A DNA stretch of 64,000 bases from Hyphomicrobiales bacterium (GTDB lineage Bacteria > Pseudomonadota > Alphaproteobacteria > Rhizobiales > Beijerinckiaceae): assembly GCA_027489955.1 (NCBI GenBank), contig JAIXYZ010000004.1:62001-126000 (forward strand), read 5' to 3'. Under the pieces are notes generated by a model. The model did no database searches. It saw nothing but the letters and a program-made list of their open reading frames with translations, and was not told the origin of the DNA. How positions within the stretch are numbered: position 1 is the first letter of the stretch; each line of letters begins with the position of its first letter. Positions 1 to 64,000 of the stretch are shown here, in pieces. The position numbers and the translations under genes were made by a program.

Positions 1-530
1 CCACCGACCCGCGAGACATATGAGCGGACGAACACCTCGACATCTCGCTTGAGTGTGTCGACGGAAGCGCGCCAAGCCTTGCGCCCCTCGGCCAAGTCCA
101 AAAGACCGCGAACCAAGCTGGCTCGATCGAATGTACTCTGCGAAACGCCATTGAACGCAAAGAAGAAGGTGGTTGTCTGCTCGGGCGACCCTGCGAAAGC
201 GTAGTGTGCCCACCACGCGGTAGCAGGGTCCTCCAGATAAGGATCGACCCCGCTCTCGTCGTCCAAGAGGATTTTTCCTATGGCCGTTGGCAGCAGGACG
301 CCGTCCACCTCTTCAATGATGTCCGCCGCGAGCGCCCAATGACGGATGGCAAGCACCATATTGCGACCAACGCCAAATCGTGCGATCGCCGATTGTTCTT
401 GAAATGTTCCACGCTCCGCGCCGCCTTTGACGGCATCGTAGGCCTTTTTCAGCCACAGAAGACGCAAGGGAAATGTCTCGTGACCGGCGAATTGCGCCCG
501 AACGGAAGAATCTAGAAGCGCGTCAAGCAT
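1..530 (-). CDS. DUF4007 family protein (truncated by window edge)
   Basis: The first 176 residues are visible and the gene runs off the left edge. The N-terminus carries the motif FAGHETFPLR (residues 14-23), followed by LLWLKKAYDAV and later FGVGRNMVLAIRHWALA. I recognise this as DUF4007, a family without an established biochemical role. From memory, DUF4007 genes tend to sit beside PAPS-reductase-like and cysteine desulfurase genes in sulfur-based DNA modification neighbourhoods. Its ATG overlaps the stop of the cysteine desulfurase gene by 8 nt (ATGCTTGA), so the two are almost certainly translationally coupled. Function not assigned; family call fairly sure. Confidence 0.75.
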   Translation of the reverse strand, partial: MLDALLDSSVRAQFAGHETFPLRLLWLKKAYDAVKGGAERGTFQEQSAIARFGVGRNMVLAIRHWALAADIIEEVDGVLLPTAIGKILLDDESGVDPYLEDPATAWWAHYAFAGSPEQTTTFFFAFNGVSQSTFDRASLVRGLLDLAEGRKAWRASVDTLKRDVEVFVRSYVSRVG

Positions 531-1707
531 GACCCGACACTACTGGACGAGGGGTCCAGTGCGCAAGGCTTTCTTGCCGGGCAGCAGCGGCGATGGCGTC
601 GGCGGCGTGTAAGACGTCACTTTGAGTATTATATCGGCCAAATAATATCCGGATTGTGCAAAGCTGTTCGCTTCGAGATAAACCTAGAGCCCTAAGCACA
701 TGAGATGTATCGATCTGACCAGATAGGCATGCCGAGCCTGTCGATATGGCAACTTTGGCCGAAAGCCGCTCAACAATACTTTCTGCATCGATACCTATTA
801 TTTGAAGGCTGAGGCTGCCGGGCAATCGCAGGCTTTGGTGACCGTTGAGCCGCCAAGCGACCTGGCGTTCAGATAAGGCGCACACGAAACTTTTCGCGAG
901 TGCTTTCGCTCGCGTCTTATCGGCGTCCAAAAGCGTAGCGCTTGTTCTCGCTGCGGCGCCAAAGCCTGCGATCAGCGGCGCAGGTATCGTGCCCGGCCGC
1001 AGCCCATGCTCTTGGCCGCCGCCATACATAAGCGCCGACGGCGGCAGGGCGGCAGCTGAAACGAACAGCGCCCCCACGCCAACCGGTCCGTACATTTTGT
1101 GAGATGACAAGCTACCGTAATCGAGATCAAGCGCGACCACATCGCAGGGCGCTTTGCCTGCGAACTGTGCGAGATCGCTATGCATAAAGCTCCCTACGCG
1201 GTGTGCGATGGCGGACACCTCCGCGATGGGTTGCAGCACGCCGATCTCACCGTTGGCTGCGCCGACTGACACCAACAAGGTGCGGTCATCGACTAAGGCT
1301 GAGAGCGTCGCCAAATCGATTAGACCGTCACCTTGCACAGGCGCAATCACGACCTCAATACCGTCACGCGTCAAAGCCTCAGCGCAGGCAAGGATGCTCT
1401 TGTGCTCGGTTGCCGCGACGACCAACCGATGACGCTCGATCCCGGCTGCTCGGGCGGTTCTGACCACACCTTGGATCACCAAGTTGTTGGCTTCCGTGGC
1501 CCCGGAGGTAAACGTGACCTCGCTCGGGGCCGCGCCGATCAAATCAGCGACTGCGGCTCGCCCTGCCTCGACGATCTCTGCTGCCTTGGCGCCTGCCAAG
1601 TGCGGCGAGCCGGCGTTCCCCGGTTCCATCCACGCCAAGCGCATAGCATCGGCTGCTTCCGGAGCGAGCGGTGTCGTCGCATGGCCGTCTAGGTAGATGA
1701 TCGTCAC
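523..1707 (-). CDS. Cysteine desulfurase (NifS/IscS/DndA-like)
   Basis: A PLP enzyme that removes sulfur from cysteine to give alanine and an enzyme-bound persulfide. The 394-residue product has the class V aminotransferase hallmarks: His102 in TEHKS, Asp178 and Gln181 in HSDLAQ, the PLP lysine Lys204 in SSHKMYGPVG, and the persulfide cysteine Cys327 in STGSACLSG. I chose the GTG at 1707 because the product then begins with the family's N-terminus IIYLDGHATT; the open frame continues upstream without family similarity. It is coupled by overlap to the DUF4007 gene and has no iscU, iscA or suf neighbours. A role as sulfur donor for an accessory system (DndA-like) is therefore more likely than Fe-S housekeeping. 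The sulfur acceptor is not in the window. Confidence 0.85.
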   Translation of the reverse strand: MTIIYLDGHATTPLAPEAADAMRLAWMEPGNAGSPHLAGAKAAEIVEAGRAAVADLIGAAPSEVTFTSGATEANNLVIQGVVRTARAAGIERHRLVVAATEHKSILACAEALTRDGIEVVIAPVQGDGLIDLATLSALVDDRTLLVSVGAANGEIGVLQPIAEVSAIAHRVGSFMHSDLAQFAGKAPCDVVALDLDYGSLSSHKMYGPVGVGALFVSAAALPPSALMYGGGQEHGLRPGTIPAPLIAGFGAAARTSATLLDADKTRAKALAKSFVCALSERQVAWRLNGHQSLRLPGSLSLQIIGIDAESIVERLSAKVAISTGSACLSGQIDTSHVLRALGLSRSEQLCTIRILFGRYNTQSDVLHAADAIAAAARQESLAHWTPRPVVSGHA

Positions 1708-2239
1708 GACTTCAGGCCAGCATAAGAGATTCGAACTTAGCCAAATGTCTGCCAAGATGACCCGTTGTGCAATGGCGCAGGGCGTTTCGACATTCGCTTG
1801 CGGGTGCCACGCTGACATGTGGCGCATCGCAGCTAACGGGATCGTCGAGCTTCCACAATTACAGTTCTGGAAGCACAGCGCTACAAATCTGGAAAATCCG
1901 CCCAGAAAGCGGTGTCGGATCAATCGGTTACGGATGCTATCGTGTACCGGCCCCCTTTCCAAGTCATTTTCACCCGGCCGGCGCGGAGCCGCGGTCGTAG
2001 AGATATGCGCGACCGGGAACTGCCGGTCCCGTTCTGCCCGCAGGATGGCCACACGAAGCGTGGTGTCGTACTGCCAGCCCACGGCGAAGTAAGCGCCGCT
2101 GTGGGCCGTCTCGTCCTAGTCGAAGAAGGGTTCGCCGCGGCGGCGCTGGTCGTCATGAATGGAGGGCTCGACCAGTACATCGACGTGCGGGTGGCCTGCC
2201 CCCTGAAAAGTAGTCTTCCGTGAAGTAGGTCTCTGAGCC
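1708..2239. other. Decayed intergenic stretch
   Basis: No intact gene recognised. On the minus strand a reading frame between about 1960 and 2210 gives protein-like sequence (for example HSGAYFAVGWQYDTTLRVAI) interrupted by a TAG. It runs into the open frame upstream of the cysteine desulfurase start. It may be the remnant of a lost gene, but I recognise no family. Confidence 0.3.
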
Positions 2240-2395
2240 ATGGAGGATGCCGCTAAGACGCAGAAGAAGCACAAGCCTGATCAGGTGAAGCGGCTAAAGG
2301 ACCTCGAGAAGTGAAACGAGCGGTTTCGGAAGGCGGTCTCGACCCTGACGCTTGAGAAGCTGATGTTGGCGGAGGCTGCCTGGGGAAGCTTCTGA
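2240..2395 (+). pseudogene. IS3 family transposase orfA remnant
   Basis: Read from 2240 the frame gives an IS3 OrfA-like peptide: a head like MEDAAKTQKKHKP joined directly to the coiled-coil tail DQVKRLKDLEK, stop, NERFRKAVSTLTLEKL, ending in LAEAAWGSF. Intact relatives have about 40 residues of helix-turn-helix between head and tail, so an internal deletion joined them. A TGA at 2312-2314 replaces the expected glutamate codon of the KENER motif. The bases just after the stop start like the usual OrfB head (LLSPARR) and then diverge. The element is dead. I saw no terminal inverted repeats. Confidence 0.75.
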
Positions 2396-3137
2396 GCCCC
2401 GCCCGGCGTCAGCGGCCAAGGTCATGGCGGGGGTGGAGGCTGCCTCAAGAGCCTTGACCGAGCTGATCCGTGCCGTTGATGAACCGCAGCAGGGGTGACG
2501 TGGTTCCGGACTGTTGGGTAAGTCACCGCTTCCATCGGCTTTCATATTATGCTGGCCTGCCTGCTCCAGGGAGAAGATTGGATACTCCTCTTGCCCCCCA
2601 ACCTTGGTGATTGCTTGAGGTGGGCTGCCCTTGCCGAAGGCAAGGCTTCGCCTGGCGGCGGCGAAGCCTCGACTATCCGAATGCGGTTCCGAACCTCGGA
2701 GCCATGCCGTCGGCAAGCCGCTGGATGGTCGCGTAACCCTGCTACGGGTAGGCCGGGGTCAGGCGGTCGGCCTTTACACACGTCTTCTGATCTGGCGCGT
2801 ACGGATCGGCCGCACCATCCATCGACGGCTCGATCGTCTGGGAGTCGGGGCAACCCGGATGCTCCCTCCTGCGGCCTGGTCACCCAAGTCGCTTTTACCG
2901 ATGCCCTTCGGCGAATGTCCGGCGGTTCCCTGATCTCGCCTGGCTAGCGTCACGGACCGGAGCCCATCAGGGGCTGGCAATGTCGCCCCAATGCAGGAAT
3001 GACATCTCTGCCAGATGCGCAGTTTGATGCAGATGGACCGTCCGCAACGTTCGAGGGGCCGCTTCCAGGCGGTTCGGATTGGACGAAGGAGGCATGCGGC
3101 CGAGCTGGCGATCCCTACACGCCGGCAGACGACCGGA
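2396..3137. other. 742-bp gap, no intact gene recognised
   Basis: Directly after the IS3 remnant, one frame (about 2406-2500, plus strand) reads like a short protein tail ending ALTELIRAVDEPQQG, but no start or family is visible. The rest, up to the end of the helicase gene, contains only weak overlapping frames on both strands. Probably decayed island DNA. Confidence 0.4.
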
Positions 3138-5867
3138 TCAGGCCGGCGTCCATCGGTCCCGAAACTGCGACGCCAAAGGTCTTAGCTTCTCCGGTAGCGA
3201 CGACTGCCTGCAGGTCAGGCCCAGATATGTCGCTGCGCGCGTGGCTCCCACGTAGAGGAATTTGTCGAAAAGCTCGGGCTGCTGCTGGGCCAAGGCGTCG
3301 ACGTCGACGAAGAACACCGCCTCGAATTCCAAGCCCTTGATGTGCTGAACGTCGAAGACCCGCACCTCGTTGTCTTGGCCGTGCACCTGGCCTTTCGGGC
3401 AAGCGACGCAGGGAATGTTCGAGGAGGCGAGCGCGGTGTCCAACTCCTCGGCGATCGGCCCCACGTCGGCCTCGCTGCTGAGGAGGATCGCGATGGATGG
3501 AAGACGGCCGCTCATGTGAGCGTCGATCTCCCTGATGCGATCGGCCAGCCAATCCACGACGGCGTCTCTTCCAAGGCCCACCGCGAGCAAGGGCGCGAAG
3601 CCTTCGCCGACCATGCCCTCGGGGAGCTTGGCGCCTGCGGGCTCCCCTCCCGCGAGTTCAACCAGTGACTCCGAAAGGTTCGCCAAGGCGCGGCTGTGAC
3701 GATAGGTCACGGTGATGGGCCGGACCTCGACAGCCGGAGCGACCCAACGAAGTTCGTCCATGGAACGGATGCCGGTGGCCGTGATCCGTTGGTTGAAATC
3801 GCCGCACATTACAAAGGCGTCGAGCGCCGGGTCGGTGAGTGCCGCCATGGACGCCAGTTCGAGGGGCGAGAAATCCGTCGCCTCGTCCACGACGATCTGG
3901 TTACGCAGCAGACCTCGGATCGATCGCAATGTAGCGAAGCGAGACTCGTCGATCATGCCGGCGATCGTGCGGTCGGCGAGCAGCGCACGCCCGGCGCGAA
4001 GCATCACGAGGATGAGAAGGTCCACCTCCGCCGTGGTGAGGTCGGTACCTTGGAGCGGCGTCGCGACGTACCAAACGCCTTCGGCCTGTCGGTCACGGCG
4101 AAAGCGTCGGTAACGACTAAGCAAACCGCTCAAGTACCGACGGACGGGGTTCGAGAAGCGCTGCAGCGCCCCCAGGACAAGCAGATGCTCGCCGAGCTCC
4201 TTACGGTCTTGGGCCGAAAGGCTCCGCTCGCCGAGCCAACCGAGAATTTGGCCGGTTCGCGTCCGCCTGCCGATGGGCCTCTTCGACACGGCCGCGCGAG
4301 CCTGTGCCTTGGCCACCCGCCTGTAGGCCTCGAACGCCTGCTCTCGACCGCTTTTGCGAGCCGAGCTCTCTTCCTCTTCCTCGTCCTCCTCTAGCTCCGG
4401 GTCGTCGATCTCGTCAGGCGCATCCGAAAGCGTCGCCAGGAACCCAGCGAAATCGTCCAACAGTGCGCCGTCCCTGCGCAAATGCGACGCGAGCGACTCT
4501 CGCGTCCTGACGTCGACCACCCGTCGCAGTTCCGACGCCAGGGTCGAGACGTCCCGCTCCAGAGCGGCGATGGCCACGAACGTGCTCGCCGTGGCGACGT
4601 CGGAAGAACCAGGAAGGACCGAAGCTAGTCGCGCTCCCAGCGCGGAGATCCGTCGGTCGCTGGACGCCGCGAGCCGTTGGGCGTGCTCCTTAAGGTCCTC
4701 CCAGAACCGCTCCAGTTGCCAGCGATCAAAATCCTCGAACCACTCGATCTGGCGCTCCGAGGTCTCCGGTGTCGTCGATTGTGGTTGCTCTCGCAGGATC
4801 GCGCCGCGACGGCCGCCCGAGCGCAACAGGCCGAGATCCTGCCGGGCGATCGCCTTCCTGTAATTGCCCCACGTCTGGAGGTTGAAGTCCGAAGCCGGGA
4901 CCTTCTCGCGATTGAACGCCTCCTTGACGTACTGCTTCAGCAATTCGGTCGGCGTGAACATCATCCAGCTGGAATCGTGACCGTCGGTGCCGGCGATCGA
5001 CCTGGAAACCGAGGCCTTCTCTTCCTCCTCCAGATGCCGATGGTCAAGCTTTTGGCCGAGGCGCTTGATGAGGGTGGTCGTTTTCCCGGTTCCGGGCGGT
5101 CCCATGATCGCCAGCCTGACGTCGAGCGGCAGCCGGAAAATTTCGTCTTGAAAGCGGTCGACCACCGACTGATCGCGCAGTCCAATCTTCTCGACTACGC
5201 TCCGGGTGAGACCCTCGATGATGTTGCGCGTTTCGCGATCCCCGGCAAGCAAAGAGTCCAGCAAGTCAAGATCGGAAAGGTTTACGAGCGGCCCCGCGAG
5301 CGCTGCGCGCAAGGACACGATCGTAACCGGCCCGGCATCCTCGCTCTTGAAGACGGTGTTGTGGGCATCCCACTCACCCAGCGTCTTCCGGGGCTGCAAC
5401 AGAGCCCGGTTGACCACCCTGTACACGACCTCGTTGCCGCCCTTGCCGACCTCGAGCTCGTCGCCGACCTCTAACGAGGCCAGCCGCCCCAGAGGCGAGC
5501 GGTAGCTCGCGGTCAAATACTCGCCCTTCGTATGGCCCACCCCGCCTGCCCTCGCGATGAAGATGGTCTTCAGTTCGCCGGCCGAATTGCGGACCACGAC
5601 GCGTGCGATCGCCGGCTCCGCCGCAAGCTGTAGCAAATCCGCGCGGGTAGCCTGATTCACGGCGTCCAGCGACTTTTGCGTCGCCTCGGAATTCAACGTG
5701 TTCACCGACGCGAATACGTCGATCGTGATCGGCCGATCCGAGGACAGCGCGGAGCTCGCGGCCGCGCTGGTCTTTTCGAAATGCGCTAACGTTTGCTCGG
5801 CGACGGGCGCGATCTGGTCGTGGACGCTCGTGGCTTCCTCGGCCTTCATTTTTGCGGCAGTGTTCAT
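3138..5867 (-). CDS. UvrD-like superfamily-1 helicase with GreA/GreB-like domain
   Basis: A 909-residue protein. Residues about 99-155 resemble the C-terminal domain of GreA/GreB (SYRSPLGRLASLEVGDELEV). Walker A GPPGTGKTT is at 256-264. A long helical insertion holds an acidic run (ELEEDEEEEE) near 491-502. The C-terminal RecA-like half has Walker B VVDEAT (659-664), VMCGDFNQ (686-693), VTYRHSRAL (720-728), KGLEFEAVFFVDVD (844-857) and FLYVGATRA (870-878), all typical of UvrD/HelD-type helicases. A GreA-like module suggests contact with RNA polymerase, or an origin shared with HelD-type enzymes; this is inference. I preferred the ATG at 5867 (GGGGGATCG before it) over one 21 nt upstream. It lies on the same strand as the DUF4007 pair but 1 kb away. 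Its role in the island is unknown. Confidence 0.8.
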   Translation of the reverse strand: MNTAAKMKAEEATSVHDQIAPVAEQTLAHFEKTSAAASSALSSDRPITIDVFASVNTLNSEATQKSLDAVNQATRADLLQLAAEPAIARVVVRNSAGELKTIFIARAGGVGHTKGEYLTASYRSPLGRLASLEVGDELEVGKGGNEVVYRVVNRALLQPRKTLGEWDAHNTVFKSEDAGPVTIVSLRAALAGPLVNLSDLDLLDSLLAGDRETRNIIEGLTRSVVEKIGLRDQSVVDRFQDEIFRLPLDVRLAIMGPPGTGKTTTLIKRLGQKLDHRHLEEEEKASVSRSIAGTDGHDSSWMMFTPTELLKQYVKEAFNREKVPASDFNLQTWGNYRKAIARQDLGLLRSGGRRGAILREQPQSTTPETSERQIEWFEDFDRWQLERFWEDLKEHAQRLAASSDRRISALGARLASVLPGSSDVATASTFVAIAALERDVSTLASELRRVVDVRTRESLASHLRRDGALLDDFAGFLATLSDAPDEIDDPELEEDEEEEESSARKSGREQAFEAYRRVAKAQARAAVSKRPIGRRTRTGQILGWLGERSLSAQDRKELGEHLLVLGALQRFSNPVRRYLSGLLSRYRRFRRDRQAEGVWYVATPLQGTDLTTAEVDLLILVMLRAGRALLADRTIAGMIDESRFATLRSIRGLLRNQIVVDEATDFSPLELASMAALTDPALDAFVMCGDFNQRITATGIRSMDELRWVAPAVEVRPITVTYRHSRALANLSESLVELAGGEPAGAKLPEGMVGEGFAPLLAVGLGRDAVVDWLADRIREIDAHMSGRLPSIAILLSSEADVGPIAEELDTALASSNIPCVACPKGQVHGQDNEVRVFDVQHIKGLEFEAVFFVDVDALAQQQPELFDKFLYVGATRAATYLGLTCRQSSLPEKLRPLASQFRDRWTPA

Positions 5868-6416
5868 CGATCCCCCGAATCGTCCCATGCGATGTCGGCT
5901 GATGCCGATCCGATGGGAGCCTAGCTGTGCCCCATCACACGCTCAACCGCGACGTTATGCTTGCAACCGCGACAACCGTAAGGTTTCTATCCTCGTCCAA
6001 ACGACGCCGCCGACGCGCTGTGCGTGTCGGAACCGGACAAGAGAGTCCTGGGAGTCGGGAGTTCGGCGGCTCTCTCTCGTGTCCCCCAATCGGGCCAGAT
6101 GAAGAGGGAATTCTCTCCACCGCCGTCCCGGTCCTGGGCGGAGTGGGTTGGGCATTAAAGCGCGCGCCGCAAGCGTTAGCCTCTCCTTCGCAGCCCAATG
6201 GACTGACGCAATTTGCCCGTTCAGCTGCGCTTCCAGCTCGGCAACCGGCTCATTTAAAGCCTTGGACGACAAGGCTGTGTGGCCTTCCAGACATTGACCG
6301 TGGCTGAAAATCAACCAGTAATATGCTTCTTTGAAGCCTCGGTTTAATGCCGTCACGCCGCCGGATACTCGTGCGACACACTCGTCGGCTTGATCGATTC
6401 TTGGGTGTCGTTCACC
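5868..6416. other. Divergent intergenic region with a doubtful small ORF
   Basis: This region separates the helicase gene from the divergent HEPN-like gene and should hold both promoters. A minus-strand frame from a GTG at 6356 to 5955 (133 codons) gives partly protein-like sequence (GFKEAYYWLIFSHGQCLEGH), but it has no clear ribosome binding site and no family that I recognise. I do not call it a gene. Confidence 0.3.
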
Positions 6417-7451
6417 ATGCGGAGGCCAGTGGCTTTTTTCCAACACCTGCGAGCACGTTTGTTCGGCAGGCTCCTGCCGCCAGCGCCTCCCAGACAGCCG
6501 TTCGCGCGTTGGGAAGACCTACGGCTGCTGAAGAGTCTCGGTAGAATCGACTACGACGAACATGGTGCCATGCGTTTGCGCTACACCGCGATCGATCCCG
6601 CCGACAAGGTCGTGCGCTGTACCTGCGGCAGGCTCGACTGTTGGAGTAGAGAGCTCCTGCCGCTCCGTGAACATATGGCCGGCCTCTGCCGCGCTATTGT
6701 GGTCTGCGGAAGAGAAGGCGTGTTCCCGGACCAAGAGGAGTTCTGGCCGGGCGTTGCGGAGGCGCTACAACTCGCGGCCAGTATTGAGGACGTCTTCGCG
6801 GACCCCTCCTTCGTAGACGACAGCGAAACCTCAATGTGGTGCCGACCCGCTTACGAGCGAGACAATGAGGATCGAGAAGCTGCCTCGAAGTATGCAGGCG
6901 CACTCATCACGTTCAACTTCGTATGGAATGCTTATGAGCGGGCGATTGAGCTGTCTGCACGGGACGCTTGGCACAAGGACAAGATTCCCGCCCGCGGCCG
7001 CAAAATCTTCAGCCGGCAGCTTGGGCTTTCAGAGGAGATTTCATCGCTTCGCGGGTGCTACGCGGTGGCCCGGAAGTTTTGTGTCACGCGGACTTCCCTG
7101 CATGACGCTCTCGTAAAGGCGGAGAGCGTCTATGCAATGAATTTAGCCGAGAAAGCCGCAGAACTTGTCCGAATATTCAGGAATTACATCGTCCATGGCG
7201 AAGACGCTTCCCCTTTAGACGGCGCGGGTCATGCTTGCGCCCGCATCTATGCGGTTGTCCGCCTTATTCTTATCCTGATCCAGCTGCTGCTTCTCAGTCG
7301 GGCAGACCGTAGAGTCGCTGTCTACTCCTCGGCCAACGTCGATGAAGAAGAGCAGACGCCTATACCAGCGGGCGTATTCCTAACCAACCTGCACCGTCGG
7401 AAAGACATCTGGGGCGCGACGGAGTCAGCGTCGGCGATCGTCAGAGACTGA
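6417..7451 (+). CDS. Hypothetical protein with HEPN-type Rx4H motif and Cys cluster
   Basis: A 344-residue protein of unknown family. The C-terminal third is helical and contains RNYIVH (Arg255 to His260), which matches the Rx4-6H catalytic signature of HEPN ribonucleases. It is followed by a hydrophobic helix (IYAVVRLILILIQLLLL, about 278-294). Near the N-terminus CTCGRLDC (68-75), with Cys91 and Cys97, could form a metal site. HEPN proteins with this motif are common toxins or effectors in defence islands, but the motif is short and could be coincidental. A TTG at 6390 would add nine residues; I chose the ATG. There is no partner gene on the same strand, so if it is a toxin its antitoxin is not obvious. 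Confidence 0.7.
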   Translation: MRRPVAFFQHLRARLFGRLLPPAPPRQPFARWEDLRLLKSLGRIDYDEHGAMRLRYTAIDPADKVVRCTCGRLDCWSRELLPLREHMAGLCRAIVVCGREGVFPDQEEFWPGVAEALQLAASIEDVFADPSFVDDSETSMWCRPAYERDNEDREAASKYAGALITFNFVWNAYERAIELSARDAWHKDKIPARGRKIFSRQLGLSEEISSLRGCYAVARKFCVTRTSLHDALVKAESVYAMNLAEKAAELVRIFRNYIVHGEDASPLDGAGHACARIYAVVRLILILIQLLLLSRADRRVAVYSSANVDEEEQTPIPAGVFLTNLHRRKDIWGATESASAIVRD

Positions 7452-7720
7452 GCGGGCGGTCTCTCATATTGCGAGGTGGAGAATGCCAAGCCTTTCCTAA
7501 GCCTGCTCGATACCTGACCAGCTTCCATAATCCAGAAATGGAAGTCGACGGAAGATTCTGGATGCAAACGCCTGCAACACATTGAATCGTAAACATTTTT
7601 GATGGCAGATCGGTAATGCCGATTTTGAGACCGGGCATAGCCTGGCGACCAGAGGTACGAGATGGCGCGCCGAGGGTGTCACGAGGCAAAGTTTAATTGT
7701 TTTGGCCTCCTTTCCTGAGA

Positions 7721-8146
7721 CTATTGTAGTGAGGTGGCCTCGCCAGGCGCGCAGACCAAGATGGCTTTCATAATCGCAGCATGCTCTTCAGCACGGAGGC
7801 GTTGCAGCTTCTCCCTGAGCTGTTCGCACAGCTGGTCGAGGAGGCAGAGTTCATCCCCCTCCGGATCACCTTCGTCCATGTGCCGATAGCGGCGGTGTTC
7901 ATAGAACAGGCAGAGCCAAAGTTCCATCGCTGTGCCGGTCCATTGGCCGGATTGCCTGGCCTCACTGATTCTCTTGTTCGCCCAGATCCGGAGGCGGCCG
8001 AGGCCGAGGCTTTCGGAGACGCGGTAGCCATGGACCAGATGAGCGAACTGCCCGGTCTTCTCCCAGGTGAAGGGTTCGGGCAGTGCAGCGAAGTCCCCCC
8101 GCCTTGCGCGCGCGATCCAGGACGGCTCTGCTTCAGGGTTGCTCAT
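7721..8146 (-). CDS. Hypothetical protein, third gene of nuclease-like cassette
   Basis: A 141-residue basic/acidic protein beginning MSNPEAEPSW. The visible core is FTWEKTGQFAHLVHGYRVSE followed by LGLGRLRIWANKR and a helical C-terminus rich in Leu, Glu and Arg (LLDQLCEQLREKLQRLRAEE), which probably forms a coiled coil. I do not recognise the family. Its ATG overlaps the stop of the DUF2958 gene by 4 nt (ATGA), so it belongs to the same operon. The 570-nt gap after it contains no terminator that I can see. Confidence 0.7.
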   Translation of the reverse strand: MSNPEAEPSWIARARRGDFAALPEPFTWEKTGQFAHLVHGYRVSESLGLGRLRIWANKRISEARQSGQWTGTAMELWLCLFYEHRRYRHMDEGDPEGDELCLLDQLCEQLREKLQRLRAEEHAAIMKAILVCAPGEATSLQ

Positions 8147-8493
8147 GCGGTGATCCGTCCTGCGTGTCGGGCTTCGGCCGCATAAGCTGAAAGCGGCTTG
8201 TCGGGGTGGAAATGGTCGTCGCATTCTATCGGCAAGCCGTAGCGCCCCCGGATGCATGCAAGTTCGGCGAGGGCAACATAGCCAAGCTCCGGAGCGCCCA
8301 CGCCGAGATCGCAAAGGCCGAAGGCGATGCCGGGATCGTCCGGGTCGAGTTCGGTCAGCAGCCAGGTGACGTTGGCGTCCGGGGTGAAGAGCTTCACGAT
8401 CGGCTGCGGGTCGATCGCTTCTCCGGCGGCAGTTGCCCGGCCGTTGGCGAGCAACCGCTCGCGCTCGGAAGGGGAGATGAAGGCCGCACTCAC
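8143..8493 (-). CDS. DUF2958 domain-containing protein
   Basis: A 116-residue protein matching DUF2958: PIVKLFTPDANVTWLLTELD near residue 30, then FGLCDLGVGAPELGYVALAEL and the C-terminal GLPIECDDHFHPDKPLS. The family is small, widespread on plasmids and integrative elements, and of unknown function. The start is a GTG whose bases form GTGA with the stop of the upstream nuclease-like gene, and its own stop forms ATGA with the next start. It is therefore the middle of a tightly coupled three-gene operon. Family call good; function open. Confidence 0.8.
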   Translation of the reverse strand: MSAAFISPSERERLLANGRATAAGEAIDPQPIVKLFTPDANVTWLLTELDPDDPGIAFGLCDLGVGAPELGYVALAELACIRGRYGLPIECDDHFHPDKPLSAYAAEARHAGRITA

Positions 8494-9557
8494 GCGCGCC
8501 CTTCCGCCAGGAGTGTTAGAGGGCCGGCCAGGGCGATTGCCTCGTCCGCCTTGCCAATAGGCCCGTCGCCTGCCCAGAAGAGATGAAGCTCGCCGTCGAC
8601 GAGTGTGAAGTCGCAGTACCGGCGGTAGAGCCTCGCCGCATATTCTTCCTCGCCGGCCATTGCGAGTGCGACGATGGTGTCCTCCAGGGTGACGCTCGCG
8701 AAGCCCACCTGGTCCTCGCCCGCTGGATGAAGCTCTGCCTGGTAGGTCGCGACTGCGCTCTTTACGAGGGTGTTGAGACGGGGGGCGATCACGACGAACC
8801 GGCCTTCATCGTAGTCGCCCCGCATCAGCATCGCCTGTGCAAGCAGATGCTCGCGGAAGACCTGCTGGCAGGGGTTCGTCCGGAGCGCCGGCTTGCTCGG
8901 ATCGATGAAGAGCCCCGAGGCGTCGGCGAGGTCGTCATAGCGCGGCCGGATCGCCGGCACCGGCTCCTGGCAGGACTCCGAGTACTTGGTCTCGATCGCG
9001 ACGAAGCCCTTGCGGCCGGCCGGTGTCTCGTAGCGCAGGAAGACGTCGAAGGCGCTGTGGTCGCCTGTGAGCGCCGGATCGCCGCGTCCCGGCGAGTGCT
9101 CGAACAGGATGGCCTGCACCTTGGCGCCGTCGAGATCGGGGAACAACTCGACCAGGACGCGGGAGGCGAACGAAAGGTCGAGCTTGAGCAGGCCGAAGAC
9201 GTTGAAGGCCAGCGGCATCGAGCTGAGCAGGTTGGCATAGAGCCGCGCCTCGTCGATCATCGCGGCCGGCTCGCGATAGGCGAGCTCGCGGCGCACGAGC
9301 CAGGCGATGGCCGGACGCATGAAGTTGGCGCCCGCGCGTGCCGCTGCGGGGCTGATCCGGGAGCCTAGCTTTTTGCGCTTGGTGCCGACCTTGTAGCTGC
9401 CGATCGGCAACTCGCGGTCCTGCCGCCAGATGCTCTGGAGAAGACGCGCGGCCGAGCGGAAGCGGTGGTCCAGCGGCTCGAAGATATGGTGCCTGCGGAG
9501 GAGCTCCTCCGGCAGCAGCGGGACGTGCGTTAAAGTGTCGGGAAGGTCGGGCGTCAT
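8490..9557 (-). CDS. PD-(D/E)XK nuclease-like protein (PGN_0703-type)
   Basis: A 355-residue protein. The centre carries FDVFLRYE (Asp171) and, 18 residues on, FVAIETKYSES (Glu189-Thr-Lys191). This D...ExK arrangement is that of the PD-(D/E)XK nuclease fold. Overall it resembles the family annotated as PGN_0703-type putative restriction endonucleases. The ATG has a strong AGGAGG 5 nt upstream. It is the first gene of an operon with DUF2958 and a 141-residue unknown. No methyltransferase gene accompanies it, so a classical restriction-modification pair is not supported. The DNA or RNA target is unknown. Confidence 0.7.
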   Translation of the reverse strand: MTPDLPDTLTHVPLLPEELLRRHHIFEPLDHRFRSAARLLQSIWRQDRELPIGSYKVGTKRKKLGSRISPAAARAGANFMRPAIAWLVRRELAYREPAAMIDEARLYANLLSSMPLAFNVFGLLKLDLSFASRVLVELFPDLDGAKVQAILFEHSPGRGDPALTGDHSAFDVFLRYETPAGRKGFVAIETKYSESCQEPVPAIRPRYDDLADASGLFIDPSKPALRTNPCQQVFREHLLAQAMLMRGDYDEGRFVVIAPRLNTLVKSAVATYQAELHPAGEDQVGFASVTLEDTIVALAMAGEEEYAARLYRRYCDFTLVDGELHLFWAGDGPIGKADEAIALAGPLTLLAEGRA

Positions 9558-9894
9558 GAAGCCTCCTGTCGGTGATGACGAGGAGGGTTCACCTAGGCAG
9601 TCAGGAATATTACAGATTTAGGAAAATAAGCATTTGACCCGCGTTGGCGGGGCTAGTTGCGAAAGCGACAGCGGGCGAGCGATTATTGCTCATCCGCCGT
9701 CGCAGAAAATTACGCCGGCGTTGCAAATTTTGTAATTTTATTGCGAATTAACGCCGGTCCAGCAGAAAGTTGGCTCGGCTCGTGTGGGTCGAGGGGGTGT
9801 TTTCACTATATCTATGGGTAGCGGGCCAATTCGGCTCCAATCCCGCCCCGCCGTGGCAGGCCCTCTACGCTTAGTTAGCTTAGAGAGGCCAATC
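9558..9894. promoter_or_regulatory. AT-rich divergent intergenic region with 8-bp inverted repeat
   Basis: This lies between the nuclease cassette (leftward) and the small Rep-module gene (rightward). Around 9700-9760 it is much richer in A+T than its surroundings and contains AAAATTAC (9706-9713) and its perfect inverse GTAATTTT (9732-9739), separated by 18 bp. The arrangement suits a regulator site or a replication-related element. Promoters for both directions should be here, but I could not place them firmly. Confidence 0.4.
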
Positions 9895-10071
9895 ATGCAA
9901 GACAATGATCCTAAAGACGACGATCCGTTCGACGCGATGGCGAAGGCCGCCGCGAACCGGAAGTTGCCGGAGCCTGTTCGTAAGGCGCGTCGCCCGACGA
10001 AGGCGCTGCGGCCCAAGCCACAGCCCCCCATCCAGATGCCTAACCTGTTCGAGGGCTTCAAGGAACCCTGA
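9895..10071 (+). CDS. Small hypothetical protein upstream of Rep-like gene
   Basis: A 58-residue protein, acidic at the start (MQDNDPKDDDPFDAMAK) and basic/proline-rich after (RKARRPTKALRPKPQPP). It has no predicted membrane segment. A purine-rich AGAGAGG lies 7 nt before the ATG. It precedes the HUH Rep-like gene by 90 nt on the same strand and probably belongs to its module. I do not recognise the family; it may be a small accessory or copy-control protein, which is a guess from position only. Confidence 0.55.
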   Translation: MQDNDPKDDDPFDAMAKAAANRKLPEPVRKARRPTKALRPKPQPPIQMPNLFEGFKEP

Positions 10072-10161
10072 TCGCCAGGGTCCACCTCGCATTCATCCGA
10101 CGAAGGCCGGCGCTCCTGTGGGCGCCGTGCCCGTCGTCGCGCCATTTCCGAAGGACATCCT

Positions 10162-11196
10162 ATGACTGACCAGAGTTCGCCGCCGAAGCCGCCTTCCATT
10201 CTGCTCCCCACCTACAGCCACTTGTCGCCGCAACAACTGCGGGAGGGAGCGGCGCTCACCGCGCCGTTGCCTGGCGCGCATCCGATTTGGCCTCACCTGT
10301 CGACCAAGCCTCCCTTCGTCGGGCCCCCGGCTCCGAACCATCCGCGCGTCGCGGCGTGGATGAAGGCGCATCCGTTCCAGCCGGTGCCGAAGAAGCCGCT
10401 GAGGCGGTCAGTCCTCCGAAAGGAGGCTCTCAAGCTCTACAAGGCGATCGCCTTCGCCATGCGATATCACGGCGTGGTTCTGAACACCCACTTGACCATC
10501 CCTTGGGGCTATCTGGGGGTGTCCGATGGCGAGCAGGCGGCGTGGTTGCTGACGCGCTTCAATCATGAAGCCGGCAAGTGGCTCAAGGTCGGCGACGCTA
10601 TGAGGCCGGGACGTAAACGCCGCACTCAGCGCGGTAGCAGCGAGGGCTCCGAGCACTTTTACGTCTATGTCCATGAATGGGGCCGGCGCCACGGGCTGCA
10701 CACCCACGAACTGGCCTTCATCCCGCCCGCGAAGAGACACGCTTTCGAAAGCTGGGCGGAGGCTTGCCTCGCCAGGCTATGCAGACGCGCACATATTCCG
10801 GCACCGGCGTTGAAGATTACGGGGCCCTACTGGTCGATGGAACATAAGCGCGTCTGGCTCTGCTGGAAATGGTTCCGGTACATCACGAAGACGCTCGACC
10901 CCGATTACCACGTCCGCTTCCCCAACAGGACGTTGAGGCAGGCCAGGGAGCTGTTCGACCCGGGACACTTTTATGAAGGTGATCAGATCAATTGCGACCA
11001 ACTGGCCTCTGGTTCGCGCAATATCTGGACACAGGCGCAGATCGCAGCCGGCTTCGTGCCGCGGCTATACGAGCCCGATGTCACCGACATCTATGACGGC
11101 GCCGAACTGGACGAACATCGCTGGGCGCGCATCCAAGCGGCCGAGGAAGCGAAGCAGGCGGAGTTCATCCGTGGGCTCGACACCTTGAACCTCTGA
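10162..11196 (+). CDS. HUH endonuclease / rolling-circle Rep-like protein
   Basis: A 344-residue protein. Three elements appear in the order expected for HUH replication initiators: LNTHLTIPW (108-116, like motif I), GLHTHELAFIP (178-188) with His180-Thr-His182 between hydrophobic residues (motif II), and FRYITK (238-243) with Tyr240 and Lys243 (motif III YxxK). The N-terminal 80 residues are proline-rich. Such proteins nick one strand at an origin and initiate rolling-circle replication of small plasmids or ssDNA phages. Here the gene lies between a 58-residue ORF and the integrase, in an apparently integrated copy. The assignment rests on motifs only; I cannot name a specific Rep family. 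Confidence 0.6.
   Translation: MTDQSSPPKPPSILLPTYSHLSPQQLREGAALTAPLPGAHPIWPHLSTKPPFVGPPAPNHPRVAAWMKAHPFQPVPKKPLRRSVLRKEALKLYKAIAFAMRYHGVVLNTHLTIPWGYLGVSDGEQAAWLLTRFNHEAGKWLKVGDAMRPGRKRRTQRGSSEGSEHFYVYVHEWGRRHGLHTHELAFIPPAKRHAFESWAEACLARLCRRAHIPAPALKITGPYWSMEHKRVWLCWKWFRYITKTLDPDYHVRFPNRTLRQARELFDPGHFYEGDQINCDQLASGSRNIWTQAQIAAGFVPRLYEPDVTDIYDGAELDEHRWARIQAAEEAKQAEFIRGLDTLNL
10683..10758 (+). repeat. 76-bp inverted repeat, left copy (inside rep-like gene)
   Basis: These bases encode the HUH motif II region of the Rep-like protein. They recur inverted at 11236-11311 without gaps and with 5 mismatches by my count. Confidence 0.85.
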
Positions 11197-11762
11197 CGAA
11201 GGGGGCGCCGGTAGGGTCGGTCATGGCCTTGCCGGCGCCCAGCTTTCGAAATCCTGCCTCTTCGCGGGCGGGATGAAGGCCAGTTCGTGGGTGTGGAGGC
11301 CGTGGCGCCGGTCCGGAATTGCGGTTCTGGAAGCCGAGGCGTGCTGGTCTGGAAACTCGTCGAAGGAAGGCGAACGAAGGCAGGGAGATAGCAAGGGCTT
11401 TAGGGACTGCCGATTGGGGCGCCAGTCCTTGTCACCGGAAAAGGGCCAGGCGTTGAGAAAGATCAGAGGCATGCCGGGCTGATTGGATGTGTCGGCGGCG
11501 GAGGTGCCGGTCATGTTAGGAGGCATTGGGAGGAGGAAGGGTAAGGAAGGAGTGTTTGCCGGCAGTGGCACTGCCGGAGATCGGAGAGGGAGGGAGAGTG
11601 CCGGTGGAGGTCACCGGCGGTTGTAGGGAGTGGGTGGATGGAGATGGTGTATTGGAAGGGGGGTATAAGGGATAAAGTGCTTTGCGTAGGCGTTTCACAC
11701 CGGTCTGGCGCCGATTGAAGCCCCACTCCCAGAGCGTTTGCGGCTGGCTCAGTCCTCGCCCA
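11197..11762. other. Non-coding tail of Rep module: purine-rich tract with two hairpins
   Basis: After the Rep stop come the inverted rep fragment and then a G/A-rich plus strand from about 11505 to 11680. Inside it are two clean hairpins. One is CCGGCAGT/ACTGCCGG (11559-11577, 8-bp stem, 3-nt loop). The other is GCCGGTG/CACCGGC (11600-11618, 7-bp stem, 5-nt loop). Strand-asymmetric DNA with hairpins beside an HUH gene is what a rolling-circle origin or ssDNA packaging signal can look like. No gene is visible here. Confidence 0.5.
11236..11311 (-). repeat. 76-bp inverted repeat, right copy
   Basis: Inverted copy of 10683-10758 (5 mismatches in 76). On the minus strand it still reads as RRHGLHTHELAFIPPAKR within an open frame, but the sequence upstream of it does not look like the rest of the Rep protein. 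It is a fragment, not a second gene. Confidence 0.85.
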
Positions 11763-13307
11763 TCAATCCAGCTTGAGCGTGGGGATCTTCGAGATTTCCC
11801 GGTAAAGCGCCTCCATGGGGAACTCGCCGTAGGTGTCGGCGACGGTCTTGCGCTGATGGCCCGTGATTGCGTCGACGATGTCGGGCGCCAAGCCGTGGCG
11901 GCGCCCGAGGGTCTTGAGACGGTGGCGCCAGGAATGGTTCGGCGCCAGGCGCTCGTCGGTCAGGCCGAGGTTGCGAACCCATCGGCCGAGCACTTTGGTG
12001 CCGTTTCCGCCGCGGCTGCCGAAGCGATCGGCGGGCAGGTCGGCGAAAAGCGGTCCCTTCTTCACCTTGCGGACGAACTCCAAGAACTGTGCCTCGATCA
12101 GCGCGGGGTGCAGCGGCACGGCCCGCTCGGAGCCGGCGGTCTTGATCGAGCCTGCCTGCGGGTCGATCTTGAAGCACCAGATACCGTCGATCTCGACGAC
12201 GTCCTCCCGGCGGAGCTGGCAGATTTCAGCGACACGGGCGCCGGAATAAGCGCAGAGGAAGGGCACCCAGCGCTTGACCGCGTCCTTCTCCTTCGCCGCG
12301 GCCGCGAGGACGGTCTTGGCTTCGGCCTCAGTATAGCTTCGCCGCGAGCCGGCGGCCTTGCTCTTCACGTCCATCGTGATGCGCTCGGCCGGGTTGCTCG
12401 GCAGCTTCCGGTTGTCGACAGCCCATTGCAGAATCGCCCGGATGGGCACGAGATTGGCGTCTCGGATCGTCTTGGGCTTGAACCCAGCCTCGATCAGCGA
12501 GGCTTTCCAGCGCAGCATATCCTCCGGCGTCACGCTGGCAGCATCGTCGTGGCCGATTGACTTCTTCAGCTTCTCGACCACGGCCTTCCAGGCGTAGAGC
12601 GTCTTGGCCGCGGGCTTCTTCTCTGCCGCCCAGCCTTTGACCAGGTCTTCGAACGAAACCGTAAGCGCTGCCCGAGTAGCTGCAGAATCGCTCTGAGCGG
12701 TATTGAACTGCTTCGACGGACGGGTCGGCCCATCGTCGTCGAGGTTGCCTTTGCGCCATTCGAGCAGTCTGCGGCTCGCACGTTGATAAGCGTGGGCGAT
12801 GGCTTCAGCATAGAGTTCGCGACTGCGCTCATCGACCAGCAACCCCTGGTCTCTTAGGCTCTCGTCAGCACGGTCGCGGCACCGCTGTTCCAATCGGCCA
12901 ATCTCCTGCAGATCGGCATAATATCGGCGGCGAGCCTCAGAGTCCTCCGGAGCTCCAGAATACTCCAGGTTCATGAAGCAATGTTGCCCCCACACCATGA
13001 CCCAGGGGTTATCGCTTGGATCGTTGCGATAGAGCGCTAGCCACTCGTCGTGCTGAGCCTGCGCCAGCTCGTGTGCTTCGCGCTCGGTCAATCTGCGCGG
13101 TCCGATCTTCAGATTTGCCCAGCGTTCCTCGACAGCCGCGAGGGCCGCGAGATGCTTGCGCTTCGCCTCGGCGGGATCGCGGGTGCCAAGGCTATGCTTC
13201 ACCTCGCGCTTGCCGACGAGCTTCTGCAGGTCGTCCGGCACGCGCTTGCGAAGCCAGTAAATGCCGGTCTTGGGATGCTTCCAGGGACGGGCCATTGCCA
13301 GAGCCAT
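11763..13307 (-). CDS. Tyrosine recombinase / site-specific integrase
   Basis: A 514-residue phage-type integrase. The N-terminus [20 protein letters not shown] is the usual arm-binding start of this group. A central SAM-like region follows (from about 220), then the catalytic domain with Arg in [11 protein letters not shown], His458 and Arg461 in HSWRHR, His484 in TGHQR and the nucleophile Tyr493 in ADTYGEF. The open frame continues through the tRNA-Ser gene; I chose the ATG at 13307 because everything before it is tRNA sequence. The start lies 88 bp from the tRNA 3' end, so the enzyme very likely integrates the island there. It appears intact and could be active. Confidence 0.9.
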
Positions 13308-13330
13308 TGTGTACCACCCGTGTGTACCAC
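13308..13330. repeat. Direct repeat TGTGTACCAC x2 before integrase
   Basis: Two copies of TGTGTACCAC (13308-13317 and 13321-13330) in 13-bp phase lie directly before the integrase start and between it and the tRNA attachment site. They could be integrase arm-type or excisionase sites, or an operator for the integrase gene. Confidence 0.55.
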
Positions 13331-13394
13331 TCGGGCGCTTGCAAGCTCTTGATTTGCCTAAGTTCTCTGGAAAATCAACCCCTTGCGGGATCGA

Positions 13395-13484
13395 TGGCGG
13401 ACAGGGCGGGATTCGAACCCGCGATACGGTTGCCCGTATACACACTTTCCAGGCGTGCGCCTTCAACCACTCGGCCACCTGTCC
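13395..13484 (-). tRNA. tRNA-Ser (anticodon GGA)
   Basis: A complete 90-nt tRNA on the minus strand, with the 7-bp acceptor GGACAGG/CCTGTCC, encoded CCA, a long variable arm typical of serine tRNAs, TTCGAAT in the T loop, and anticodon loop CTGGAAA giving GGA (reads UCC/UCU). Its 3' end faces the integrase gene and the island, so it is the integration target and remains intact. Confidence 0.95.
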
Positions 13485-13660
13485 GGCGGGGGGTTCTTAG
13501 GCGGGTAAGCCGCAAACATCAAGCCGGTCCGGCGCCCCGCGCCGGCTTGCCCCGCGCCCGGAAGCTCTGGACAATCACCCCGGGGGTGCAATCCGGGCTT
13601 GTGCCTCCTGCCTCCGCTCCTGTAGCAAGTGCATCCCGTTGACGGGGTTCGGGAATTTCA

Positions 13661-13984
13661 ATGCTTCGCTTTCTGGCGCGTCTGTCGGGGCTGCTGCTCG
13701 TCGCGGGAGGGTTCATCCTCGGCGTGATCGACGGCACGCGCTCGATCGCCGATTCGACGCTGGAACTGACCCCGCTGCGCGACACCGCCGCGCGCCTGTT
13801 CGGCGAGCGCTTCCAGGCCTTCGGGCCGGCGGTCGCCCGCGACGTCCACCCCTTCCTGTGGGATCCGGTGCTCGTTCATGTGCTGATGGCGCCCACCGCG
13901 CTCTATGCCGTGCTCTTCGGCCTCGTCCTGCTCTGGCTGGGCCGCGATCCCGATCCCGGCATCGGTTTCGACACGAAACGGTGA
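13661..13984 (+). CDS. Small membrane protein (conserved hypothetical)
   Basis: A 107-residue protein with two hydrophobic segments: [20 protein letters not shown] at the N-terminus and [21 protein letters not shown] near the C-terminus, with about 50 soluble residues between them that probably face the periplasm. Similar short two-helix proteins are common in Hyphomicrobiales without a firm function. The start has no strong ribosome binding site. It is the first core gene to the right of the tRNA-Ser attachment site. Confidence 0.65.
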
Positions 13985-14049
13985 TCCTGCCTCGCGTTTC
14001 CGGCCGGGCGACCCCATATCGGGGCGCACACGGACAAGGAGGCCCGACC

Positions 14050-14703
<654 letters not shown>

Positions 14704-14736
14704 CGCTCCTTGCGTCCGCCGCCCTTCCCTTTTAAG

Positions 14737-14767
14737 CCCGCGCTGGGTCCTTTCAGCGCGGGTTTTT
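14737..14767 (+). terminator. Intrinsic terminator after msrA, just before hisS
   Basis: A 9-bp stem CCCGCGCTG/CAGCGCGGG (14737-14745 with 14754-14762), an 8-nt loop and five T. It ends only 4 nt before the hisS ATG. Confidence 0.8.
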
Positions 14768-14771
14768 CTTG

Positions 14772-16370
14772 ATGTCGGGCGAGACGAAGAAGCAGTTCAG
14801 GCCGAAGGCGCGGCTTCCGCGCGGACTGGCCGACCGGAACGCCGCGGACATCGCCGCCACGCACCGGATGCTGGAGACGATCCGACAGGTCTACGAGCTT
14901 TACGGCTTCGAGGCGGTGGAGACGCCGTTCATCGAGTACACCGACGCACTCGGCAAGTTCCTGCCGGACCAGGACCGGCCGAACGAGGGCGTGTTCTCGT
15001 TCCAGGACGACGACGAGCAATGGCTGTCGCTGCGCTACGACCTCACGGCGCCGCTCGCCCGCTACGTCGCCGAAAACTACGACGCCCTCCCCAAGCCCTA
15101 TCGCAGTTTCCGGGCGGGCTACGTCTTCCGCAACGAGAAGCCCGGCCCCGGCCGTTTCCGGCAGTTCATGCAGTTCGATGCCGACACGGTCGGCTCCGGC
15201 AGCGTCGCGGCGGATGCCGAGATCTGCATGATGGCGGCCGACACGCTGGAGCGCCTTGGCATTCCGCGCGGGCACTACGTCATCAAGGTCAACAACCGGA
15301 AGGTTCTGGACGGGGTCCTGGAGGCCATCGGCCTGTCCGGGGACGAGAATGCCGGGCGGCGGCTGACCGTGCTGCGGGCCATCGACAAGCTGGACAAGTT
15401 CGGGCCGGAGGGCGTGCGGCTCCTCCTGGGCGCGGGACGCAAGGACGAGAGCGGTGACTTCACCAAGGGCGCGGGGCTGAGCGAGGAGCAGGCCGAACGC
15501 GTTCTCGCGCTCGTGTCATCCCCGGCGCCCGGCGGAGCCGGGCGGGAAGGGGATCCAGCCATCTCGCCCGGGGCTTCTGGATCCCCTTCCCTCGCTTCGC
15601 TCGCCGGGGATGACACCGGAGCACGGCTCGACCAGCTTGCGGCCCTCTTTGGGGCGAACGACACATCGCGCCAGGGCATCGAGGAGCTGCGGGCCATCCA
15701 CGCTCTCGTGGCGGCCGCCGGCTACGGCCCCGACCGCATCCGCATCGACCCCTCCGTCGTCCGCGGTCTCGAATATTACACCGGCCCGGTCTTCGAGGCG
15801 GAGCTCACCTTCGAGGTGACGGGCGAGGACGGGCGGCCCGTGCGGTTCGGCTCGGTGGGCGGCGGCGGGCGCTATGACGGGCTCGTCGGGCGCTTCCGCG
15901 GCGAGGATGTGCCGGCCACGGGCTTCTCCATCGGCGTGTCGCGCCTGTTCGCGGCACTGAAGGCGGTGGGCAGCCCCATCGTCGCGGGCGAGCGGCGCCG
16001 CGGCCCGGTCGTGGTGACGGTCATGGACAAGGACCCAGCCCGCCTGCCGGACTACCAGGGTTTCGTGCGCATTCTGCGCGACGCGGGCATTCCGGCGGAG
16101 CTCTATCTCGGCAGTTCGGGCTTCGGCCCGCAGATGAAATATGCCGACCGCCGCGCCAGCCCGTGCGTGGTCATCCAGGGTTCGGACGAGCACGCCCGCG
16201 GCGAAGTGCAGGTGAAGGACCTGGTGCTGGGCGCGGAGCTTGCCGCCATGGGGCGGGATGCGCGCGACCGGGCCGATTACCTGGAGAAGCAGGCCAGGGC
16301 GCAGTTCGCCGTGCCGGTGGCCGGGCTCGTGGACGCCGTGCGCGAGGTGCTGGCGCGCCACGGCGGATAG
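14772..16370 (+). CDS. hisS: Histidyl-tRNA synthetase with in-frame palindromic insertion
   Basis: Charges tRNA-His with histidine (class II synthetase). Motif 2 is seen in [18 protein letters not shown], the histidine A motif in [12 protein letters not shown], and motif 3 in [12 protein letters not shown]. The product is 532 residues, about 35 longer than I expect for this family. The excess lies at residues 248-282 ([15 protein letters not shown]... to DDTGARL), which are encoded by a palindromic element at 15513-15616. The insertion falls in the linker between the catalytic core and the motif-3 region, where related enzymes have a short variable loop, so activity may be kept. No Shine-Dalgarno is visible: a terminator hairpin sits directly before the ATG. 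Confidence 0.95.
15513..15616. repeat. Palindromic repeat element inside hisS
   Basis: The ends GTGTCATCCCCGGCG (15513-15527) and CGCCGGGGATGACAC (15602-15616) are perfect inverses. Inside, GGAAGGGGATCCAG faces CTGGATCCCCTTCC. The same design occurs between genes at 40436-40558, showing that it is a dispersed repeat. It is read through in frame as about 35 residues of HisS. Confidence 0.9.
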
Positions 16371-16544
16371 GCCGGGCAAGACGGGGAGGATGGGCGCCGC
16401 TCTCGTCGGCGGCCCTCCACCTTGGCCGCGCTGGCCGCGCCGCCGTCATGGTCGGACCTGTCCCGACCATCCACGTCTGCGGTGAAGACATCCGCGCTGC
16501 GATCCCTTTCTGACAAGGGAAGGTGGCCGGCGCGTCGGCGCTGG

Positions 16545-16662
16545 ACGGGTGGGCGTCTTTTGAATGTGGAAGCCCCACCCGGCGCTTCGCGCCACCCTCC
16601 CCTTGCGGGGAGGGATCACCCGCGCGCTGGATGGCTTCGCTTGCGCTCGCAATGACGCCTGG
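16545..16662. repeat. Repeat-like intergenic sequence after hisS
   Basis: Holds GGCGC-TTC-GCGCC (16581-16593), CCCTCCCC-TTGC-GGGGAGGG (16595-16614), and the stretch GGCTTCGCTTGCGCTCGCAATGACG, which I recognise as a kind of sequence repeated between genes in many Hyphomicrobiales. The remaining bases from 16371 to 16693 show no gene. The hairpins may end transcription from both sides (hisS and the leftward operon). Confidence 0.55.
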
Positions 16663-16693
16663 GTCAAGACCGCCCGACGATCCGGCCGGGTCG

Positions 16694-16936
16694 TCAGCCC
16701 GCCGCGCGGTTCGCAAGCACGATCTCCCGGACGCCCACGGCCGCGCAGGCGGCGTGCGCCGCCATGCCCAGCAGGAACGCGCTCCTGTGCCGGGCGAAGG
16801 TGACCCCGCTGTCGGGGAACCCCGCGAACAGGTCGGCAAGGCCCCCCATCTGCCCGGTGGCGAGGCCGAACAGGACGAAGAGCCCGTTCACGACGATGAG
16901 CACCCAGCCGAGGATCCTGCGGCGTTCCGACTTCAT
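16694..16936 (-). CDS. Small membrane protein (hypothetical)
   Basis: An 80-residue protein with two hydrophobic segments, ILGWVLIVVNGLFVLFGLATG and SAFLLGMAAHAACAAVGVREIV, separated by a short loop. A strong GAGGAGG precedes the ATG, and the gene follows the aminotransferase stop by 10 nt, so the two are in one operon. No family recognised. The C-terminus is short and basic. Confidence 0.65.
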   Translation of the reverse strand: MKSERRRILGWVLIVVNGLFVLFGLATGQMGGLADLFAGFPDSGVTFARHRSAFLLGMAAHAACAAVGVREIVLANRAAG

Positions 16937-16946
16937 GGCAGCCTCC

Positions 16947-18101
16947 TCAGGCGGCGCGACGCATGGCTTTTTCCAGGCGCTCCAGCGCCCGGTCCAGTGT
17001 CGCATCGTGCTTGGCGAAGCAGAAGCGCACGACGTTGCGCACGCTGCCCGTCGCGTAGAAGGCGCTGACCGGAATGGTCGCCACCCCGTGCTCGGCAACG
17101 AGCCGCTTGGAGAAGGCGACATCGTCGGCCTCCCCCAGCGGCGCGATGTCGACATTGAGGAAGTAGGTGCCGCGGGATGGCAGGACCGCGAAGCCGAGCG
17201 CCTGCAGGCCCGCCGCAAGCCGGTCGCGCGAGCGGGCGAAACCCTCCCGCATCGTGGCGAAATAGGCATCGGGCTTGGCCAGCCCGTAGGCCACCGCCGC
17301 CTGGAGATTGGGCGGGGTCGTGAAGGTGAGGAACTGGTGGCTCTTGGCCAGAACCTTGAGCAGGGCCGGGGCCGCCATGACGAAGCCGACCTTCCAGCCG
17401 GTGAGCGAGAAGATCTTGCCCGCCGACCCGATCTTCACCGTGCGCTCGCGCATGCCGGGCATGGCCATGAGCGGCACGTGCCGGTGCCCGTCGAAGACCA
17501 CGTGCTCCCAGACCTCGTCGCAGATCGCCACCGCATCGTGGCGCACGCAGAACTCGGCCAGCAGCTTCAGGTCCTCCTCGGGAAAGACGGTCGCGGTGGG
17601 GTTCAGCGGGTTGTTGAAGAGGACCGCCTTCGTGCGGGGCGAGAACGCCGCCTCCAGCGCCTCGCGGGTGAGACGGAAATGCGGAGGCTGCAGGGTCACG
17701 AATTTCGGCACGCCGCCCGCGAGCTTCACCAGCGGCAGGTAGGCGTCGTACATCGGCTCGAACAGCACCACCTCGTCGCCCGGCGACACGCAGGCGAGGA
17801 TCGCCCCGGCCAGCGCCTCGGTCGCGCCGGACGTGACCATGACCTCCGAGGCCCAGTCCAGGTCGAGGCCCTGCCAGTGGCGGTAATGGGCCGCGATCGC
17901 CTGGCGGAGCTCTGGCGTGCCCATCATGGACGGATACTGGTTGTAGCCGGCGACGCTGGCTTCCGCCGCCTTCTCGCGCACGTCCTGCGGGCCGGGATCG
18001 TCCGGGAAGCCCTGGCCCAGATTGACCGCGTCATGGTCCCGGGCGAACTGGGACATGACCTCGAAGATCGTCGTGGGCATGGAGGCGAAAAGCGGGTTCA
18101 T
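16947..18101 (-). CDS. Class I/II PLP aminotransferase
   Basis: A 384-residue fold-type I aminotransferase. The N-terminus [12 protein letters not shown] and the motif [10 protein letters not shown] mark the kynurenine/methionine/succinyl-DAP aminotransferase branch. [11 protein letters not shown] binds the cofactor region, [12 protein letters not shown] carries the PLP aspartate, and the lysine is in [15 protein letters not shown]. Arg in VRFCFAKHD binds the substrate carboxylate. The substrate cannot be fixed from sequence; methionine/glutamine-type keto-acid transamination or DapC are both possible. It is divergent from cobQ with only 98 nt between starts. Cytoplasmic. Confidence 0.88.
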
Positions 18102-18199
18102 CGATGGTCTGGCCCGTGCTGGCGTCGCGGATGGTTCCGGTATACCCCAGCCGCGCGGCCGCCGTCACGGCGGGCCTTGAGACGATGGATGGAACGGCG

Positions 18200-19675
18200 A
18201 TGGCCCGCATTCCCGCCCTCATGATCCAGGGCACCGGCTCCAATGTCGGCAAGTCGCTTCTGGTGGCGGGCCTGTGCCGGCTCTTCGCCGACAGGGGCAT
18301 GGCCGTGCGTCCCTTCAAGCCGCAGAACATGTCCAACAACGCCGCCGCGGTGGATGGCGGCGAGATCGGCCGGGCGCAGGCGCTGCAGGCGCGGGCCGCG
18401 CGGGCGATGCCGAGCGTGCACATGAACCCCGTCCTGCTGAAGCCGGAGAGCGCCACCGGCTCGCAGGTCATCGTCCAGGGGCGGCGGGCCGGCGCCCTGG
18501 CCGCCAGCCGGTTCCGCGAGGCGCGGCGGCCCCTGCTGGAGCCCGTGCTCGACAGCTTCCGCCGCCTGGAGGCCGAGGCGGACCTCATCGTGATCGAAGG
18601 CGCCGGCTCGCCGGCGGAGACCAACCTGCGGGACGGCGACATCGCCAATATGGGCTTTGCCTGCGCTGCCAACGTCCCCGTCGTGATCGCCGGCGACATC
18701 GACCGCGGCGGCGTCATCGCGAGCCTGGTCGGCACCCATGCGGTGCTCGACGAGGCTGATCGCGCCATGGTGCGCGGCTTCCTCATCAACCGCTTCCGGG
18801 GCGATGTCAGCCTCTTCGACGAGGGGCTGTCGACCATCGCCGCGCGCACCGGCTGGCCCTCCATGGGCGTCGTCCCCTGGTTCCACGAGGCCCATCGCCT
18901 GCCGGCGGAGGACGCGCTCGACCTGATGGCGACGGGGCCGCGCGCCGGCGCGTCCCTGCGCGTCGCCGCGCCGGTCTGGCCCGGCATCGCGAATTTCGAC
19001 GACCTCGACCCCCTGAAGCTGGAGCCGTCGGTGGAACTCGTCCTCGTCGGGCCGGGCCGGGCCATCCCGTCCTGCGACCTCATCGTGCTGCCGGGCTCCA
19101 AGGCGGTGCGCTCCGACCTCGCCTTCCTGCGCGCGCAGGGCTGGGACGTCGATATCGCGGCCCACCTGCGCCGCGGCGGCCGGGTGCTCGGCCTGTGCGG
19201 CGGTTACCAGATGCTCGGGCGCACCGTGGCCGACCCTCTGGGGATCGAGGGCGAGGCCGGCACGAGCAAAGGCCTCGGCTGCCTGGCGGTCGACACGATC
19301 CTTGCCGGCGACAAGACCGTGCGCGTCGTGGAGGCCGCCCATGCCGCAAGCGGCGAGACGGTCCATGCCTACGAGATCCATCTTGGCCTCACGGAAGGGC
19401 CCGATCGCAGCCGGGCGCCGTTCCGGCTCGACGGTGCCCCCGACGGGGCGGCTTCGCCCGACGGCCTCGTCTGCGGCACCTATCTCCACGGGCTGTTCCG
19501 CGCCGACGGCTTTCGCCGGGCCTATCTGGCCGGGCTGGGCGCAGCGGCGGGCGCCGCGTCGTACGAAGGCCTGGTGGAGGAGACGCTGGACCGGCTCGCC
19601 GCGCATCTGGCGGCGCATCTGGACGTGGAGCGTCTGCTCGAGATCGCCCGCTCGCGGCCGGATGGGCGCGCCTAG
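18200..19675 (+). CDS. cobQ: Cobyric acid synthase
   Basis: Amidates the b, d, e and g side chains of adenosylcobyrinate a,c-diamide, using ATP and glutamine, late in B12 synthesis. The N-terminal ATPase domain begins [12 protein letters not shown] and contains [20 protein letters not shown] is in the middle. The C-terminal class I glutaminase domain has the nucleophile Cys in [11 protein letters not shown] and His in AYEIHLG. Length is 491 from the ATG at 18200; an in-frame ATG at 18185 would add five residues. The stop overlaps that of convergent btuF in a shared CTAG. The cobalamin genes on both sides make it part of a B12 locus. Confidence 0.95.
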
Positions 19676-20517
19676 CGGACCTTGTCGCGGATCTCCGCCG
19701 CAAGGGCGTCGATGGCGGCGACGAGCGAAGGCCCGCCGCAGGTGAGCAGCGGCGCCCGCAGGACCAGCCGGCGCTCGGCCGGGACCGCCCTGGACAAGGC
19801 GGGATGGACGAGCAGCGCCGAGCCCTGGTCGATCGCGCGGGCGCTTTCGGTGCCAAGGAGCAGGAAATCGGGCGGCGTCGCCACGACCTGCTCCAGGCGC
19901 ACGAACCCGCCATCCTTCAGGCCCAGCCTCTGCTGGAACGTGACGAGCCCCATATGGCGCAACAGTTCGGCCACCAGGCTCGCCTCGCCGGGCGTGTAGC
20001 CGCGGACCTGCAGGGGCAGGACGGTGCGCCCGCCCGGGGCGATGGCCCGGGTCCGCTCCAGCGCAGCGTCGATCTGGGACACGAGCGCCTCGCCCCGCTC
20101 CGGCACGCCCAGCCGGGCCGCCAGGGTCCTGATCTGCTCCCGGCCGTGGGCCAGCGAGGTCCACGCCTCCAGGAGAAGGACGTCGATGCCCTGGCTCTCC
20201 ATGAAGTCGCGCCGCGCCTTGCCGTCGTAGCGACCGGCCAGGACCAGGTCCGGGCGCTCGACGCTCATCACCTCGCCCCGTCCGGAATTGACCGGGAAGC
20301 CGCGGGCCTGCGCGGCGGCGAAGGAGAGGCGGGGATCGCGCGAGAGCGGCGAGAGGGACGCGACGGCCTCCGGCGCCAGGGCCAGCAGGAGCTGGTCCGC
20401 GCACACGTTCAGGGACGCGACGCGGCGGGGCGGCGCAGCGGCCGCGGACTGTCCCGCGACGGCGAGAAGGCAGGCGGCCGCCAGCGCGGACCGGATGAGG
20501 CGAGAGGCTCGGAGCAT
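19672..20517 (-). CDS. btuF: Periplasmic cobalamin-binding protein of ABC transporter
   Basis: Captures B12 in the periplasm and delivers it to the BtuCD importer. The product is 281 residues with a signal peptide ([22 protein letters not shown]). The mature part has the usual start [19 protein letters not shown] and then [30 protein letters not shown] of cluster A-II binding proteins. It lies on the opposite strand to btuBCD and starts about 115 nt from the riboswitch, so it is probably expressed from its own promoter in the divergent gap. An iron-siderophore role is possible from the family alone, but the neighbours argue for B12. Confidence 0.85.
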
Positions 20518-20631
20518 GGCGGCCGGACCATAGCGGGCCTGTGGCGCGGACGCCACGGATCACCCGCCTCGCCACTTTATCGCCGGAATCGGGTTGCGAC
20601 GCCGCGTCGCGCCCTTCTACTGTCTCCCCGA

Positions 20632-20818
20632 CGTTGGTGCCCCGGGAGACCGGGGTGAAACGGGAACCCGGTGCGGACGCTGCCAAGCGTCCAAGGCCGG
20701 GGCTGCCCCCGCAACTGTAAGCGGCGAGCGGCGATCCGATATGACCACTGGGCCCAGATCGGGGCCCGGGAAGGTGGATCGCCGCGACGACCCGCGAGCC
20801 AGGAGACCGGCCAGCGTC
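20632..20818 (+). ncRNA. Cobalamin riboswitch
   Basis: All the conserved pieces are here in order: TTGGTGC at 20634, GGTGAAACGGGAA, the B12-box-type core GGGGCTGCCCCCGCAACTGTAA (20699-20720), and AGCCAGGAGACCGGCC near the 3' end (20797-20814). It lies in the leader of btuB. Binding of adenosylcobalamin should lower expression of btuB-btuC-btuD. Confidence 0.95.
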
Positions 20819-20865
20819 ACGAACGCAACCCGTATTCCGCCGGAGGGGCGGAGGGAGGTCTACCC

Positions 20866-22848
20866 ATGTCCCGCTACCAGCGCGGCCGCCACGCGGCTGC
20901 GATCCTTGTCCTATGCGCCTCATCCGGCGCCATGCCCGCCATCGCCCAGCAGCCGCCCGGCTCCACCCCATCGGCCCCGGTTCCCGACATCGTCGTCTCG
21001 CCGACGCGCGTGCCGACCGCCATCTCGCGGGTCGGCAGCGCCATCTCGGTCATCTCCCGCGAGGAGATCGAGAAGGCGAGCGCCAGGGATGTCTCGGACC
21101 TCCTGCGGCGGGTGCCAGGCCTCACCCTGACCCAGAACGGCGGCGCGGGCGCGACCCAGACCGTGCGCCTGCGGGGCATGGACGCGCGCCACACCCTCGT
21201 CCTGGTGGACGGGATCCGGGTGAACGACCCGACCTCCACCGGCGGCGAGTTCGACTTCGCCGCGCTCGTCCCCACCGACATCGAGCGGATCGAGGTCCTG
21301 CGCGGGCCCCAGACGGCGCTCTACGGCTCGGACGCGCTGGGCGGGGTCATATCCATCGTCACCCGCAAGGGACGGGGCGCGCCGCGGGTCACGCTGCAGG
21401 CCGAGGGCGGCAGCTACGGCACGACCGGCATCCGGGGCGGCATTTCGGGCGGCACCGACCGCATCTCCTATGCGTTCTCGGCCACCGACTACAAGACCGC
21501 CGGCTTCTCGCGCTTCGGCTACCGGATCGGCCGGATCGAGCGCAACTTCCCGTGGGGGCTGGAGCCCGACGCGGCCCGCCGCAGCGCGGTGTCCGGCCGG
21601 GTCGGCATCGATCTGGCGGACACGCTGAAGCTGGAGATCGGCGGCAGCGCCGCGCTCAACCGCTCGCAGTTCGACGGCGGCTTCGGAGCCTTCCCGGACA
21701 CGCCGTCCACGGCCGACACCAGGCTCTATAACGGCTATGCCCGCGTGACCGGCACGATGTTCGACGTGTGGCGCCACAGCCTGACGGCGTTCGCCACCGT
21801 GACGGACCGCGACAGCCGCGGCGTGTCCTTCGGCGGCGTCCCGGTGCGCCCCTCGCGCACCGACTTCTTCTACAACGGCCACCGCAACGGCGTGGAATAC
21901 CAGGGCGACGTGAATTTCGGCGCGCTCGGCACGTTCGTGTACGGCGCCAAGGTGGAGCGGGAGAACTATCTCGGCACGTCCCGCGCGATCTATCCCGTGG
22001 CGGGGCTAACGCGCCTGGACGACCGGGCCTCGCAGGTCACCGATTCCGTCTTCGCCATGCACCAGCTCACCCTGTTCCAGCGCCTGCACCTGTCGCTGGG
22101 CGTGCGCTCGGACAATGTCAAGGCGGTGAGGACCTTCAACACGGGGCGGTTCACCGCCGCCTACGAGATCGCCGAGACCGGCACCAAGCTGCGCACCAGC
22201 CTGGGCACGGGGGGCAAGGCGCCCTCCCTCTACCAGCGGTTCTCGGCGCTCTACGGCACGCCGGGGCTCCTGCCGGAGGAATCGGTCGGCATCGACGCGG
22301 GCATCGACCAGTCGTTCCTCGACGGGCGGGCGACCTTGTCGGCCACGGTCTTCCGCAACCGCTACAAGAACTTCATCGACTTCGCGGCGAGCCCGACATG
22401 CCTGCCGTTCCAGGCCTTCGGGTGCTACGTCAATATCGGGCGGGCCGCCACGCGCGGCGTCGAGGTCGAGGGCCGGGCCGTGCTGATCGAGGGATGGCTG
22501 GAAGCGAAGCTCGCCTACACGTATCTGCGGGCGCAGGACCTCGCCAACCGGCGCGAGCTGGCGCGGCGCCCGCGCAACGAGGGCCGCATCGCGCTGGCGA
22601 TTACCCCGTGGCGCGACCTGACGATCGAGCCCGCGCTCATCGTGGTGGACCGTCGCTATTCCGGCGCCAACCAGAACCAGAAGCTCAAGGCCTATGCCAG
22701 GCTGGACATCCTGGCCGATTACCGGCTCAACGAGACGTTCACCGCCTTCGTGCGCGCCGAGAACCTGACCGACGCCAAGTATCAGGAGGTCCGGGACTAC
22801 GGCACGGCGGGCCGCTCGTTCTATGGAGGCATCCGCGCCACATGGTGA
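20866..22848 (+). CDS. btuB: TonB-dependent vitamin B12 receptor
   Basis: An outer-membrane channel that imports cobalamin using TonB energy. The 660-residue product has a signal peptide (AAAILVLCASSGAMPAIAQ), a TonB box region (PDIVVSPTRVPT), a plug domain (SDLLRRVPGLTLTQNG, RIEVLRGPQTALYGSDALGGVI) and a 22-strand-type barrel ending in the aromatic pattern YGTAGRSFYGGIRATW. I began at the ATG 20866, after GGAGGGAGG; longer frames run through the riboswitch and are not real. It is regulated by the riboswitch and is the first gene of the btuBCD operon. Confidence 0.95.
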   Translation: MSRYQRGRHAAAILVLCASSGAMPAIAQQPPGSTPSAPVPDIVVSPTRVPTAISRVGSAISVISREEIEKASARDVSDLLRRVPGLTLTQNGGAGATQTVRLRGMDARHTLVLVDGIRVNDPTSTGGEFDFAALVPTDIERIEVLRGPQTALYGSDALGGVISIVTRKGRGAPRVTLQAEGGSYGTTGIRGGISGGTDRISYAFSATDYKTAGFSRFGYRIGRIERNFPWGLEPDAARRSAVSGRVGIDLADTLKLEIGGSAALNRSQFDGGFGAFPDTPSTADTRLYNGYARVTGTMFDVWRHSLTAFATVTDRDSRGVSFGGVPVRPSRTDFFYNGHRNGVEYQGDVNFGALGTFVYGAKVERENYLGTSRAIYPVAGLTRLDDRASQVTDSVFAMHQLTLFQRLHLSLGVRSDNVKAVRTFNTGRFTAAYEIAETGTKLRTSLGTGGKAPSLYQRFSALYGTPGLLPEESVGIDAGIDQSFLDGRATLSATVFRNRYKNFIDFAASPTCLPFQAFGCYVNIGRAATRGVEVEGRAVLIEGWLEAKLAYTYLRAQDLANRRELARRPRNEGRIALAITPWRDLTIEPALIVVDRRYSGANQNQKLKAYARLDILADYRLNETFTAFVRAENLTDAKYQEVRDYGTAGRSFYGGIRATW

Positions 22849-23875
22849 CCGCGTGAGGCAGCAGGCGCCCATCGCAGGGCCGGCGCGGCTCACCGCCGCG
22901 CTGGCCCTGGCCGTCGCGGCCGTGGCCGTCCTGTCGCTGGGCCTCGGCCCGGTGCGGATCGGGCCGGGCCAGGCGCTGCTGGCGCTCGGCGGATGGGAGG
23001 GCGGCCCGGTCGGCGTCATCGTGCGCGAGATCCGGCTGCCCCGCGCCTTGCTCGCCATCCTGATCGGCGGCACGCTCGGCCTTTCGGGAGCCGCCCTGCA
23101 GGGGCTGATGCGCAATCCGCTCGCCGCGCCGTCGGTCTTCGGCGCGCCGCAGGCCGCGGGGCTGGGGGCGGTCGCGGCGCTCTATTTCGGCTTCGTGGAG
23201 GCGTTCTCGGCCGCGCTGCCGGCGGCGGCGATCGCGGGCGCCGGGCTGTCGGTCGGGCTCGTCGTCCTCGTGGCGGGGCCCCGGGCTTCAACGACCGTGC
23301 TCGTTCTGGCAGGCCTTGCGGTCGGCAGCCTCGCCGGGGCCGCGACGTCGCTCGCCCTGTCGCTGTCGCCCAACCCGTTCGCGGTGACGGAGATCGTGTT
23401 CTGGCTCCTGGGATCGCTGGAGGACCGCACGATGCGCCATGTGGCGCTGGCCGCCCCGTTCATGGCCGCGGGGGCGGGCCTGATCCTGCTGGCGGGCCGA
23501 TCGCTGCGGGCGCTGTCGCTGGGGGAGGATGCCGCCGAGAGCCTGGGGATCAGTGTGGCGCGCACGCGCATGCTCATCGTCGCCGGCGTCGCCCTGTGCG
23601 TCGGCGCGGGCGTCGCCGTGGCCGGCTCCATCGGCTTCATCGGCCTCGTCGCCCCGCACCTGATCCGGCCGCTCGTGGGACACGATCCGCAGCGGGCGCT
23701 CATTCCCTCCGCGCTGGCGGGGGCGCTGCTCCTGCTGGTGGCCGACATCGCGGTCCGCCTGATCCCCTCCTCCAGCGAGGTGAAGGTCGGCGTCCTCACC
23801 GCGCTGGTGGGCGTGCCCTTCTTCCTGTTCATCGTCGTGCGGCGGCGGGCCGAGCTGTCGGGGTCGCCCGCATGA
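22823..23875 (+). CDS. btuC: B12 ABC transporter permease (FecCD/BtuC family)
   Basis: An inner-membrane subunit with about ten helices. Family motifs include RLPRALLAILIGGTLGLSGA, LQGLMRNPLAAPSVFG, GRSLRALSLGEDAAESLGI (coupling to the ATPase) and SIGFIGLVAPHLIRPLVGHD. The ATG at 22823 overlaps btuB by 26 nt; a GTG at 22853 is an equally reasonable start and would leave about 12 residues before the first helix. The stop overlaps the btuD start (ATGA). Substrate B12 is inferred from the riboswitch and neighbours. Confidence 0.93.
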   Translation: MEASAPHGDRVRQQAPIAGPARLTAALALAVAAVAVLSLGLGPVRIGPGQALLALGGWEGGPVGVIVREIRLPRALLAILIGGTLGLSGAALQGLMRNPLAAPSVFGAPQAAGLGAVAALYFGFVEAFSAALPAAAIAGAGLSVGLVVLVAGPRASTTVLVLAGLAVGSLAGAATSLALSLSPNPFAVTEIVFWLLGSLEDRTMRHVALAAPFMAAGAGLILLAGRSLRALSLGEDAAESLGISVARTRMLIVAGVALCVGAGVAVAGSIGFIGLVAPHLIRPLVGHDPQRALIPSALAGALLLLVADIAVRLIPSSSEVKVGVLTALVGVPFFLFIVVRRRAELSGSPA

Positions 23876-24657
23876 GCGCGCCGGTGCCCCCCGGGCTCGC
23901 CGCGACCGGCATCTCGGTCCTGCTCGGCCGCCATCGCGTCCTTCAGGACGTGTCGCTCGCCGTCCGGCCGGGGGATCTGACGGCGCTGATCGGCCCCAAC
24001 GGCGCGGGCAAGACCACGCTGGTGCGCACGCTGGCGGGCCTTCTTGCACCCGATGCCGGAGCGGTGACGCTCGATGGCAGGCCGGTGCGCGCCCTGCCGC
24101 CGGCGGCGCGCGCGCGTGCGCTCGCCTACCTGCCCCAGGCGGGCGGCGTCACGTGGCCGATCCGGGTCGAGGACCTTGTCGCCCTCGGCCGCATGCCCCA
24201 CGGCGCCGCGCCAGGGCGCCTGTCGCCCACGGACATCGCCGCTATCGAGCGCGCCTTCACGCTCACCGCCATCGGCCCCTTGCGCGACCGGCCCGCCACG
24301 ACGCTTTCGGGCGGAGAGCGGGCGCGGGCGCTTCTGGCACGCGTCCTGGCGGTGGAGGCAGCGATCGTCCTGGCGGACGAGCCGGTGGCGTCGCTGGACC
24401 CGCAGCACCAGATCGCGGTGATGGACGCGCTGGCGGCGGAGGCGCGTGGCGGACGGGCGGTGGTTGCGGTGATGCACGACCTCGACCTCGCCGCCCGCTA
24501 TGCCGACCGTATCGTGGTCATGGAAGCGGGGCGTATCGCCGCCGACGGCGCGCCGGGCGCCATCGTGTCCGACTCGCGCGTGGCGGGCGTGTTCGGCGTG
24601 ACGATCGCGGTGCGCGAGGGGCCGGCCGGCATCCGCGTGGATATCGCGCGGGCCTGA
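23872..24657 (+). CDS. btuD: B12 ABC transporter ATP-binding protein
   Basis: A 261-residue cytoplasmic ATPase that drives BtuC. Walker A GPNGAGKTT, Q-loop YLPQAGG, signature LSGGERARALLARVLA, Walker B IVLADEPVASLD and switch His in AVMHDLDLAARYA are all intact. The C-terminal part (GAIVSDSRVAGVFGVTI) is that of iron/B12 importers. It starts inside the btuC stop and ends the riboswitch-controlled operon; the next gene is convergent, 15 nt away. Confidence 0.93.
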   Translation: MSAPVPPGLAATGISVLLGRHRVLQDVSLAVRPGDLTALIGPNGAGKTTLVRTLAGLLAPDAGAVTLDGRPVRALPPAARARALAYLPQAGGVTWPIRVEDLVALGRMPHGAAPGRLSPTDIAAIERAFTLTAIGPLRDRPATTLSGGERARALLARVLAVEAAIVLADEPVASLDPQHQIAVMDALAAEARGGRAVVAVMHDLDLAARYADRIVVMEAGRIAADGAPGAIVSDSRVAGVFGVTIAVREGPAGIRVDIARA

Positions 24658-24672
24658 GGCAGGCGGGCCGCC

Positions 24673-25041
24673 TCAGCGGCGGCGGCGGGGCGCGGGCTCG
24701 ATGATCAGGAACTTGCGGCCGTTGGACCGCCGGCCGATCGCCGCGCCGCCGCGGCCGGGAGCGACGCCGCCGTCCCGCACGCGCCCGCGGCCCCGGACGG
24801 CGCCGCCGCCGCCCCGCTCCGGCCCGAACCGGGACAGGCAGTCATTGTAGGCCATCGGCGCCTGGATGCGCTCGCAATCCTCGATCGTGCGGGGCGCCGG
24901 CGTGCGCTGGGCCAAAGCCGGGCCGGCCAGGGCGATCACGGCCAGGATGCAGGCAGCCAGGACGAAAGCAGCCAGGGCCGCGGCCGCAAGGCCGGCACCG
25001 GCGACAATCCCTGCCGGACGGCGCGGCGGGCGGGGCATCAT
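24673..25041 (-). CDS. Secreted hypothetical protein
   Basis: A 122-residue protein with a long hydrophobic N-terminal segment ([30 protein letters not shown]) that looks like a signal peptide ending at ALAQ. The short mature part has a cysteine pair in [21 protein letters not shown] and a Gly/Arg-rich tail ending in RRRR. The pair would form a disulfide in the periplasm. Its ATG overlaps the pheT stop by 4 nt, so it is co-transcribed with pheST. I recognise no named family. Confidence 0.6.
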
Positions 25042-27461
25042 CCGCGCAGCACCGCGCCGGTCTTCTTGGCGACCTCGGCGACGACCTTGGCCGACACGGC
25101 CTCGATGTCGGCATCGGTGAGGGTGCGCTCGGTCGGCTGCAGCACGATCTCCAGCGCCACGGACTTGTGACCCTCCGGAACGCCCGCGCCCTCGTAGACG
25201 TCGAAGACCGAGACGTCGGACACGAGCGCCCTGTCGGCGCCCTGCGCGGCCCGCACGATGTCGCCGGCGGCCGTCGTGCGGCTCACCACGAAGGCGAAGT
25301 CGCGGCGGACGGGCTGGAAGTCGGACAGGACAAGGCGCGGCTTCATCCGCGTCGGCCTGGCCTTGGGCAGGGGGAGGGCGTCGAGCGTGATCTCGAACGC
25401 CACGACCGGGCCCTTGGCGTCCAGCGCCTTCAAAACCCGGGGATGCAGCTCGCCGAAGGCGCCGATGACGCCCTTGGGCCCGAAGCGCAGGGTCGCCGAG
25501 CGGCCGGGATGATACCAGGCCGGTCCGCCCTGCACGATCTGCAGGCCGCCGAGCGGGATGCCGAGCGCCGCCAGGAGCGCCATGGCGTCCGCCTTCGCCT
25601 CGAAGGCGTCGACGGGCCGGGCGGCGCCGTCCCAGTGGCGGCCCGCGCCGGCATGGCGCGCCGTTCCGCGCCGGATGGCGGCGGCGGAGATCGTCTGGCC
25701 TTCCGGTTCGTCCGAGGCGAAGACCTGGCCGACCTCGAACAGGGCGACGTCCCCGAGACCCTTGTCGGCATTGGCCTGCGCCGCCTTGACCAGGCCGGCG
25801 AGCAGGCTCGGGCGCATGTCCGACAGGTCGGAGGCGATGGGGTTGGCGAGTGCGAGCGAGGGATGGCCGCCGCCGAAGAGGCGTGCCTCCTCCCTGCCGA
25901 TGAAGGACCAGGTGACGGCCTCGACGAGGCCACGCGTCGCCAGGGCCCGCCGCGCCAGCCGCGTGCGCTTCTGCAGCACGGTGAGGACCGGACGCGGGAC
26001 CGCCGCCTCGATGCGCGGCAGCGGCACGGACGGCACGCGGTCGAGCCCGGCGATGCGCACGACCTCCTCGACGAGATCGGCCTTGCCCTCGACATCCGCC
26101 CGCCAGGACGGCGTCGCGACCCGGACCAGATCGCCCTGCCCCGACACATGGAAGCCCAGGCGCGTGAGGATCGTCTTCTGCTCGATGGCGTGGATGTCCT
26201 TGCCGGTGAGGCGGCGGACCTCCGTCCACGGATATTCGATGACGCGGCCGCTATCGGGGACCTCGCCGGCGACGACCCGCTCGGACGGCTCGCCGCCGCA
26301 CAGGTCCAGGATCATCTGCGTGGCGAGTTCCAGGCCCGGCAGGCAGAAATCCGGGTCGACGCCGCGCTCGAACCGGTAGCGCGCGTCGGAATTGATGCCG
26401 AGGCGGCGGCCGGTGCGGGCGATGGTCAGCGGGTCCCACAGCGCGGATTCCACCAGCACGTCGGTGGTCGTCTCGTCGCAGCCGGAATGCTCGCCGCCCA
26501 TGATGCCGGCGATGGATTCCACGCCCTGGTCGTCGGCGATGACCACGACGTCGCCGTCGAGCCGGTAGGTGCGGCCGTCGAGCGCGAGCACCTCCTCGCC
26601 CTCCGCCGCGCGGCGCACGACGAGGTTGCCCTTCACCTTGGCCGCGTCGAAGACGTGGAGCGGCCGGCCCCGGTCGAAGGTGATGTAGTTGGTGATGTCG
26701 ACCAGCGCGTTGATCGGCCTGAGGCCGATGGCCTTCAGGCGGCGCTGCAGCCAGTCCGGCGAGGGCCCGTTCTTCACCCCGCGGATCAGCCGCAGGCCGA
26801 AGAGCGGGGACAGGTGCCTGTCCTCGTCCGGGAAGGCCAGCTCGACCCCGACGGGGCACGGGAACGCGCCGCGCACCGGCTTCACCTCGCCCGTCACGAG
26901 CTTGCCGATCTCGGCGGCGGCGAGGTCGCGGGCGATGCCGGCAATGCCGGCGCAATCCGCGCGGTTGGGCGTGAGGTTGATCTCGATCACCGGGTCGTCG
27001 AGCTTCGCCCACTGGGCGTAAGGAACGCCCACCGGCGCATCGGCCGCCAGGTCGATGATGCCCTCATGGTCCTCCGACAGGCCGAGCTCGAAGGCCGAGC
27101 AGAGCATGCCGTTGGATTCCACGCCGCGGATGACGCCCTTGCCGAGCGTCATGTCCTTGCCGGGGATGTAGGTGCCGGCGGGGGCGAAGACCGAGACCAT
27201 GCCCGCCCGGCAATTGGGCGCGCCGCACACGACCTGGATCGGCGCTCCGGCGCCGTAATCCACCATGGCGACGCGCAGCCGGTCGGCGTTGGGATGCTGC
27301 TCGGCGGAGACGACGCGGGCGATCGTGTAGGGCGCGAGCTGCGCGCCCCGGTCGGCGATGCCCTCCACCTCGAGCCCGATCCGCGTCAGCGTCTGCGCGA
27401 TCTCGGGCAGGGCGGCGTCGGTCTCCAGGTGATCCCTGAGCCAGGAAAGGGTGAATTTCAT
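25038..27461 (-). CDS. pheT: Phenylalanyl-tRNA synthetase beta subunit
   Basis: Forms the (alpha-beta)2 synthetase with PheS and carries the editing site and the anticodon-binding domain. Length 807 is normal for the bacterial beta chain. An N-terminal tRNA-binding OB domain ([17 protein letters not shown]) is followed by B3/B4 ([15 protein letters not shown]), B5 and the catalytic-like core ([19 protein letters not shown]), then a C-terminal ferredoxin-fold domain ([20 protein letters not shown]). It begins 10 nt after pheS with GAGGAGA in the gap. Confidence 0.97.
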
Positions 27462-27471
27462 CGGTTTCTCC

Positions 27472-28554
27472 TCACGCGCTCAGGCCGCCTGCCAGGGTCG
27501 GCAGGTCGAGCGGGCGGAAGCCGTAATGGGTGAGCCAGCGGATGTCGGCCTCGAAGAAGGGCCGCAGGTCCGGCATTCCGTATTTGAGCATGGCGATGCG
27601 GTCGATCCCCATGCCCCAGGCGAAGCCCTGGTAGACGTCGGGATCGAGGCCGCAATTCCGGATGACGTTGGGATGGACCATCCCGCAGCCGAGGATCTCC
27701 AGCCAGTCCTCGCCCTCACCGAAGCGGATCTCGCCGCCCTTGCGGGAGCACTGGATGTCCACCTCCATCGACGGCTCGGTGAAGGGGAAGAAGGACGGGC
27801 GGAAGCGCATCGTCACGCCGTCCACCTCGAAGAAGGCCTTGCAGAACTCCTCCAGGATCCACTTGAGGTGGCCCAGATGGGAGCCCTTGTCGATGACCAG
27901 CCCCTCCACCTGGTGGAACATGGGCGTGTGCGTCTGGTCGCTGTCGCAGCGGTAGGTCCGGCCGGGGATGATGACGCGGATCGGCGGTTCGACGGTCTTC
28001 ATCGTCCGGATCTGCACGGGGGACGTGTGCGTGCGCAGGACCTTGCGCTCGCCGCGGGCGTCCGGCGGCAGGAAGAACGTGTCGTGCATCTCGCGCGCCG
28101 GATGGCCGACGGGGAAGTTCAGCGCGGTGAAGTTGTAGAAGTCGGTCTCGATGTCCGGGCCTTCGGCGACCGAAAAGCCCATGTCGGCGAAGATCGCGGT
28201 GAGTTCGTCGATGACCTGGCTGATCGGATGGATGCGCCCCAGCGCCTCCGGCGCCTCGCGGCAGGGCAGCGAGACGTCCACGGTCTCGGCGGCGAGTCGT
28301 GCTTCCAGCGCGGCTTCCGCCAGCGCCTCGCGGCGGGCGGCGAGGGCGGACTGGACCTCGTCGCGAAGGCCGTTGATCAGCGGCCCTTTCTCCCGGCGCT
28401 CGTCCGGCGTCATCGTGCCGAGCGTCTTGAGCAGGCCGGAGATCGAGCCGGCCTTGCCGAGCGCCTCGATGCGGACAGCCTCGAGAGCGGCCTCGTCGGG
28501 GGCGGCGGAGATGCGGGTGAGCAGGTCGCCCTTCAGGGCGGACAGATCGGTCAT
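27472..28554 (-). CDS. pheS: Phenylalanyl-tRNA synthetase alpha subunit
   Basis: The catalytic chain: attaches phenylalanine to tRNA-Phe. It is 360 residues with an N-terminal coiled coil (residues about 1-90). Class II motifs are: motif 1 [14 protein letters not shown], motif 2 TSPVQIRTM and [18 protein letters not shown], and motif 3 [16 protein letters not shown]. Phe pocket residues lie in [18 protein letters not shown] used the ATG at 28554 ([12 protein letters not shown]), the normal family start. It sits downstream of rpmI-rplT, as in many bacteria, 172 nt after rplT. Confidence 0.97.
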
Positions 28555-28726
28555 CGGTCCCTCGGGACTGGCGGCGGGAGCCTTCTGGCGAAGGGTCTCC
28601 CCGGCGGCCCGGACCGGATGGCTCCGGGCCATACGCGACGCACGGCGGGACCTATCGTCCCGCCGGGCGCAGTCTGGCCTCGGAAAAGGCTGGTTGGAGC
28701 GGAAGGAACCCTGCCGCGCCCCGGCA

Positions 28727-29089
28727 TCACGCCGCGGCGAGCGAGCCCTTCGCCTTCTCGACGATGGCCGCGAAGGCCGCCGGCTCGCGGATGGCGAGAT
28801 CGGACAGCACCTTCCGGTCGATCGCGACGCCGGCCTTGCCGAGGCCGTCGATAAATCGGCTGTAGGTCAGGCCGTGCTCGCGGACCGCCGCGTTGAGCCG
28901 CTGGATCCAGAGCGCGCGGAATGTGCGCTTCTTGTTCTTGCGGTCGCGGTAGGCGTACTGCATCGACCGATCGACGGCCGCCTTGGCGGTGCGGATCGTA
29001 TTCTTGCGACGACCGTAAAAGCCCTTGGCGGCTTTCAGGGTCTTCTTGTGCTTCGCGTGGGCGGTAACGCCCCTCTTCACGCGGGCCAT
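28727..29089 (-). CDS. rplT: 50S ribosomal protein L20
   Basis: A 120-residue rRNA-binding protein needed for early 50S assembly. The sequence begins [16 protein letters not shown] and contains [14 protein letters not shown] and [21 protein letters not shown], all diagnostic. It follows rpmI by 29 nt in the same operon. Confidence 0.98.
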
Positions 29090-29118
29090 AATGATCTCCT
29101 GGACTTAAGGGCTTAGGG

Positions 29119-29322
29119 TCAGCGCTGGTTCGGCAGGAAGAACTTCTTCACGTTCTTCGCATCGCTCTCGAAGAGGATGGTGGTGCCGCGCTGGTTGCGG
29201 ATCTGCTTGTTGGTCCGCTTGATCATGCCGTGGCGCTTGCCCGCCTGGGCGGCCACGACCTTCCCGGTGCCAGTGATCTTGAAGCGCTTCTTCGCGCCCG
29301 ACTTCGTCTTCAGCTTGGGCAT
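29119..29322 (-). CDS. rpmI: 50S ribosomal protein L35
   Basis: A 67-residue basic protein ([20 protein letters not shown]...). The pattern [18 protein letters not shown] and the C-terminus KKFFLPNQR are typical. It is the first gene of rpmI-rplT-pheS-pheT; infC, often upstream, is absent here and replaced by divergent gcrA. Confidence 0.97.
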
Positions 29323-29466
29323 TTTGCGTCCTTGATCGTTGGAAGTCCGCGTCGGAAGGCCAACCCCGCGAAGGGTGGCCCGCCAGTCCGGACCGATGCT
29401 CTTTAAAGGAGCGAAACGAACCGCCACGGCAGCCCTATTTGGCCGGGCGGATCGGTCGAGGCCGGG

Positions 29467-29495
29467 CTTATGGCAGAACCGGCCGGTTTTGACAA
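29467..29495 (-). promoter_or_regulatory. Sigma-70-type promoter for rpmI operon
   Basis: On the minus strand: TTGTCA (29495-29490), 17 bp, CATAAG (29472-29467). The same -10 and spacing occur in the rpmH promoter in this window. Transcription would give a leader of about 140 nt before rpmI. Confidence 0.6.
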
Positions 29496-29811
29496 CAGGA
29501 TCGGCGGCGCGGCCGCTATCCCCGCGGCGCCGTCCGGCTTCGCTTGTGTTGCAGCCGCGACTCACTCGTCCCACGATCCTGGGGAAAACGGAAATGCGCC
29601 AGGGATAGGGCCCGGCCGACTCTTGCGGCCGAGTCACGCCATATCGTAGCGTCCCCCTCGTCAGCCACGACATCTCGTGGGTTCGACGGTTCCAGTCCAG
29701 GTCGCGTCGCTCCGACGTGCCCGCCTCGGCGGTCGCGGCGCATCCCGGATTCCGCCCGCGCACCGGGCAGACGCACACGAGAGCCCGAACGGGCCCGCGA
29801 AGGAGAAGCCG
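29496..29811. promoter_or_regulatory. gcrA upstream region with four GANTC sites
   Basis: GACTC at 29559 and 29618, GAGTC at 29631 and GATTC at 29748 are targets of the cell-cycle methylase CcrM in alphaproteobacteria. Four in under 200 bp is dense. No gene is seen here. The gcrA promoter is expected in this stretch, but I could not place it. Confidence 0.5.
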
Positions 29812-30354
29812 ATGATGGACAACACCTGGACGGAAGAGCGCGTCGAGCTTCTCAAGAAACTCTGGGCGGACGGCCTCAGCGCCAGCCAGATCGCCGGCGA
29901 GATTGGCGGGGTCACCCGCAACGCGGTGATCGGCAAGGTGCACCGGCTGGGCCTGTCCGGCCGGGCCAAGGCGCCCGCCGCGGCAAGCGCGGTGCGCCAG
30001 GCTGCTCCCCGCAAGACCGCGTCCTCCGGCGGCGGCCACCGCACCGTGGCGCGCACCCCGCCCTCGACGCCGCCCCGGCCGGTCGTGGAATTCCCCGTCG
30101 AGGCGGAGATTTCCGACGCGGTGAGCGAGGACGTGCTGGTGCCGTTCTCCGAGCGCGTGACGATCATGGAATTGAAGGAAGGCATGTGCCGCTGGCCCAT
30201 GGGCGACCCGACCAAGGCGGAGTTCAGGTTCTGCGGCGGCAAGTGCGCGATCGGAACGCCCTATTGCACGCACCACGCCCGCATCGCCTACCAGCCGGCC
30301 GCCGACCGGCGCCGGGAGCGCGACCGGGAGCGCCGCGCGGCCGCGCGGCTCTGA
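29812..30354 (+). CDS. gcrA: Cell cycle regulator GcrA
   Basis: An alphaproteobacterial transcription factor that works with sigma-70 at promoters carrying methylated GANTC. The helix-turn-helix part is unmistakable: [20 protein letters not shown], then [20 protein letters not shown] proline/alanine-rich linker (about 60-105) leads to the conserved C-terminal domain [36 protein letters not shown], which binds sigma-70 region 2. Length 180. AGGAGA lies before two adjacent ATG codons; I took the first. Confidence 0.97.
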
Positions 30355-30445
30355 GCCGACGGTTCCTGTTCGCCGTCAGGACCACGTATCGCAGCTGGAG
30401 GCCGGGCATCGCCCGGCCTTCGCCGTTTCAGGGCAAGCACGCACC

Positions 30446-31171
30446 TCAGGCCGCGCCGCGGCCGTAGGTCTCGTCGAAGGAATAGCCCGCGCCGCGCACG
30501 GTGCGGATGGGATCGCGGGTCTCGGTCGTGCCGTTGCCCAGGGCCTTGCGCAGGCGGCCCATATGGACGTCGACCGTGCGCTCGTCGATCTCGCTCTCGC
30601 GGCCCCAGATCTGGTCGATGAGCTGGGCGCGGGTGAAGACCCGTCCCGCCTGGCCCATCAGGTGCTCCAGGAGGCGGAACTCGGTGGGGCCCAGGCGCAC
30701 GTCCTCGTCGCCGCGATAGACGCGCATCGTCTCCCGGTCGAGGGTGAGGTCGCCGCGGATCAGCTTGCGCGCGCCGCGGCCCGGATCGGCCCGGCGCAGG
30801 AGGGCGCCCACCCGCGCCACGAGCTCGGGCATGGAAAACGGCTTCACGACGTAGTCGTCGGCGCCGACGCCAAGGCCCCGGACCCGCTCGTGCTCCTCGC
30901 CGCGCGCGGTCAGCATGATGATCGGCAGGCTCGCGGTCTGGGTGCGCAGGCGCAGGCGACGGCAGAGCTCGAGCCCGGACACGCCGGGCAGCATCCAGTC
31001 CAGTACGAGGAGATCGGGCACGTCGTCGCGAAGGCGCTCCTCCGCCTCGTCGCCGCGGGCGACGATCTCGGTCTGGTAGCCGGAGGCCTCCAGGTTGTAG
31101 CGCAGCAGCAGGGAGAGGGCCTCCTCGTCCTCCACGACCAGGACGCGCGGCTGGGCAGCGGGCCGGGCCAT
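30446..31171 (-). CDS. phoB: Phosphate regulon response regulator PhoB
   Basis: OmpR-family activator of phosphate-starvation genes, phosphorylated by PhoR. The 241-residue product has a receiver domain with acidic pocket VVEDEE, phospho-acceptor Asp in LLVLDWMLPGVSG, Thr in MLTARGEE and Lys in YVVKPFSMPEL, then a winged-helix domain (LTLDRETMRVYRG, GPTEFRLLEHLM, TVDVHMGRLRKAL, IRTVRGAGYSF). It is the last gene of the pst operon, 2 nt after phoU. Expected to act at the Pho box before pstS. Confidence 0.96.
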   Translation of the reverse strand: MARPAAQPRVLVVEDEEALSLLLRYNLEASGYQTEIVARGDEAEERLRDDVPDLLVLDWMLPGVSGLELCRRLRLRTQTASLPIIMLTARGEEHERVRGLGVGADDYVVKPFSMPELVARVGALLRRADPGRGARKLIRGDLTLDRETMRVYRGDEDVRLGPTEFRLLEHLMGQAGRVFTRAQLIDQIWGRESEIDERTVDVHMGRLRKALGNGTTETRDPIRTVRGAGYSFDETYGRGAA

Positions 31172-31173
31172 GG

Positions 31174-31893
31174 TCAGGCTCCGGTGGCCTCGTCGAGCGT
31201 GGTGAAGCTCGACGTGTCGTTCTTGGGCCGCTCGGCGGTGAGCGTGTGGCCGGTGACGAGATAATGGACGGTCTCGGCGATGTTGGTGGTGTGGTCGCCG
31301 ATGCGCTCCACGTTCTTGGCCGCGAAGAGAAGATGCGTGCAGAACGTGATGTTGCGCGGATCCTCCATCATGTAGGTCAGCAGCTCCCGGAAGAGCGCGG
31401 TGTAGAGGGCGTCGATCTGGCCGTCGCGGTTCCAGACGTCCATCGCCCGGTCGTCGTCGCGGGCGGCATAGGCATCCAGCACGTCGCGCAGCTGGCCCAT
31501 GACCAGGTCGCTCATGTGCTCCACGCCGGTGACGATCTTCTGCGGGTGGAACTGGCCGGCGATGGCCACCACGCGCTTGGCGACGTTCTTGGCGAGGTCG
31601 CCGATACGCTCCAGGTCGCTGGCGATGCGGATGGCGGAGACGATGTCGCGCAGGTCCACCGCCATGGGCTGGCGGCGGGCGATGGTGAGCACCGCCTTTT
31701 CCTCGATCTCGTGCTGGAGCGCGTCGAGCTTGGGGTCCATCGCGATGACGCGGCGGGCGAGCTCGATGTCCCTGGCCGCCAGCGCCCGGGTGGACTCGGT
31801 CATCATCTTCTCGGCCAGGCCGCCCATCTCGGCGATCATGCCGCGCAGGGTCCTGAGGTCGGCGTCGAAGGCGCGGACGATATGGTCTGACAT
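31174..31893 (-). CDS. phoU: Phosphate transport regulator PhoU
   Basis: Links the PstSCAB importer to PhoR and represses the regulon when phosphate is plentiful. Its 239 residues form two PhoU three-helix repeats. The metal-binding motifs E.D..ERIGD.A.N are seen twice: ASDLERIGDLAKNVAKR and AKNVERIGDHTTNIAET. It is in the standard place between pstB and phoB. Cytoplasmic, peripheral to the membrane complex. Confidence 0.97.
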   Translation of the reverse strand: MSDHIVRAFDADLRTLRGMIAEMGGLAEKMMTESTRALAARDIELARRVIAMDPKLDALQHEIEEKAVLTIARRQPMAVDLRDIVSAIRIASDLERIGDLAKNVAKRVVAIAGQFHPQKIVTGVEHMSDLVMGQLRDVLDAYAARDDDRAMDVWNRDGQIDALYTALFRELLTYMMEDPRNITFCTHLLFAAKNVERIGDHTTNIAETVHYLVTGHTLTAERPKNDTSSFTTLDEATGA

Positions 31894-31914
31894 GGTGGGC
31901 TCCCTGCGCGCGGC

Positions 31915-32781
<867 letters not shown>

Positions 32782-32785
32782 GGCC

Positions 32786-34546
32786 TCACCAGCGCCGCTC
32801 GAACTTGCGGCGCAGCACGACGGCAAGCCCGTTCATCACGAACAGGAAGCCGAGCAGGACGAGGATGGCGCCCGCCGTCTTGGCCTGGAAGGCCGGTTCC
32901 GGCAGGTCGGACCACAGGTAGATCTGGACCGGCAGCGCGGTCGCCGCCTGGGTCACCGATTGCGGCGTGTCGACGATGAACGCGACCATGCCGATGAGCA
33001 GGAGCGGGGCCGTCTCGCCCAGCGCGTGGGCCATGCCGATGATCGTGCCGGTGAGGATGCCCGGCATCGCCATGGGCAGGACGTGGTGGAACACCGCCTG
33101 CTGGCGGGAGGCGCCAACGCCGAGCGCCGCCTCGCGGATCGAGGGCGGCACGGCCTTCAGCGCCGCGCGGCTGGCGATGATGATCGTCGGCAGGACGAGC
33201 AGCGCCAGGACGAGGCCGCCGACGAGCGGCGCCGAGCGCGGCAGCCCGAAGAAGTTCAGGAAGACGGCAAGGCCTAGCAGGCCGAAGACGATGGACGGCA
33301 CCGCGGCCAGGTTGTTGATGTTCACCTCGATGAGGTCCGTCAGCCGGTTCTTGGGCGCGAACTCCTCCAGGTAGATCGCCGCGGCGACGCCCGTCGGCAG
33401 GCACAGGACCAGCGTCACGACCATGGTCAGCAGCGAGCCGACGAGGCCGCCGAGCAGGCCGGCGAGCTCGGGCTCGCGGCTGTCGCCGGAGGTGAAGAAC
33501 CGCGTGGCGAAATGGCGCGAGACGAGGCCGTCGGCCCGCATGTCCTCCAGCCAGGCGATGTGCTGGTCGGTGAGGCGCCGCGCGCTTTCCGGCTGCAGGA
33601 GGGTGACAGCGCGCCAGGCGCCGTCGGCGACCGTGCCCGCCGCCGCCAGCGGGACGAGCACGCGGCCGGTCGCCTGAGACGGGCCGATGGCGGTCAGTTT
33701 CACGATGCCGCCGTTGACGACGATGAGCTCGGAGGGCGTGTCCGGGCCCAGCACCTCCTGCCCGTCCGGCGCGGAGGCTCTGGCGCGCAAAGCGGCCGCA
33801 CGGGCGCGATCGGCATCGATGCCCGCTTGGGTGGCGGCCCGTCGGGGATCGTCGGCGCCGAGCGCCGCGAGCCGCTGGGCGACGCGCCCGGCGGAGGCCT
33901 CGAGCGCCGCGGCCTCGTCCCGCAGGCCGCCCTTGATCGTCGCCAGCGTCGCGCGGAAATCCCCGGTCGCGCTCTGCAGGGTCACCTCGCCGCTCGTGGC
34001 GCTGACGGTCATCGCGCCGCGGCCGGCGCGCTCCAGGCGCTCGGTCAGGCGCCCCTTGAGATACATATCGGCGCTGTCGTCGAGCAGGGCGGGAAAGCGG
34101 AAGGTCTGCCCGATCAGGCGCGGATCGGCGGTGATCTGGCGGCGCAGCGCATCGCCCGCCCCGCCCGACAGGAGCTCGAAGAACAGCCGCCGCCGGTCCT
34201 GGCGCGAGGTCACCTCCGGGAACATGGCCTGCAGCGCCTCGCGCAGGGGCGCCGCATAGTCGCCGCCGCGCAGGCTCTCCGGGCTCGTGCCGCCATCGGT
34301 CGACACGGCGGCGAGCTGGGGCGTCACGGTCAGCGTGACGCGGGACTCGGTGAAGGCGGGCAGGCCCTTGGTGAGGATGTCGCCGATCAGGAGGACCAGG
34401 AACAGGCCCGCCACCGCCAGGGCCGCTATGCCGTAGGCGCGGAAGCGCGCCTCGGCCCGGTAGCGCTTGCGCAGGCGGGTGCGCGCCTCGTCGGAGGCGA
34501 TGTCGATGGCGCGGACCGGACCGGGGGTGAGGGCGGCGTCAGTCAT
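32786..34546 (-). CDS. pstA: Phosphate ABC transporter permease PstA (long form)
   Basis: An inner-membrane permease. At 586 residues it is about twice the enterobacterial length. After an N-terminal helix ([24 protein letters not shown]), residues about 55-370 form a soluble domain of the kind called DUF3333, found in alphaproteobacterial PstA. The C-terminal part holds five or six helices and the coupling loop [21 protein letters not shown]. Function of the extra domain is unknown; it should face the periplasm. The start overlaps the pstC stop by 8 nt. Confidence 0.95.
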
Positions 34547-35909
34547 ATTGTTCCCGGTACTTGCGGACGATGCGGAGCGCGATGACGTTCAGCGTCAGCG
34601 TGAAAAAGAACAGGACGAAGCCGAGCGCGAAGGCCGACAGCGTCTTGGCGCTGTCGAATTCCTGGTCGCCGGTCAGCAGCGTCTTGATCTGGACCGTGAC
34701 CGTCGTCACCGCTTCCAGCGGATTGAAGGTGAGGTTGCCGGCCAGGCCCGCAGCCATGACGACGATCATCGTCTCGCCGACCGCGCGCGAGACCGCGAGC
34801 ATGAAGGCCGAGACGATGCCCGGCAGCGCGGCGGGAAGGATCACCCGCTTGATGGTCTCGGCCTTGGTCGATCCCATGGCGTAGGAGCCGTCGCGCAGCG
34901 ATTGCGGGACGGCGGTGATCACGTCGTCCGAGAGGGACGACACGAAGGGGATGATCATCACGCCCATGACGAGGCCGGCCGCCAGCGCGCTCTCCGAGGC
35001 GACCGACAGGCCGAGCGCCTCGCCCGTGCGGCGGATGAAGGGGGCGACCGTCAGCGCGGCGAAGAAGCCGAACACGACCGTGGGAATGCCGGCCAGCACC
35101 TCCAGCAGAGGCTTGGCCAGGGAGCGGAAGCGCGGCGTGGCGTATTCCGACATGTAGATGGCGGCGAACAGGCCCACCGGGCCGGCCACCAGCATGGCGA
35201 TGACCATGATGAGCGAGGTGCCGACGAAGAGCGGGACCGCGCCGAAGGACCCGGACGCGCCGATCTGGTCGCTGCGGATGGCGGTCTGCGGCGACCATTG
35301 CAGGCCGAAGAGGAAGTCCCACCAGGGATAGCGCTGGAAGAAGCGCAGCGTCTCGAACATCACCGAGAACAGGATGCCGATCGTGGTGAGCACGGCGACC
35401 GCCGAGCAGGCGATCAGCAGCCAGAGCGTCAGCGCCTCGAACCGGTTGCGCGCCCGGAAATCGGCGGAGATGCGCGGCAGGCCCCAGGAGAAGGCGGCGA
35501 GCGCCGCCAGGATCCCTGCGACGAGCAGGACGGTCTTGGAGGTGGTCTGCGCGGCGACATAGGCGCGGCCGGCCTCGGCGACCTCGGGAGAGGGGGCCTG
35601 AGCGCGGCCCTCGGCGGCCATGACGATCTCGCGCATGCGGGCGTCGTGTTCCAGGCCCGTGGCGGGCTGGAGCGCCTCCGGCAGCGCCGCGACGGCGCGG
35701 GCCTCGACGTAACGGGGGGCGAGCGGCGTCCACGCCGCCACCGCCAGCAGCATGGGGACGGTGCAGATCGCGGCGAGGAAGAGCCCGTGATAGGACGGCA
35801 GCGAATGGAGCCGCACGCCGGCCACCTTGAGCCGCTGGCTGCGCGCACGCCCGACCGCGAAGGCCGAGATCGCGACGAGCGCCGTCAGGACGAAATAAAG
35901 CGCGATCAT
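34539..35909 (-). CDS. pstC: Phosphate ABC transporter permease PstC
   Basis: The second membrane subunit of the phosphate channel, partner of PstA. It is 456 residues. The N-terminal 200 residues add extra helices and a soluble loop compared with the E. coli protein. The conserved permease core begins at about 215 (FLFGLQWSPQT) and includes SEYATPRFRSLAKPLLEVLAG, IPTVVFGFFAALTVAPFIR and the coupling loop RDGSYAMGSTKAETIKRVILP. It follows pstS by 100 nt, with a hairpin in the gap. Confidence 0.95.
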   Translation of the reverse strand: MIALYFVLTALVAISAFAVGRARSQRLKVAGVRLHSLPSYHGLFLAAICTVPMLLAVAAWTPLAPRYVEARAVAALPEALQPATGLEHDARMREIVMAAEGRAQAPSPEVAEAGRAYVAAQTTSKTVLLVAGILAALAAFSWGLPRISADFRARNRFEALTLWLLIACSAVAVLTTIGILFSVMFETLRFFQRYPWWDFLFGLQWSPQTAIRSDQIGASGSFGAVPLFVGTSLIMVIAMLVAGPVGLFAAIYMSEYATPRFRSLAKPLLEVLAGIPTVVFGFFAALTVAPFIRRTGEALGLSVASESALAAGLVMGVMIIPFVSSLSDDVITAVPQSLRDGSYAMGSTKAETIKRVILPAALPGIVSAFMLAVSRAVGETMIVVMAAGLAGNLTFNPLEAVTTVTVQIKTLLTGDQEFDSAKTLSAFALGFVLFFFTLTLNVIALRIVRKYREQYD

Positions 35910-35965
35910 GCCTGCCCCGTCGCCTCGCGGCGCCCCTTACGGACGGCCGCCTGTCGTAACGGGAA

Positions 35966-35990
35966 GCGCGGGCGCCGGAAGCGCCCGCGC
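35966..35990 (-). promoter_or_regulatory. pstS-pstC intercistronic hairpin
   Basis: A perfect 10-bp stem GCGCGGGCGC/GCGCCCGCGC with a 5-nt loop and no T-run. It probably stabilises the pstS message or causes partial termination, giving more PstS than permease. Confidence 0.6.
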
Positions 35991-36010
35991 CGCCCTTCGC
36001 GAACCGATTA

Positions 36011-37063
36011 TCAGATGCCGGCCTCGGAGGTCATCGGCTTCATCGACTGCACGTCGGCGCGCACCTTCGACAGCTCCTGGGCGGGCAGGGTCACCAGGCC
36101 CTTCGGGCCGAGATAGCCGTTCTCGCCCAGCGCCTTGTCGGAAACGTACTCGGCGATGAACTTGTCGAGGCCCGGCACGACGCCGATGTGCTGCTTCTTG
36201 AAGTAGACGAAGAGCGGGCGCGCCACGCTGTACTTGCCCGCCGCGATGGCGTCGAAGTCCGGGACGACGCCCTCGATCGCGGCGCCCTTGATGCGGGCGG
36301 CGTTCTCCTCGAGGAACGAGTAGCCAAAGATGCCGACGGCGGCCGGGTTGGCGTCCAGCTTCTGGACGATCAGGTTGTCGTTCTCGCCGGCGTCGATATA
36401 GGCGCCGTCCTCGCGCAGGGACTTCCAGGCGGCGTCGAACGCCTTGCGGTCGCTCTTCTTGAGGTCGGCGAGCGCGGCGATCTTCTCGGCGCCGGGCTCC
36501 ATGACGAGCTCGAGGAAGCTGTCACGCGTGCCGGAGGTCGGCGGGGGGCCGAGGACCTCGATCTTCTGGTTCGGCAGCGAGGGGTCGATGTCGGACCAGT
36601 TGCGGTTGGGGTTTGCCACCAGCTTGCCGGACGCATCCGGAACCTGCTTGGCGAGCGCGCGGAACACCTGCTCCTTGGTGAGCTTCAGGTCCGGGCCCTT
36701 CTTGGAGTTGGCGATCGTCAGGCCGTCGAAGCCGACCTTCAGCTCGACGATCTCCTTGACGCCGTTCTTCTGGCAATCGGCGAACTCGTTCTTGTTGATG
36801 CGGCGCGAAGCGTTGGCCGCGTCGGGGAAATCGACGCCGACGCCGGCGCAGAACAGCTTGAGGCCGCCGCCGGTGCCGGTGGATTCCACGATCGGGGCGC
36901 GGCCGCCGCCGGCCCGGGCGAACTGCTCGGCGACGGTGGTGGTGAAGGGATACACCGTCGAGGAACCGACGATGCGGATCTGATCCCGCGCGAGGGCGGG
37001 AACGGACGCCAGAGAGGCGGCGAAGGCCACCGTAGCGGCGGTCACGAAAAGCTTGGTCGTCAT
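36011..37063 (-). CDS. pstS: Periplasmic phosphate-binding protein
   Basis: Binds phosphate for the Pst importer. A signal peptide (TAATVAFAASLASVPALA) ends before RDQIRIVGSSTVYPF. Phosphate-binding segments are visible: GSSTVYPF, STGTGGGLKLFCAG, and PTSGTRDSFLEL. It is 350 residues, of the PstS subtype with a long insertion rich in Lys/Asp (KKSDRKAFDAAWKSL). A Pho box lies 61-80 nt upstream of the ATG. First gene of pstSCAB-phoU-phoB. Confidence 0.96.
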   Translation of the reverse strand: MTTKLFVTAATVAFAASLASVPALARDQIRIVGSSTVYPFTTTVAEQFARAGGGRAPIVESTGTGGGLKLFCAGVGVDFPDAANASRRINKNEFADCQKNGVKEIVELKVGFDGLTIANSKKGPDLKLTKEQVFRALAKQVPDASGKLVANPNRNWSDIDPSLPNQKIEVLGPPPTSGTRDSFLELVMEPGAEKIAALADLKKSDRKAFDAAWKSLREDGAYIDAGENDNLIVQKLDANPAAVGIFGYSFLEENAARIKGAAIEGVVPDFDAIAAGKYSVARPLFVYFKKQHIGVVPGLDKFIAEYVSDKALGENGYLGPKGLVTLPAQELSKVRADVQSMKPMTSEAGI

Positions 37064-37123
37064 GGGACGCTCCCAGTTGCAGCCCCCGTTTCGGCCGGGG
37101 ACGCGGCAACCTCTATGGCGGGA

Positions 37124-37143
37124 GGATGACAACCAGATGACAG
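37124..37143 (-). promoter_or_regulatory. Pho box upstream of pstS
   Basis: On the minus strand the sequence reads CTGTCAT-N4-TTGTCAT: two 7-mers in 11-bp phase as in the PhoB consensus. It lies between phoR and pstS, 61-80 nt before the pstS start. Confidence 0.85.
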
Positions 37144-37162
37144 GCGCGCGCGGCCTTTCGGA

Positions 37163-38191
37163 TCAGGCCTCGGGCGCGGCCGGCAGGCGCACCCGGAAGG
37201 TCGAGCCCCGGCCCACCTCGCTCTCGATCATCAGCCGGCCGCCATGGCGCTGCACGATGTGCTTGACGATGGCAAGGCCAAGGCCCGTGCCGGTGCGCCC
37301 GCGCCCGTCCCGCGGCTCGGCCCGGTAGAAACGCTCGGTCAGGCGGGGGATGTGCTGGGGCGGGATGCCCGGCCCGTCGTCGGTGACCGAGAGGTCGACA
37401 TATCCGTCGCGCCGGGCGAGCGCGACGGTCACCCGGCCGCCAAGCCTGCCGTGGCGGATGGCGTTCTCGATCAGGTTCTCCGCCAGCCGGGCCATCTCGT
37501 CCCGGTCGCCAAGGATGCCCGCATCCGCCGTGGGCACCTGGCGGTCGACGGTCGTGCCGTGCTCCTGGGCGAGGCCGGAGAGCATGTTGGACGCCTCGTT
37601 CACCGTCGCCTTCAGGTCCACCCGGTCGCGGGGGACGACGGCGCCCTTGCTCTCGATGCGCGACAGCGAGAGCAGGTCGTCGACCAGCCGGCGCATGCGC
37701 TGGGCCTGCTCGCGCATCATGTTCAGGAAGGTCGACTGCGCCGCCGCGTCGTTGCGCGCGGGGCCGAGCAGCGTGTCCACCGCGCCGATGAGGGCCGCCA
37801 GCGGCGTGCGCAGCTCATGGCTGGCATTGGCCACGAAGTCGACGCGCATCTTCTCGATGCGCCGCGCCTCGCTGACGTCCCGGAACAGGAGCAGGGCGCC
37901 GACGCCCTCCAGCGGCGCCACCCGGAGCACGAAGATGCGCTCGTCGGGAACGTGGCGCACATGCTCGATCTCGCGGGGCTCGCCGCCCGCCAGCACCTCG
38001 GCGACCGCGGTCAGCGCATCGGGATCGCGGAGCGCCAGCGACAGGGCCTCCTCGCGGCGCAGCCCCGTGAAGAGGCTGCCGGCGGCAAGGTTGTAGGCCG
38101 CGATGCCGCCCGCCGGATCCACGACGATGGCGGGGTCGGACAGCGCCCGGAGAAACGCGTCCACCGGCGTCGCGATCGGATCGTTCGGCAT
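37163..38191 (-). CDS. phoR: Phosphate regulon sensor kinase PhoR
   Basis: A 342-residue histidine kinase. Residues about 10-110 form a PAS domain (FLRALSDPAIVVDPAGGIAAYN). The dimerisation helix carries the phospho-acceptor His in VANASHELRTPLAALIG. The ATPase domain has N-box ENLIENAIRHG, G1 VTDDGPGIPP, and G2 GRTGTGLGLAIVKHIVQRHGG. It has no membrane helix of its own, unlike E. coli PhoR; its position directly before the Pho-box-controlled pst operon supports the name. It would be controlled by PhoU/Pst and phosphorylate PhoB. Confidence 0.88.
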   Translation of the reverse strand: MPNDPIATPVDAFLRALSDPAIVVDPAGGIAAYNLAAGSLFTGLRREEALSLALRDPDALTAVAEVLAGGEPREIEHVRHVPDERIFVLRVAPLEGVGALLLFRDVSEARRIEKMRVDFVANASHELRTPLAALIGAVDTLLGPARNDAAAQSTFLNMMREQAQRMRRLVDDLLSLSRIESKGAVVPRDRVDLKATVNEASNMLSGLAQEHGTTVDRQVPTADAGILGDRDEMARLAENLIENAIRHGRLGGRVTVALARRDGYVDLSVTDDGPGIPPQHIPRLTERFYRAEPRDGRGRTGTGLGLAIVKHIVQRHGGRLMIESEVGRGSTFRVRLPAAPEA

Positions 38192-38226
38192 CGTGCCCGG
38201 CGCCCCCTCGTCCGCCGCGCGGCAGG

Positions 38227-39255
38227 CTAGTCGTTCTCGCCGGCGCGGAACAGCCTCGACATGGCGCGCAGCCGCCCCGTCGCCTCGTAGGCGCCCAGGA
38301 GAGCGAGCGCCAGGATCAACGGCGCGACATAGTAGATCAGCCGGAACAGGAGCAGCGCCCCGAGCAGCGGCTCGCGCGGCACATGGCTGAGCGCGATCAG
38401 GATCGTCGCCTCGAAGACGCCGAGCCCCCCCGGCGAATGGCTGGCGATGCCCAGCATCGCAGCCGCGACGTAGATGGCCAGGAACGTCTCGTAGCCGACG
38501 CCGTGGCCGGTCGGCAGGAGCACGTAGAGCACGCCGGCGGCCGCGCAGACGTCGCCGATGCCCAGCATGGCCTGGGCGGTGGAGAGCTTCCAGCCGGGAA
38601 GCTCGAGCCGCCAGCCCTGGATGCGCACGGTGGGGCGGCGCAGGGCGACCCAGGCGAAATAGGCGCCGACGAGGCCGATCGGCACCAGGCCCATCAGGCG
38701 CACGAAATCGGTGCCGAACACGATGAGGCGCGCCACCGCCTCTGCCTCGCGGATCAGGGACCAGCTCAGCACCACGCCCATGCCGAGCCAGAACGTGATG
38801 CCGGCGATCACGGTCAGGCTGGCAATGCGCGAGGCGGACAGGCCCTTGGGGGCATAGATCCAGTAGCGGACCGTGCCGCCAGTCACGAGCGGGAAGCCGA
38901 GGTTGAAGCTGACCGCGTAGCTGGTGAAGGAGGCGAGCGCCGTGGTGCGGTAGGGAATGCGGATCTTGAGCTGGCGCAGGGCCAGGACGTCGTAGCCGGT
39001 GAGCAGCAGATAGCTGACCACGGTCAGCGCGAGGGCAGCCGCGAGCTGGGCTCGGCTGGCGGATGTCAGCGCCGCCTGGACCTCCCAGAGGTCCACCTCC
39101 CGCACGATGACCCAAAGGACGAAGCAGGAGGCGATGACGATGATCGCGCTCATCACCGTGCCGAGCAGCGCCCAGCGCTTGCGGCTCGCAGGGGCCAGGG
39201 TCACGGCCGGGAGCGGGGCCGTCTGTGCCTGATCAGGCTGTCCGTCGCGTGTCAT
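38227..39255 (-). CDS. Lysylphosphatidylglycerol synthase-type membrane protein (UPF0104)
   Basis: A 342-residue integral membrane protein with about eight helices. Family signs are SYLLLTGYDVLALRQL, SYAVSFNLGFPLVTGGTVRYW and the C-terminal IASHSPGGLGVFEATIL. This domain occurs in the flippase half of MprF and in stand-alone proteins such as YbhN; the substrate of the stand-alone form is not settled. The start is uncertain: the ATG at 39255 lacks a clear ribosome binding site, and one at 39333 would add 26 residues. It lies 35 nt upstream of phoR on the same strand. Confidence 0.8.
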   Translation of the reverse strand: MTRDGQPDQAQTAPLPAVTLAPASRKRWALLGTVMSAIIVIASCFVLWVIVREVDLWEVQAALTSASRAQLAAALALTVVSYLLLTGYDVLALRQLKIRIPYRTTALASFTSYAVSFNLGFPLVTGGTVRYWIYAPKGLSASRIASLTVIAGITFWLGMGVVLSWSLIREAEAVARLIVFGTDFVRLMGLVPIGLVGAYFAWVALRRPTVRIQGWRLELPGWKLSTAQAMLGIGDVCAAAGVLYVLLPTGHGVGYETFLAIYVAAAMLGIASHSPGGLGVFEATILIALSHVPREPLLGALLLFRLIYYVAPLILALALLGAYEATGRLRAMSRLFRAGEND

Positions 39256-39571
39256 GAAGGGCCGGGCGGTCCGTCGGAACGAAGGGTCCAGACCGACCGT
39301 GGCGGCCGATCGTTGCAATTCGATGGCGCCCATATAGGCCTGGCGCCGCTTCGCCGCCAGCGGCTGCGGCGTCTTTGACCTGAGGCAATCGCGCAACGCT
39401 CGGCATGTTTCGCGGAGCGCGTCTTGTGCGGTGCCACAGGGACAGCTAGACCGCCGTTACGGTCGCACACCGCCCCGCGAGGGCGATGAGGTGCCCATGG
39501 CCGTCCGGCCTCAAGGCCGGAGTATCCCAGCGCCGCCGTTGCGGCGCCTGGCAAAGATCAAGGAGACGACG
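39256..39571. other. Divergent intergenic region
   Basis: Between the UPF0104 gene and the L,D-transpeptidase gene. It should hold both promoters. I see no hairpin, repeat or small gene that I can support. Confidence 0.4.
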
Positions 39572-40267
39572 GTGACGATCGGGGCTGACACGAAGGTTGC
39601 GGAAGGCGCCGGCCTCTCGCGTCGGGCGATGCTGGTGGCGCTGGCCGCGCTGCCTCTCGCGGCGTGCCAGCAGGCGGTGATGAACGACCGCAACCCGGCG
39701 CTCTTCTCCGATGGCGACACGACCGGCTGGTATATCGGCTCGATGCCCGACAAGCCGCACGACGTGCCGCTGGTCGACCGCAGCAAGATGCGCCCCGAGC
39801 TGAACCGGCAGACGGTCGACTACGCGGGCAGCGAGAAGCCGGGCACCATCGTCGTCGATATCGACAAGCGCTTCCTCTACCTGGTCCAGCCGGGCAACAA
39901 GGCGCTGCGCTACGGCGTCGGCGTCGGCCGCCAGGGCTTTTCCTGGAAGGGCGTCGCGACGATCGGCAACAAGACCGTGTGGCCCGACTGGCGCCCCACG
40001 CCGACCATGGTCCGCCTGAACCCGAAGCTTCCCGCGCACATGGAGGCGGGCGTCGACAACCCGCTCGGCGCGCGCGCGCTCTACCTCTACCAAGGCGGCC
40101 GGGACATCCTGTTCCGCATCCACGGCACGAACGAGCCGTGGTCGATCGGCGAGCAGGTCTCTTCGGGCTGCATCCGCATGCTCAACGAGGACGTCGTGGA
40201 CCTGTACAGCCGCGTGCCCGTCGGCACGACCGTGCTGGTGCGCCGCAACGGCCAGTGGCGCGTCTGA
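39572..40267 (+). CDS. L,D-transpeptidase (YkuD domain) lipoprotein-like
   Basis: A cell-wall enzyme that makes 3-3 cross-links or anchors proteins to peptidoglycan. The product is 231 residues from a GTG preceded by AAGGAG. The N-terminus LSRRAMLVALAALPLAACQQ is a signal peptide with a twin-arginine start and a lipobox (LAAC). The YkuD domain begins about residue 95 (GTIVVDIDKRFLYLVQPG) and ends with the catalytic motif HGTNEPWSIGEQVSSGCIRM, including the nucleophilic cysteine. Followed at once by a strong terminator, so monocistronic. Confidence 0.93.
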   Translation: MTIGADTKVAEGAGLSRRAMLVALAALPLAACQQAVMNDRNPALFSDGDTTGWYIGSMPDKPHDVPLVDRSKMRPELNRQTVDYAGSEKPGTIVVDIDKRFLYLVQPGNKALRYGVGVGRQGFSWKGVATIGNKTVWPDWRPTPTMVRLNPKLPAHMEAGVDNPLGARALYLYQGGRDILFRIHGTNEPWSIGEQVSSGCIRMLNEDVVDLYSRVPVGTTVLVRRNGQWRV

Positions 40268-40288
40268 CGCGACCGGAACGCTTCAAGC

Positions 40289-40318
40289 AAAAAGGCCCGC
40301 AGCGATGCGGGCCTTTTT
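40289..40318 (+). terminator. Intrinsic terminator after L,D-transpeptidase gene
   Basis: AAAAAGGCCCGCA, loop GCGA, TGCGGGCCTTTTT: a 13-bp stem with A-run and T-run, so it could work in both directions. Confidence 0.93.
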
Positions 40319-40362
40319 GGTTTGGGAGCGGCGCTGGACGCGCGGAGAGCAGGCCCCCTTGG

Positions 40363-40640
40363 TGTCATCCCGTGCGCGACGCGGCATGACGATGCCGCTT
40401 CGCAGACACGGGATCGGCCGGGCTTTTGCACCCCGTGTCATCCCCGGCGAGCGCAGCGAGGGAAGGGAATCCAGCGAATGGCGGGCGTGGAGCACCGCGC
40501 CGATCGAGCCTGGATCCCCTTCCCCTACGCGCCTGCGGCGCTTCGGCCGGGGATGACAGCGGAGAAAAGGAAATACAAATGACGCCCCGATCCCGTGTCT
40601 GCGGCGCCACGCTTCGCGCTGCGCCGCGCACGGGATGACA
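40363..40640. repeat. Nested palindromic repeat cluster (A-B-A')
   Basis: A (40363-40417) and A' (40587-40640) are inverted copies sharing TGTCATCCCGTGCGCG and CGCAGACACGGGATCGG. Between them is B (40436-40558), bounded by TGTCATCCCCGGC and GCCGGGGATGACA, the same family as the element inside hisS. No gene is seen. The cluster separates two convergent units (L,D-transpeptidase and leuA). Confidence 0.9.
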
Positions 40641-40657
40641 GGCCGATCGCCTCGGGC

Positions 40658-42331
40658 CTACGCCAGCCCGTCGCGCAGGGCGCGGTTGACGGCGGAGACG
40701 ACGGCCTTCAGCGAGGCCACCACGATGTTGCGGTCGAGACCGACGCCGAAGACCGGCTTGTCGCCGACCCGCAGCTCCACATAGGCCACCGCCGCCGCAT
40801 TGGCGCCGGTGCCGATGGCGTGCTCGCGGTAGTCGACGAGCTGGAAGCTCCAGCCGAGATGCTGCTGCAGCGCCGCCGTGAAGCCGTCGATGGGGCCGGT
40901 GCCGTGGCCCGACAGCGCGACGCGAATGCCCGCGTCCTCGATGACGGCCTCGACGCGCCGCTCCTCCTCGCCGTTCTCGGCCTCCGTGCGGTGGCTGACG
41001 AAGGCGAAGCGGCCGTCGAAGAGATATTCGTTGCGGAACGCCTCGTAGAGCCGCTCGGCGGAGAGCTCGACGCCCTCGCCGTCGGCGACGCCCTGCACGA
41101 CCCGGCCGAACTCGATCTGGAGCCGGCGCGGCAGTTCGAGCCCGTATTCCCGCTCCATGACATAGGCGATGCCGCCCTTGCCGGACTGGGAATTGATGCG
41201 GATCACCGCCTCGTAGGACCGGCCGAGATCCTTGGGATCGATCGGCAGGTACGGCACTTCCCACGCATCCTGGCCGGAGGCCTCCAGCGCCTTGAGGCCC
41301 TTGTTGATGGCGTCCTGGTGGGAGCCGGAAAAGGCCGTGAACACCAGTTCGCCCGCATAGGGGTGGCGGGGATGGACGGGCAGCTGCGTGCAGTATTCGG
41401 CGGTGCGGATCAGCTCGTTGATGTCCTCGACATGCAGGCCCGGATCGATGCCCTGCGAATAGAGGTTCAGCGCCAGCGTCACGATGTCGACGTTGCCCGT
41501 GCGCTCGCCGTTGCCGAAGAGCGTGCCCTCGACGCGATCGGCGCCGGCCATCAGGCCGAGTTCGGTGGCGGCGATTGCGGTGCCCCGGTCGTTATGGGGA
41601 TGGAGCGAGATGATGACCGCCTCGCGGTCCTTCACGTTGCGGCAGAACCATTCGATCTGGTCCGCGTGGATGTTGGGCGTGGACATCTCCACCGTCGCCG
41701 GCAGGTTCAGGATCATCCGGTGCTCCGGCGTCGGCCGGTGGACGTCCATGACCGCCTCGCAGATCTCGCGGGCGAAATCGAGCTCGGTCCCGGTGAAGCT
41801 CTCCGGGCTGTACTGGTGCACGACCTCGGTGATGCCGGCGAGGTCCTGCTTCAGGGACTCGATCAGCCTCGCCCCCTCCACCGCGATCCGCACGATCTCA
41901 GGCTTGTCGGCGCGGAACACGACGCGGCGCTGCAATTCGGAGGTGGAATTGTAGAGATGGACGATGGCGCGCCGGGCGCCCCTGATCGATTCCATCGTGC
42001 GGGTGATGATTTCGGGCCGCGACTGGGTCAGGACCTGGATCGTCACGTCATCGGGGATGAGCCCGCCCTCGATGAGGTGGCGGACGAAGTCGAAATCCGT
42101 CTGCGAGGCGGCGGGGAAGCCGACCTCGATCTCCTTGAAGCCCATGGCGACGAGGGTCTTCCAGAGCCGCAGCTTGCGCTCCGTGCCCATGGGCTCGATC
42201 AGCGCCTGGTTGCCGTCGCGCAGGTCGACGGAGCACCAGATCGGAGGCGACGCGATCACAGCGTCGGGCCAGGTGCGGTCCTTCAGGGATACGGGGGCGT
42301 AAGGCCGGTATTTCCGGTTCGCGTTCTGCAC
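40658..42331 (-). CDS. leuA: 2-Isopropylmalate synthase
   Basis: First committed step of leucine synthesis: condenses acetyl-CoA with 2-ketoisovalerate. It is 557 residues, the longer LeuA type. The N-terminal TIM barrel has [36 protein letters not shown] and the metal-binding [37 protein letters not shown] region. The C-terminal LeuA regulatory domain (from about 440) should give leucine feedback. The start is a GTG with AGAGG 7 nt upstream; an upstream ATG is not in frame. No clear leader peptide was found. Confidence 0.96.
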
Positions 42332-42641
42332 GGGAGAACCTCTTGCGAGCGATGGTCAGGACGATCGTCCGGCACGCGCCGAACGGGCACACGGGGCCAC
42401 CGGGCACTGTCAGCCCCGATGGCCGGTCCTAAGTCGCAGGGTCCTGGTGGCGAAACGCATCGTGCGGGCCTTCTCCGTGCGATGGGCTTAGCCGCCGCGG
42501 GGCGCGGGTGTCAACAAGCGCCGCGCCGCGCTTCGCCCGCCTTGCGATCGGTGGCGGCCAGAATGCAGTCCGGACGACGGACGGCCGCCCCTCCCGCCAA
42601 CAAAAGAACGCTTCCCAACCGTCACGTTTTCTGTATCTTCC

Positions 42642-42656
42642 TGCAAATCGTTTGCA
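42642..42656. promoter_or_regulatory. Mur/Fur-type palindrome upstream of mntH
   Basis: TGCAAA-TCG-TTTGCA, a perfect 6-3-6 palindrome 20 nt before the mntH start. It resembles the manganese-responsive (MRS) sites bound by Mur in Rhizobiales. Elsewhere between 42332 and 42675 I see no gene. Confidence 0.75.
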
Positions 42657-42675
42657 AGAGCAACTGGAGCGCGTG

Positions 42676-44031
42676 ATGGACCGCATCACCGGAGAAGCGG
42701 CCGATCCCGTCGCGGGCGGCTGGCGGCGGGCGCGGGGCGAGGCTGCCCTGTCGGACGTCTACCGGTCGATCGCGATCCCCAGGGGCCGCTCGGGCGCGCG
42801 GCGCTTCGCGGCCTTCCTGGGCCCGGGCTACCTGGTGGCCGTCGGCTACATGGACCCCGGCAACTGGGCCACCTCGATCGCGGGCGGGTCCAAGTTCGGC
42901 TACACGCTGCTCGTCGTCGCGCTCGTCTCGAACATCATGGCGATCGTGCTGCAATCGCTCTGCGCCAGGCTCGCCATCGCCTCCGGGCGCGACCTCGCCC
43001 AGGCCTGCCGGGATGCCTATCCGCGCTGGGTCGCCTGGCCGCTCTGGGCCCTGGCGGAGCTCGCCATCGTCGCCACGGACCTGGCGGAAGTGATCGGCAC
43101 CGCCATCGGGCTGAACCTCCTATTCGGCATCCCGCTGGAGATCGGCGTCATCATCACGGCGCTCGACGTGTTCCTCATCCTGTACCTGCAGAAGATGGGG
43201 TTCCGGTATCTGGAGGCGCTCATCGTCGCGCTGCTGGCGGTCATCGCCGTCTGCTTCGGCGTCCAGATCGCGCTCGCCGACCCGCAATGGGGCGCGGTGA
43301 TCCGCGGCTTCGCACCGACGACGCAGATCGTGACCAATCCGGAGATGCTGTACCTCGCGCTCGGGATCCTGGGCGCCACGGTGATGCCCCACAATCTCTA
43401 CCTGCACTCGGCCATCGTGCAGACCCGCGATTACGGATCGTCGCTGCCGGAGAAGCGCGAGGCCCTGCGCTTTGCCACCATCGATTCCACTGTCGCCCTG
43501 ATGTTCGCGCTGACGATCAACGCCTCGATCCTGATCCTGGCCGCGGCGGCCTTCCATTCGACCGGGCGCAACGAGGTGGCCGAGCTCGGCGACGCCCATG
43601 CGCTCCTGGCGCCGCTCCTGGGCGCGGCCATCGCGCCCACGCTCTTTGGCATCGCGCTCCTGTGCTGCGGCCTCAACTCCACCGTCACCGCGACGCTGGC
43701 CGGGCAGGCGGTGATGGAAGGATTCCTCGACATCCGCCTGCCGGCCTGGTTGCGGCGGCTCATCACCCGGCTCGTCGCCATCGTGCCCGCCGCGATCGTC
43801 ACCATCTGGTACGGCGAGAGCGGCACGGCGCGGCTGCTGATCCTCAGCCAGGTGGTGCTGAGCCTGCAGCTCTCCTTCGCCGTGATCCCCCTGGTCATGT
43901 TCACCGCCAGCAAGGCGAAGATGGGCGCGCTCGTGGCGCCGCGCTGGCTGGTGGCGTTCGCCAGCCTGATCGCGGCCGTGATCGTGGCCCTGAACCTGAA
44001 GCTGCTCGTCGACTTCGCCCTGGGCGGCTAG
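42676..44031 (+). CDS. mntH: Nramp-family Mn2+/divalent metal transporter
   Basis: Proton-coupled import of manganese (and iron). It is 451 residues with eleven helices. Signature residues are present: [15 protein letters not shown] in helix 1 (Asp, Asn metal ligands), [20 protein letters not shown] in helix 6 (Met, His), and the family motif between helices 8 and 9. I began at the ATG 42676; the frame is open upstream but without similarity. A Mur-type palindrome overlaps the probable promoter, so manganese repression is likely. The stop is shared in a CTAG with the convergent dipeptidase gene. Confidence 0.94.
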
Positions 44032-45089
44032 CGGCCCCAGGTCAGTTCCAATACGCGCAGCCAGTTGCGCCAGGCGAACTTCTCGATCCGCTCGCCGGAA
44101 TGGCCGCGCTCGCGCAGCGCCTCCAGGATGACGGGAAGGCCGGCGACGTCGCCGACCGCCTCGGGCACCGTGGCGCCGTCGAAATCCGAGCCCATGCCCA
44201 CGCTGTCCTCCCCGAGGACGGACAGCAGATGCTCGTAATGGGCGACGATGTCCGCCACCGGCGTGTCGGCCGATTTCCGTCCGTCCGGCCGCAGGAAGCT
44301 CGTGGCGAGGTTGATCCCCACCATGCCCCTGCTGTCGCGGATCGCGGCGAGTTGCGCGTCTGTGAGGTTGCGGGAGGTCGGGCACACCGCATGCGCGTTG
44401 GAATGGGTGGCGACGAGGGGCGCATCCGTCAGCCCGGCCACGTCCCAGAAGCCCTTCTCGTTGAGGTGGGACAGGTCGATCATGACCCTCAAGCGATTGC
44501 ACCGGCGGACCAGTTCCCGGCCGAGCGGGGTGAGGCCCGGGCCCGTATCCGGCCCCGAGGGGTAGCGGAACGGAACGCCGTGGCCGAACAGGTTCGGCCG
44601 GCTCCAGACCGGGCCGATCGACCGCAGGCCCGCCTCCACCAGCACGTCGAGAGCGACGAACTCGGCGTCGATGGCCTCGGCGCCCTCGATATGGAGGATC
44701 GCCGCCACCGCGTCGTCTGCGCGGGCGGCGCGGATGTCCGCCACGCTCCGGCAGATGCGGAACGCCCCGTCGGAGGCCCTTGCGATGCGGGCCATGAGCG
44801 CCGCCATCGCCAGGGTGAAGGCGAGCGAGGACGCCCGCGGCAGCGCCGCCGGCAGCGGCACGTCGTAGGCCGCCCGGTCCATCAGGTCGTCGGGCGCCGA
44901 CAGATGGGGCGAGGGCACGAAGATCGCGAAGAAGCCGCCGGCGAAGCCGCCCGCCCGCGCCCGCGGGAGGTCGATATGCCCCTCGCCGTCGCCGTTCAGG
45001 AAGGCATCGATGCGCGCCGCCTCCGGCTTGCGGATCAGGCGCAGGAGCGTGTCGTTGTGGCCGTCGAAGACCGGAATGACGTTTGGCAC
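44028..45089 (-). CDS. Membrane dipeptidase-type peptidase (M19)
   Basis: A zinc-dependent dipeptidase of the renal dipeptidase family. It is 353 residues. Metal ligands are seen as FDGHND (His, Asp) near the N-terminus, HIEGAEA (bridging Glu), IDLSHLN and THSNAHA (His), and GSDFDG (Asp). There is no signal peptide, so cytoplasmic. I used the GTG at 45089 ([13 protein letters not shown]), which gives the normal family start. The substrate is probably a dipeptide, possibly a D-amino-acid-containing one. Convergent with mntH; stops overlap. Confidence 0.9.
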
Positions 45090-45201
45090 GGGTCGAAATC
45101 CAGGACCGAAGAGCTGGATTAGGCCGGTCGGGCCCGCGATTCGCAAAGGGCAATGTCGCCTGACGCGGCGGCGCGCCCCGTCACGGGCGGCGGCGCGGCC
45201 G

Positions 45202-46074
45202 TCAGCCGGCCCGGCGGCGCGCCTCGCCCGCCGCCACGGCCAGGGCCACGCCGCCCAGGATCAGGACCGAGGCCGCAACGAGCCGGGCGGTCAGCGGCTC
45301 GGCGATGAACAGGACGCCGCCGGCCGCGGCCAGCGCCGGCACGGTCAGCTGGACGAAGGCCGCCCGGGACCGGGAGAGGGCCGGAAGCGCGCGGTACCAG
45401 ATGGCGTAGCCGATCCCCGAGGCGACGGCGCCCGACAGGACCGCATAGAGCACGCCCGCCGCGGACGGCGCGGCCTGCATGAGGCCGAGCGCCAGGAGGA
45501 TGATGGCCGCGGGCACCGTGCGCAGGAAATTGCCCGCCGTGTCGGCAAGGGGATGGCGCGAGCCGCGCCCGATCAGCGAATAGGCGGCCCAGCACAGGCC
45601 GGCGGCGACCATGAGCGCGGCGCCCGCCGGGTCCGGCGCCGCGAGCCCGGGGGCGACGAGATAGGCCAGGCCCGCGAGCGCCAGGACGAGCCCCGCCCAT
45701 TCCAGCCATCCCGGCCTGTCGCCCCTGACGATCGCCCAGGCCAGCATGCCCGCCTGGACGGCCCCGAACAGGATGAGCGCCCCGGTCCCCGCACCGAGGA
45801 CGACATAGGCGATCGAGAATGCGATGGCATAGCCGAACAGGCCAGCGGCCCCGGCCCACGAGCCGGACCGGAGCGCGCGGCTCCAGCCGGCAGGCCCCTC
45901 GACGGCGCGGTCCTGCCAGGCGACCAGCAGCGCCAGCGTCGCCGCGCCGGCGACGAGCCGGATGCCCGTATAGGCCAAGGGCTCGGCGGCCCCCGCCTCG
46001 AGCGCCAGCCGCGCCAGGACGGAATTGGCGGCGAATGCGAGCATCGCGAGCACGGTGGCGGCTGGGACGGGCAT
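45202..46074 (-). CDS. EamA/DMT-family transporter
   Basis: A 290-residue membrane protein with ten helices in two EamA repeats (repeat 1 from TVLAMLAFAANSVLARLAL; repeat 2 from GAALMVAAGLCWAAYSLIGRG). Related proteins export amino acids or metabolites, and the substrate here is unknown. The start MPVPAATV at 46074 follows the family pattern. It has its own gap from the EthD-like gene, with a terminator hairpin between them, so it is probably a separate unit. Confidence 0.85.
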   Translation of the reverse strand: MPVPAATVLAMLAFAANSVLARLALEAGAAEPLAYTGIRLVAGAATLALLVAWQDRAVEGPAGWSRALRSGSWAGAAGLFGYAIAFSIAYVVLGAGTGALILFGAVQAGMLAWAIVRGDRPGWLEWAGLVLALAGLAYLVAPGLAAPDPAGAALMVAAGLCWAAYSLIGRGSRHPLADTAGNFLRTVPAAIILLALGLMQAAPSAAGVLYAVLSGAVASGIGYAIWYRALPALSRSRAAFVQLTVPALAAAGGVLFIAEPLTARLVAASVLILGGVALAVAAGEARRRAG

Positions 46075-46191
46075 GGTGCGAATCCGGACGATGGGCGGGC
46101 CGCATCCTGCCCTGCTTCGCGCCCGGCGGTCCCGCGCCATTTTGCCGAACCGGCATCCGCGCCGGACCGCTGCGCAAGCATTTCAAAAGGC

Positions 46192-46221
46192 GAAGGGCGG
46201 CGCCCCCCGGCGCCGCCCTTC
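46192..46221 (-). terminator. Intrinsic terminator after EthD-like gene
   Basis: A 13-bp stem GAAGGGCGGCGCC/GGCGCCGCCCTTC with a 4-nt loop, followed on the minus strand by GCCTTTTG. A second hairpin (46223-46254, 12-bp stem) overlaps the end of the gene just before it. Confidence 0.75.
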
Positions 46222-46249
46222 AGCTGACCGGCGCAGCGGGTCGCGCCGG

Positions 46250-46840
46250 TCAGCAGAGGGCATCCACGCCGTAACGATCCAGGGGCAGGAACCGGCCCGG
46301 CAGCGGGCTCCCGATCTGGACCGCCTGCGCGGAGACCTCGTCCGAAGAAACGTCGAACACCAGCGCGATCGGCCCCACGGGCGGTGGATCGGCGGCGGAC
46401 AGGGGATGGCCCGGCACATGCCCGTCCAGCTCGCCCGGCACGACCACGCCGCCCGCGGGAGCGACGGGCGGAGGCACCCGCTCGACCCGCAGCGAGGCGC
46501 CGGCGGGAACGGGCGGGATCGCGCCGCACCGGGCGGCGAGGCGCACGGGTCGGCGGAAGACGGGGCGCATCGCCAGCGTCTGCGCGTCCGGATGATCGAC
46601 GAGGCGCCTGTAGGGCGCTCCCGACAGAACCTCGATCCCCGCCAGCCGGTAGAAGGTGAGGTATTGCGGCCAGCCTTCGCCCTGCGCACGGAAGCGGATC
46701 GCGCCGAGAATGCCGGGGACGGTCAGGCGCTGCGGGACGTGATGACCGGCATGCCAGCGCTCGTACGCGTCCCTCGCCGCCGGGTCGACGTCGTTGCCGA
46801 AGAGGAGGAACGCGGCGCCGTCCGCGCGGGCGTCAGCCAT
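46250..46840 (-). CDS. EthD-like dimeric alpha-beta barrel protein
   Basis: A 196-residue protein. The N-terminal half (FLLFGNDVDPAARDAYERWHAGHHVPQRLTVPG, then ILGAIRFRAQ) looks like an EthD/ABM-type dimeric ferredoxin-fold domain with the usual W-H-x-x-H pattern. The C-terminal half is less conserved and Pro-rich. Such proteins often accompany degradation enzymes. Its ATG overlaps the stop of the alcohol dehydrogenase gene by 8 nt, so the two are coupled. Function not established. Confidence 0.65.
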   Translation of the reverse strand: MADARADGAAFLLFGNDVDPAARDAYERWHAGHHVPQRLTVPGILGAIRFRAQGEGWPQYLTFYRLAGIEVLSGAPYRRLVDHPDAQTLAMRPVFRRPVRLAARCGAIPPVPAGASLRVERVPPPVAPAGGVVVPGELDGHVPGHPLSAADPPPVGPIALVFDVSSDEVSAQAVQIGSPLPGRFLPLDRYGVDALC

Positions 46841-47909
46841 GGGGGAAGACCATGACCTTGACCGCCTCCCGCCGGGCCATCGCAGCAAAGCCGTCCTCGA
46901 TGCGCGCGAGGGGCAGGCGATGGGAAATCAGGCGGCGGGCCGTGTCGCCATTGGCGGCGAGCCAGGCCAGCACGTCCGCCCATAGGGGAACGGGCGCCCG
47001 GTACGACCCGACGATGCGCTGGTGCCGGCGCACCAGACCGGTCAGGTCGATCGTCGCGGGAGCGGCGTGGATGCCAGCGATGACCAGCCGGCCGAAGGGG
47101 GCGAGAACCGCGAGAAGGTCGGGCACCAGGGCGGGCACGCCGGCGGCTTCGATGACGGCGTCGTATTCGCGCGGCAGGCCCGCGGCCTCGAGCGCGCCCG
47201 CAAGCGTGGTGCCTTTGGTGTCCAAGCAGTCCGGCAGGCCGACCGCACGGGCGCAGGACAGGCGGGACGCGTCGTCGCGCCCGGCCAGGACGACGCGGCC
47301 TGCCCCGCAATCGCGGGCGAAAAGCGCGGCGGCCAGGCCGATCGGCCCCGGGCCGACGACGAGCACTTTATCGCCGGCCGCGATGGCGGCATTGCGGGCC
47401 GCTTCCAGCGAGACGGTGAGCGGCTCGGTCAGGGCGGCGATCTCGGCGTCGATCCCGTCCGGCACGGCCACGAGGTTGTCCTCGGGCAAGGCCACGAAAC
47501 CTGCGAATGCGCCGGACCGGTGAATGCCGATTCCCCGGCGGCGACGGCAGAGCGCGCTGCGGCCGGACAGGCACGCCTCGCACGTGCCGCACACGACCGA
47601 CGGACGCAGCACGGCCCGGCGGCCGAGCCAGGCGGGCGAACCCGCCACGACGGTTCCCGCCGCCTCGTGACCGAGCGTGACCGGCATGCAGGGCGTCATG
47701 GACTCGTAGCCCGCGGTCCATTCGGCGATGTGGAGATCGGTGCCGCAGATGCCGGCTGCATCCACCCGGAGCAGGGCTTCGCCGGGCCCGGGCTCGACCG
47801 CAGGCGCGGGCACCAGCGCAACGCCCGGCTGCGGGCCAAACTTGCGCAGGGCCAGCGCCGGCGTGGCTGCCGCCGCCTCGTTCCCGCCCGCCGGTTCCGC
47901 CCGACCCAT
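46833..47909 (-). CDS. Zinc-dependent alcohol/polyol dehydrogenase (MDR family)
   Basis: A 358-residue NAD(P)-dependent dehydrogenase. The catalytic zinc site is given by AAGICGTDLH (Cys) and VTLGHEAAGTV (His, Glu). The structural zinc has cysteines in SVVCGTCEACLSGRSALC. The Rossmann motif is VLVVGPGPIGLAAALFA. It is closest in style to threonine/sorbitol/galactitol dehydrogenases, but the substrate is not clear. It is translationally coupled to the EthD-like gene. A LysR gene upstream on the same strand (86 nt away) may control it. Confidence 0.88.
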   Translation of the reverse strand: MGRAEPAGGNEAAAATPALALRKFGPQPGVALVPAPAVEPGPGEALLRVDAAGICGTDLHIAEWTAGYESMTPCMPVTLGHEAAGTVVAGSPAWLGRRAVLRPSVVCGTCEACLSGRSALCRRRRGIGIHRSGAFAGFVALPEDNLVAVPDGIDAEIAALTEPLTVSLEAARNAAIAAGDKVLVVGPGPIGLAAALFARDCGAGRVVLAGRDDASRLSCARAVGLPDCLDTKGTTLAGALEAAGLPREYDAVIEAAGVPALVPDLLAVLAPFGRLVIAGIHAAPATIDLTGLVRRHQRIVGSYRAPVPLWADVLAWLAANGDTARRLISHRLPLARIEDGFAAMARREAVKVMVFPHG

Positions 47910-47995
47910 CGACCTGCCTTTCCCGCCCGTTCGGCGGGAGGAGACGCGATGGCCGTCCTTGCATCAATCGCCGTTTCCTCGTGCCGGTCATAGCC

Positions 47996-48904
47996 TCAGG
48001 GCATGAACCCTGCACGTTCGGCGAGTTCGGTGCGCAGGGCCGCCTCGAGCGCGTCCACGACCGGGCCGACGCCGCCCGCGAGCGCCCGATGCAGATAGAC
48101 CGGGAACCGCAGGCTGGTCGCCACCGGCAGGATCCGGACCTTGTCGCGCAGCGCGCCTGCGGCCGAGAACTCGTCGACGATGGTGGCGCCCAGACCTGCC
48201 TCGGCCATGGCGATGGCGGATTCGGCGAAGCGGACCATGTGGGTGCGCGCCGGCCTGATGCCGGCCTGCTGGAAGAGCGCCGCCATGGCCTCGCCGTGCA
48301 CCGAAAGCGGACGGAACACGAGCCATGTCGGCTCCGTCGCGGCCCGTGCGAGATCGGAAAGGTCGTTGAGGCCGTCGAAGAGGCTGCCGCGGGGCACGAC
48401 GGCGACCGGCCGGCCCTCCCCGACGTGCGTGCTGGCGATGTCGTGGTGGATCACGGGATGGAGCGTCAGCGCCACGTCCCCCACGCGCTCGGCGAGATAG
48501 GGCAGGATCTGCTCCACCGACAGGACATCGAACTGGAAGGCGAGATGGGGAAAGCCGGCGGCAAGGCGCGCCATGACGGCCGGCGCCAGGCCGCGCCCGA
48601 TGCTGGGCGAGCTGCCGAGCCGCACGGGCGTGCGCCCGGGCTGGGCGTCGTGGGCCGCGCGGTCGATGGCGACGCGCATGTGGGCGAAGGCCCGCTCGAC
48701 CTCCGCCAGGAAGCGCCGTGCCTCCGGGGTCGGCACGAGCCGGCCCTTGACCCGGTCGAACAGCCGCAGCCCCAGCTGGTCCTGGATGCGCAGGATGATC
48801 CGGCTGACCGTGGGCTGGGATATGCGCAGGTCGCGGGCGGCGGCCATGACGCTGCCGGAGCGCATGACGGCCGTGAAGACCTCGATCTGGCGGAACGTCA
48901 GCAT
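47996..48904 (-). CDS. LysR-family transcriptional regulator
   Basis: A 302-residue regulator. The winged helix-turn-helix is MLTFRQIEVFTAVMRSGSVM..., with RISQPTVSRIILRIQDQLGLRLFDRVKGR. The effector-binding domain starts at about 90. The style (SGSVMAAARDLRISQPTVSR) resembles regulators of octopine/nopaline-type and amino-acid uptake genes. It lies between the alcohol dehydrogenase operon downstream and the transporter operon upstream, all on the same strand, so its target is uncertain. The start ATG is at the family N-terminus. Confidence 0.88.
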   Translation of the reverse strand: MLTFRQIEVFTAVMRSGSVMAAARDLRISQPTVSRIILRIQDQLGLRLFDRVKGRLVPTPEARRFLAEVERAFAHMRVAIDRAAHDAQPGRTPVRLGSSPSIGRGLAPAVMARLAAGFPHLAFQFDVLSVEQILPYLAERVGDVALTLHPVIHHDIASTHVGEGRPVAVVPRGSLFDGLNDLSDLARAATEPTWLVFRPLSVHGEAMAALFQQAGIRPARTHMVRFAESAIAMAEAGLGATIVDEFSAAGALRDKVRILPVATSLRFPVYLHRALAGGVGPVVDALEAALRTELAERAGFMP

Positions 48905-49009
48905 GGCGGGTGGCGGCGGTGCCCGGACGAGGCTGCCCCGGCGGCAGCCGGGGTTCACGATGGCACGGAAGGCGGCGGGCGGGCCACGGTCAAGCCAGGC
49001 CGCGCGCCC

Positions 49010-49046
49010 AAAAAAATCGGCCGCCGGCAGGGAGGAGCCGGCGGCC
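49010..49046 (-). terminator. Intrinsic terminator of the transporter operon
   Basis: A 10-bp stem GGCCGCCGGC/GCCGGCGGCC, then GATTTTTTT on the minus strand, just after the binding-protein gene. Confidence 0.88.
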
Positions 49047-49062
49047 AGTCGTCGGAAGGACC

Positions 49063-49890
49063 TCAGTTGCCCTTGTTGATGGCGAATTCCGGCGCCGCGT
49101 AGGGCTCCAGGGCGTATTTCTTCACGATCTGCTGGTAGATGCCCTTCTTGCGCAGGCTCTCCAGCGCCGCCTGGACCGCGTCCCGCAGCTGCGTATCCTT
49201 CTTGGCGACGCCGACCCCGGCGGTGACCAGCGTGAAAGGCTCGCCGACCAGGACGTAGAGGCCGGGATCGAGGCTCTGCTCGTAGACGATGGCCTCAACG
49301 CCCTGGACCGCGCCGTCCAGGCGCAGGGTGCGCAGCTGGGTGCGGGCGTCGACCGAGCCCTCGGTGCCCACCACCTCGATCGGCGGCTTGCCCTTGGCGA
49401 CGCAGTTCTCCTTGCTCCAGTCCTCGATCTGCTTGGGCCAGGTCGTGGTGCGGGAGGTACCGACCTTCTTGCCGCAGAAATCGTCGGGCTTCTTGATCTT
49501 ATCGGCGAGCTGCTTGACCGTGTAGAACTGCGCGCCCGAGCGCATGTAGCCGACGAAATCCGCCACCTCGCGCCGGTCGGCGCGGTCGGCCATGAAGGCC
49601 ATGATCAGATCGACGCGGCCGGTCTGGAGCGACGGCAGCATCTGGGCGAACGCGGTCTCGGACCATTCGGCCTTGACGCCGAGCTCCTTGGCGATGGCCT
49701 CGCCGAGATCGTAATCGAGGCCCGTCAGCTGGCTGGTCTTGGGGTCCTTGTAGATGATCGGCGCATAGTTCGGGTTGGTGGCGATGACCACCTTGCCCGC
49801 CTGCTTGATGCGGTCCGGCAGGGTCTGCGCCGCGGCGCCCCCGGCGATCAGGATGGCGGCCGCGGCGGCGGCCAGGGTTGCGAGCTTCAT
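49063..49890 (-). CDS. Amino-acid ABC transporter substrate-binding protein
   Basis: A 275-residue periplasmic protein of SBP family 3. The signal peptide ends at AGGAAAQ. The mature part begins TLPDRIKQAGKVVIATNPNYAPIIY and has GLDYDLGEAIAKELGVK and GRVDLIMAFMADRADR. The segment DDFCGKKVGTSRTTTWPKQ forms part of the ligand pocket. Two cysteines (DFCGKK, KENCVAK) may form a disulfide. It is the last gene of the operon argH-type lyase, permease, ATPase, binding protein. The ligand is unknown; the lyase suggests an arginine- or succinyl-type amino acid. Confidence 0.9.
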   Translation of the reverse strand: MKLATLAAAAAAILIAGGAAAQTLPDRIKQAGKVVIATNPNYAPIIYKDPKTSQLTGLDYDLGEAIAKELGVKAEWSETAFAQMLPSLQTGRVDLIMAFMADRADRREVADFVGYMRSGAQFYTVKQLADKIKKPDDFCGKKVGTSRTTTWPKQIEDWSKENCVAKGKPPIEVVGTEGSVDARTQLRTLRLDGAVQGVEAIVYEQSLDPGLYVLVGEPFTLVTAGVGVAKKDTQLRDAVQAALESLRKKGIYQQIVKKYALEPYAAPEFAINKGN

Positions 49891-49916
49891 GACTGTATTC
49901 CCCTCGTTGTTATCGT

Positions 49917-50693
49917 TCAGTTCAGGACCGCAGCGATGAAGTCCCGCGTGCGCGGGTGCTGCGGGCTCGACAGGATCTCCTTGGGTGGTCCCACTTCCAC
50001 GACGCCGCCGTGATCCATGAAGACGACGCGGTTTGCGACTTCGCGAGCGAAGCCGAGCTCGTGCGTGACGACGATCATGGTCATGCCGCTGGCAGCCAGA
50101 TCGCGCATCACCGTCAGAACCTCCCCGACCAGCTCGGGATCGAGCGCGGAGGTCGGTTCGTCGAACAGCATCAGCCGGGGTTTCATCGCCAGGGCGCGGG
50201 CGATCGCCACGCGCTGCTGCTGGCCGCCGGACATTTCCAGCGGATAGGCGTCGCGCTTGGCGGCAAGGCCCACCCGCTCCAGCAGCGCCAGGGCCTCGTC
50301 GCGGACCTCGGCCCTGGGCCGGCGCTGCACGGTGACCGGCCCTTCCATGACGTTCTGGAGCGCGGTCATGTGCGTAAAGAGGTTGAAGCGCTGGAACACC
50401 ATGCCGCTCGACAGGCGCTGGCGGGCGATCTCCACGTCGGACAATTCGTGCAGGGCGTCGCCGACGCGCCTGTATCCGACGAGCTCGCCCGCGACGTGGA
50501 TGGCGCCGGCCTCGATGACCTCGAGCTGGTTGATGCAGCGCAGGAACGTGCTCTTGCCCGATCCCGACGGGCCGATGATGCAGACGACCTCGCCCTGGGC
50601 GACGTCGAGGCTGACCCGGTCGAGGGCCTTCAGCGTGCCGAAATACTTGTCGACGCCGCGGGCGACGACCATCGGTTCCACGGAATGGTCCAT
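49917..50693 (-). CDS. Amino-acid ABC transporter ATP-binding protein
   Basis: A 258-residue ATPase of the GlnQ/HisP group. Walker [10 protein letters not shown], then [14 protein letters not shown] (typical of polar amino-acid importers), Q-loop [12 protein letters not shown], signature [16 protein letters not shown], Walker [14 protein letters not shown] and switch His in [12 protein letters not shown]. It follows the permease stop by one base and precedes the binding-protein gene by 26 nt. Confidence 0.94.
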
Positions 50694-50694
50694 G

Positions 50695-51626
50695 TCAGGC
50701 CTCCGTCCTGGATGCGGCGCCTTCCGCGGGGGCGGGCGTGCGCCCGGCCGGCTGGCGCTTCTGGGTGCGGTCTCCCCGGCCCTTGGAGAAGTGCTTCTCC
50801 AGGAAGTACTGGCCGATCTGGAGCAGGGTCACGACCGCGAGGTACCAGGCGGCGGCGACGATCAGCAGCTCGATGACGCGGGCATTGGCGTAGTAGATCG
50901 TCTGCGCATTGCGCAGGATCTCCGAATACTGGATGACCGAGGCGATTGAGGTCAGCTTCACCATGCTGATGAACTCGTTGCCGACCGGCGGAATGATGAC
51001 CCGCATGGCCTGCGGCAGCACGATGCGCCGAAGCGTGGTGAGCCGCGTCATGCCGATGGACTTGGCGGCCTCGGTCTGGCCGACATCGACCGACAGGATG
51101 CCCGAGCGCACCACTTCCGCCGTGTAGGCGCCCTGGTTCATGCCCAGGCCGAGCAGCGTCGCCATGAACGGCGTGATCACGTCGACCGTGCGCACCTCGA
51201 ACAGGCCGGGAATGCCCATCGTCGGGAAGACGAGCGCCAGGTTGAACCAGATGAGCAGCTGCAGGATCAGCGGCGTGCCGCGGAAGAACCAGATGTAGAA
51301 CAGCGCCGTGAGCCGCAGGACCGGGTTCGGCGACATGTACATGACCGCGAAGACCACGCCGAGCGTGATGCCCAGCGCCATGGCGCAGGCGGTCATGATG
51401 ATCGTGTTGACGAGGCCGGTCATGATGGCGCGGGCGGTGAAGAACTCGCCGACGACGCGCCACTCGATGTCGCCCAGGGCGAAGGCACGGACCAGCCAGG
51501 CCAGAGCGGCCAGGAGGAGCGCCGCGGCGACCCAGCGGCCGATATTGCGGCGCCTGACGATGCGCAGGCCGCTCTCGCTCGTCGCCTCGCGGGCGATGGC
51601 GGAGACGGTCGGATCGAGGATCGCGC

Positions 51627-51630
<4 letters not shown>
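50695..51630 (-). CDS. Amino-acid ABC transporter permease
   Basis: A 311-residue inner-membrane permease of the HisMQ type. After an unusual hydrophilic N-terminus and one extra helix ([21 protein letters not shown]) comes the core with [19 protein letters not shown] and the coupling loop [25 protein letters not shown] basic/proline-rich tail (about 285-311) extends beyond the usual end. Only one permease gene is in the operon, so it probably works as a homodimer. Its ATG overlaps the argH stop (ATGA). Confidence 0.92.
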
Positions 51631-53063
<1,433 letters not shown>

Positions 53064-53139
53064 CACCGGTGCCCTCGCAACGTTTCGGATTTGGCCGCGT
53101 ATGCCGGCTGCGCACAATCGAGATTGTATCAGGGAGGGT

Positions 53140-53154
53140 ATTCCACGATGGAAT
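53140..53154. promoter_or_regulatory. Candidate LysR operator between divergent genes
   Basis: ATTCCA-CGA-TGGAAT (perfect 6-3-6 palindrome). It is flanked by a wider inverted pair TGTATC (53125-53130) and GATACA (53184-53189). It lies between the argH-type operon and its divergent LysR gene, the usual place for a LysR site. Confidence 0.6.
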
Positions 53155-53194
53155 GCACCTTGACGCGAGGCGCGCCATATTGGGATACAGTCCC

Positions 53195-54136
53195 ATGCTC
53201 CCGACGATCACAGCCCTGCGTGTGTTCGACGCCGCAGCCCGGACGGGGTCCTGCTCGGCGGCGGCCGGCGAGGTGTGCCTAACGCAAGGGGCCGTCTCCA
53301 AGCAGATCAAGGCGCTGGAGCTGTCGCTGGGCGCGGCCCTCTTCGTGCGCACGAGCCGGGGCCTCGTGCTGACGCAGGCGGGCGCCGCCTATCACGACGA
53401 GATCCGGCCGGCCCTGGACCAGCTTCGGGCGGCGCAGGCGCGGATCGAGGCGCTGAAGACGCCGCGCAGGCCCGTGCGCCTCCACATCCTGCCCATCCTG
53501 GGGGACCGGTGGCTGATGCCGCGCTTTCCGGGCTTTGCCCGCATGCGGCCGGACGTGGACGTGCAGTTCACCACTTTCGTTTCCGCCGAGGACGCGGAGG
53601 AACCCGACGCGATGCTGCGCTTCGGCGACGGCGAATGGGACGGGTTCCTGGTCGACTACCTGTTCGGGCGGGAGGTGGTCCTCGTCGGGGCGCCCGAGCT
53701 CCTGGCGCGGCACGGGGGCGTCTCGTCCGTCCCCGATCTGGCGCGGATGACCCTGCTCCAGCACTTCCAGACGCCCGGCCTGTGGACCGAATTCGCCGAG
53801 GCCGTGGGCGGGCGCGGCGTCGCGCCGGGCCATGTCGTGCGCTACGGCTTCTTCGGCGTGATGATCCAGGCCGCCATCGCGGGCCTGGGCATCGCGCTGG
53901 TGCCGGAGGTGTTCGTCGCCGCCGACATCGCGGCGGGCCGGCTGGACAACCCGCTCGGCCTGCGCTGCCGCAGCCGCAACGGCTATTACCTCACCGTGCC
54001 CCTGTCCCGCCCGCCGAGCCCGGGCCTCCTCGCCTTCCGCGACTGGCTCCTGGCGGAGGCGGCGCAAGGCGGCGACAGTCCCGCCGGCTCGCCGCAGGGC
54101 GAGGGCGCCGGACCCCGCCTCGCTACGGCCGTCTGA
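53195..54136 (+). CDS. LysR-family regulator (GcvA-like)
   Basis: A 313-residue regulator with the winged helix-turn-helix MLPTITALRVFDAAARTGSC, CLTQGAVSKQIKALELSLGAALFVR, which is the GcvA/AmpR-type N-terminus (LxAxRxFxAAA). The effector domain begins at about 92 (RRPVRLHILPILGDRWLMPR). It is divergent from the argH-type/transporter operon and most likely regulates it. I used the ATG at 53195. The C-terminal 25 residues are Gly/Pro/Ala-rich and not conserved. Confidence 0.9.
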   Translation: MLPTITALRVFDAAARTGSCSAAAGEVCLTQGAVSKQIKALELSLGAALFVRTSRGLVLTQAGAAYHDEIRPALDQLRAAQARIEALKTPRRPVRLHILPILGDRWLMPRFPGFARMRPDVDVQFTTFVSAEDAEEPDAMLRFGDGEWDGFLVDYLFGREVVLVGAPELLARHGGVSSVPDLARMTLLQHFQTPGLWTEFAEAVGGRGVAPGHVVRYGFFGVMIQAAIAGLGIALVPEVFVAADIAAGRLDNPLGLRCRSRNGYYLTVPLSRPPSPGLLAFRDWLLAEAAQGGDSPAGSPQGEGAGPRLATAV

Positions 54137-54247
54137 GGCGCGGATTTCCGTCAAGCCCGTTCATGGACCTGTGACGCCGCCTGGACCCGGCGCGGGCGCG
54201 CGGCGGCGATGATCGCAACGGAGGAAAGCGTCGAGAGTGGCGGAGGA

Positions 54248-54324
54248 TGGCGCGCCCGAAAGGATTCGAACCTCTGACCCCCAGATTCGTAGTCTGGTGC
54301 TCTATCCAGCTGAGCTACGGGCGC
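54248..54324 (-). tRNA. tRNA-Arg (anticodon ACG)
   Basis: A complete 77-nt tRNA with acceptor GCGCCCG/CGGGCGC and encoded CCA. The anticodon arm CAGAC-TACGAAT-CTG gives ACG (inosine-modified in the cell, reads CGU/CGC/CGA). The T loop is TTCGAAT. No integrase or repeat is seen beside it. Confidence 0.94.
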
Positions 54325-54462
54325 CTGCCGCTGCGGGGGCATCTGGTGCCGACCGCGTCCGACCCGCGCGGACTTAAGACACCTTCGGCCTGAAAGCAAC
54401 CCCGGCCGGACGGGGCGTTCGGCCTGAGCGGCCGCGGGCGCGCGGGGCCGGCGCTTCCCGCG

Positions 54463-55923
54463 TCAGAGCGGCGGGGCGGCGTCCGGCACGAGGATGCGGA
54501 ACGTCGCGCCGCCTGCCCCGTCCTCGAGCTGGATCGCGCCGCCATGGAGCCGCACGAGCTCGGCGGCGATGGCGAGGCCGAGCCCGGTGCCGCCCGCCCG
54601 CGCGGCGCCCTGGAACGCCTCGAACAGGTTGGCCCGCGCCTTGGCGGGCAGGCCGGGACCGTTGTCGGAGACGACGAGGACGGTCGCCGCGCCTTCCCGG
54701 CGGCCCGCGAGGAGGAGCGTGGGCTCGCCGTCGCTGGCGCCCGCCTGGGTCAGCGCCTGGACGGCGTTGCGGCCCAGATTGAGCAGGACCCGGGCCATCT
54801 GGTCGGGATCGGCGTCCACGGTCAGGCCCTCCGCGATGTCGGTGCGGAACCGGACGGGGCCGCCGTCCTCCAGCCCCAGGGCAACGCGCAGGTCCTCGGC
54901 GAGGGCGGCGACGGACAGAGGGCGGCGCTGGGGCAGCGGCTCGGCGGCGCGCCCGTAGGACAGGGTCGCCTGGCAGAAGCCGATGGCGCGGTCGAGCGTG
55001 GCGATGAGGCGCGGTGCAAAGCGCCGTGCGGCCGGATCGTCCACCTCCGACAGCCGGTCGGACATGAGCTGGGCGGCGGCTAGCATGTTGCGCAGGTCGT
55101 GGTTGATCTTGCTGACGGCGAGGCCGAGGGCGGCCAGGTGCTTCTTCTGGCGCAGCTCCGTGGCGAGGGTCGCCTGCATGCGGGCGATGGCGCGCTCGGC
55201 GAGGCCGATCTCGTCGTCGCGGGCGGACGGGGCGATGATGCGGCTCGCATCCTCCGGGTCGCGCTCGAATGCCGTGACACCGGCCGCCATGCGCCGGACG
55301 GGGCGCACGATCATGAGGTGCAGCGCCAGGTAGACGAGGCCCGCCGTGATGGCGGAGATGATCAGCGACAGGACGAGGATGTTGCGCGAGAAGACCAGCA
55401 TCGCGGCGCGCAGCGGCCCCTCGTCGATGACGAGCTCCACGAAGGACGCGTCGCCCGCCCCGGGCCCGCCGACCACGCGGATGGGATCGGCATGCGCGCC
55501 GGCAACGAGGAGGACGAGCGCGTCCCAGATCAGCTCGAGGGGCGACGCCTCGCGCAGGTCGACAGTGCGGCTGACCTCCGGCGGCATGGGCGAGGCGCTG
55601 AGGAGCTGGCGCGAGCCCTGGACCTTCACCGCCACCGCCCGCGCGCCGATGCCCTGGAGCAGCCGGGGCACGAGGTCCGGCGGGATGAGACCTTCCGGGG
55701 ACGCCTCGACGACGAGGGCGGCCGTCTGGGCCGCGACCAGCCGGTCATTGAGCCAGTTGCGCCGGAAATTGGCGATGGAGGGCACGTAGATCAGCACCTC
55801 CGCCAGCATGACGAAGCCGATCGTGAGCAGGAGCAGCCGCCCGGACAGGCCGATGCGCCCCTCGGGGCGGGGCGGCTCGCCCGCTCCGGCCGCGAGCGAA
55901 GCGGAGCCGGAATCGCTCCTCAT
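54463..55923 (-). CDS. Sensor histidine kinase
   Basis: A 486-residue membrane kinase. Helix 1 is LLLLTIGFVMLAEVLIYVPSI; a periplasmic domain of about 140 residues follows; helix 2 is LVLSLIISAITAGLVYLALHLMIV; then a HAMP region. The H-box is unusual, KINHDLRNMLAAAQLMSDRL. The ATPase domain has LLNLGRNAVQAL, VSDNGPGLP and GGTGLGLAIAAELVRLHGG. No response regulator is next to it. Its ATG overlaps the stop of the flavin oxidoreductase gene (ATGA), so it is in one operon with that gene and the TVP38 protein. The signal is unknown; a redox or metal stress is a guess from the partners. Confidence 0.88.
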   Translation of the reverse strand: MRSDSGSASLAAGAGEPPRPEGRIGLSGRLLLLTIGFVMLAEVLIYVPSIANFRRNWLNDRLVAAQTAALVVEASPEGLIPPDLVPRLLQGIGARAVAVKVQGSRQLLSASPMPPEVSRTVDLREASPLELIWDALVLLVAGAHADPIRVVGGPGAGDASFVELVIDEGPLRAAMLVFSRNILVLSLIISAITAGLVYLALHLMIVRPVRRMAAGVTAFERDPEDASRIIAPSARDDEIGLAERAIARMQATLATELRQKKHLAALGLAVSKINHDLRNMLAAAQLMSDRLSEVDDPAARRFAPRLIATLDRAIGFCQATLSYGRAAEPLPQRRPLSVAALAEDLRVALGLEDGGPVRFRTDIAEGLTVDADPDQMARVLLNLGRNAVQALTQAGASDGEPTLLLAGRREGAATVLVVSDNGPGLPAKARANLFEAFQGAARAGGTGLGLAIAAELVRLHGGAIQLEDGAGGATFRILVPDAAPPL

Positions 55924-57401
55924 CCCAGCCGCCTCAGGAGGCCGATCAGGCGGCGTATCCAGGGGTTGGCCGTCAGCGGCTGCATGTCGGCGATGGCCGC
56001 GCGCTTGCCCGCCTCCGAGAGGGTGGGATAGGCGACGACGTAGGACGCCATCGCCGAGAGCTTGAGGCCCTGGTCGATCGCCATGGTCCAGGGCGCGATC
56101 AGCTCCCCGGCGCGGGCGCCCACGATGTGGGCCCCCAGGATGCGCCCCTTGCGGTCCATGACGATCTTGACGTGGCCGACGGTCTCGCGCCCCGCCTGGG
56201 CGCGGTCGTTCTCGGAGAAGGGCCAGCGCGCGATGCGCACCCGCCCGTGGCGCTCGCGCGCCTCCCCTTCGGTCAGGCCGACGGCGGCGAGCTCCGGCTC
56301 TGTATAGAGCGCGCGCGGGATGGCGGCGGCATCGACCCGGGCGGGCAGGCGGAACAGGGCGGAGCGGATGACGAGCCCCGCATGGGCATTGGCGACATGG
56401 GTGAGGCGTGGACCCGCGACGGCCGCCGACGCGCAGTCGCCGATGGCATAGACGCGGCGGTTGGCGGTGCGAAGGCCGCGGTCCACCGCGATGCCGTCCT
56501 GTCCGGCGCGGATGCCGGCGGCCTCCAGGCCCAGGTCCTCGGTGACCGGGACGCGGCCCGTCGCCACGAGGCAATGGGAGCCGTCCACGACGGTCTCGCC
56601 GCCCTCGCCGTCGTCCAGGACGACGCGCACTCCGCCGCGCCGCGGCTCGACCCGGACGATGCGCGCACCCTCGCGCAGGTCCACCCCCTCGCGCGCCAGG
56701 GCGGCGACGACGATGCGGGCCAGTTCCGGGTCCTCGTGCGGCAGGGCGGGACCGGCATCGATCACCGTGACGGCGGCGCCGAGCCGGCGGTGCGCCTGGG
56801 CCAGTTCGAGGCCGACGGCGCCCGCGCCGATGACGACCAGATGTTCGATCTTGCGGCTGACCTCGAAGATCGTCTCGTTGGTCAGGCACTCGATCCGGTC
56901 GAGGCCCTGTATGGCGGGCATTGCGGGCCGCGAGCCGGTGGCCAGCACGAAGCGCCGGGCCTCGATGCGCACGCCTCCGGCCTCCACGGCGCGGGGCGAC
57001 ACGAACCGCGCGGGGGCGCGGATCACCCGCACGCCCAGGGCCGTGAACCGCTCGACCGAGTCGTTGGGGGCGATGGCGGCGACGACGGACCGGACATGGT
57101 CGCGCACGCGGGCCATGTTCACCTGCGGCTCCGCGGGCGCGATGCCGAAGGGACCGGCGGTGCGGAAGGCCTCGGCCCGCGCGCCGGCGGCGATGAGCGC
57201 CTTGGACGGCACGCAGCCGACATTCAGGCAGTCGCCGCCCATCTCGCCCTTCTCGACCAGCACGACGGGCACGCCGAACATCGCCGCCGCCGCGGCGACG
57301 GACAGGCCGGCCGAACCGGCGCCGATGACGCACAGGTCTGGCTTCAGGACGGGCGGGGCTGGATCGGCCATGGAGGAAGCGCGTCTCTCGGCGTCGGGCA
57401 T
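55920..57401 (-). CDS. FAD-dependent pyridine nucleotide-disulfide oxidoreductase (MerA/Lpd-like)
   Basis: A 493-residue flavoprotein. The FAD site is LCVIGAGSAGLSVAAAAA. The redox-active disulfide is in GGDCLNVGCVPSKAL. The NAD(P) site is HLVVIGAGAVGLELAQAHRRLG. The C-terminal dimer interface has AYPTLSEAGKRAA, where dihydrolipoamide dehydrogenases have the catalytic His (HPTLSE). The Tyr here points to the mercuric-reductase-like or general reductase branch. There is no second cysteine motif for mercury at either end. The start may be 57401 or 57371. It sits between a TVP38 membrane protein gene and a histidine kinase gene in one operon. Confidence 0.87.
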   Translation of the reverse strand: MPDAERRASSMADPAPPVLKPDLCVIGAGSAGLSVAAAAAMFGVPVVLVEKGEMGGDCLNVGCVPSKALIAAGARAEAFRTAGPFGIAPAEPQVNMARVRDHVRSVVAAIAPNDSVERFTALGVRVIRAPARFVSPRAVEAGGVRIEARRFVLATGSRPAMPAIQGLDRIECLTNETIFEVSRKIEHLVVIGAGAVGLELAQAHRRLGAAVTVIDAGPALPHEDPELARIVVAALAREGVDLREGARIVRVEPRRGGVRVVLDDGEGGETVVDGSHCLVATGRVPVTEDLGLEAAGIRAGQDGIAVDRGLRTANRRVYAIGDCASAAVAGPRLTHVANAHAGLVIRSALFRLPARVDAAAIPRALYTEPELAAVGLTEGEARERHGRVRIARWPFSENDRAQAGRETVGHVKIVMDRKGRILGAHIVGARAGELIAPWTMAIDQGLKLSAMASYVVAYPTLSEAGKRAAIADMQPLTANPWIRRLIGLLRRLG

Positions 57402-57413
57402 AGTGAGCAAGGA

Positions 57414-58223
57414 CTAGGGCAGGCGGCGGCCGCCGTCGAGGCCGGACAGGCGGCGGCCGGCCCAGCGCCGCACCGCGATGGGCAGCAGCGCGACGAGGCC
57501 GAGGCCCGCCATTGCCGCCATCAGGCCCGGCGTCAGCAGGGACTTGACCGACAGGCGCAGGCGGCACCCCTCGCGCCCCGCCGCGACGCAGGCCTCATAG
57601 GCCTCCTGATGGGCCGCCACCACGCTGTCGAGCCCCGCGCCGATCAGCGCGAAGGCGAAGGTGCCGGGCAGGATGCCGACGATCGTCGTGACCACATAGG
57701 TCCGCAGCGGCACGCCGGCGAGCGCGGGCGCCAGGTTGACGAGCCAGAACGGGAAGGCCGGCACCAGCCGCAGGAAGAGGAGATAGGACGCGGCGTCCGC
57801 GCGGAAGCCCGCCAGCAGGCGCTCCAGCCGGGGGCCGGCGCGCGCCGCGAGCGCATCGCCGAGCGCCGTCCGCGCCGCGAGGAAGACCAGGACCGCCCCG
57901 AGGGTCGCGGCACAAGCGGCCACCAGGCCGCCGACGAACCAGCCGAACAGGAACCCGCCCATCACGGTCAGGACCAGCGCGCCGGGAATGGAGAACGCGA
58001 CGGCGGCGGCGTAGATCGCCGCGAACGCGGCAAGCGCCCGCCAGCCATGGGCGTCGACGAGCTCGCGCAGCTCCTCGCGGTGGCCGGCGAGTTCGGTGAG
58101 GCTGAGCTTGCGATGGAGGCCGAACCACAGGGCAAGCGCCGCCCCGGCCGCCAGCACCACGAAGGGCAGCAGGCGCGCGGCCTTGCCGAGCCATTCCGGA
58201 CGCCTGCCCCTCAACCCGTTCAC
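57414..58223 (-). CDS. TVP38/TMEM64 family membrane protein
   Basis: A 269-residue integral membrane protein of the DedA/SNARE-associated group. Core motifs are AFSIPGALVLTVMGGFLFGWFVGG, with GAVLVFLAARTALG, FRADAASYLLFLRLVPAFPFWLVNLAPALAGV and VVTTIVGILPGTFAFALIGAG. The family is linked to lipid scrambling in eukaryotes; the bacterial role is not certain. It often precedes a MerA/Lpd-type flavoprotein gene, as here (12 nt gap). The start is GTG. Its promoter should lie in the gap shared with rpmH. Confidence 0.88.
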   Translation of the reverse strand: MNGLRGRRPEWLGKAARLLPFVVLAAGAALALWFGLHRKLSLTELAGHREELRELVDAHGWRALAAFAAIYAAAVAFSIPGALVLTVMGGFLFGWFVGGLVAACAATLGAVLVFLAARTALGDALAARAGPRLERLLAGFRADAASYLLFLRLVPAFPFWLVNLAPALAGVPLRTYVVTTIVGILPGTFAFALIGAGLDSVVAAHQEAYEACVAAGREGCRLRLSVKSLLTPGLMAAMAGLGLVALLPIAVRRWAGRRLSGLDGGRRLP

Positions 58224-58331
58224 GCCCGTTCCCCGCTGCCCCGGCCCGGCGGACCATAGAGCGCCGCGTCCGGCGGCGCACCCGCCCCCGCCGGGGCGTC
58301 GCGGGCTCGTGATCGGGGACCCGCGTGCGCG

Positions 58332-58360
58332 TTGACTTTCACCCGACCATCCGCCATAAG
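58332..58360 (+). promoter_or_regulatory. Promoter of rpmH-rnpA-yidC operon
   Basis: TTGACT (58332-58337), 17 bp, CATAAG (58355-58360), giving a leader of about 115 nt. The -10 and spacing equal those found before rpmI. Confidence 0.65.
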
Positions 58361-58485
58361 CCGCCCCGAGTTCGGCTGCCCGCTCCGGCGGCGCCGTCCG
58401 GCGTTCCGGTCACCGGAAGCCGCCTTCAACGACACTGACGGGGTCGAGCGTTTCCGGCGCTCCCCATGTTTTACGGAGAACGGCC

Positions 58486-58620
58486 GTGAAGAGGACCTAT
58501 CAACCGAGCAAGCTGGTGCGCAAGCGCCGCCACGGCTTCCGCGCCCGCATGGCGACCAAGGGCGGCCGCAAGGTCGTCGCCGCCCGCCGCGCTCACGGAC
58601 GCAAGCGCCTTTCGGCGTAA
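58486..58620 (+). CDS. rpmH: 50S ribosomal protein L34
   Basis: A 44-residue basic protein ([20 protein letters not shown]..., ending [11 protein letters not shown]), unmistakable L34. The start is a GTG with ACGGAGAA upstream. First gene of rpmH-rnpA-yidC, a conserved order in bacteria. Confidence 0.98.
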
Positions 58621-58681
58621 TGTCCCGGCGCGTCCGGCGTCGGGCGGGTCCCGAATGCCGCGAGCGCGCGAGGGCTCCGTC

Positions 58682-59065
58682 ATGATCGGCCGGTTGACCA
58701 AACGGTCAGAATTCGTCGCGGCGGCCTCGGGCCGCCGCTTTCGTACGCCCCGCATCACGATGCAGGCGCTCGCCCGTCCCGATGCCGAGGCCCCGGCCCG
58801 CGTCGGCCTGACGGTGACGCGCAAGGAAGGCGGTTCGGTCGAGCGCAACCGCATCCGCCGGCGCCTGCGCGCCGCGATCCGCGCCCAGGCCGCCCATGCG
58901 CCGGCCGGCCGCGACCTCGTCTTCATCGGCCGCCGCGACGTTTTGACGGTGGCCTTCCCCGTGCTTCTCGACGATATCCAGCGGGCTCTCGCGGCCGCCC
59001 GCGCCGCGAAGGCCCCGTCCCACCGCGACCCCGCCGTTCCGGGGTCCGCCGCAGCCCAGGCGTGA
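58682..59065 (+). CDS. rnpA: Ribonuclease P protein component
   Basis: Binds the catalytic RNA and helps cleave 5' leaders from tRNA precursors. It is 127 residues: [18 protein letters not shown] at the start, [29 protein letters not shown] as the RNR signature (family VSKKxGxAVxRNRIKR), and DLVFIGRRD near the end. The C-terminal 25 residues are a non-conserved tail. It lies 61 nt after rpmH and 7 nt before yidC. Confidence 0.95.
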
Positions 59066-59072
59066 CGCGTCC

Positions 59073-60923
59073 ATGACCAGCGACAACAAGAACATGCTCC
59101 TCGCCATCGCCCTCTCGGTGATCGTGCTGGTGGGCTGGAACTATTTCTACGCGGTCCCGGAGGCCCAGCGCGCGCGCCAGCAGGCCCAGAGCCAGCAGGT
59201 GCAGGGCCAGCAGGCGCAGCCCGGAGCCGTGCAGACGGCGCCGGGCTCGGTGCCCGCCGGCTCGTCGACGCTGCCGCAGCCGAGCGGCGCGGAAGCGGTC
59301 ACGGCGCCGGGGACCGCCCCCGCCGCGGTGGCGCAGACGCGCGAGGGCGCCATCGCGGCGAGCCCCCGCATCGTCATCGACACGCCCAAGATCGCCGGGT
59401 CGCTGTCGCTGAAGGGCGGGCGCATCGACGACATTTCGCTGAAGGGCTACCGCGAGACGGTCGACCCGCGCAGCTCCAACATCGTGCTGTTCTCGCCCTC
59501 CGGCGGGCCCAATGCCTATTTCGCCGAATTCGGCTGGGTCGCGGCCGCCGCAGGGACCGCCCTGCCGACGGCCGACACGGTCTGGACCGCCGACCGGGAC
59601 CGCCTGACGGCCGAGGCGCCGGTGACGCTGACCTGGTCCAACGGCCAGGGCCTGACGTTCAAGCGGCAGATCGCCGTCGACGACACCGCCATGTTCACCG
59701 TGACGGACAGCGTGGAGAACACGTCCCAGGCCGCGGCGACGCTGTTCCACTACGGACGCGTGTTCCGCGAGGGCAAGCCGGTCACGCAGGGCTATTACAT
59801 CCTCCACGAGGGCCTGATCGGCGTGCTGGGCGACAAGGGCCTCCAGGAGATCACCTACGACAAGCTGGACAAGGACGCCGAGCCCACGGCCAACGGCCGC
59901 GGCAAGCTCTGGCGCGGGGTGACCGGCGGCTTCGTCGGCATCACCGACAAGTACTGGGCCGCCGCGCTCGTGCCCGACCAGGCCGCCCCGTTCGACGGCC
60001 GGTTCTCCACCAATGCCGGCAACGGACCGCGCTTCTACCAGGCCGACGTGCTCGGCCCGGGCCAGTCCCTGGCCGCCGGCGCGACCGTCCAGGCCACGAC
60101 GCGCCTGTTCGCGGGCGCCAAGGAGGTCTCGGCGATCGACGGCTACAAGGACGCCTTCGGCATCAAGAACTTCGACCTGATGATCGACTGGGGATGGTTC
60201 TACTTCATCACCAAGCCGATGTTCTGGCTCATCGACCACTCGTACCGGCTGGTGGGCAATTTCGGCATCGCGATCCTGATCGTGACCGTGATCATCAAGG
60301 CGCTGTTCTTCCCGCTCGCCAACAAGTCCTACGCCTCGATGGCGAAGATGAAGGCGGTGCAGCCGGAGATGCTCGCGATCCGCGACCGCTACGCCGACGA
60401 CAAGGTGAAGCAGCAGCAGGAGCTGATGGCGCTCTACAAGAAGGAGAAGATCAATCCGGTGGCGGGCTGCTGGCCGGTCCTGCTGCAGATCCCGGTCTTC
60501 TTCGCGCTCTACAAGGTGCTGTTCATCACCATCGAGATGCGTCACGCGCCGTTCTACGGCTGGATCCGCGACCTGGCGGCGCCGGATCCGACCTCGATCT
60601 TCAACCTGTTCGGGCTCCTGCCCTTCGCCGTGCCGGCCTTCCTGCTGATCGGCGTGTGGCCCATCCTGATGGGCATCACGATGTTCGTTCAGATGAAGAT
60701 GAACCCGGAGCCGACGGACCCGATCCAGAAGACGATGTTCACCTGGATGCCCATCGTCTTCACCTTCATGCTGGCCTCGTTCCCCGCGGGCCTGGTGATC
60801 TACTGGACCTGGAACAATCTGCTGTCGATCACTCAGCAATGGTTCATCATGAAGAAAAATGGCGTCAAGGTTGAGCTGTTCGACAACCTGAAGGGCATGT
60901 TCGGCCGCAAGGCCGGCGCCTAA
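59073..60923 (+). CDS. yidC: Membrane protein insertase YidC
   Basis: Inserts and folds inner-membrane proteins alone or with SecYEG. The 616-residue product has an N-terminal helix ([20 protein letters not shown]), a Gln/Ala-rich linker (about 30-95), a large periplasmic domain (about 100-370), and the five-helix insertase core with [40 protein letters not shown] and [20 protein letters not shown]. The hydrophilic-groove Arg is in [12 protein letters not shown]-type context. Normal for the alphaproteobacterial form. Ends at a strong terminator. Confidence 0.97.
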
Positions 60924-60950
60924 GATACGTCATTCGCCAGACCAGACCGG

Positions 60951-60983
60951 ACGCCCGGCCCATGGCCGGGCGTTCTGCTTTTT
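60951..60983 (+). terminator. Intrinsic terminator after yidC
   Basis: A 10-bp stem ACGCCCGGCC/GGCCGGGCGT with loop CAT, then TCTGCTTTTT. Confidence 0.92.
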
Positions 60984-61018
60984 GGCGGGCCCGCATTCCC
61001 GACGCACCATTTCGGACC

Positions 61019-61675
61019 ATGCCCTTGAATCCTGTTGTTCCGGGACCCGATCCCGACGCCGTCCACCCGCTTCCCGACCTGCCCCGGGTCGTCTTCCTCA
61101 AGCCCCTGGCCGCAGGGCGCGGCAATGTCTCCGCCGGGCGGTACAGCTATTACGACGACGGGGACGCGCCCGAGCGGTTCTTCGACCGGCAGGTGCTCTA
61201 CCATTTCGACTTCGTCGGTGACCGGCTGGACATCGGCAGCTTCTGCGCGTTCGCCACCGGCACCACCTTCGTCATGAACGGCGCCAACCACGCCATGGAC
61301 GGCTTCTCCACCTATCCGTTCGGCATTTTCGGGCAGGGATGGGACGGCGGGGCGCCGCAATCGGCCTCGCGCGGGGACACGCTCGTCGGCCACGACGTGT
61401 GGATCGGGCGGGACGCCACGATCATGCCCGGCGTCACGATCGGGGACGGGGCCATCGTCGCCGCCAAGGCGGTGGTGTCCCGGGACGTTCCGCCCTACGC
61501 GGTAGTGGCCGGCAATCCCGCCCGGATCGTCAAGATGCGCTTCCGCGACAGCGTGGTGGAGGAATTGCTGCGGCTGGCCTGGTGGACCTGGCCGGCCGCG
61601 ACCATCGCCGGCAACCTGGACGCGATCCGCGGCGCGGATATCGACGCCTTGAAGCGGGCGGCTGAAGCGGGCTAA
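61019..61675 (+). CDS. CatB-related O-acetyltransferase (Vat/xenobiotic type)
   Basis: A 218-residue left-handed beta-helix acetyltransferase. Hexapeptide-repeat features are seen from about 85 to 185: [20 protein letters not shown], the catalytic-type His in [15 protein letters not shown], then [20 protein letters not shown] and [16 protein letters not shown]. The family includes streptogramin and chloramphenicol acetyltransferases, but most chromosomal members have unknown substrates, so resistance is not implied. It lies between the yidC terminator and engB, 9 nt before engB. Confidence 0.88.
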
Positions 61676-61684
61676 GGCTGGCCC

Positions 61685-62356
61685 ATGACCGAGAGCCCGA
61701 TACCGGCCGACCCCGACGACATCGAGACCGGCCGGAAGCTGTTCGCCGGCGAGGCGACGTTCCTGCGCGGCGCCGCCGACCTGGACGGCCTGCCGCCGAT
61801 GAAGGGGATCGAGATCGCCTTCGCCGGGCGGTCCAATGTCGGCAAGTCGAGCCTCGTCAACGGGCTCACCGGCCGGAAGGCGCTGGCCCGCACGTCGAAC
61901 ACGCCGGGCCGCACGCAGGAACTGAATTTCTTCGACATCGGCGGGGCCTTCACCCTCGTCGACATGCCGGGCTACGGCTACGCCGCCGCGCCCGAGGCCA
62001 AGGTCAAGGCGTGGACGCAGCTCATCAAGGCGTATCTGCGGGGCCGCTCCAACCTGGCGCGGGTCTACGTGCTGGTGGATTCCCGGCACGGGCTGAAGGC
62101 GGTCGACATGACGATCCTCGACATGCTCGACGAGACCGCCGTGTCCTACCAGATCGTGCTGACCAAGGCCGATTCGGTGAAGGCGACGGCGCTGGAGGCG
62201 GTGCACAAGGCGACGGTGGCGGCCCTGGCGCGGCGGCCTGCGGCCTTCCCCATCGTCGCCATCACCGCGAGCCGGACGGGGCTCGGCATGCCGGAATTGC
62301 GGGCCGCCATCGTGCGGCTCCTGGCCGAGCGCGCCCCGCCGGTCCGGTCCGCATGA
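61685..62356 (+). CDS. engB: Ribosome biogenesis GTPase EngB (YihA/YsxC)
   Basis: A small GTPase for late assembly of the large ribosomal subunit and for division. It is 223 residues. G1 is GRSNVGKSSLVNGL, G2 a Thr in RTSNTPGRTQELNFF, G3 VDMPGYGYA, G4 TKADSVK, G5 ITASRTGLG. An N-terminal extension of about 40 residues is typical of alphaproteobacteria. Confidence 0.96.
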   Translation: MTESPIPADPDDIETGRKLFAGEATFLRGAADLDGLPPMKGIEIAFAGRSNVGKSSLVNGLTGRKALARTSNTPGRTQELNFFDIGGAFTLVDMPGYGYAAAPEAKVKAWTQLIKAYLRGRSNLARVYVLVDSRHGLKAVDMTILDMLDETAVSYQIVLTKADSVKATALEAVHKATVAALARRPAAFPIVAITASRTGLGMPELRAAIVRLLAERAPPVRSA

Positions 62357-62384
62357 CGGCCGGCGGATCCAAGGGAGCATCGCC

Positions 62385-62759
62385 ATGGGCCTGATCGACC
62401 GGCTGATCCTCATCCTCGCCGCCTTCGCGGGGCTGGCGGGAGTGGGCCTGTCCGCCTGGGCGGCGCATGCGGGCGGCGGTGCGGCCCTCGCCAGCGCGGC
62501 CAACATGGCCCTGTTCCATGCGCCCGCCATCGCGCTGGTTGCCCTGTGCGCCGCGCTCAACGCCACCAACCGGCTGCTCTCGCGGCTGGCGGCGGCGGCC
62601 TTCGTGCTGGGCCTCATCCTGTTCGTGGGAGCGATCGCGCTCCCGGCGCTCGCCCGCGTGCGCCTGCCGCTGCCCAACGCCGCGCCGGCGGGCGGCATGG
62701 CGCTGATGGCTGGCTGGGCGCTCTTTGCGCTCGCGGCGCTGCTGAAGCGGCGGCGCTGA
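62385..62759 (+). CDS. DUF423-family membrane protein
   Basis: A 124-residue protein with four hydrophobic helices; the pattern [14 protein letters not shown]...[16 protein letters not shown]...[18 protein letters not shown]...[20 protein letters not shown] matches DUF423 (YgdD-like). Function unknown. It starts 28 nt after engB and probably shares its transcript. Confidence 0.8.
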
Positions 62760-62895
62760 CGGGCTCCCCCACGCCGGCGACCCGGTCCGAGCGGCTTCTA
62801 TCCGGATAGCCCTGATCAGGACTTGCCGAATTCGCCGCTTCCTGCCCCGCCGCCGATCCGCTAGAAGCACCGCGCCGCCGAGGGAGCTCCAGCCG

Positions 62896-63786
62896 ATGCC
62901 CAACCTGCCCGACGTCCACACCCAGGCCGAGATCCTCGTCCAGGCCCTGCCGCACATGCAGCGCTACGACCAGGAGGTCGTCGTGATCAAGTATGGCGGC
63001 CACGCCATGGGCAACCCGGCGGCCGCCGAAGACTTCGCCGAGGACGTGGTGCTGCTGGAGCAGTCCGGCCTCAAGCCGATCGTGGTGCATGGCGGGGGGC
63101 CGCAGATCGGGCGGATGCTCGACAAGCTCGGCATCAAGTCCGAATTCCGGGACGGCCTGCGCGTCACCGACGCGGCGACCGTCGAGGTCGTCGAGATGGT
63201 CCTGGCGGGCTCGCTGAACAAACAGATCGTCGGCTGGATCTCCGCCGAGGGCGGACGGGCGATCGGCCTGTGCGGCAAGGACGGCAACATGGTGACAGCG
63301 CAGCGTGTCACCCGCACGGTCGTCGACCCCGATTCCAAGATCGAGCAGGTCCTGGACCTCGGCTTCGTCGGCGAGCCCAAGCGGGTCAACCGCGACGTGC
63401 TCGACGCCGTGCTGAAGGCCGATCTCATCCCCGTCCTGGCGCCCGTCGCCTCGGGCGAGGACAACCAGACGTTCAACGTCAACGCCGACACCTTCGCGGG
63501 GGCCATCGCCGGTGCGATGCAGGCCAAGCGCCTCCTTCTGCTCACCGACGTGCCGGGCGTCCTGGATCGCGACAAGAAGCTGATCCAGGAGCTGACGATC
63601 GAGGAATGCCGCCGGCTGATCGCGGACGGCACGATCACGGGCGGCATGATCCCGAAGGTCGAGACCTGCATCTACGCGCTGGAGCAGGGCGTCGAGGCGG
63701 TCGTCATCCTGGACGGCAAGGTGCCGCATGCGGTGCTGCTGGAGCTGTTCACCGACCACGGCGCCGGAACGCTGATCAAGCGGTGA
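62896..63786 (+). CDS. argB: Acetylglutamate kinase
   Basis: Phosphorylates N-acetylglutamate, the second step of arginine synthesis. It is 296 residues of the amino-acid kinase family: [77 protein letters not shown] and [18 protein letters not shown]. The N-terminal helix (residues about 1-25) suggests the hexameric, arginine-inhibited type. The next gene overlaps its stop (GTGA). Confidence 0.97.
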
Positions 63787-64000
63787 GCCGCGCGGGCGAA
63801 ATGGACGGCGCAAGCGCGGGCGGGCCAGCGGGATCGGCCGCCGGCGACGTTGCGGCCGGCTTCGCCCATGTCACCGAGTGGATTTTCGACCTCGACAACA
63901 CGCTCTATCCCCACGAGGCGCGCGTCTGGCCGCAGGTGGACGAGCGGATCACCCTGTTCCTGTCGCAGCTTTATGGCTGCGACGGGCTTTCGGCGCGCGC
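63783..64000 (+). CDS. HAD-family pyrimidine 5'-nucleotidase (truncated by window edge)
   Basis: The first 72 codons are visible. After a Gly/Ala-rich leader comes [22 protein letters not shown], the DxDxT motif of HAD phosphatases in the form typical of the SdtA/pyrimidine nucleotidase group found after argB in Hyphomicrobiales. The GTG at 63783 overlaps the argB stop; an ATG at 63801 would also work. The rest lies outside the window. Confidence 0.85.

Follow-up and report, generated by a model that had tools for sequence, protein, structure and literature searches.

How a palindrome came to lie within the reading frame of an essential enzyme, and whether it is kept there as peptide or as nucleic acid, are the questions raised by the hisS gene in a 64,000-nucleotide stretch of a Hyphomicrobiales genome (hereafter the window; source genome, G000). 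A preliminary description of the window had reported a palindrome with perfect 15-bp outer ends and an inner palindrome, placed in frame in this gene, and both its coordinates and its description are correct (Table 1). The outer end GTGTCATCCCCGGCG (15513-15527) is the exact reverse complement of CGCCGGGGATGACAC (15602-15616); a further perfect 15-bp pair is formed inside by GGGAAGGGGATCCAG (15544-15558) and CTGGATCCCCTTCCC (15577-15591), with an 18-bp spacer between them; and the repeat unit proper, TGTC...GACA, spans 15514-15615 (102 bp). The hisS frame has no stop across the palindrome (544 amino acids from stop to stop) and is the only HisS match in the source genome; the Pfam HisRS model PF13393 corresponds to residues 30-404 of the frame, covering both sides of the insert. 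We consider it very probable that two CGTC/TGTC-tagged REPs, joined as an inverted dimer, entered hisS without loss of the frame, were tolerated there, and are read as extra residues.

Table 1 Coordinates of hisS, of its palindromic element and of related features. Positions given without a contig are those of the window; G001 is the sister genome.
Feature	Position	Strand	Details
hisS, histidyl-tRNA synthetase	14769..16370	+	start TTG 14769 or ATG 14772; identified from the ORF list and, in the spanning ORF, from Pfam PF13393 (E 1.1e-42) and HGTP_anticodon
Palindromic element (REP dimer), in frame in hisS	15513..15616	+	104 bp; repeats and folds; same site in the sister genome
Left REP arm, TGTCATCCCC..GGGGATCCAG	15514..15558	+	inner hairpin 15526-15544; sole G001 change G to C at 15535
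Central spacer	15559..15576	+	8 of 18 bases differ, G000 vs G001
Right REP arm (inverted), CTGGATCCCC..CCGGGGATGACA	15577..15615	-	sole G001 change T to G at 15597
Intergenic copy of the element	40436..40558	+	123 bp; same layout as the hisS copy
Same-family dimer in Lhr-type helicase	G000 C2:170464-170592 (L010 1412-1541)		in frame
G001-type family in glyS	G000 C5:421819-421940 (L221 1501-1622)		in frame; reading SPSPPVGEGREGG...PSPSLPHKGGEG
G001-type family in glyS	G001 C4:19176-19297 (L224 1501-1622)		in frame; reading SPSPPVGEGREGG...PSPSLPHKGGEG
Further palindrome in G001 glyS	G001 C4:18284-18414 (L273)		in frame; G000 without it

Compared with dinucleotide shuffles, the whole hisS palindrome folds with a z-score of -7.7 as RNA and -7.4 as DNA, and the terminal tags of the element pair together in this full-length fold. 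The left arm alone has a fold z-score of -2.4 and forms 6 bp, an internal loop of 2 and 4 nt, 8 bp and a 3-nt loop; for the right arm alone there is no advantage over its shuffles (z 0.18; 111 of 200 of them fold equally well). Membership of a known RNA family was rejected: the eight Rfam matches, with E values up to 1, were all far under the gathering scores and mostly involved miRNA hairpin models.

The hisS element is one copy of a repeat family dispersed in the genome. The 12-mer at its end, GTCATCCCCGGC, has 84 occurrences in the source genome (3.13 Mb) against 0 for the reversed pattern used as a control, and the genome-wide search for copies proposed in the preliminary description retrieved 30 paired copies (dimers) of 102-139 bp, all inverted with the tags outward, in addition to single arms (a 31st pairing, at C5:399920, was due to chance and was removed from the set). 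In blastn comparisons within the genome, identity between the hisS insert and dispersed copies reaches 100% over 41 bp; 40 of 89 blastn candidates were scored in the source genome and 40 of 71 in the sister genome, the copy numbers being lower bounds. The typical copy consists of two inverted arms, each with TGTC or CGTC outward, followed by AT and CCCC, a variable inner hairpin, and GGGGATCCAG inward. The tag is TGTC in 53 of the 60 arm ends, CGTC in six and CGCC in one, and the GGGGATCCAG tail or a near form of it is present in most arms, as judged by eye. Spacers and inner hairpins vary in sequence between dimers, and the hisS unit is the shortest of the 30 (remaining dimers, 117-139 bp). 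The intergenic copy that had been likened in design to the hisS element indeed has the same layout when read out (Table 1). In the mechanism that we propose, the starting point would be a REP-like hairpin repeat in the form of an inverted dimer, with CGTC/TGTC tags and with CCAG tails pointing inward.

A RAYT-driven REPIN was ruled out: PF01797 (Y1, the RAYT-type transposase) had no match in the source genome, in a search that was positive in five of 14 control genomes, and the tags are TGTC/CGTC, not GTAG. Of the marks of a MITE derived from a known insertion sequence, inverted ends are present, and no clean empty site was found from which a target-site duplication could be read; at the place in the sister genome matching the intergenic copy there is no copy, and the two sequences are too divergent to define an empty site. 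Other repeat-like sequences were observed in the window: the intergenic copy is flanked by what seems to be another repeat, GTCATCCCGTGC at 40364 with the reverse complement at 40639, which gives the region a mosaic look; the segment 3' of hisS (16490-16720) contains CACCCTCCCCTTGCGGGGAGGG and an GCAATGACG-type end; and a 148-bp inverted-repeat cluster was detected by the 12-bp scan at 825-972.

The same repeat family is present in the sister genome, G001, a MAG from a pond that bears the label Hyphomicrobiales (record JAIXTM010000001.1). The 17-mer GTCATCCCCGGCGAGCG occurs 28 times in G000, 15 times in G001 and one to four times in four more genomes; the search covered 60 genomes, these six among them, and the remaining 54 lack it. 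In G001, too, hisS contains this insert, at the identical codon and again in frame, as the preliminary description had found for the window. Being common to G000 and G001, the insert therefore predates their split, and its entry into hisS would have preceded the separation of the two known species of the genus.

HisS loci were retrieved for 30 genomes, G000 and G001 included, and 109 HisS genes, drawn from two collections in which one genome may be present twice, were scanned for palindromes (the second record of G001, L115, was excluded). A strong palindrome (five or more seeds) was found in two of the 109, those of G000 and G001; the hisS insert has 10 seed matches and the other HisS genes have a maximum of four. 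The palindrome is thus absent from all other HisS examined, a result that favours the earlier reading of the segment as an insertion. Between TKGA and the anchor that follows it, G000 has a loop of 71 residues, eight relatives have one of 44, and the range across all 22 relatives measured is 43-83, so that the net gain over the short (44-residue) loop is 27 residues; a slightly longer span has 53-104 residues in 51 of the 109 loci (those in which the motifs used by the script were found). Some relatives have equally long HisS loops without a strong palindrome. With loops of 43-83 residues in the relatives, addition to a short loop and replacement of a long one both fit, and since the loop varies in length in the HisS of this order without palindromes, an insertion at this place is less surprising.

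The same variation in length would also suit an ordinary expansion of the HisS loop, the palindrome being a by-product of GC-rich composition, and so would the number of inverted-repeat clusters in the 109 hisS genes, which is near chance (22, compared with 18.4 in codon shuffles). This explanation is extremely improbable and was rejected in view of the dispersed copies, identical over as much as 41 bp, the 84 end 12-mers against none in the control, the 109-gene scan with its 10 seeds against a maximum of four, and the fold beyond that of shuffles. Under the preferred reading, insertion of a tagged REP dimer, the element would have landed in a HisS loop tolerant of length change, its phase and its length preserving the frame.

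The preliminary description had attributed to the element about 35 extra residues in the enzyme. The open frame and an insert of about 34 residues agree with this figure; the net gain over the short loop is smaller (see above). We infer that the ribosome reads the insert instead of skipping it, that HisS functions as an enzyme, and that it tolerates the extra residues without making use of them. The structure prediction that had been suggested for the insert residues places 251-277, with pLDDT below 50, between helices 238-249 and 282-293 (AlphaFold; alignment of 61 HisS rows, namely the window and 60 of 80 loci; mean pLDDT of 82 in the best model). Low pLDDT alone is weak proof of disorder, because a conserved stretch, residues 63-73, is also below 50 and the other four models have means of 69-73. 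As modelled, this low-confidence, length-variable region fits a tolerated loop, through which the ribosome would read some 34 extra, probably disordered residues. A HisS without these residues would result if the element were skipped (ribosome bypassing) or removed before translation, as might be imagined for a stable hairpin in a coding sequence whose arms are conserved as nucleic acid (see below). Skipping, however, needs no open, phase-keeping insert, whereas both species have just such an insert in hisS, and those in lhr and glyS likewise keep frame and phase; we regard such a loss of the residues as very improbable.

In-frame palindromes were found in further genes of the genus. The dimer of the same family in the Lhr-type helicase gene lies between the DEAD domain, which runs to 407, and Helicase_C, which begins at 513, in a 966-residue frame that also has WH_Lhr; the frame used for its right arm is the one used in hisS. 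Among 23 sequences aligned at this loop besides G001 (including L211, which is partial, and L219, which is distant), comparable extra residues were present in two genomes, G011 and G009, and in none of the rest. The helicase has two loops that contain in-frame palindromic repeats. In G001 the loop just described has a palindrome of a different family, which also fills the second loop, with 87% identity between the two copies. The helicase of G009 has another strong palindrome in the same loop. The G001-type family was also detected in both species in glyS (glycyl-tRNA synthetase beta, PF02092), where the insert follows the motif HDLIDAVLA; of the 19 relatives aligned at this site, 16 have no insertion, two show a few residues, and the last, G012, carries a repeat-like peptide. 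With one query, all four full-length copies of the G001-type family (query included) were inside genes and in the same reading frame, a count not to be overread, since a related variant (query: the other helicase loop of G000) has 29 matches in G000 and 59 in G001, the gene context having been examined for a minority of these. Apart from these copies, glyS of G011 (L247) contains elsewhere in the gene an in-frame palindrome of another repeat type, reading VIPGLVPGIHAAGAGADGRDKPGHDG, and glyS of G000 (L239) carries, ahead of the motif ISAKSLFELL, some 90 additional residues that G001 lacks; no strong palindrome was detected in this stretch, which is length-variable in relatives.

Genes occupy most of a bacterial genome. 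Only two of the 30 dimers (hisS and the Lhr helicase) lie at least 40 residues from either end of a Pfam-bearing ORF, and copies within genes therefore look strongly depleted. The count covers copies away from gene ends: there were 30 candidate ORF rows (at least 40 residues on both sides), of which 20 were submitted to Pfam, three being left out as belonging to the chance pairing and seven as short (one of these seven is antisense at the Lhr copy), and the 18 other dimer-spanning ORFs scanned had no Pfam family. From these counts it would appear that the repeats spread, that selection removed nearly all copies within genes, and that frame-keeping copies in flexible loops survived. Preadaptation of the elements to coding was rejected, 102 of 180 frames being open compared with a shuffle mean of 109.6. 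An inverted-repeat scan of 464 kb (the window plus 400 kb of contig C5) yielded 21 candidate frame rows, among which hisS, the one row submitted to Pfam, was, by eye, the only clear in-frame palindrome; the scan, which needs 12 perfect bases, missed the glyS copy inside the sample and is thus an undercount. A codon-frame score failed to separate the strands and served only as a guide.

The comparison of the two species bears on what is kept in hisS. The fourfold sites changed between G000 and G001 amount to 0 of 21 in the arms, 75 of 269 in the flanks and 3 of 3 in the spacer (arms vs flanks, Fisher one-sided p 0.0014), and among 249 overlapping windows of 21 such sites in the flanks, not one reached the conservation of the arms. 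The flanking hisS codons (n=494) show 99 silent-only and 46 amino-acid-changing differences, and thus look purified. The only two changes in the arms (Table 1) each alter an amino acid. When the arms are folded separately both changed positions fall in loops. For either species, however, the best fold is the full-length one, and in it 15535 and 15597 are partners, forming G-U in G000 and C-G in G001, and 40 of 40 arm-arm pairs remain standard. Random pairs of changes hit partners and left a standard pair in 0.47% of trials, the coincidence having been noticed after the fact. To judge from these substitutions, the palindrome, and not the peptide, seems to be the conserved thing in hisS, a rule that is not general. 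Frozen fourfold sites and a compensating pair are not predicted by plain tolerance of a protein loop, and they count against the preferred reading.

Both are among the observations that would speak for a hairpin kept in hisS for a role at the RNA or DNA level (e.g. ribosome pausing, mRNA protection or chromosome-factor binding), with the amino acids incidental, a possibility that we consider doubtful. The divergence of the hisS spacer while the arms were kept points in the same direction, as do the orthologous pair C12_252419, which behaves alike outside hisS (arms 0/91, spacer 16/38 changed), the left inner hairpin of hisS, kept in both species and not found in other G000 dimers, and the pooled arms of the hisS and glyS inserts (2/40 fourfold sites changed, compared with 154/608; p 0.0012). 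The glyS insert by itself, on the other hand, is not significant (2/19 vs 79/339, p 0.15); the pattern is reversed in the orthologous pair C5_1115793 (arms 9/86, spacer 3/37), and in C8_93645 the arms are both changed (7/64) and gapped (29), with 16/35 changes in the spacer. The comparison involves two genomes only, and correction between arms or exchange between copies would also freeze arms and pair changes without any function. Selection on the hairpin, arm-by-arm correction or exchange between copies could each be the cause; exchange is less likely for the left arm, because its inner hairpin was not found in other G000 dimers. It is also conceivable, though in our estimation rather unlikely, that the hisS hairpin is kept as a nucleic-acid structure, a working REP with a carried-along peptide, and that in this genus the flexible synthetase and helicase loops are recurrent landing places for successive unrelated palindrome families.

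Inserted REP dimers that are tolerated and read as extra residues, the reading that we prefer, would add an uncultured pond lineage of Hyphomicrobiales to the hosts of protein-coding palindromic repeats. Two species with one in-frame insert make a direct comparison possible, in which the silent sites of hisS tell conservation of the nucleic acid apart from that of the protein. The presence of the same repeat in and out of genes allows one to ask what keeps REPs palindromic, and the Lhr helicase loop, with different families in sister genomes, offers a natural test of the gain of disordered loops from selfish DNA.

Among the systems already known, the closest are the CGTC-tagged REPs (Di Nocera et al. 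2013, PMC3733652), described as ending in an unpaired CGTC/TGTC, with AT as first pairs, a stem of 8-9 bp, a loop of 4-5 nt, a short unpaired CCA tail and no dedicated transposase, forming inverted (HH) dimers and occurring mostly in alphaproteobacteria, with Bradyrhizobium and Rhodopseudomonas among their hosts. The hisS element resembles them in the tag, the AT start and the CCA-type tail and probably in the form of its inverted dimer, with tags outward; for a transposase, the Y1 search gave no match. It differs in the build of its arms, where an outer stem of 6 bp is followed by a bulge and then by an inner stem of variable length, in place of the 8-9 bp stem with its 4-5 nt loop. By these sequence traits the element is a CGTC-like member of a known phenomenon, with a bulged arm. 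According to the same article, over half of the intragenic CGTC REPs are dimers or groups and code for 20-30 residues; three species, Xanthomonas oryzae among them, have such copies in tRNA synthetases, and they also occur in repair helicases; recB of two Xanthomonas has different REPs at about the same site, and RPE-4 and RPE-6 are equated with CGTC repeats (PMC3733652). The hint at novelty in the preliminary description therefore finds no support, intragenic CGTC REPs, tRNA synthetases included, having been described in 2013. That article is not known to name a Hyphomicrobiales gene with an intragenic copy, and for in-gene palindromes in this order nothing closer than it was among the matches listed from the open-licence PMC literature.

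Other systems are likened to the present one by description. GTAG REPINs, which are reported to be mobilised by RAYT transposases (PMC3733652; PMC3116915), are also inverted hairpin dimers with copies genome-wide, whereas the tag here is TGTC/CGTC and no Y1 match was found. Coding palindromes are also described in Nematomorpha mitochondria (PMC6649704). In Wolbachia, palindromic elements, most of them without stops, are reported in frame in addA, addB and priA (PMC4224334), which are, like the helicase here, DNA-processing genes with in-frame palindromes. The palindromic elements of Rickettsia are given as 105-146 bp long, with inverted ends, dispersed, and of several families per genome (PMC2229807, PMC10969869), with intragenic insertions in 19 reading frames (PMC2229807). 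The likeness to them drawn in the preliminary description holds, since the hisS element is dispersed, in frame, and adds residues to an essential enzyme; it extends to dispersed in-frame palindromes inside conserved genes (hisS, Lhr helicase) and is one of description, not of membership, the 19 frames of Rickettsia contrasting with the handful found here in a high-GC pond lineage. To these systems the present analysis adds the copy in the Lhr helicase, the other palindrome family in that loop of G001 and in glyS of both species, the contrast at silent sites, and the compensating pair.
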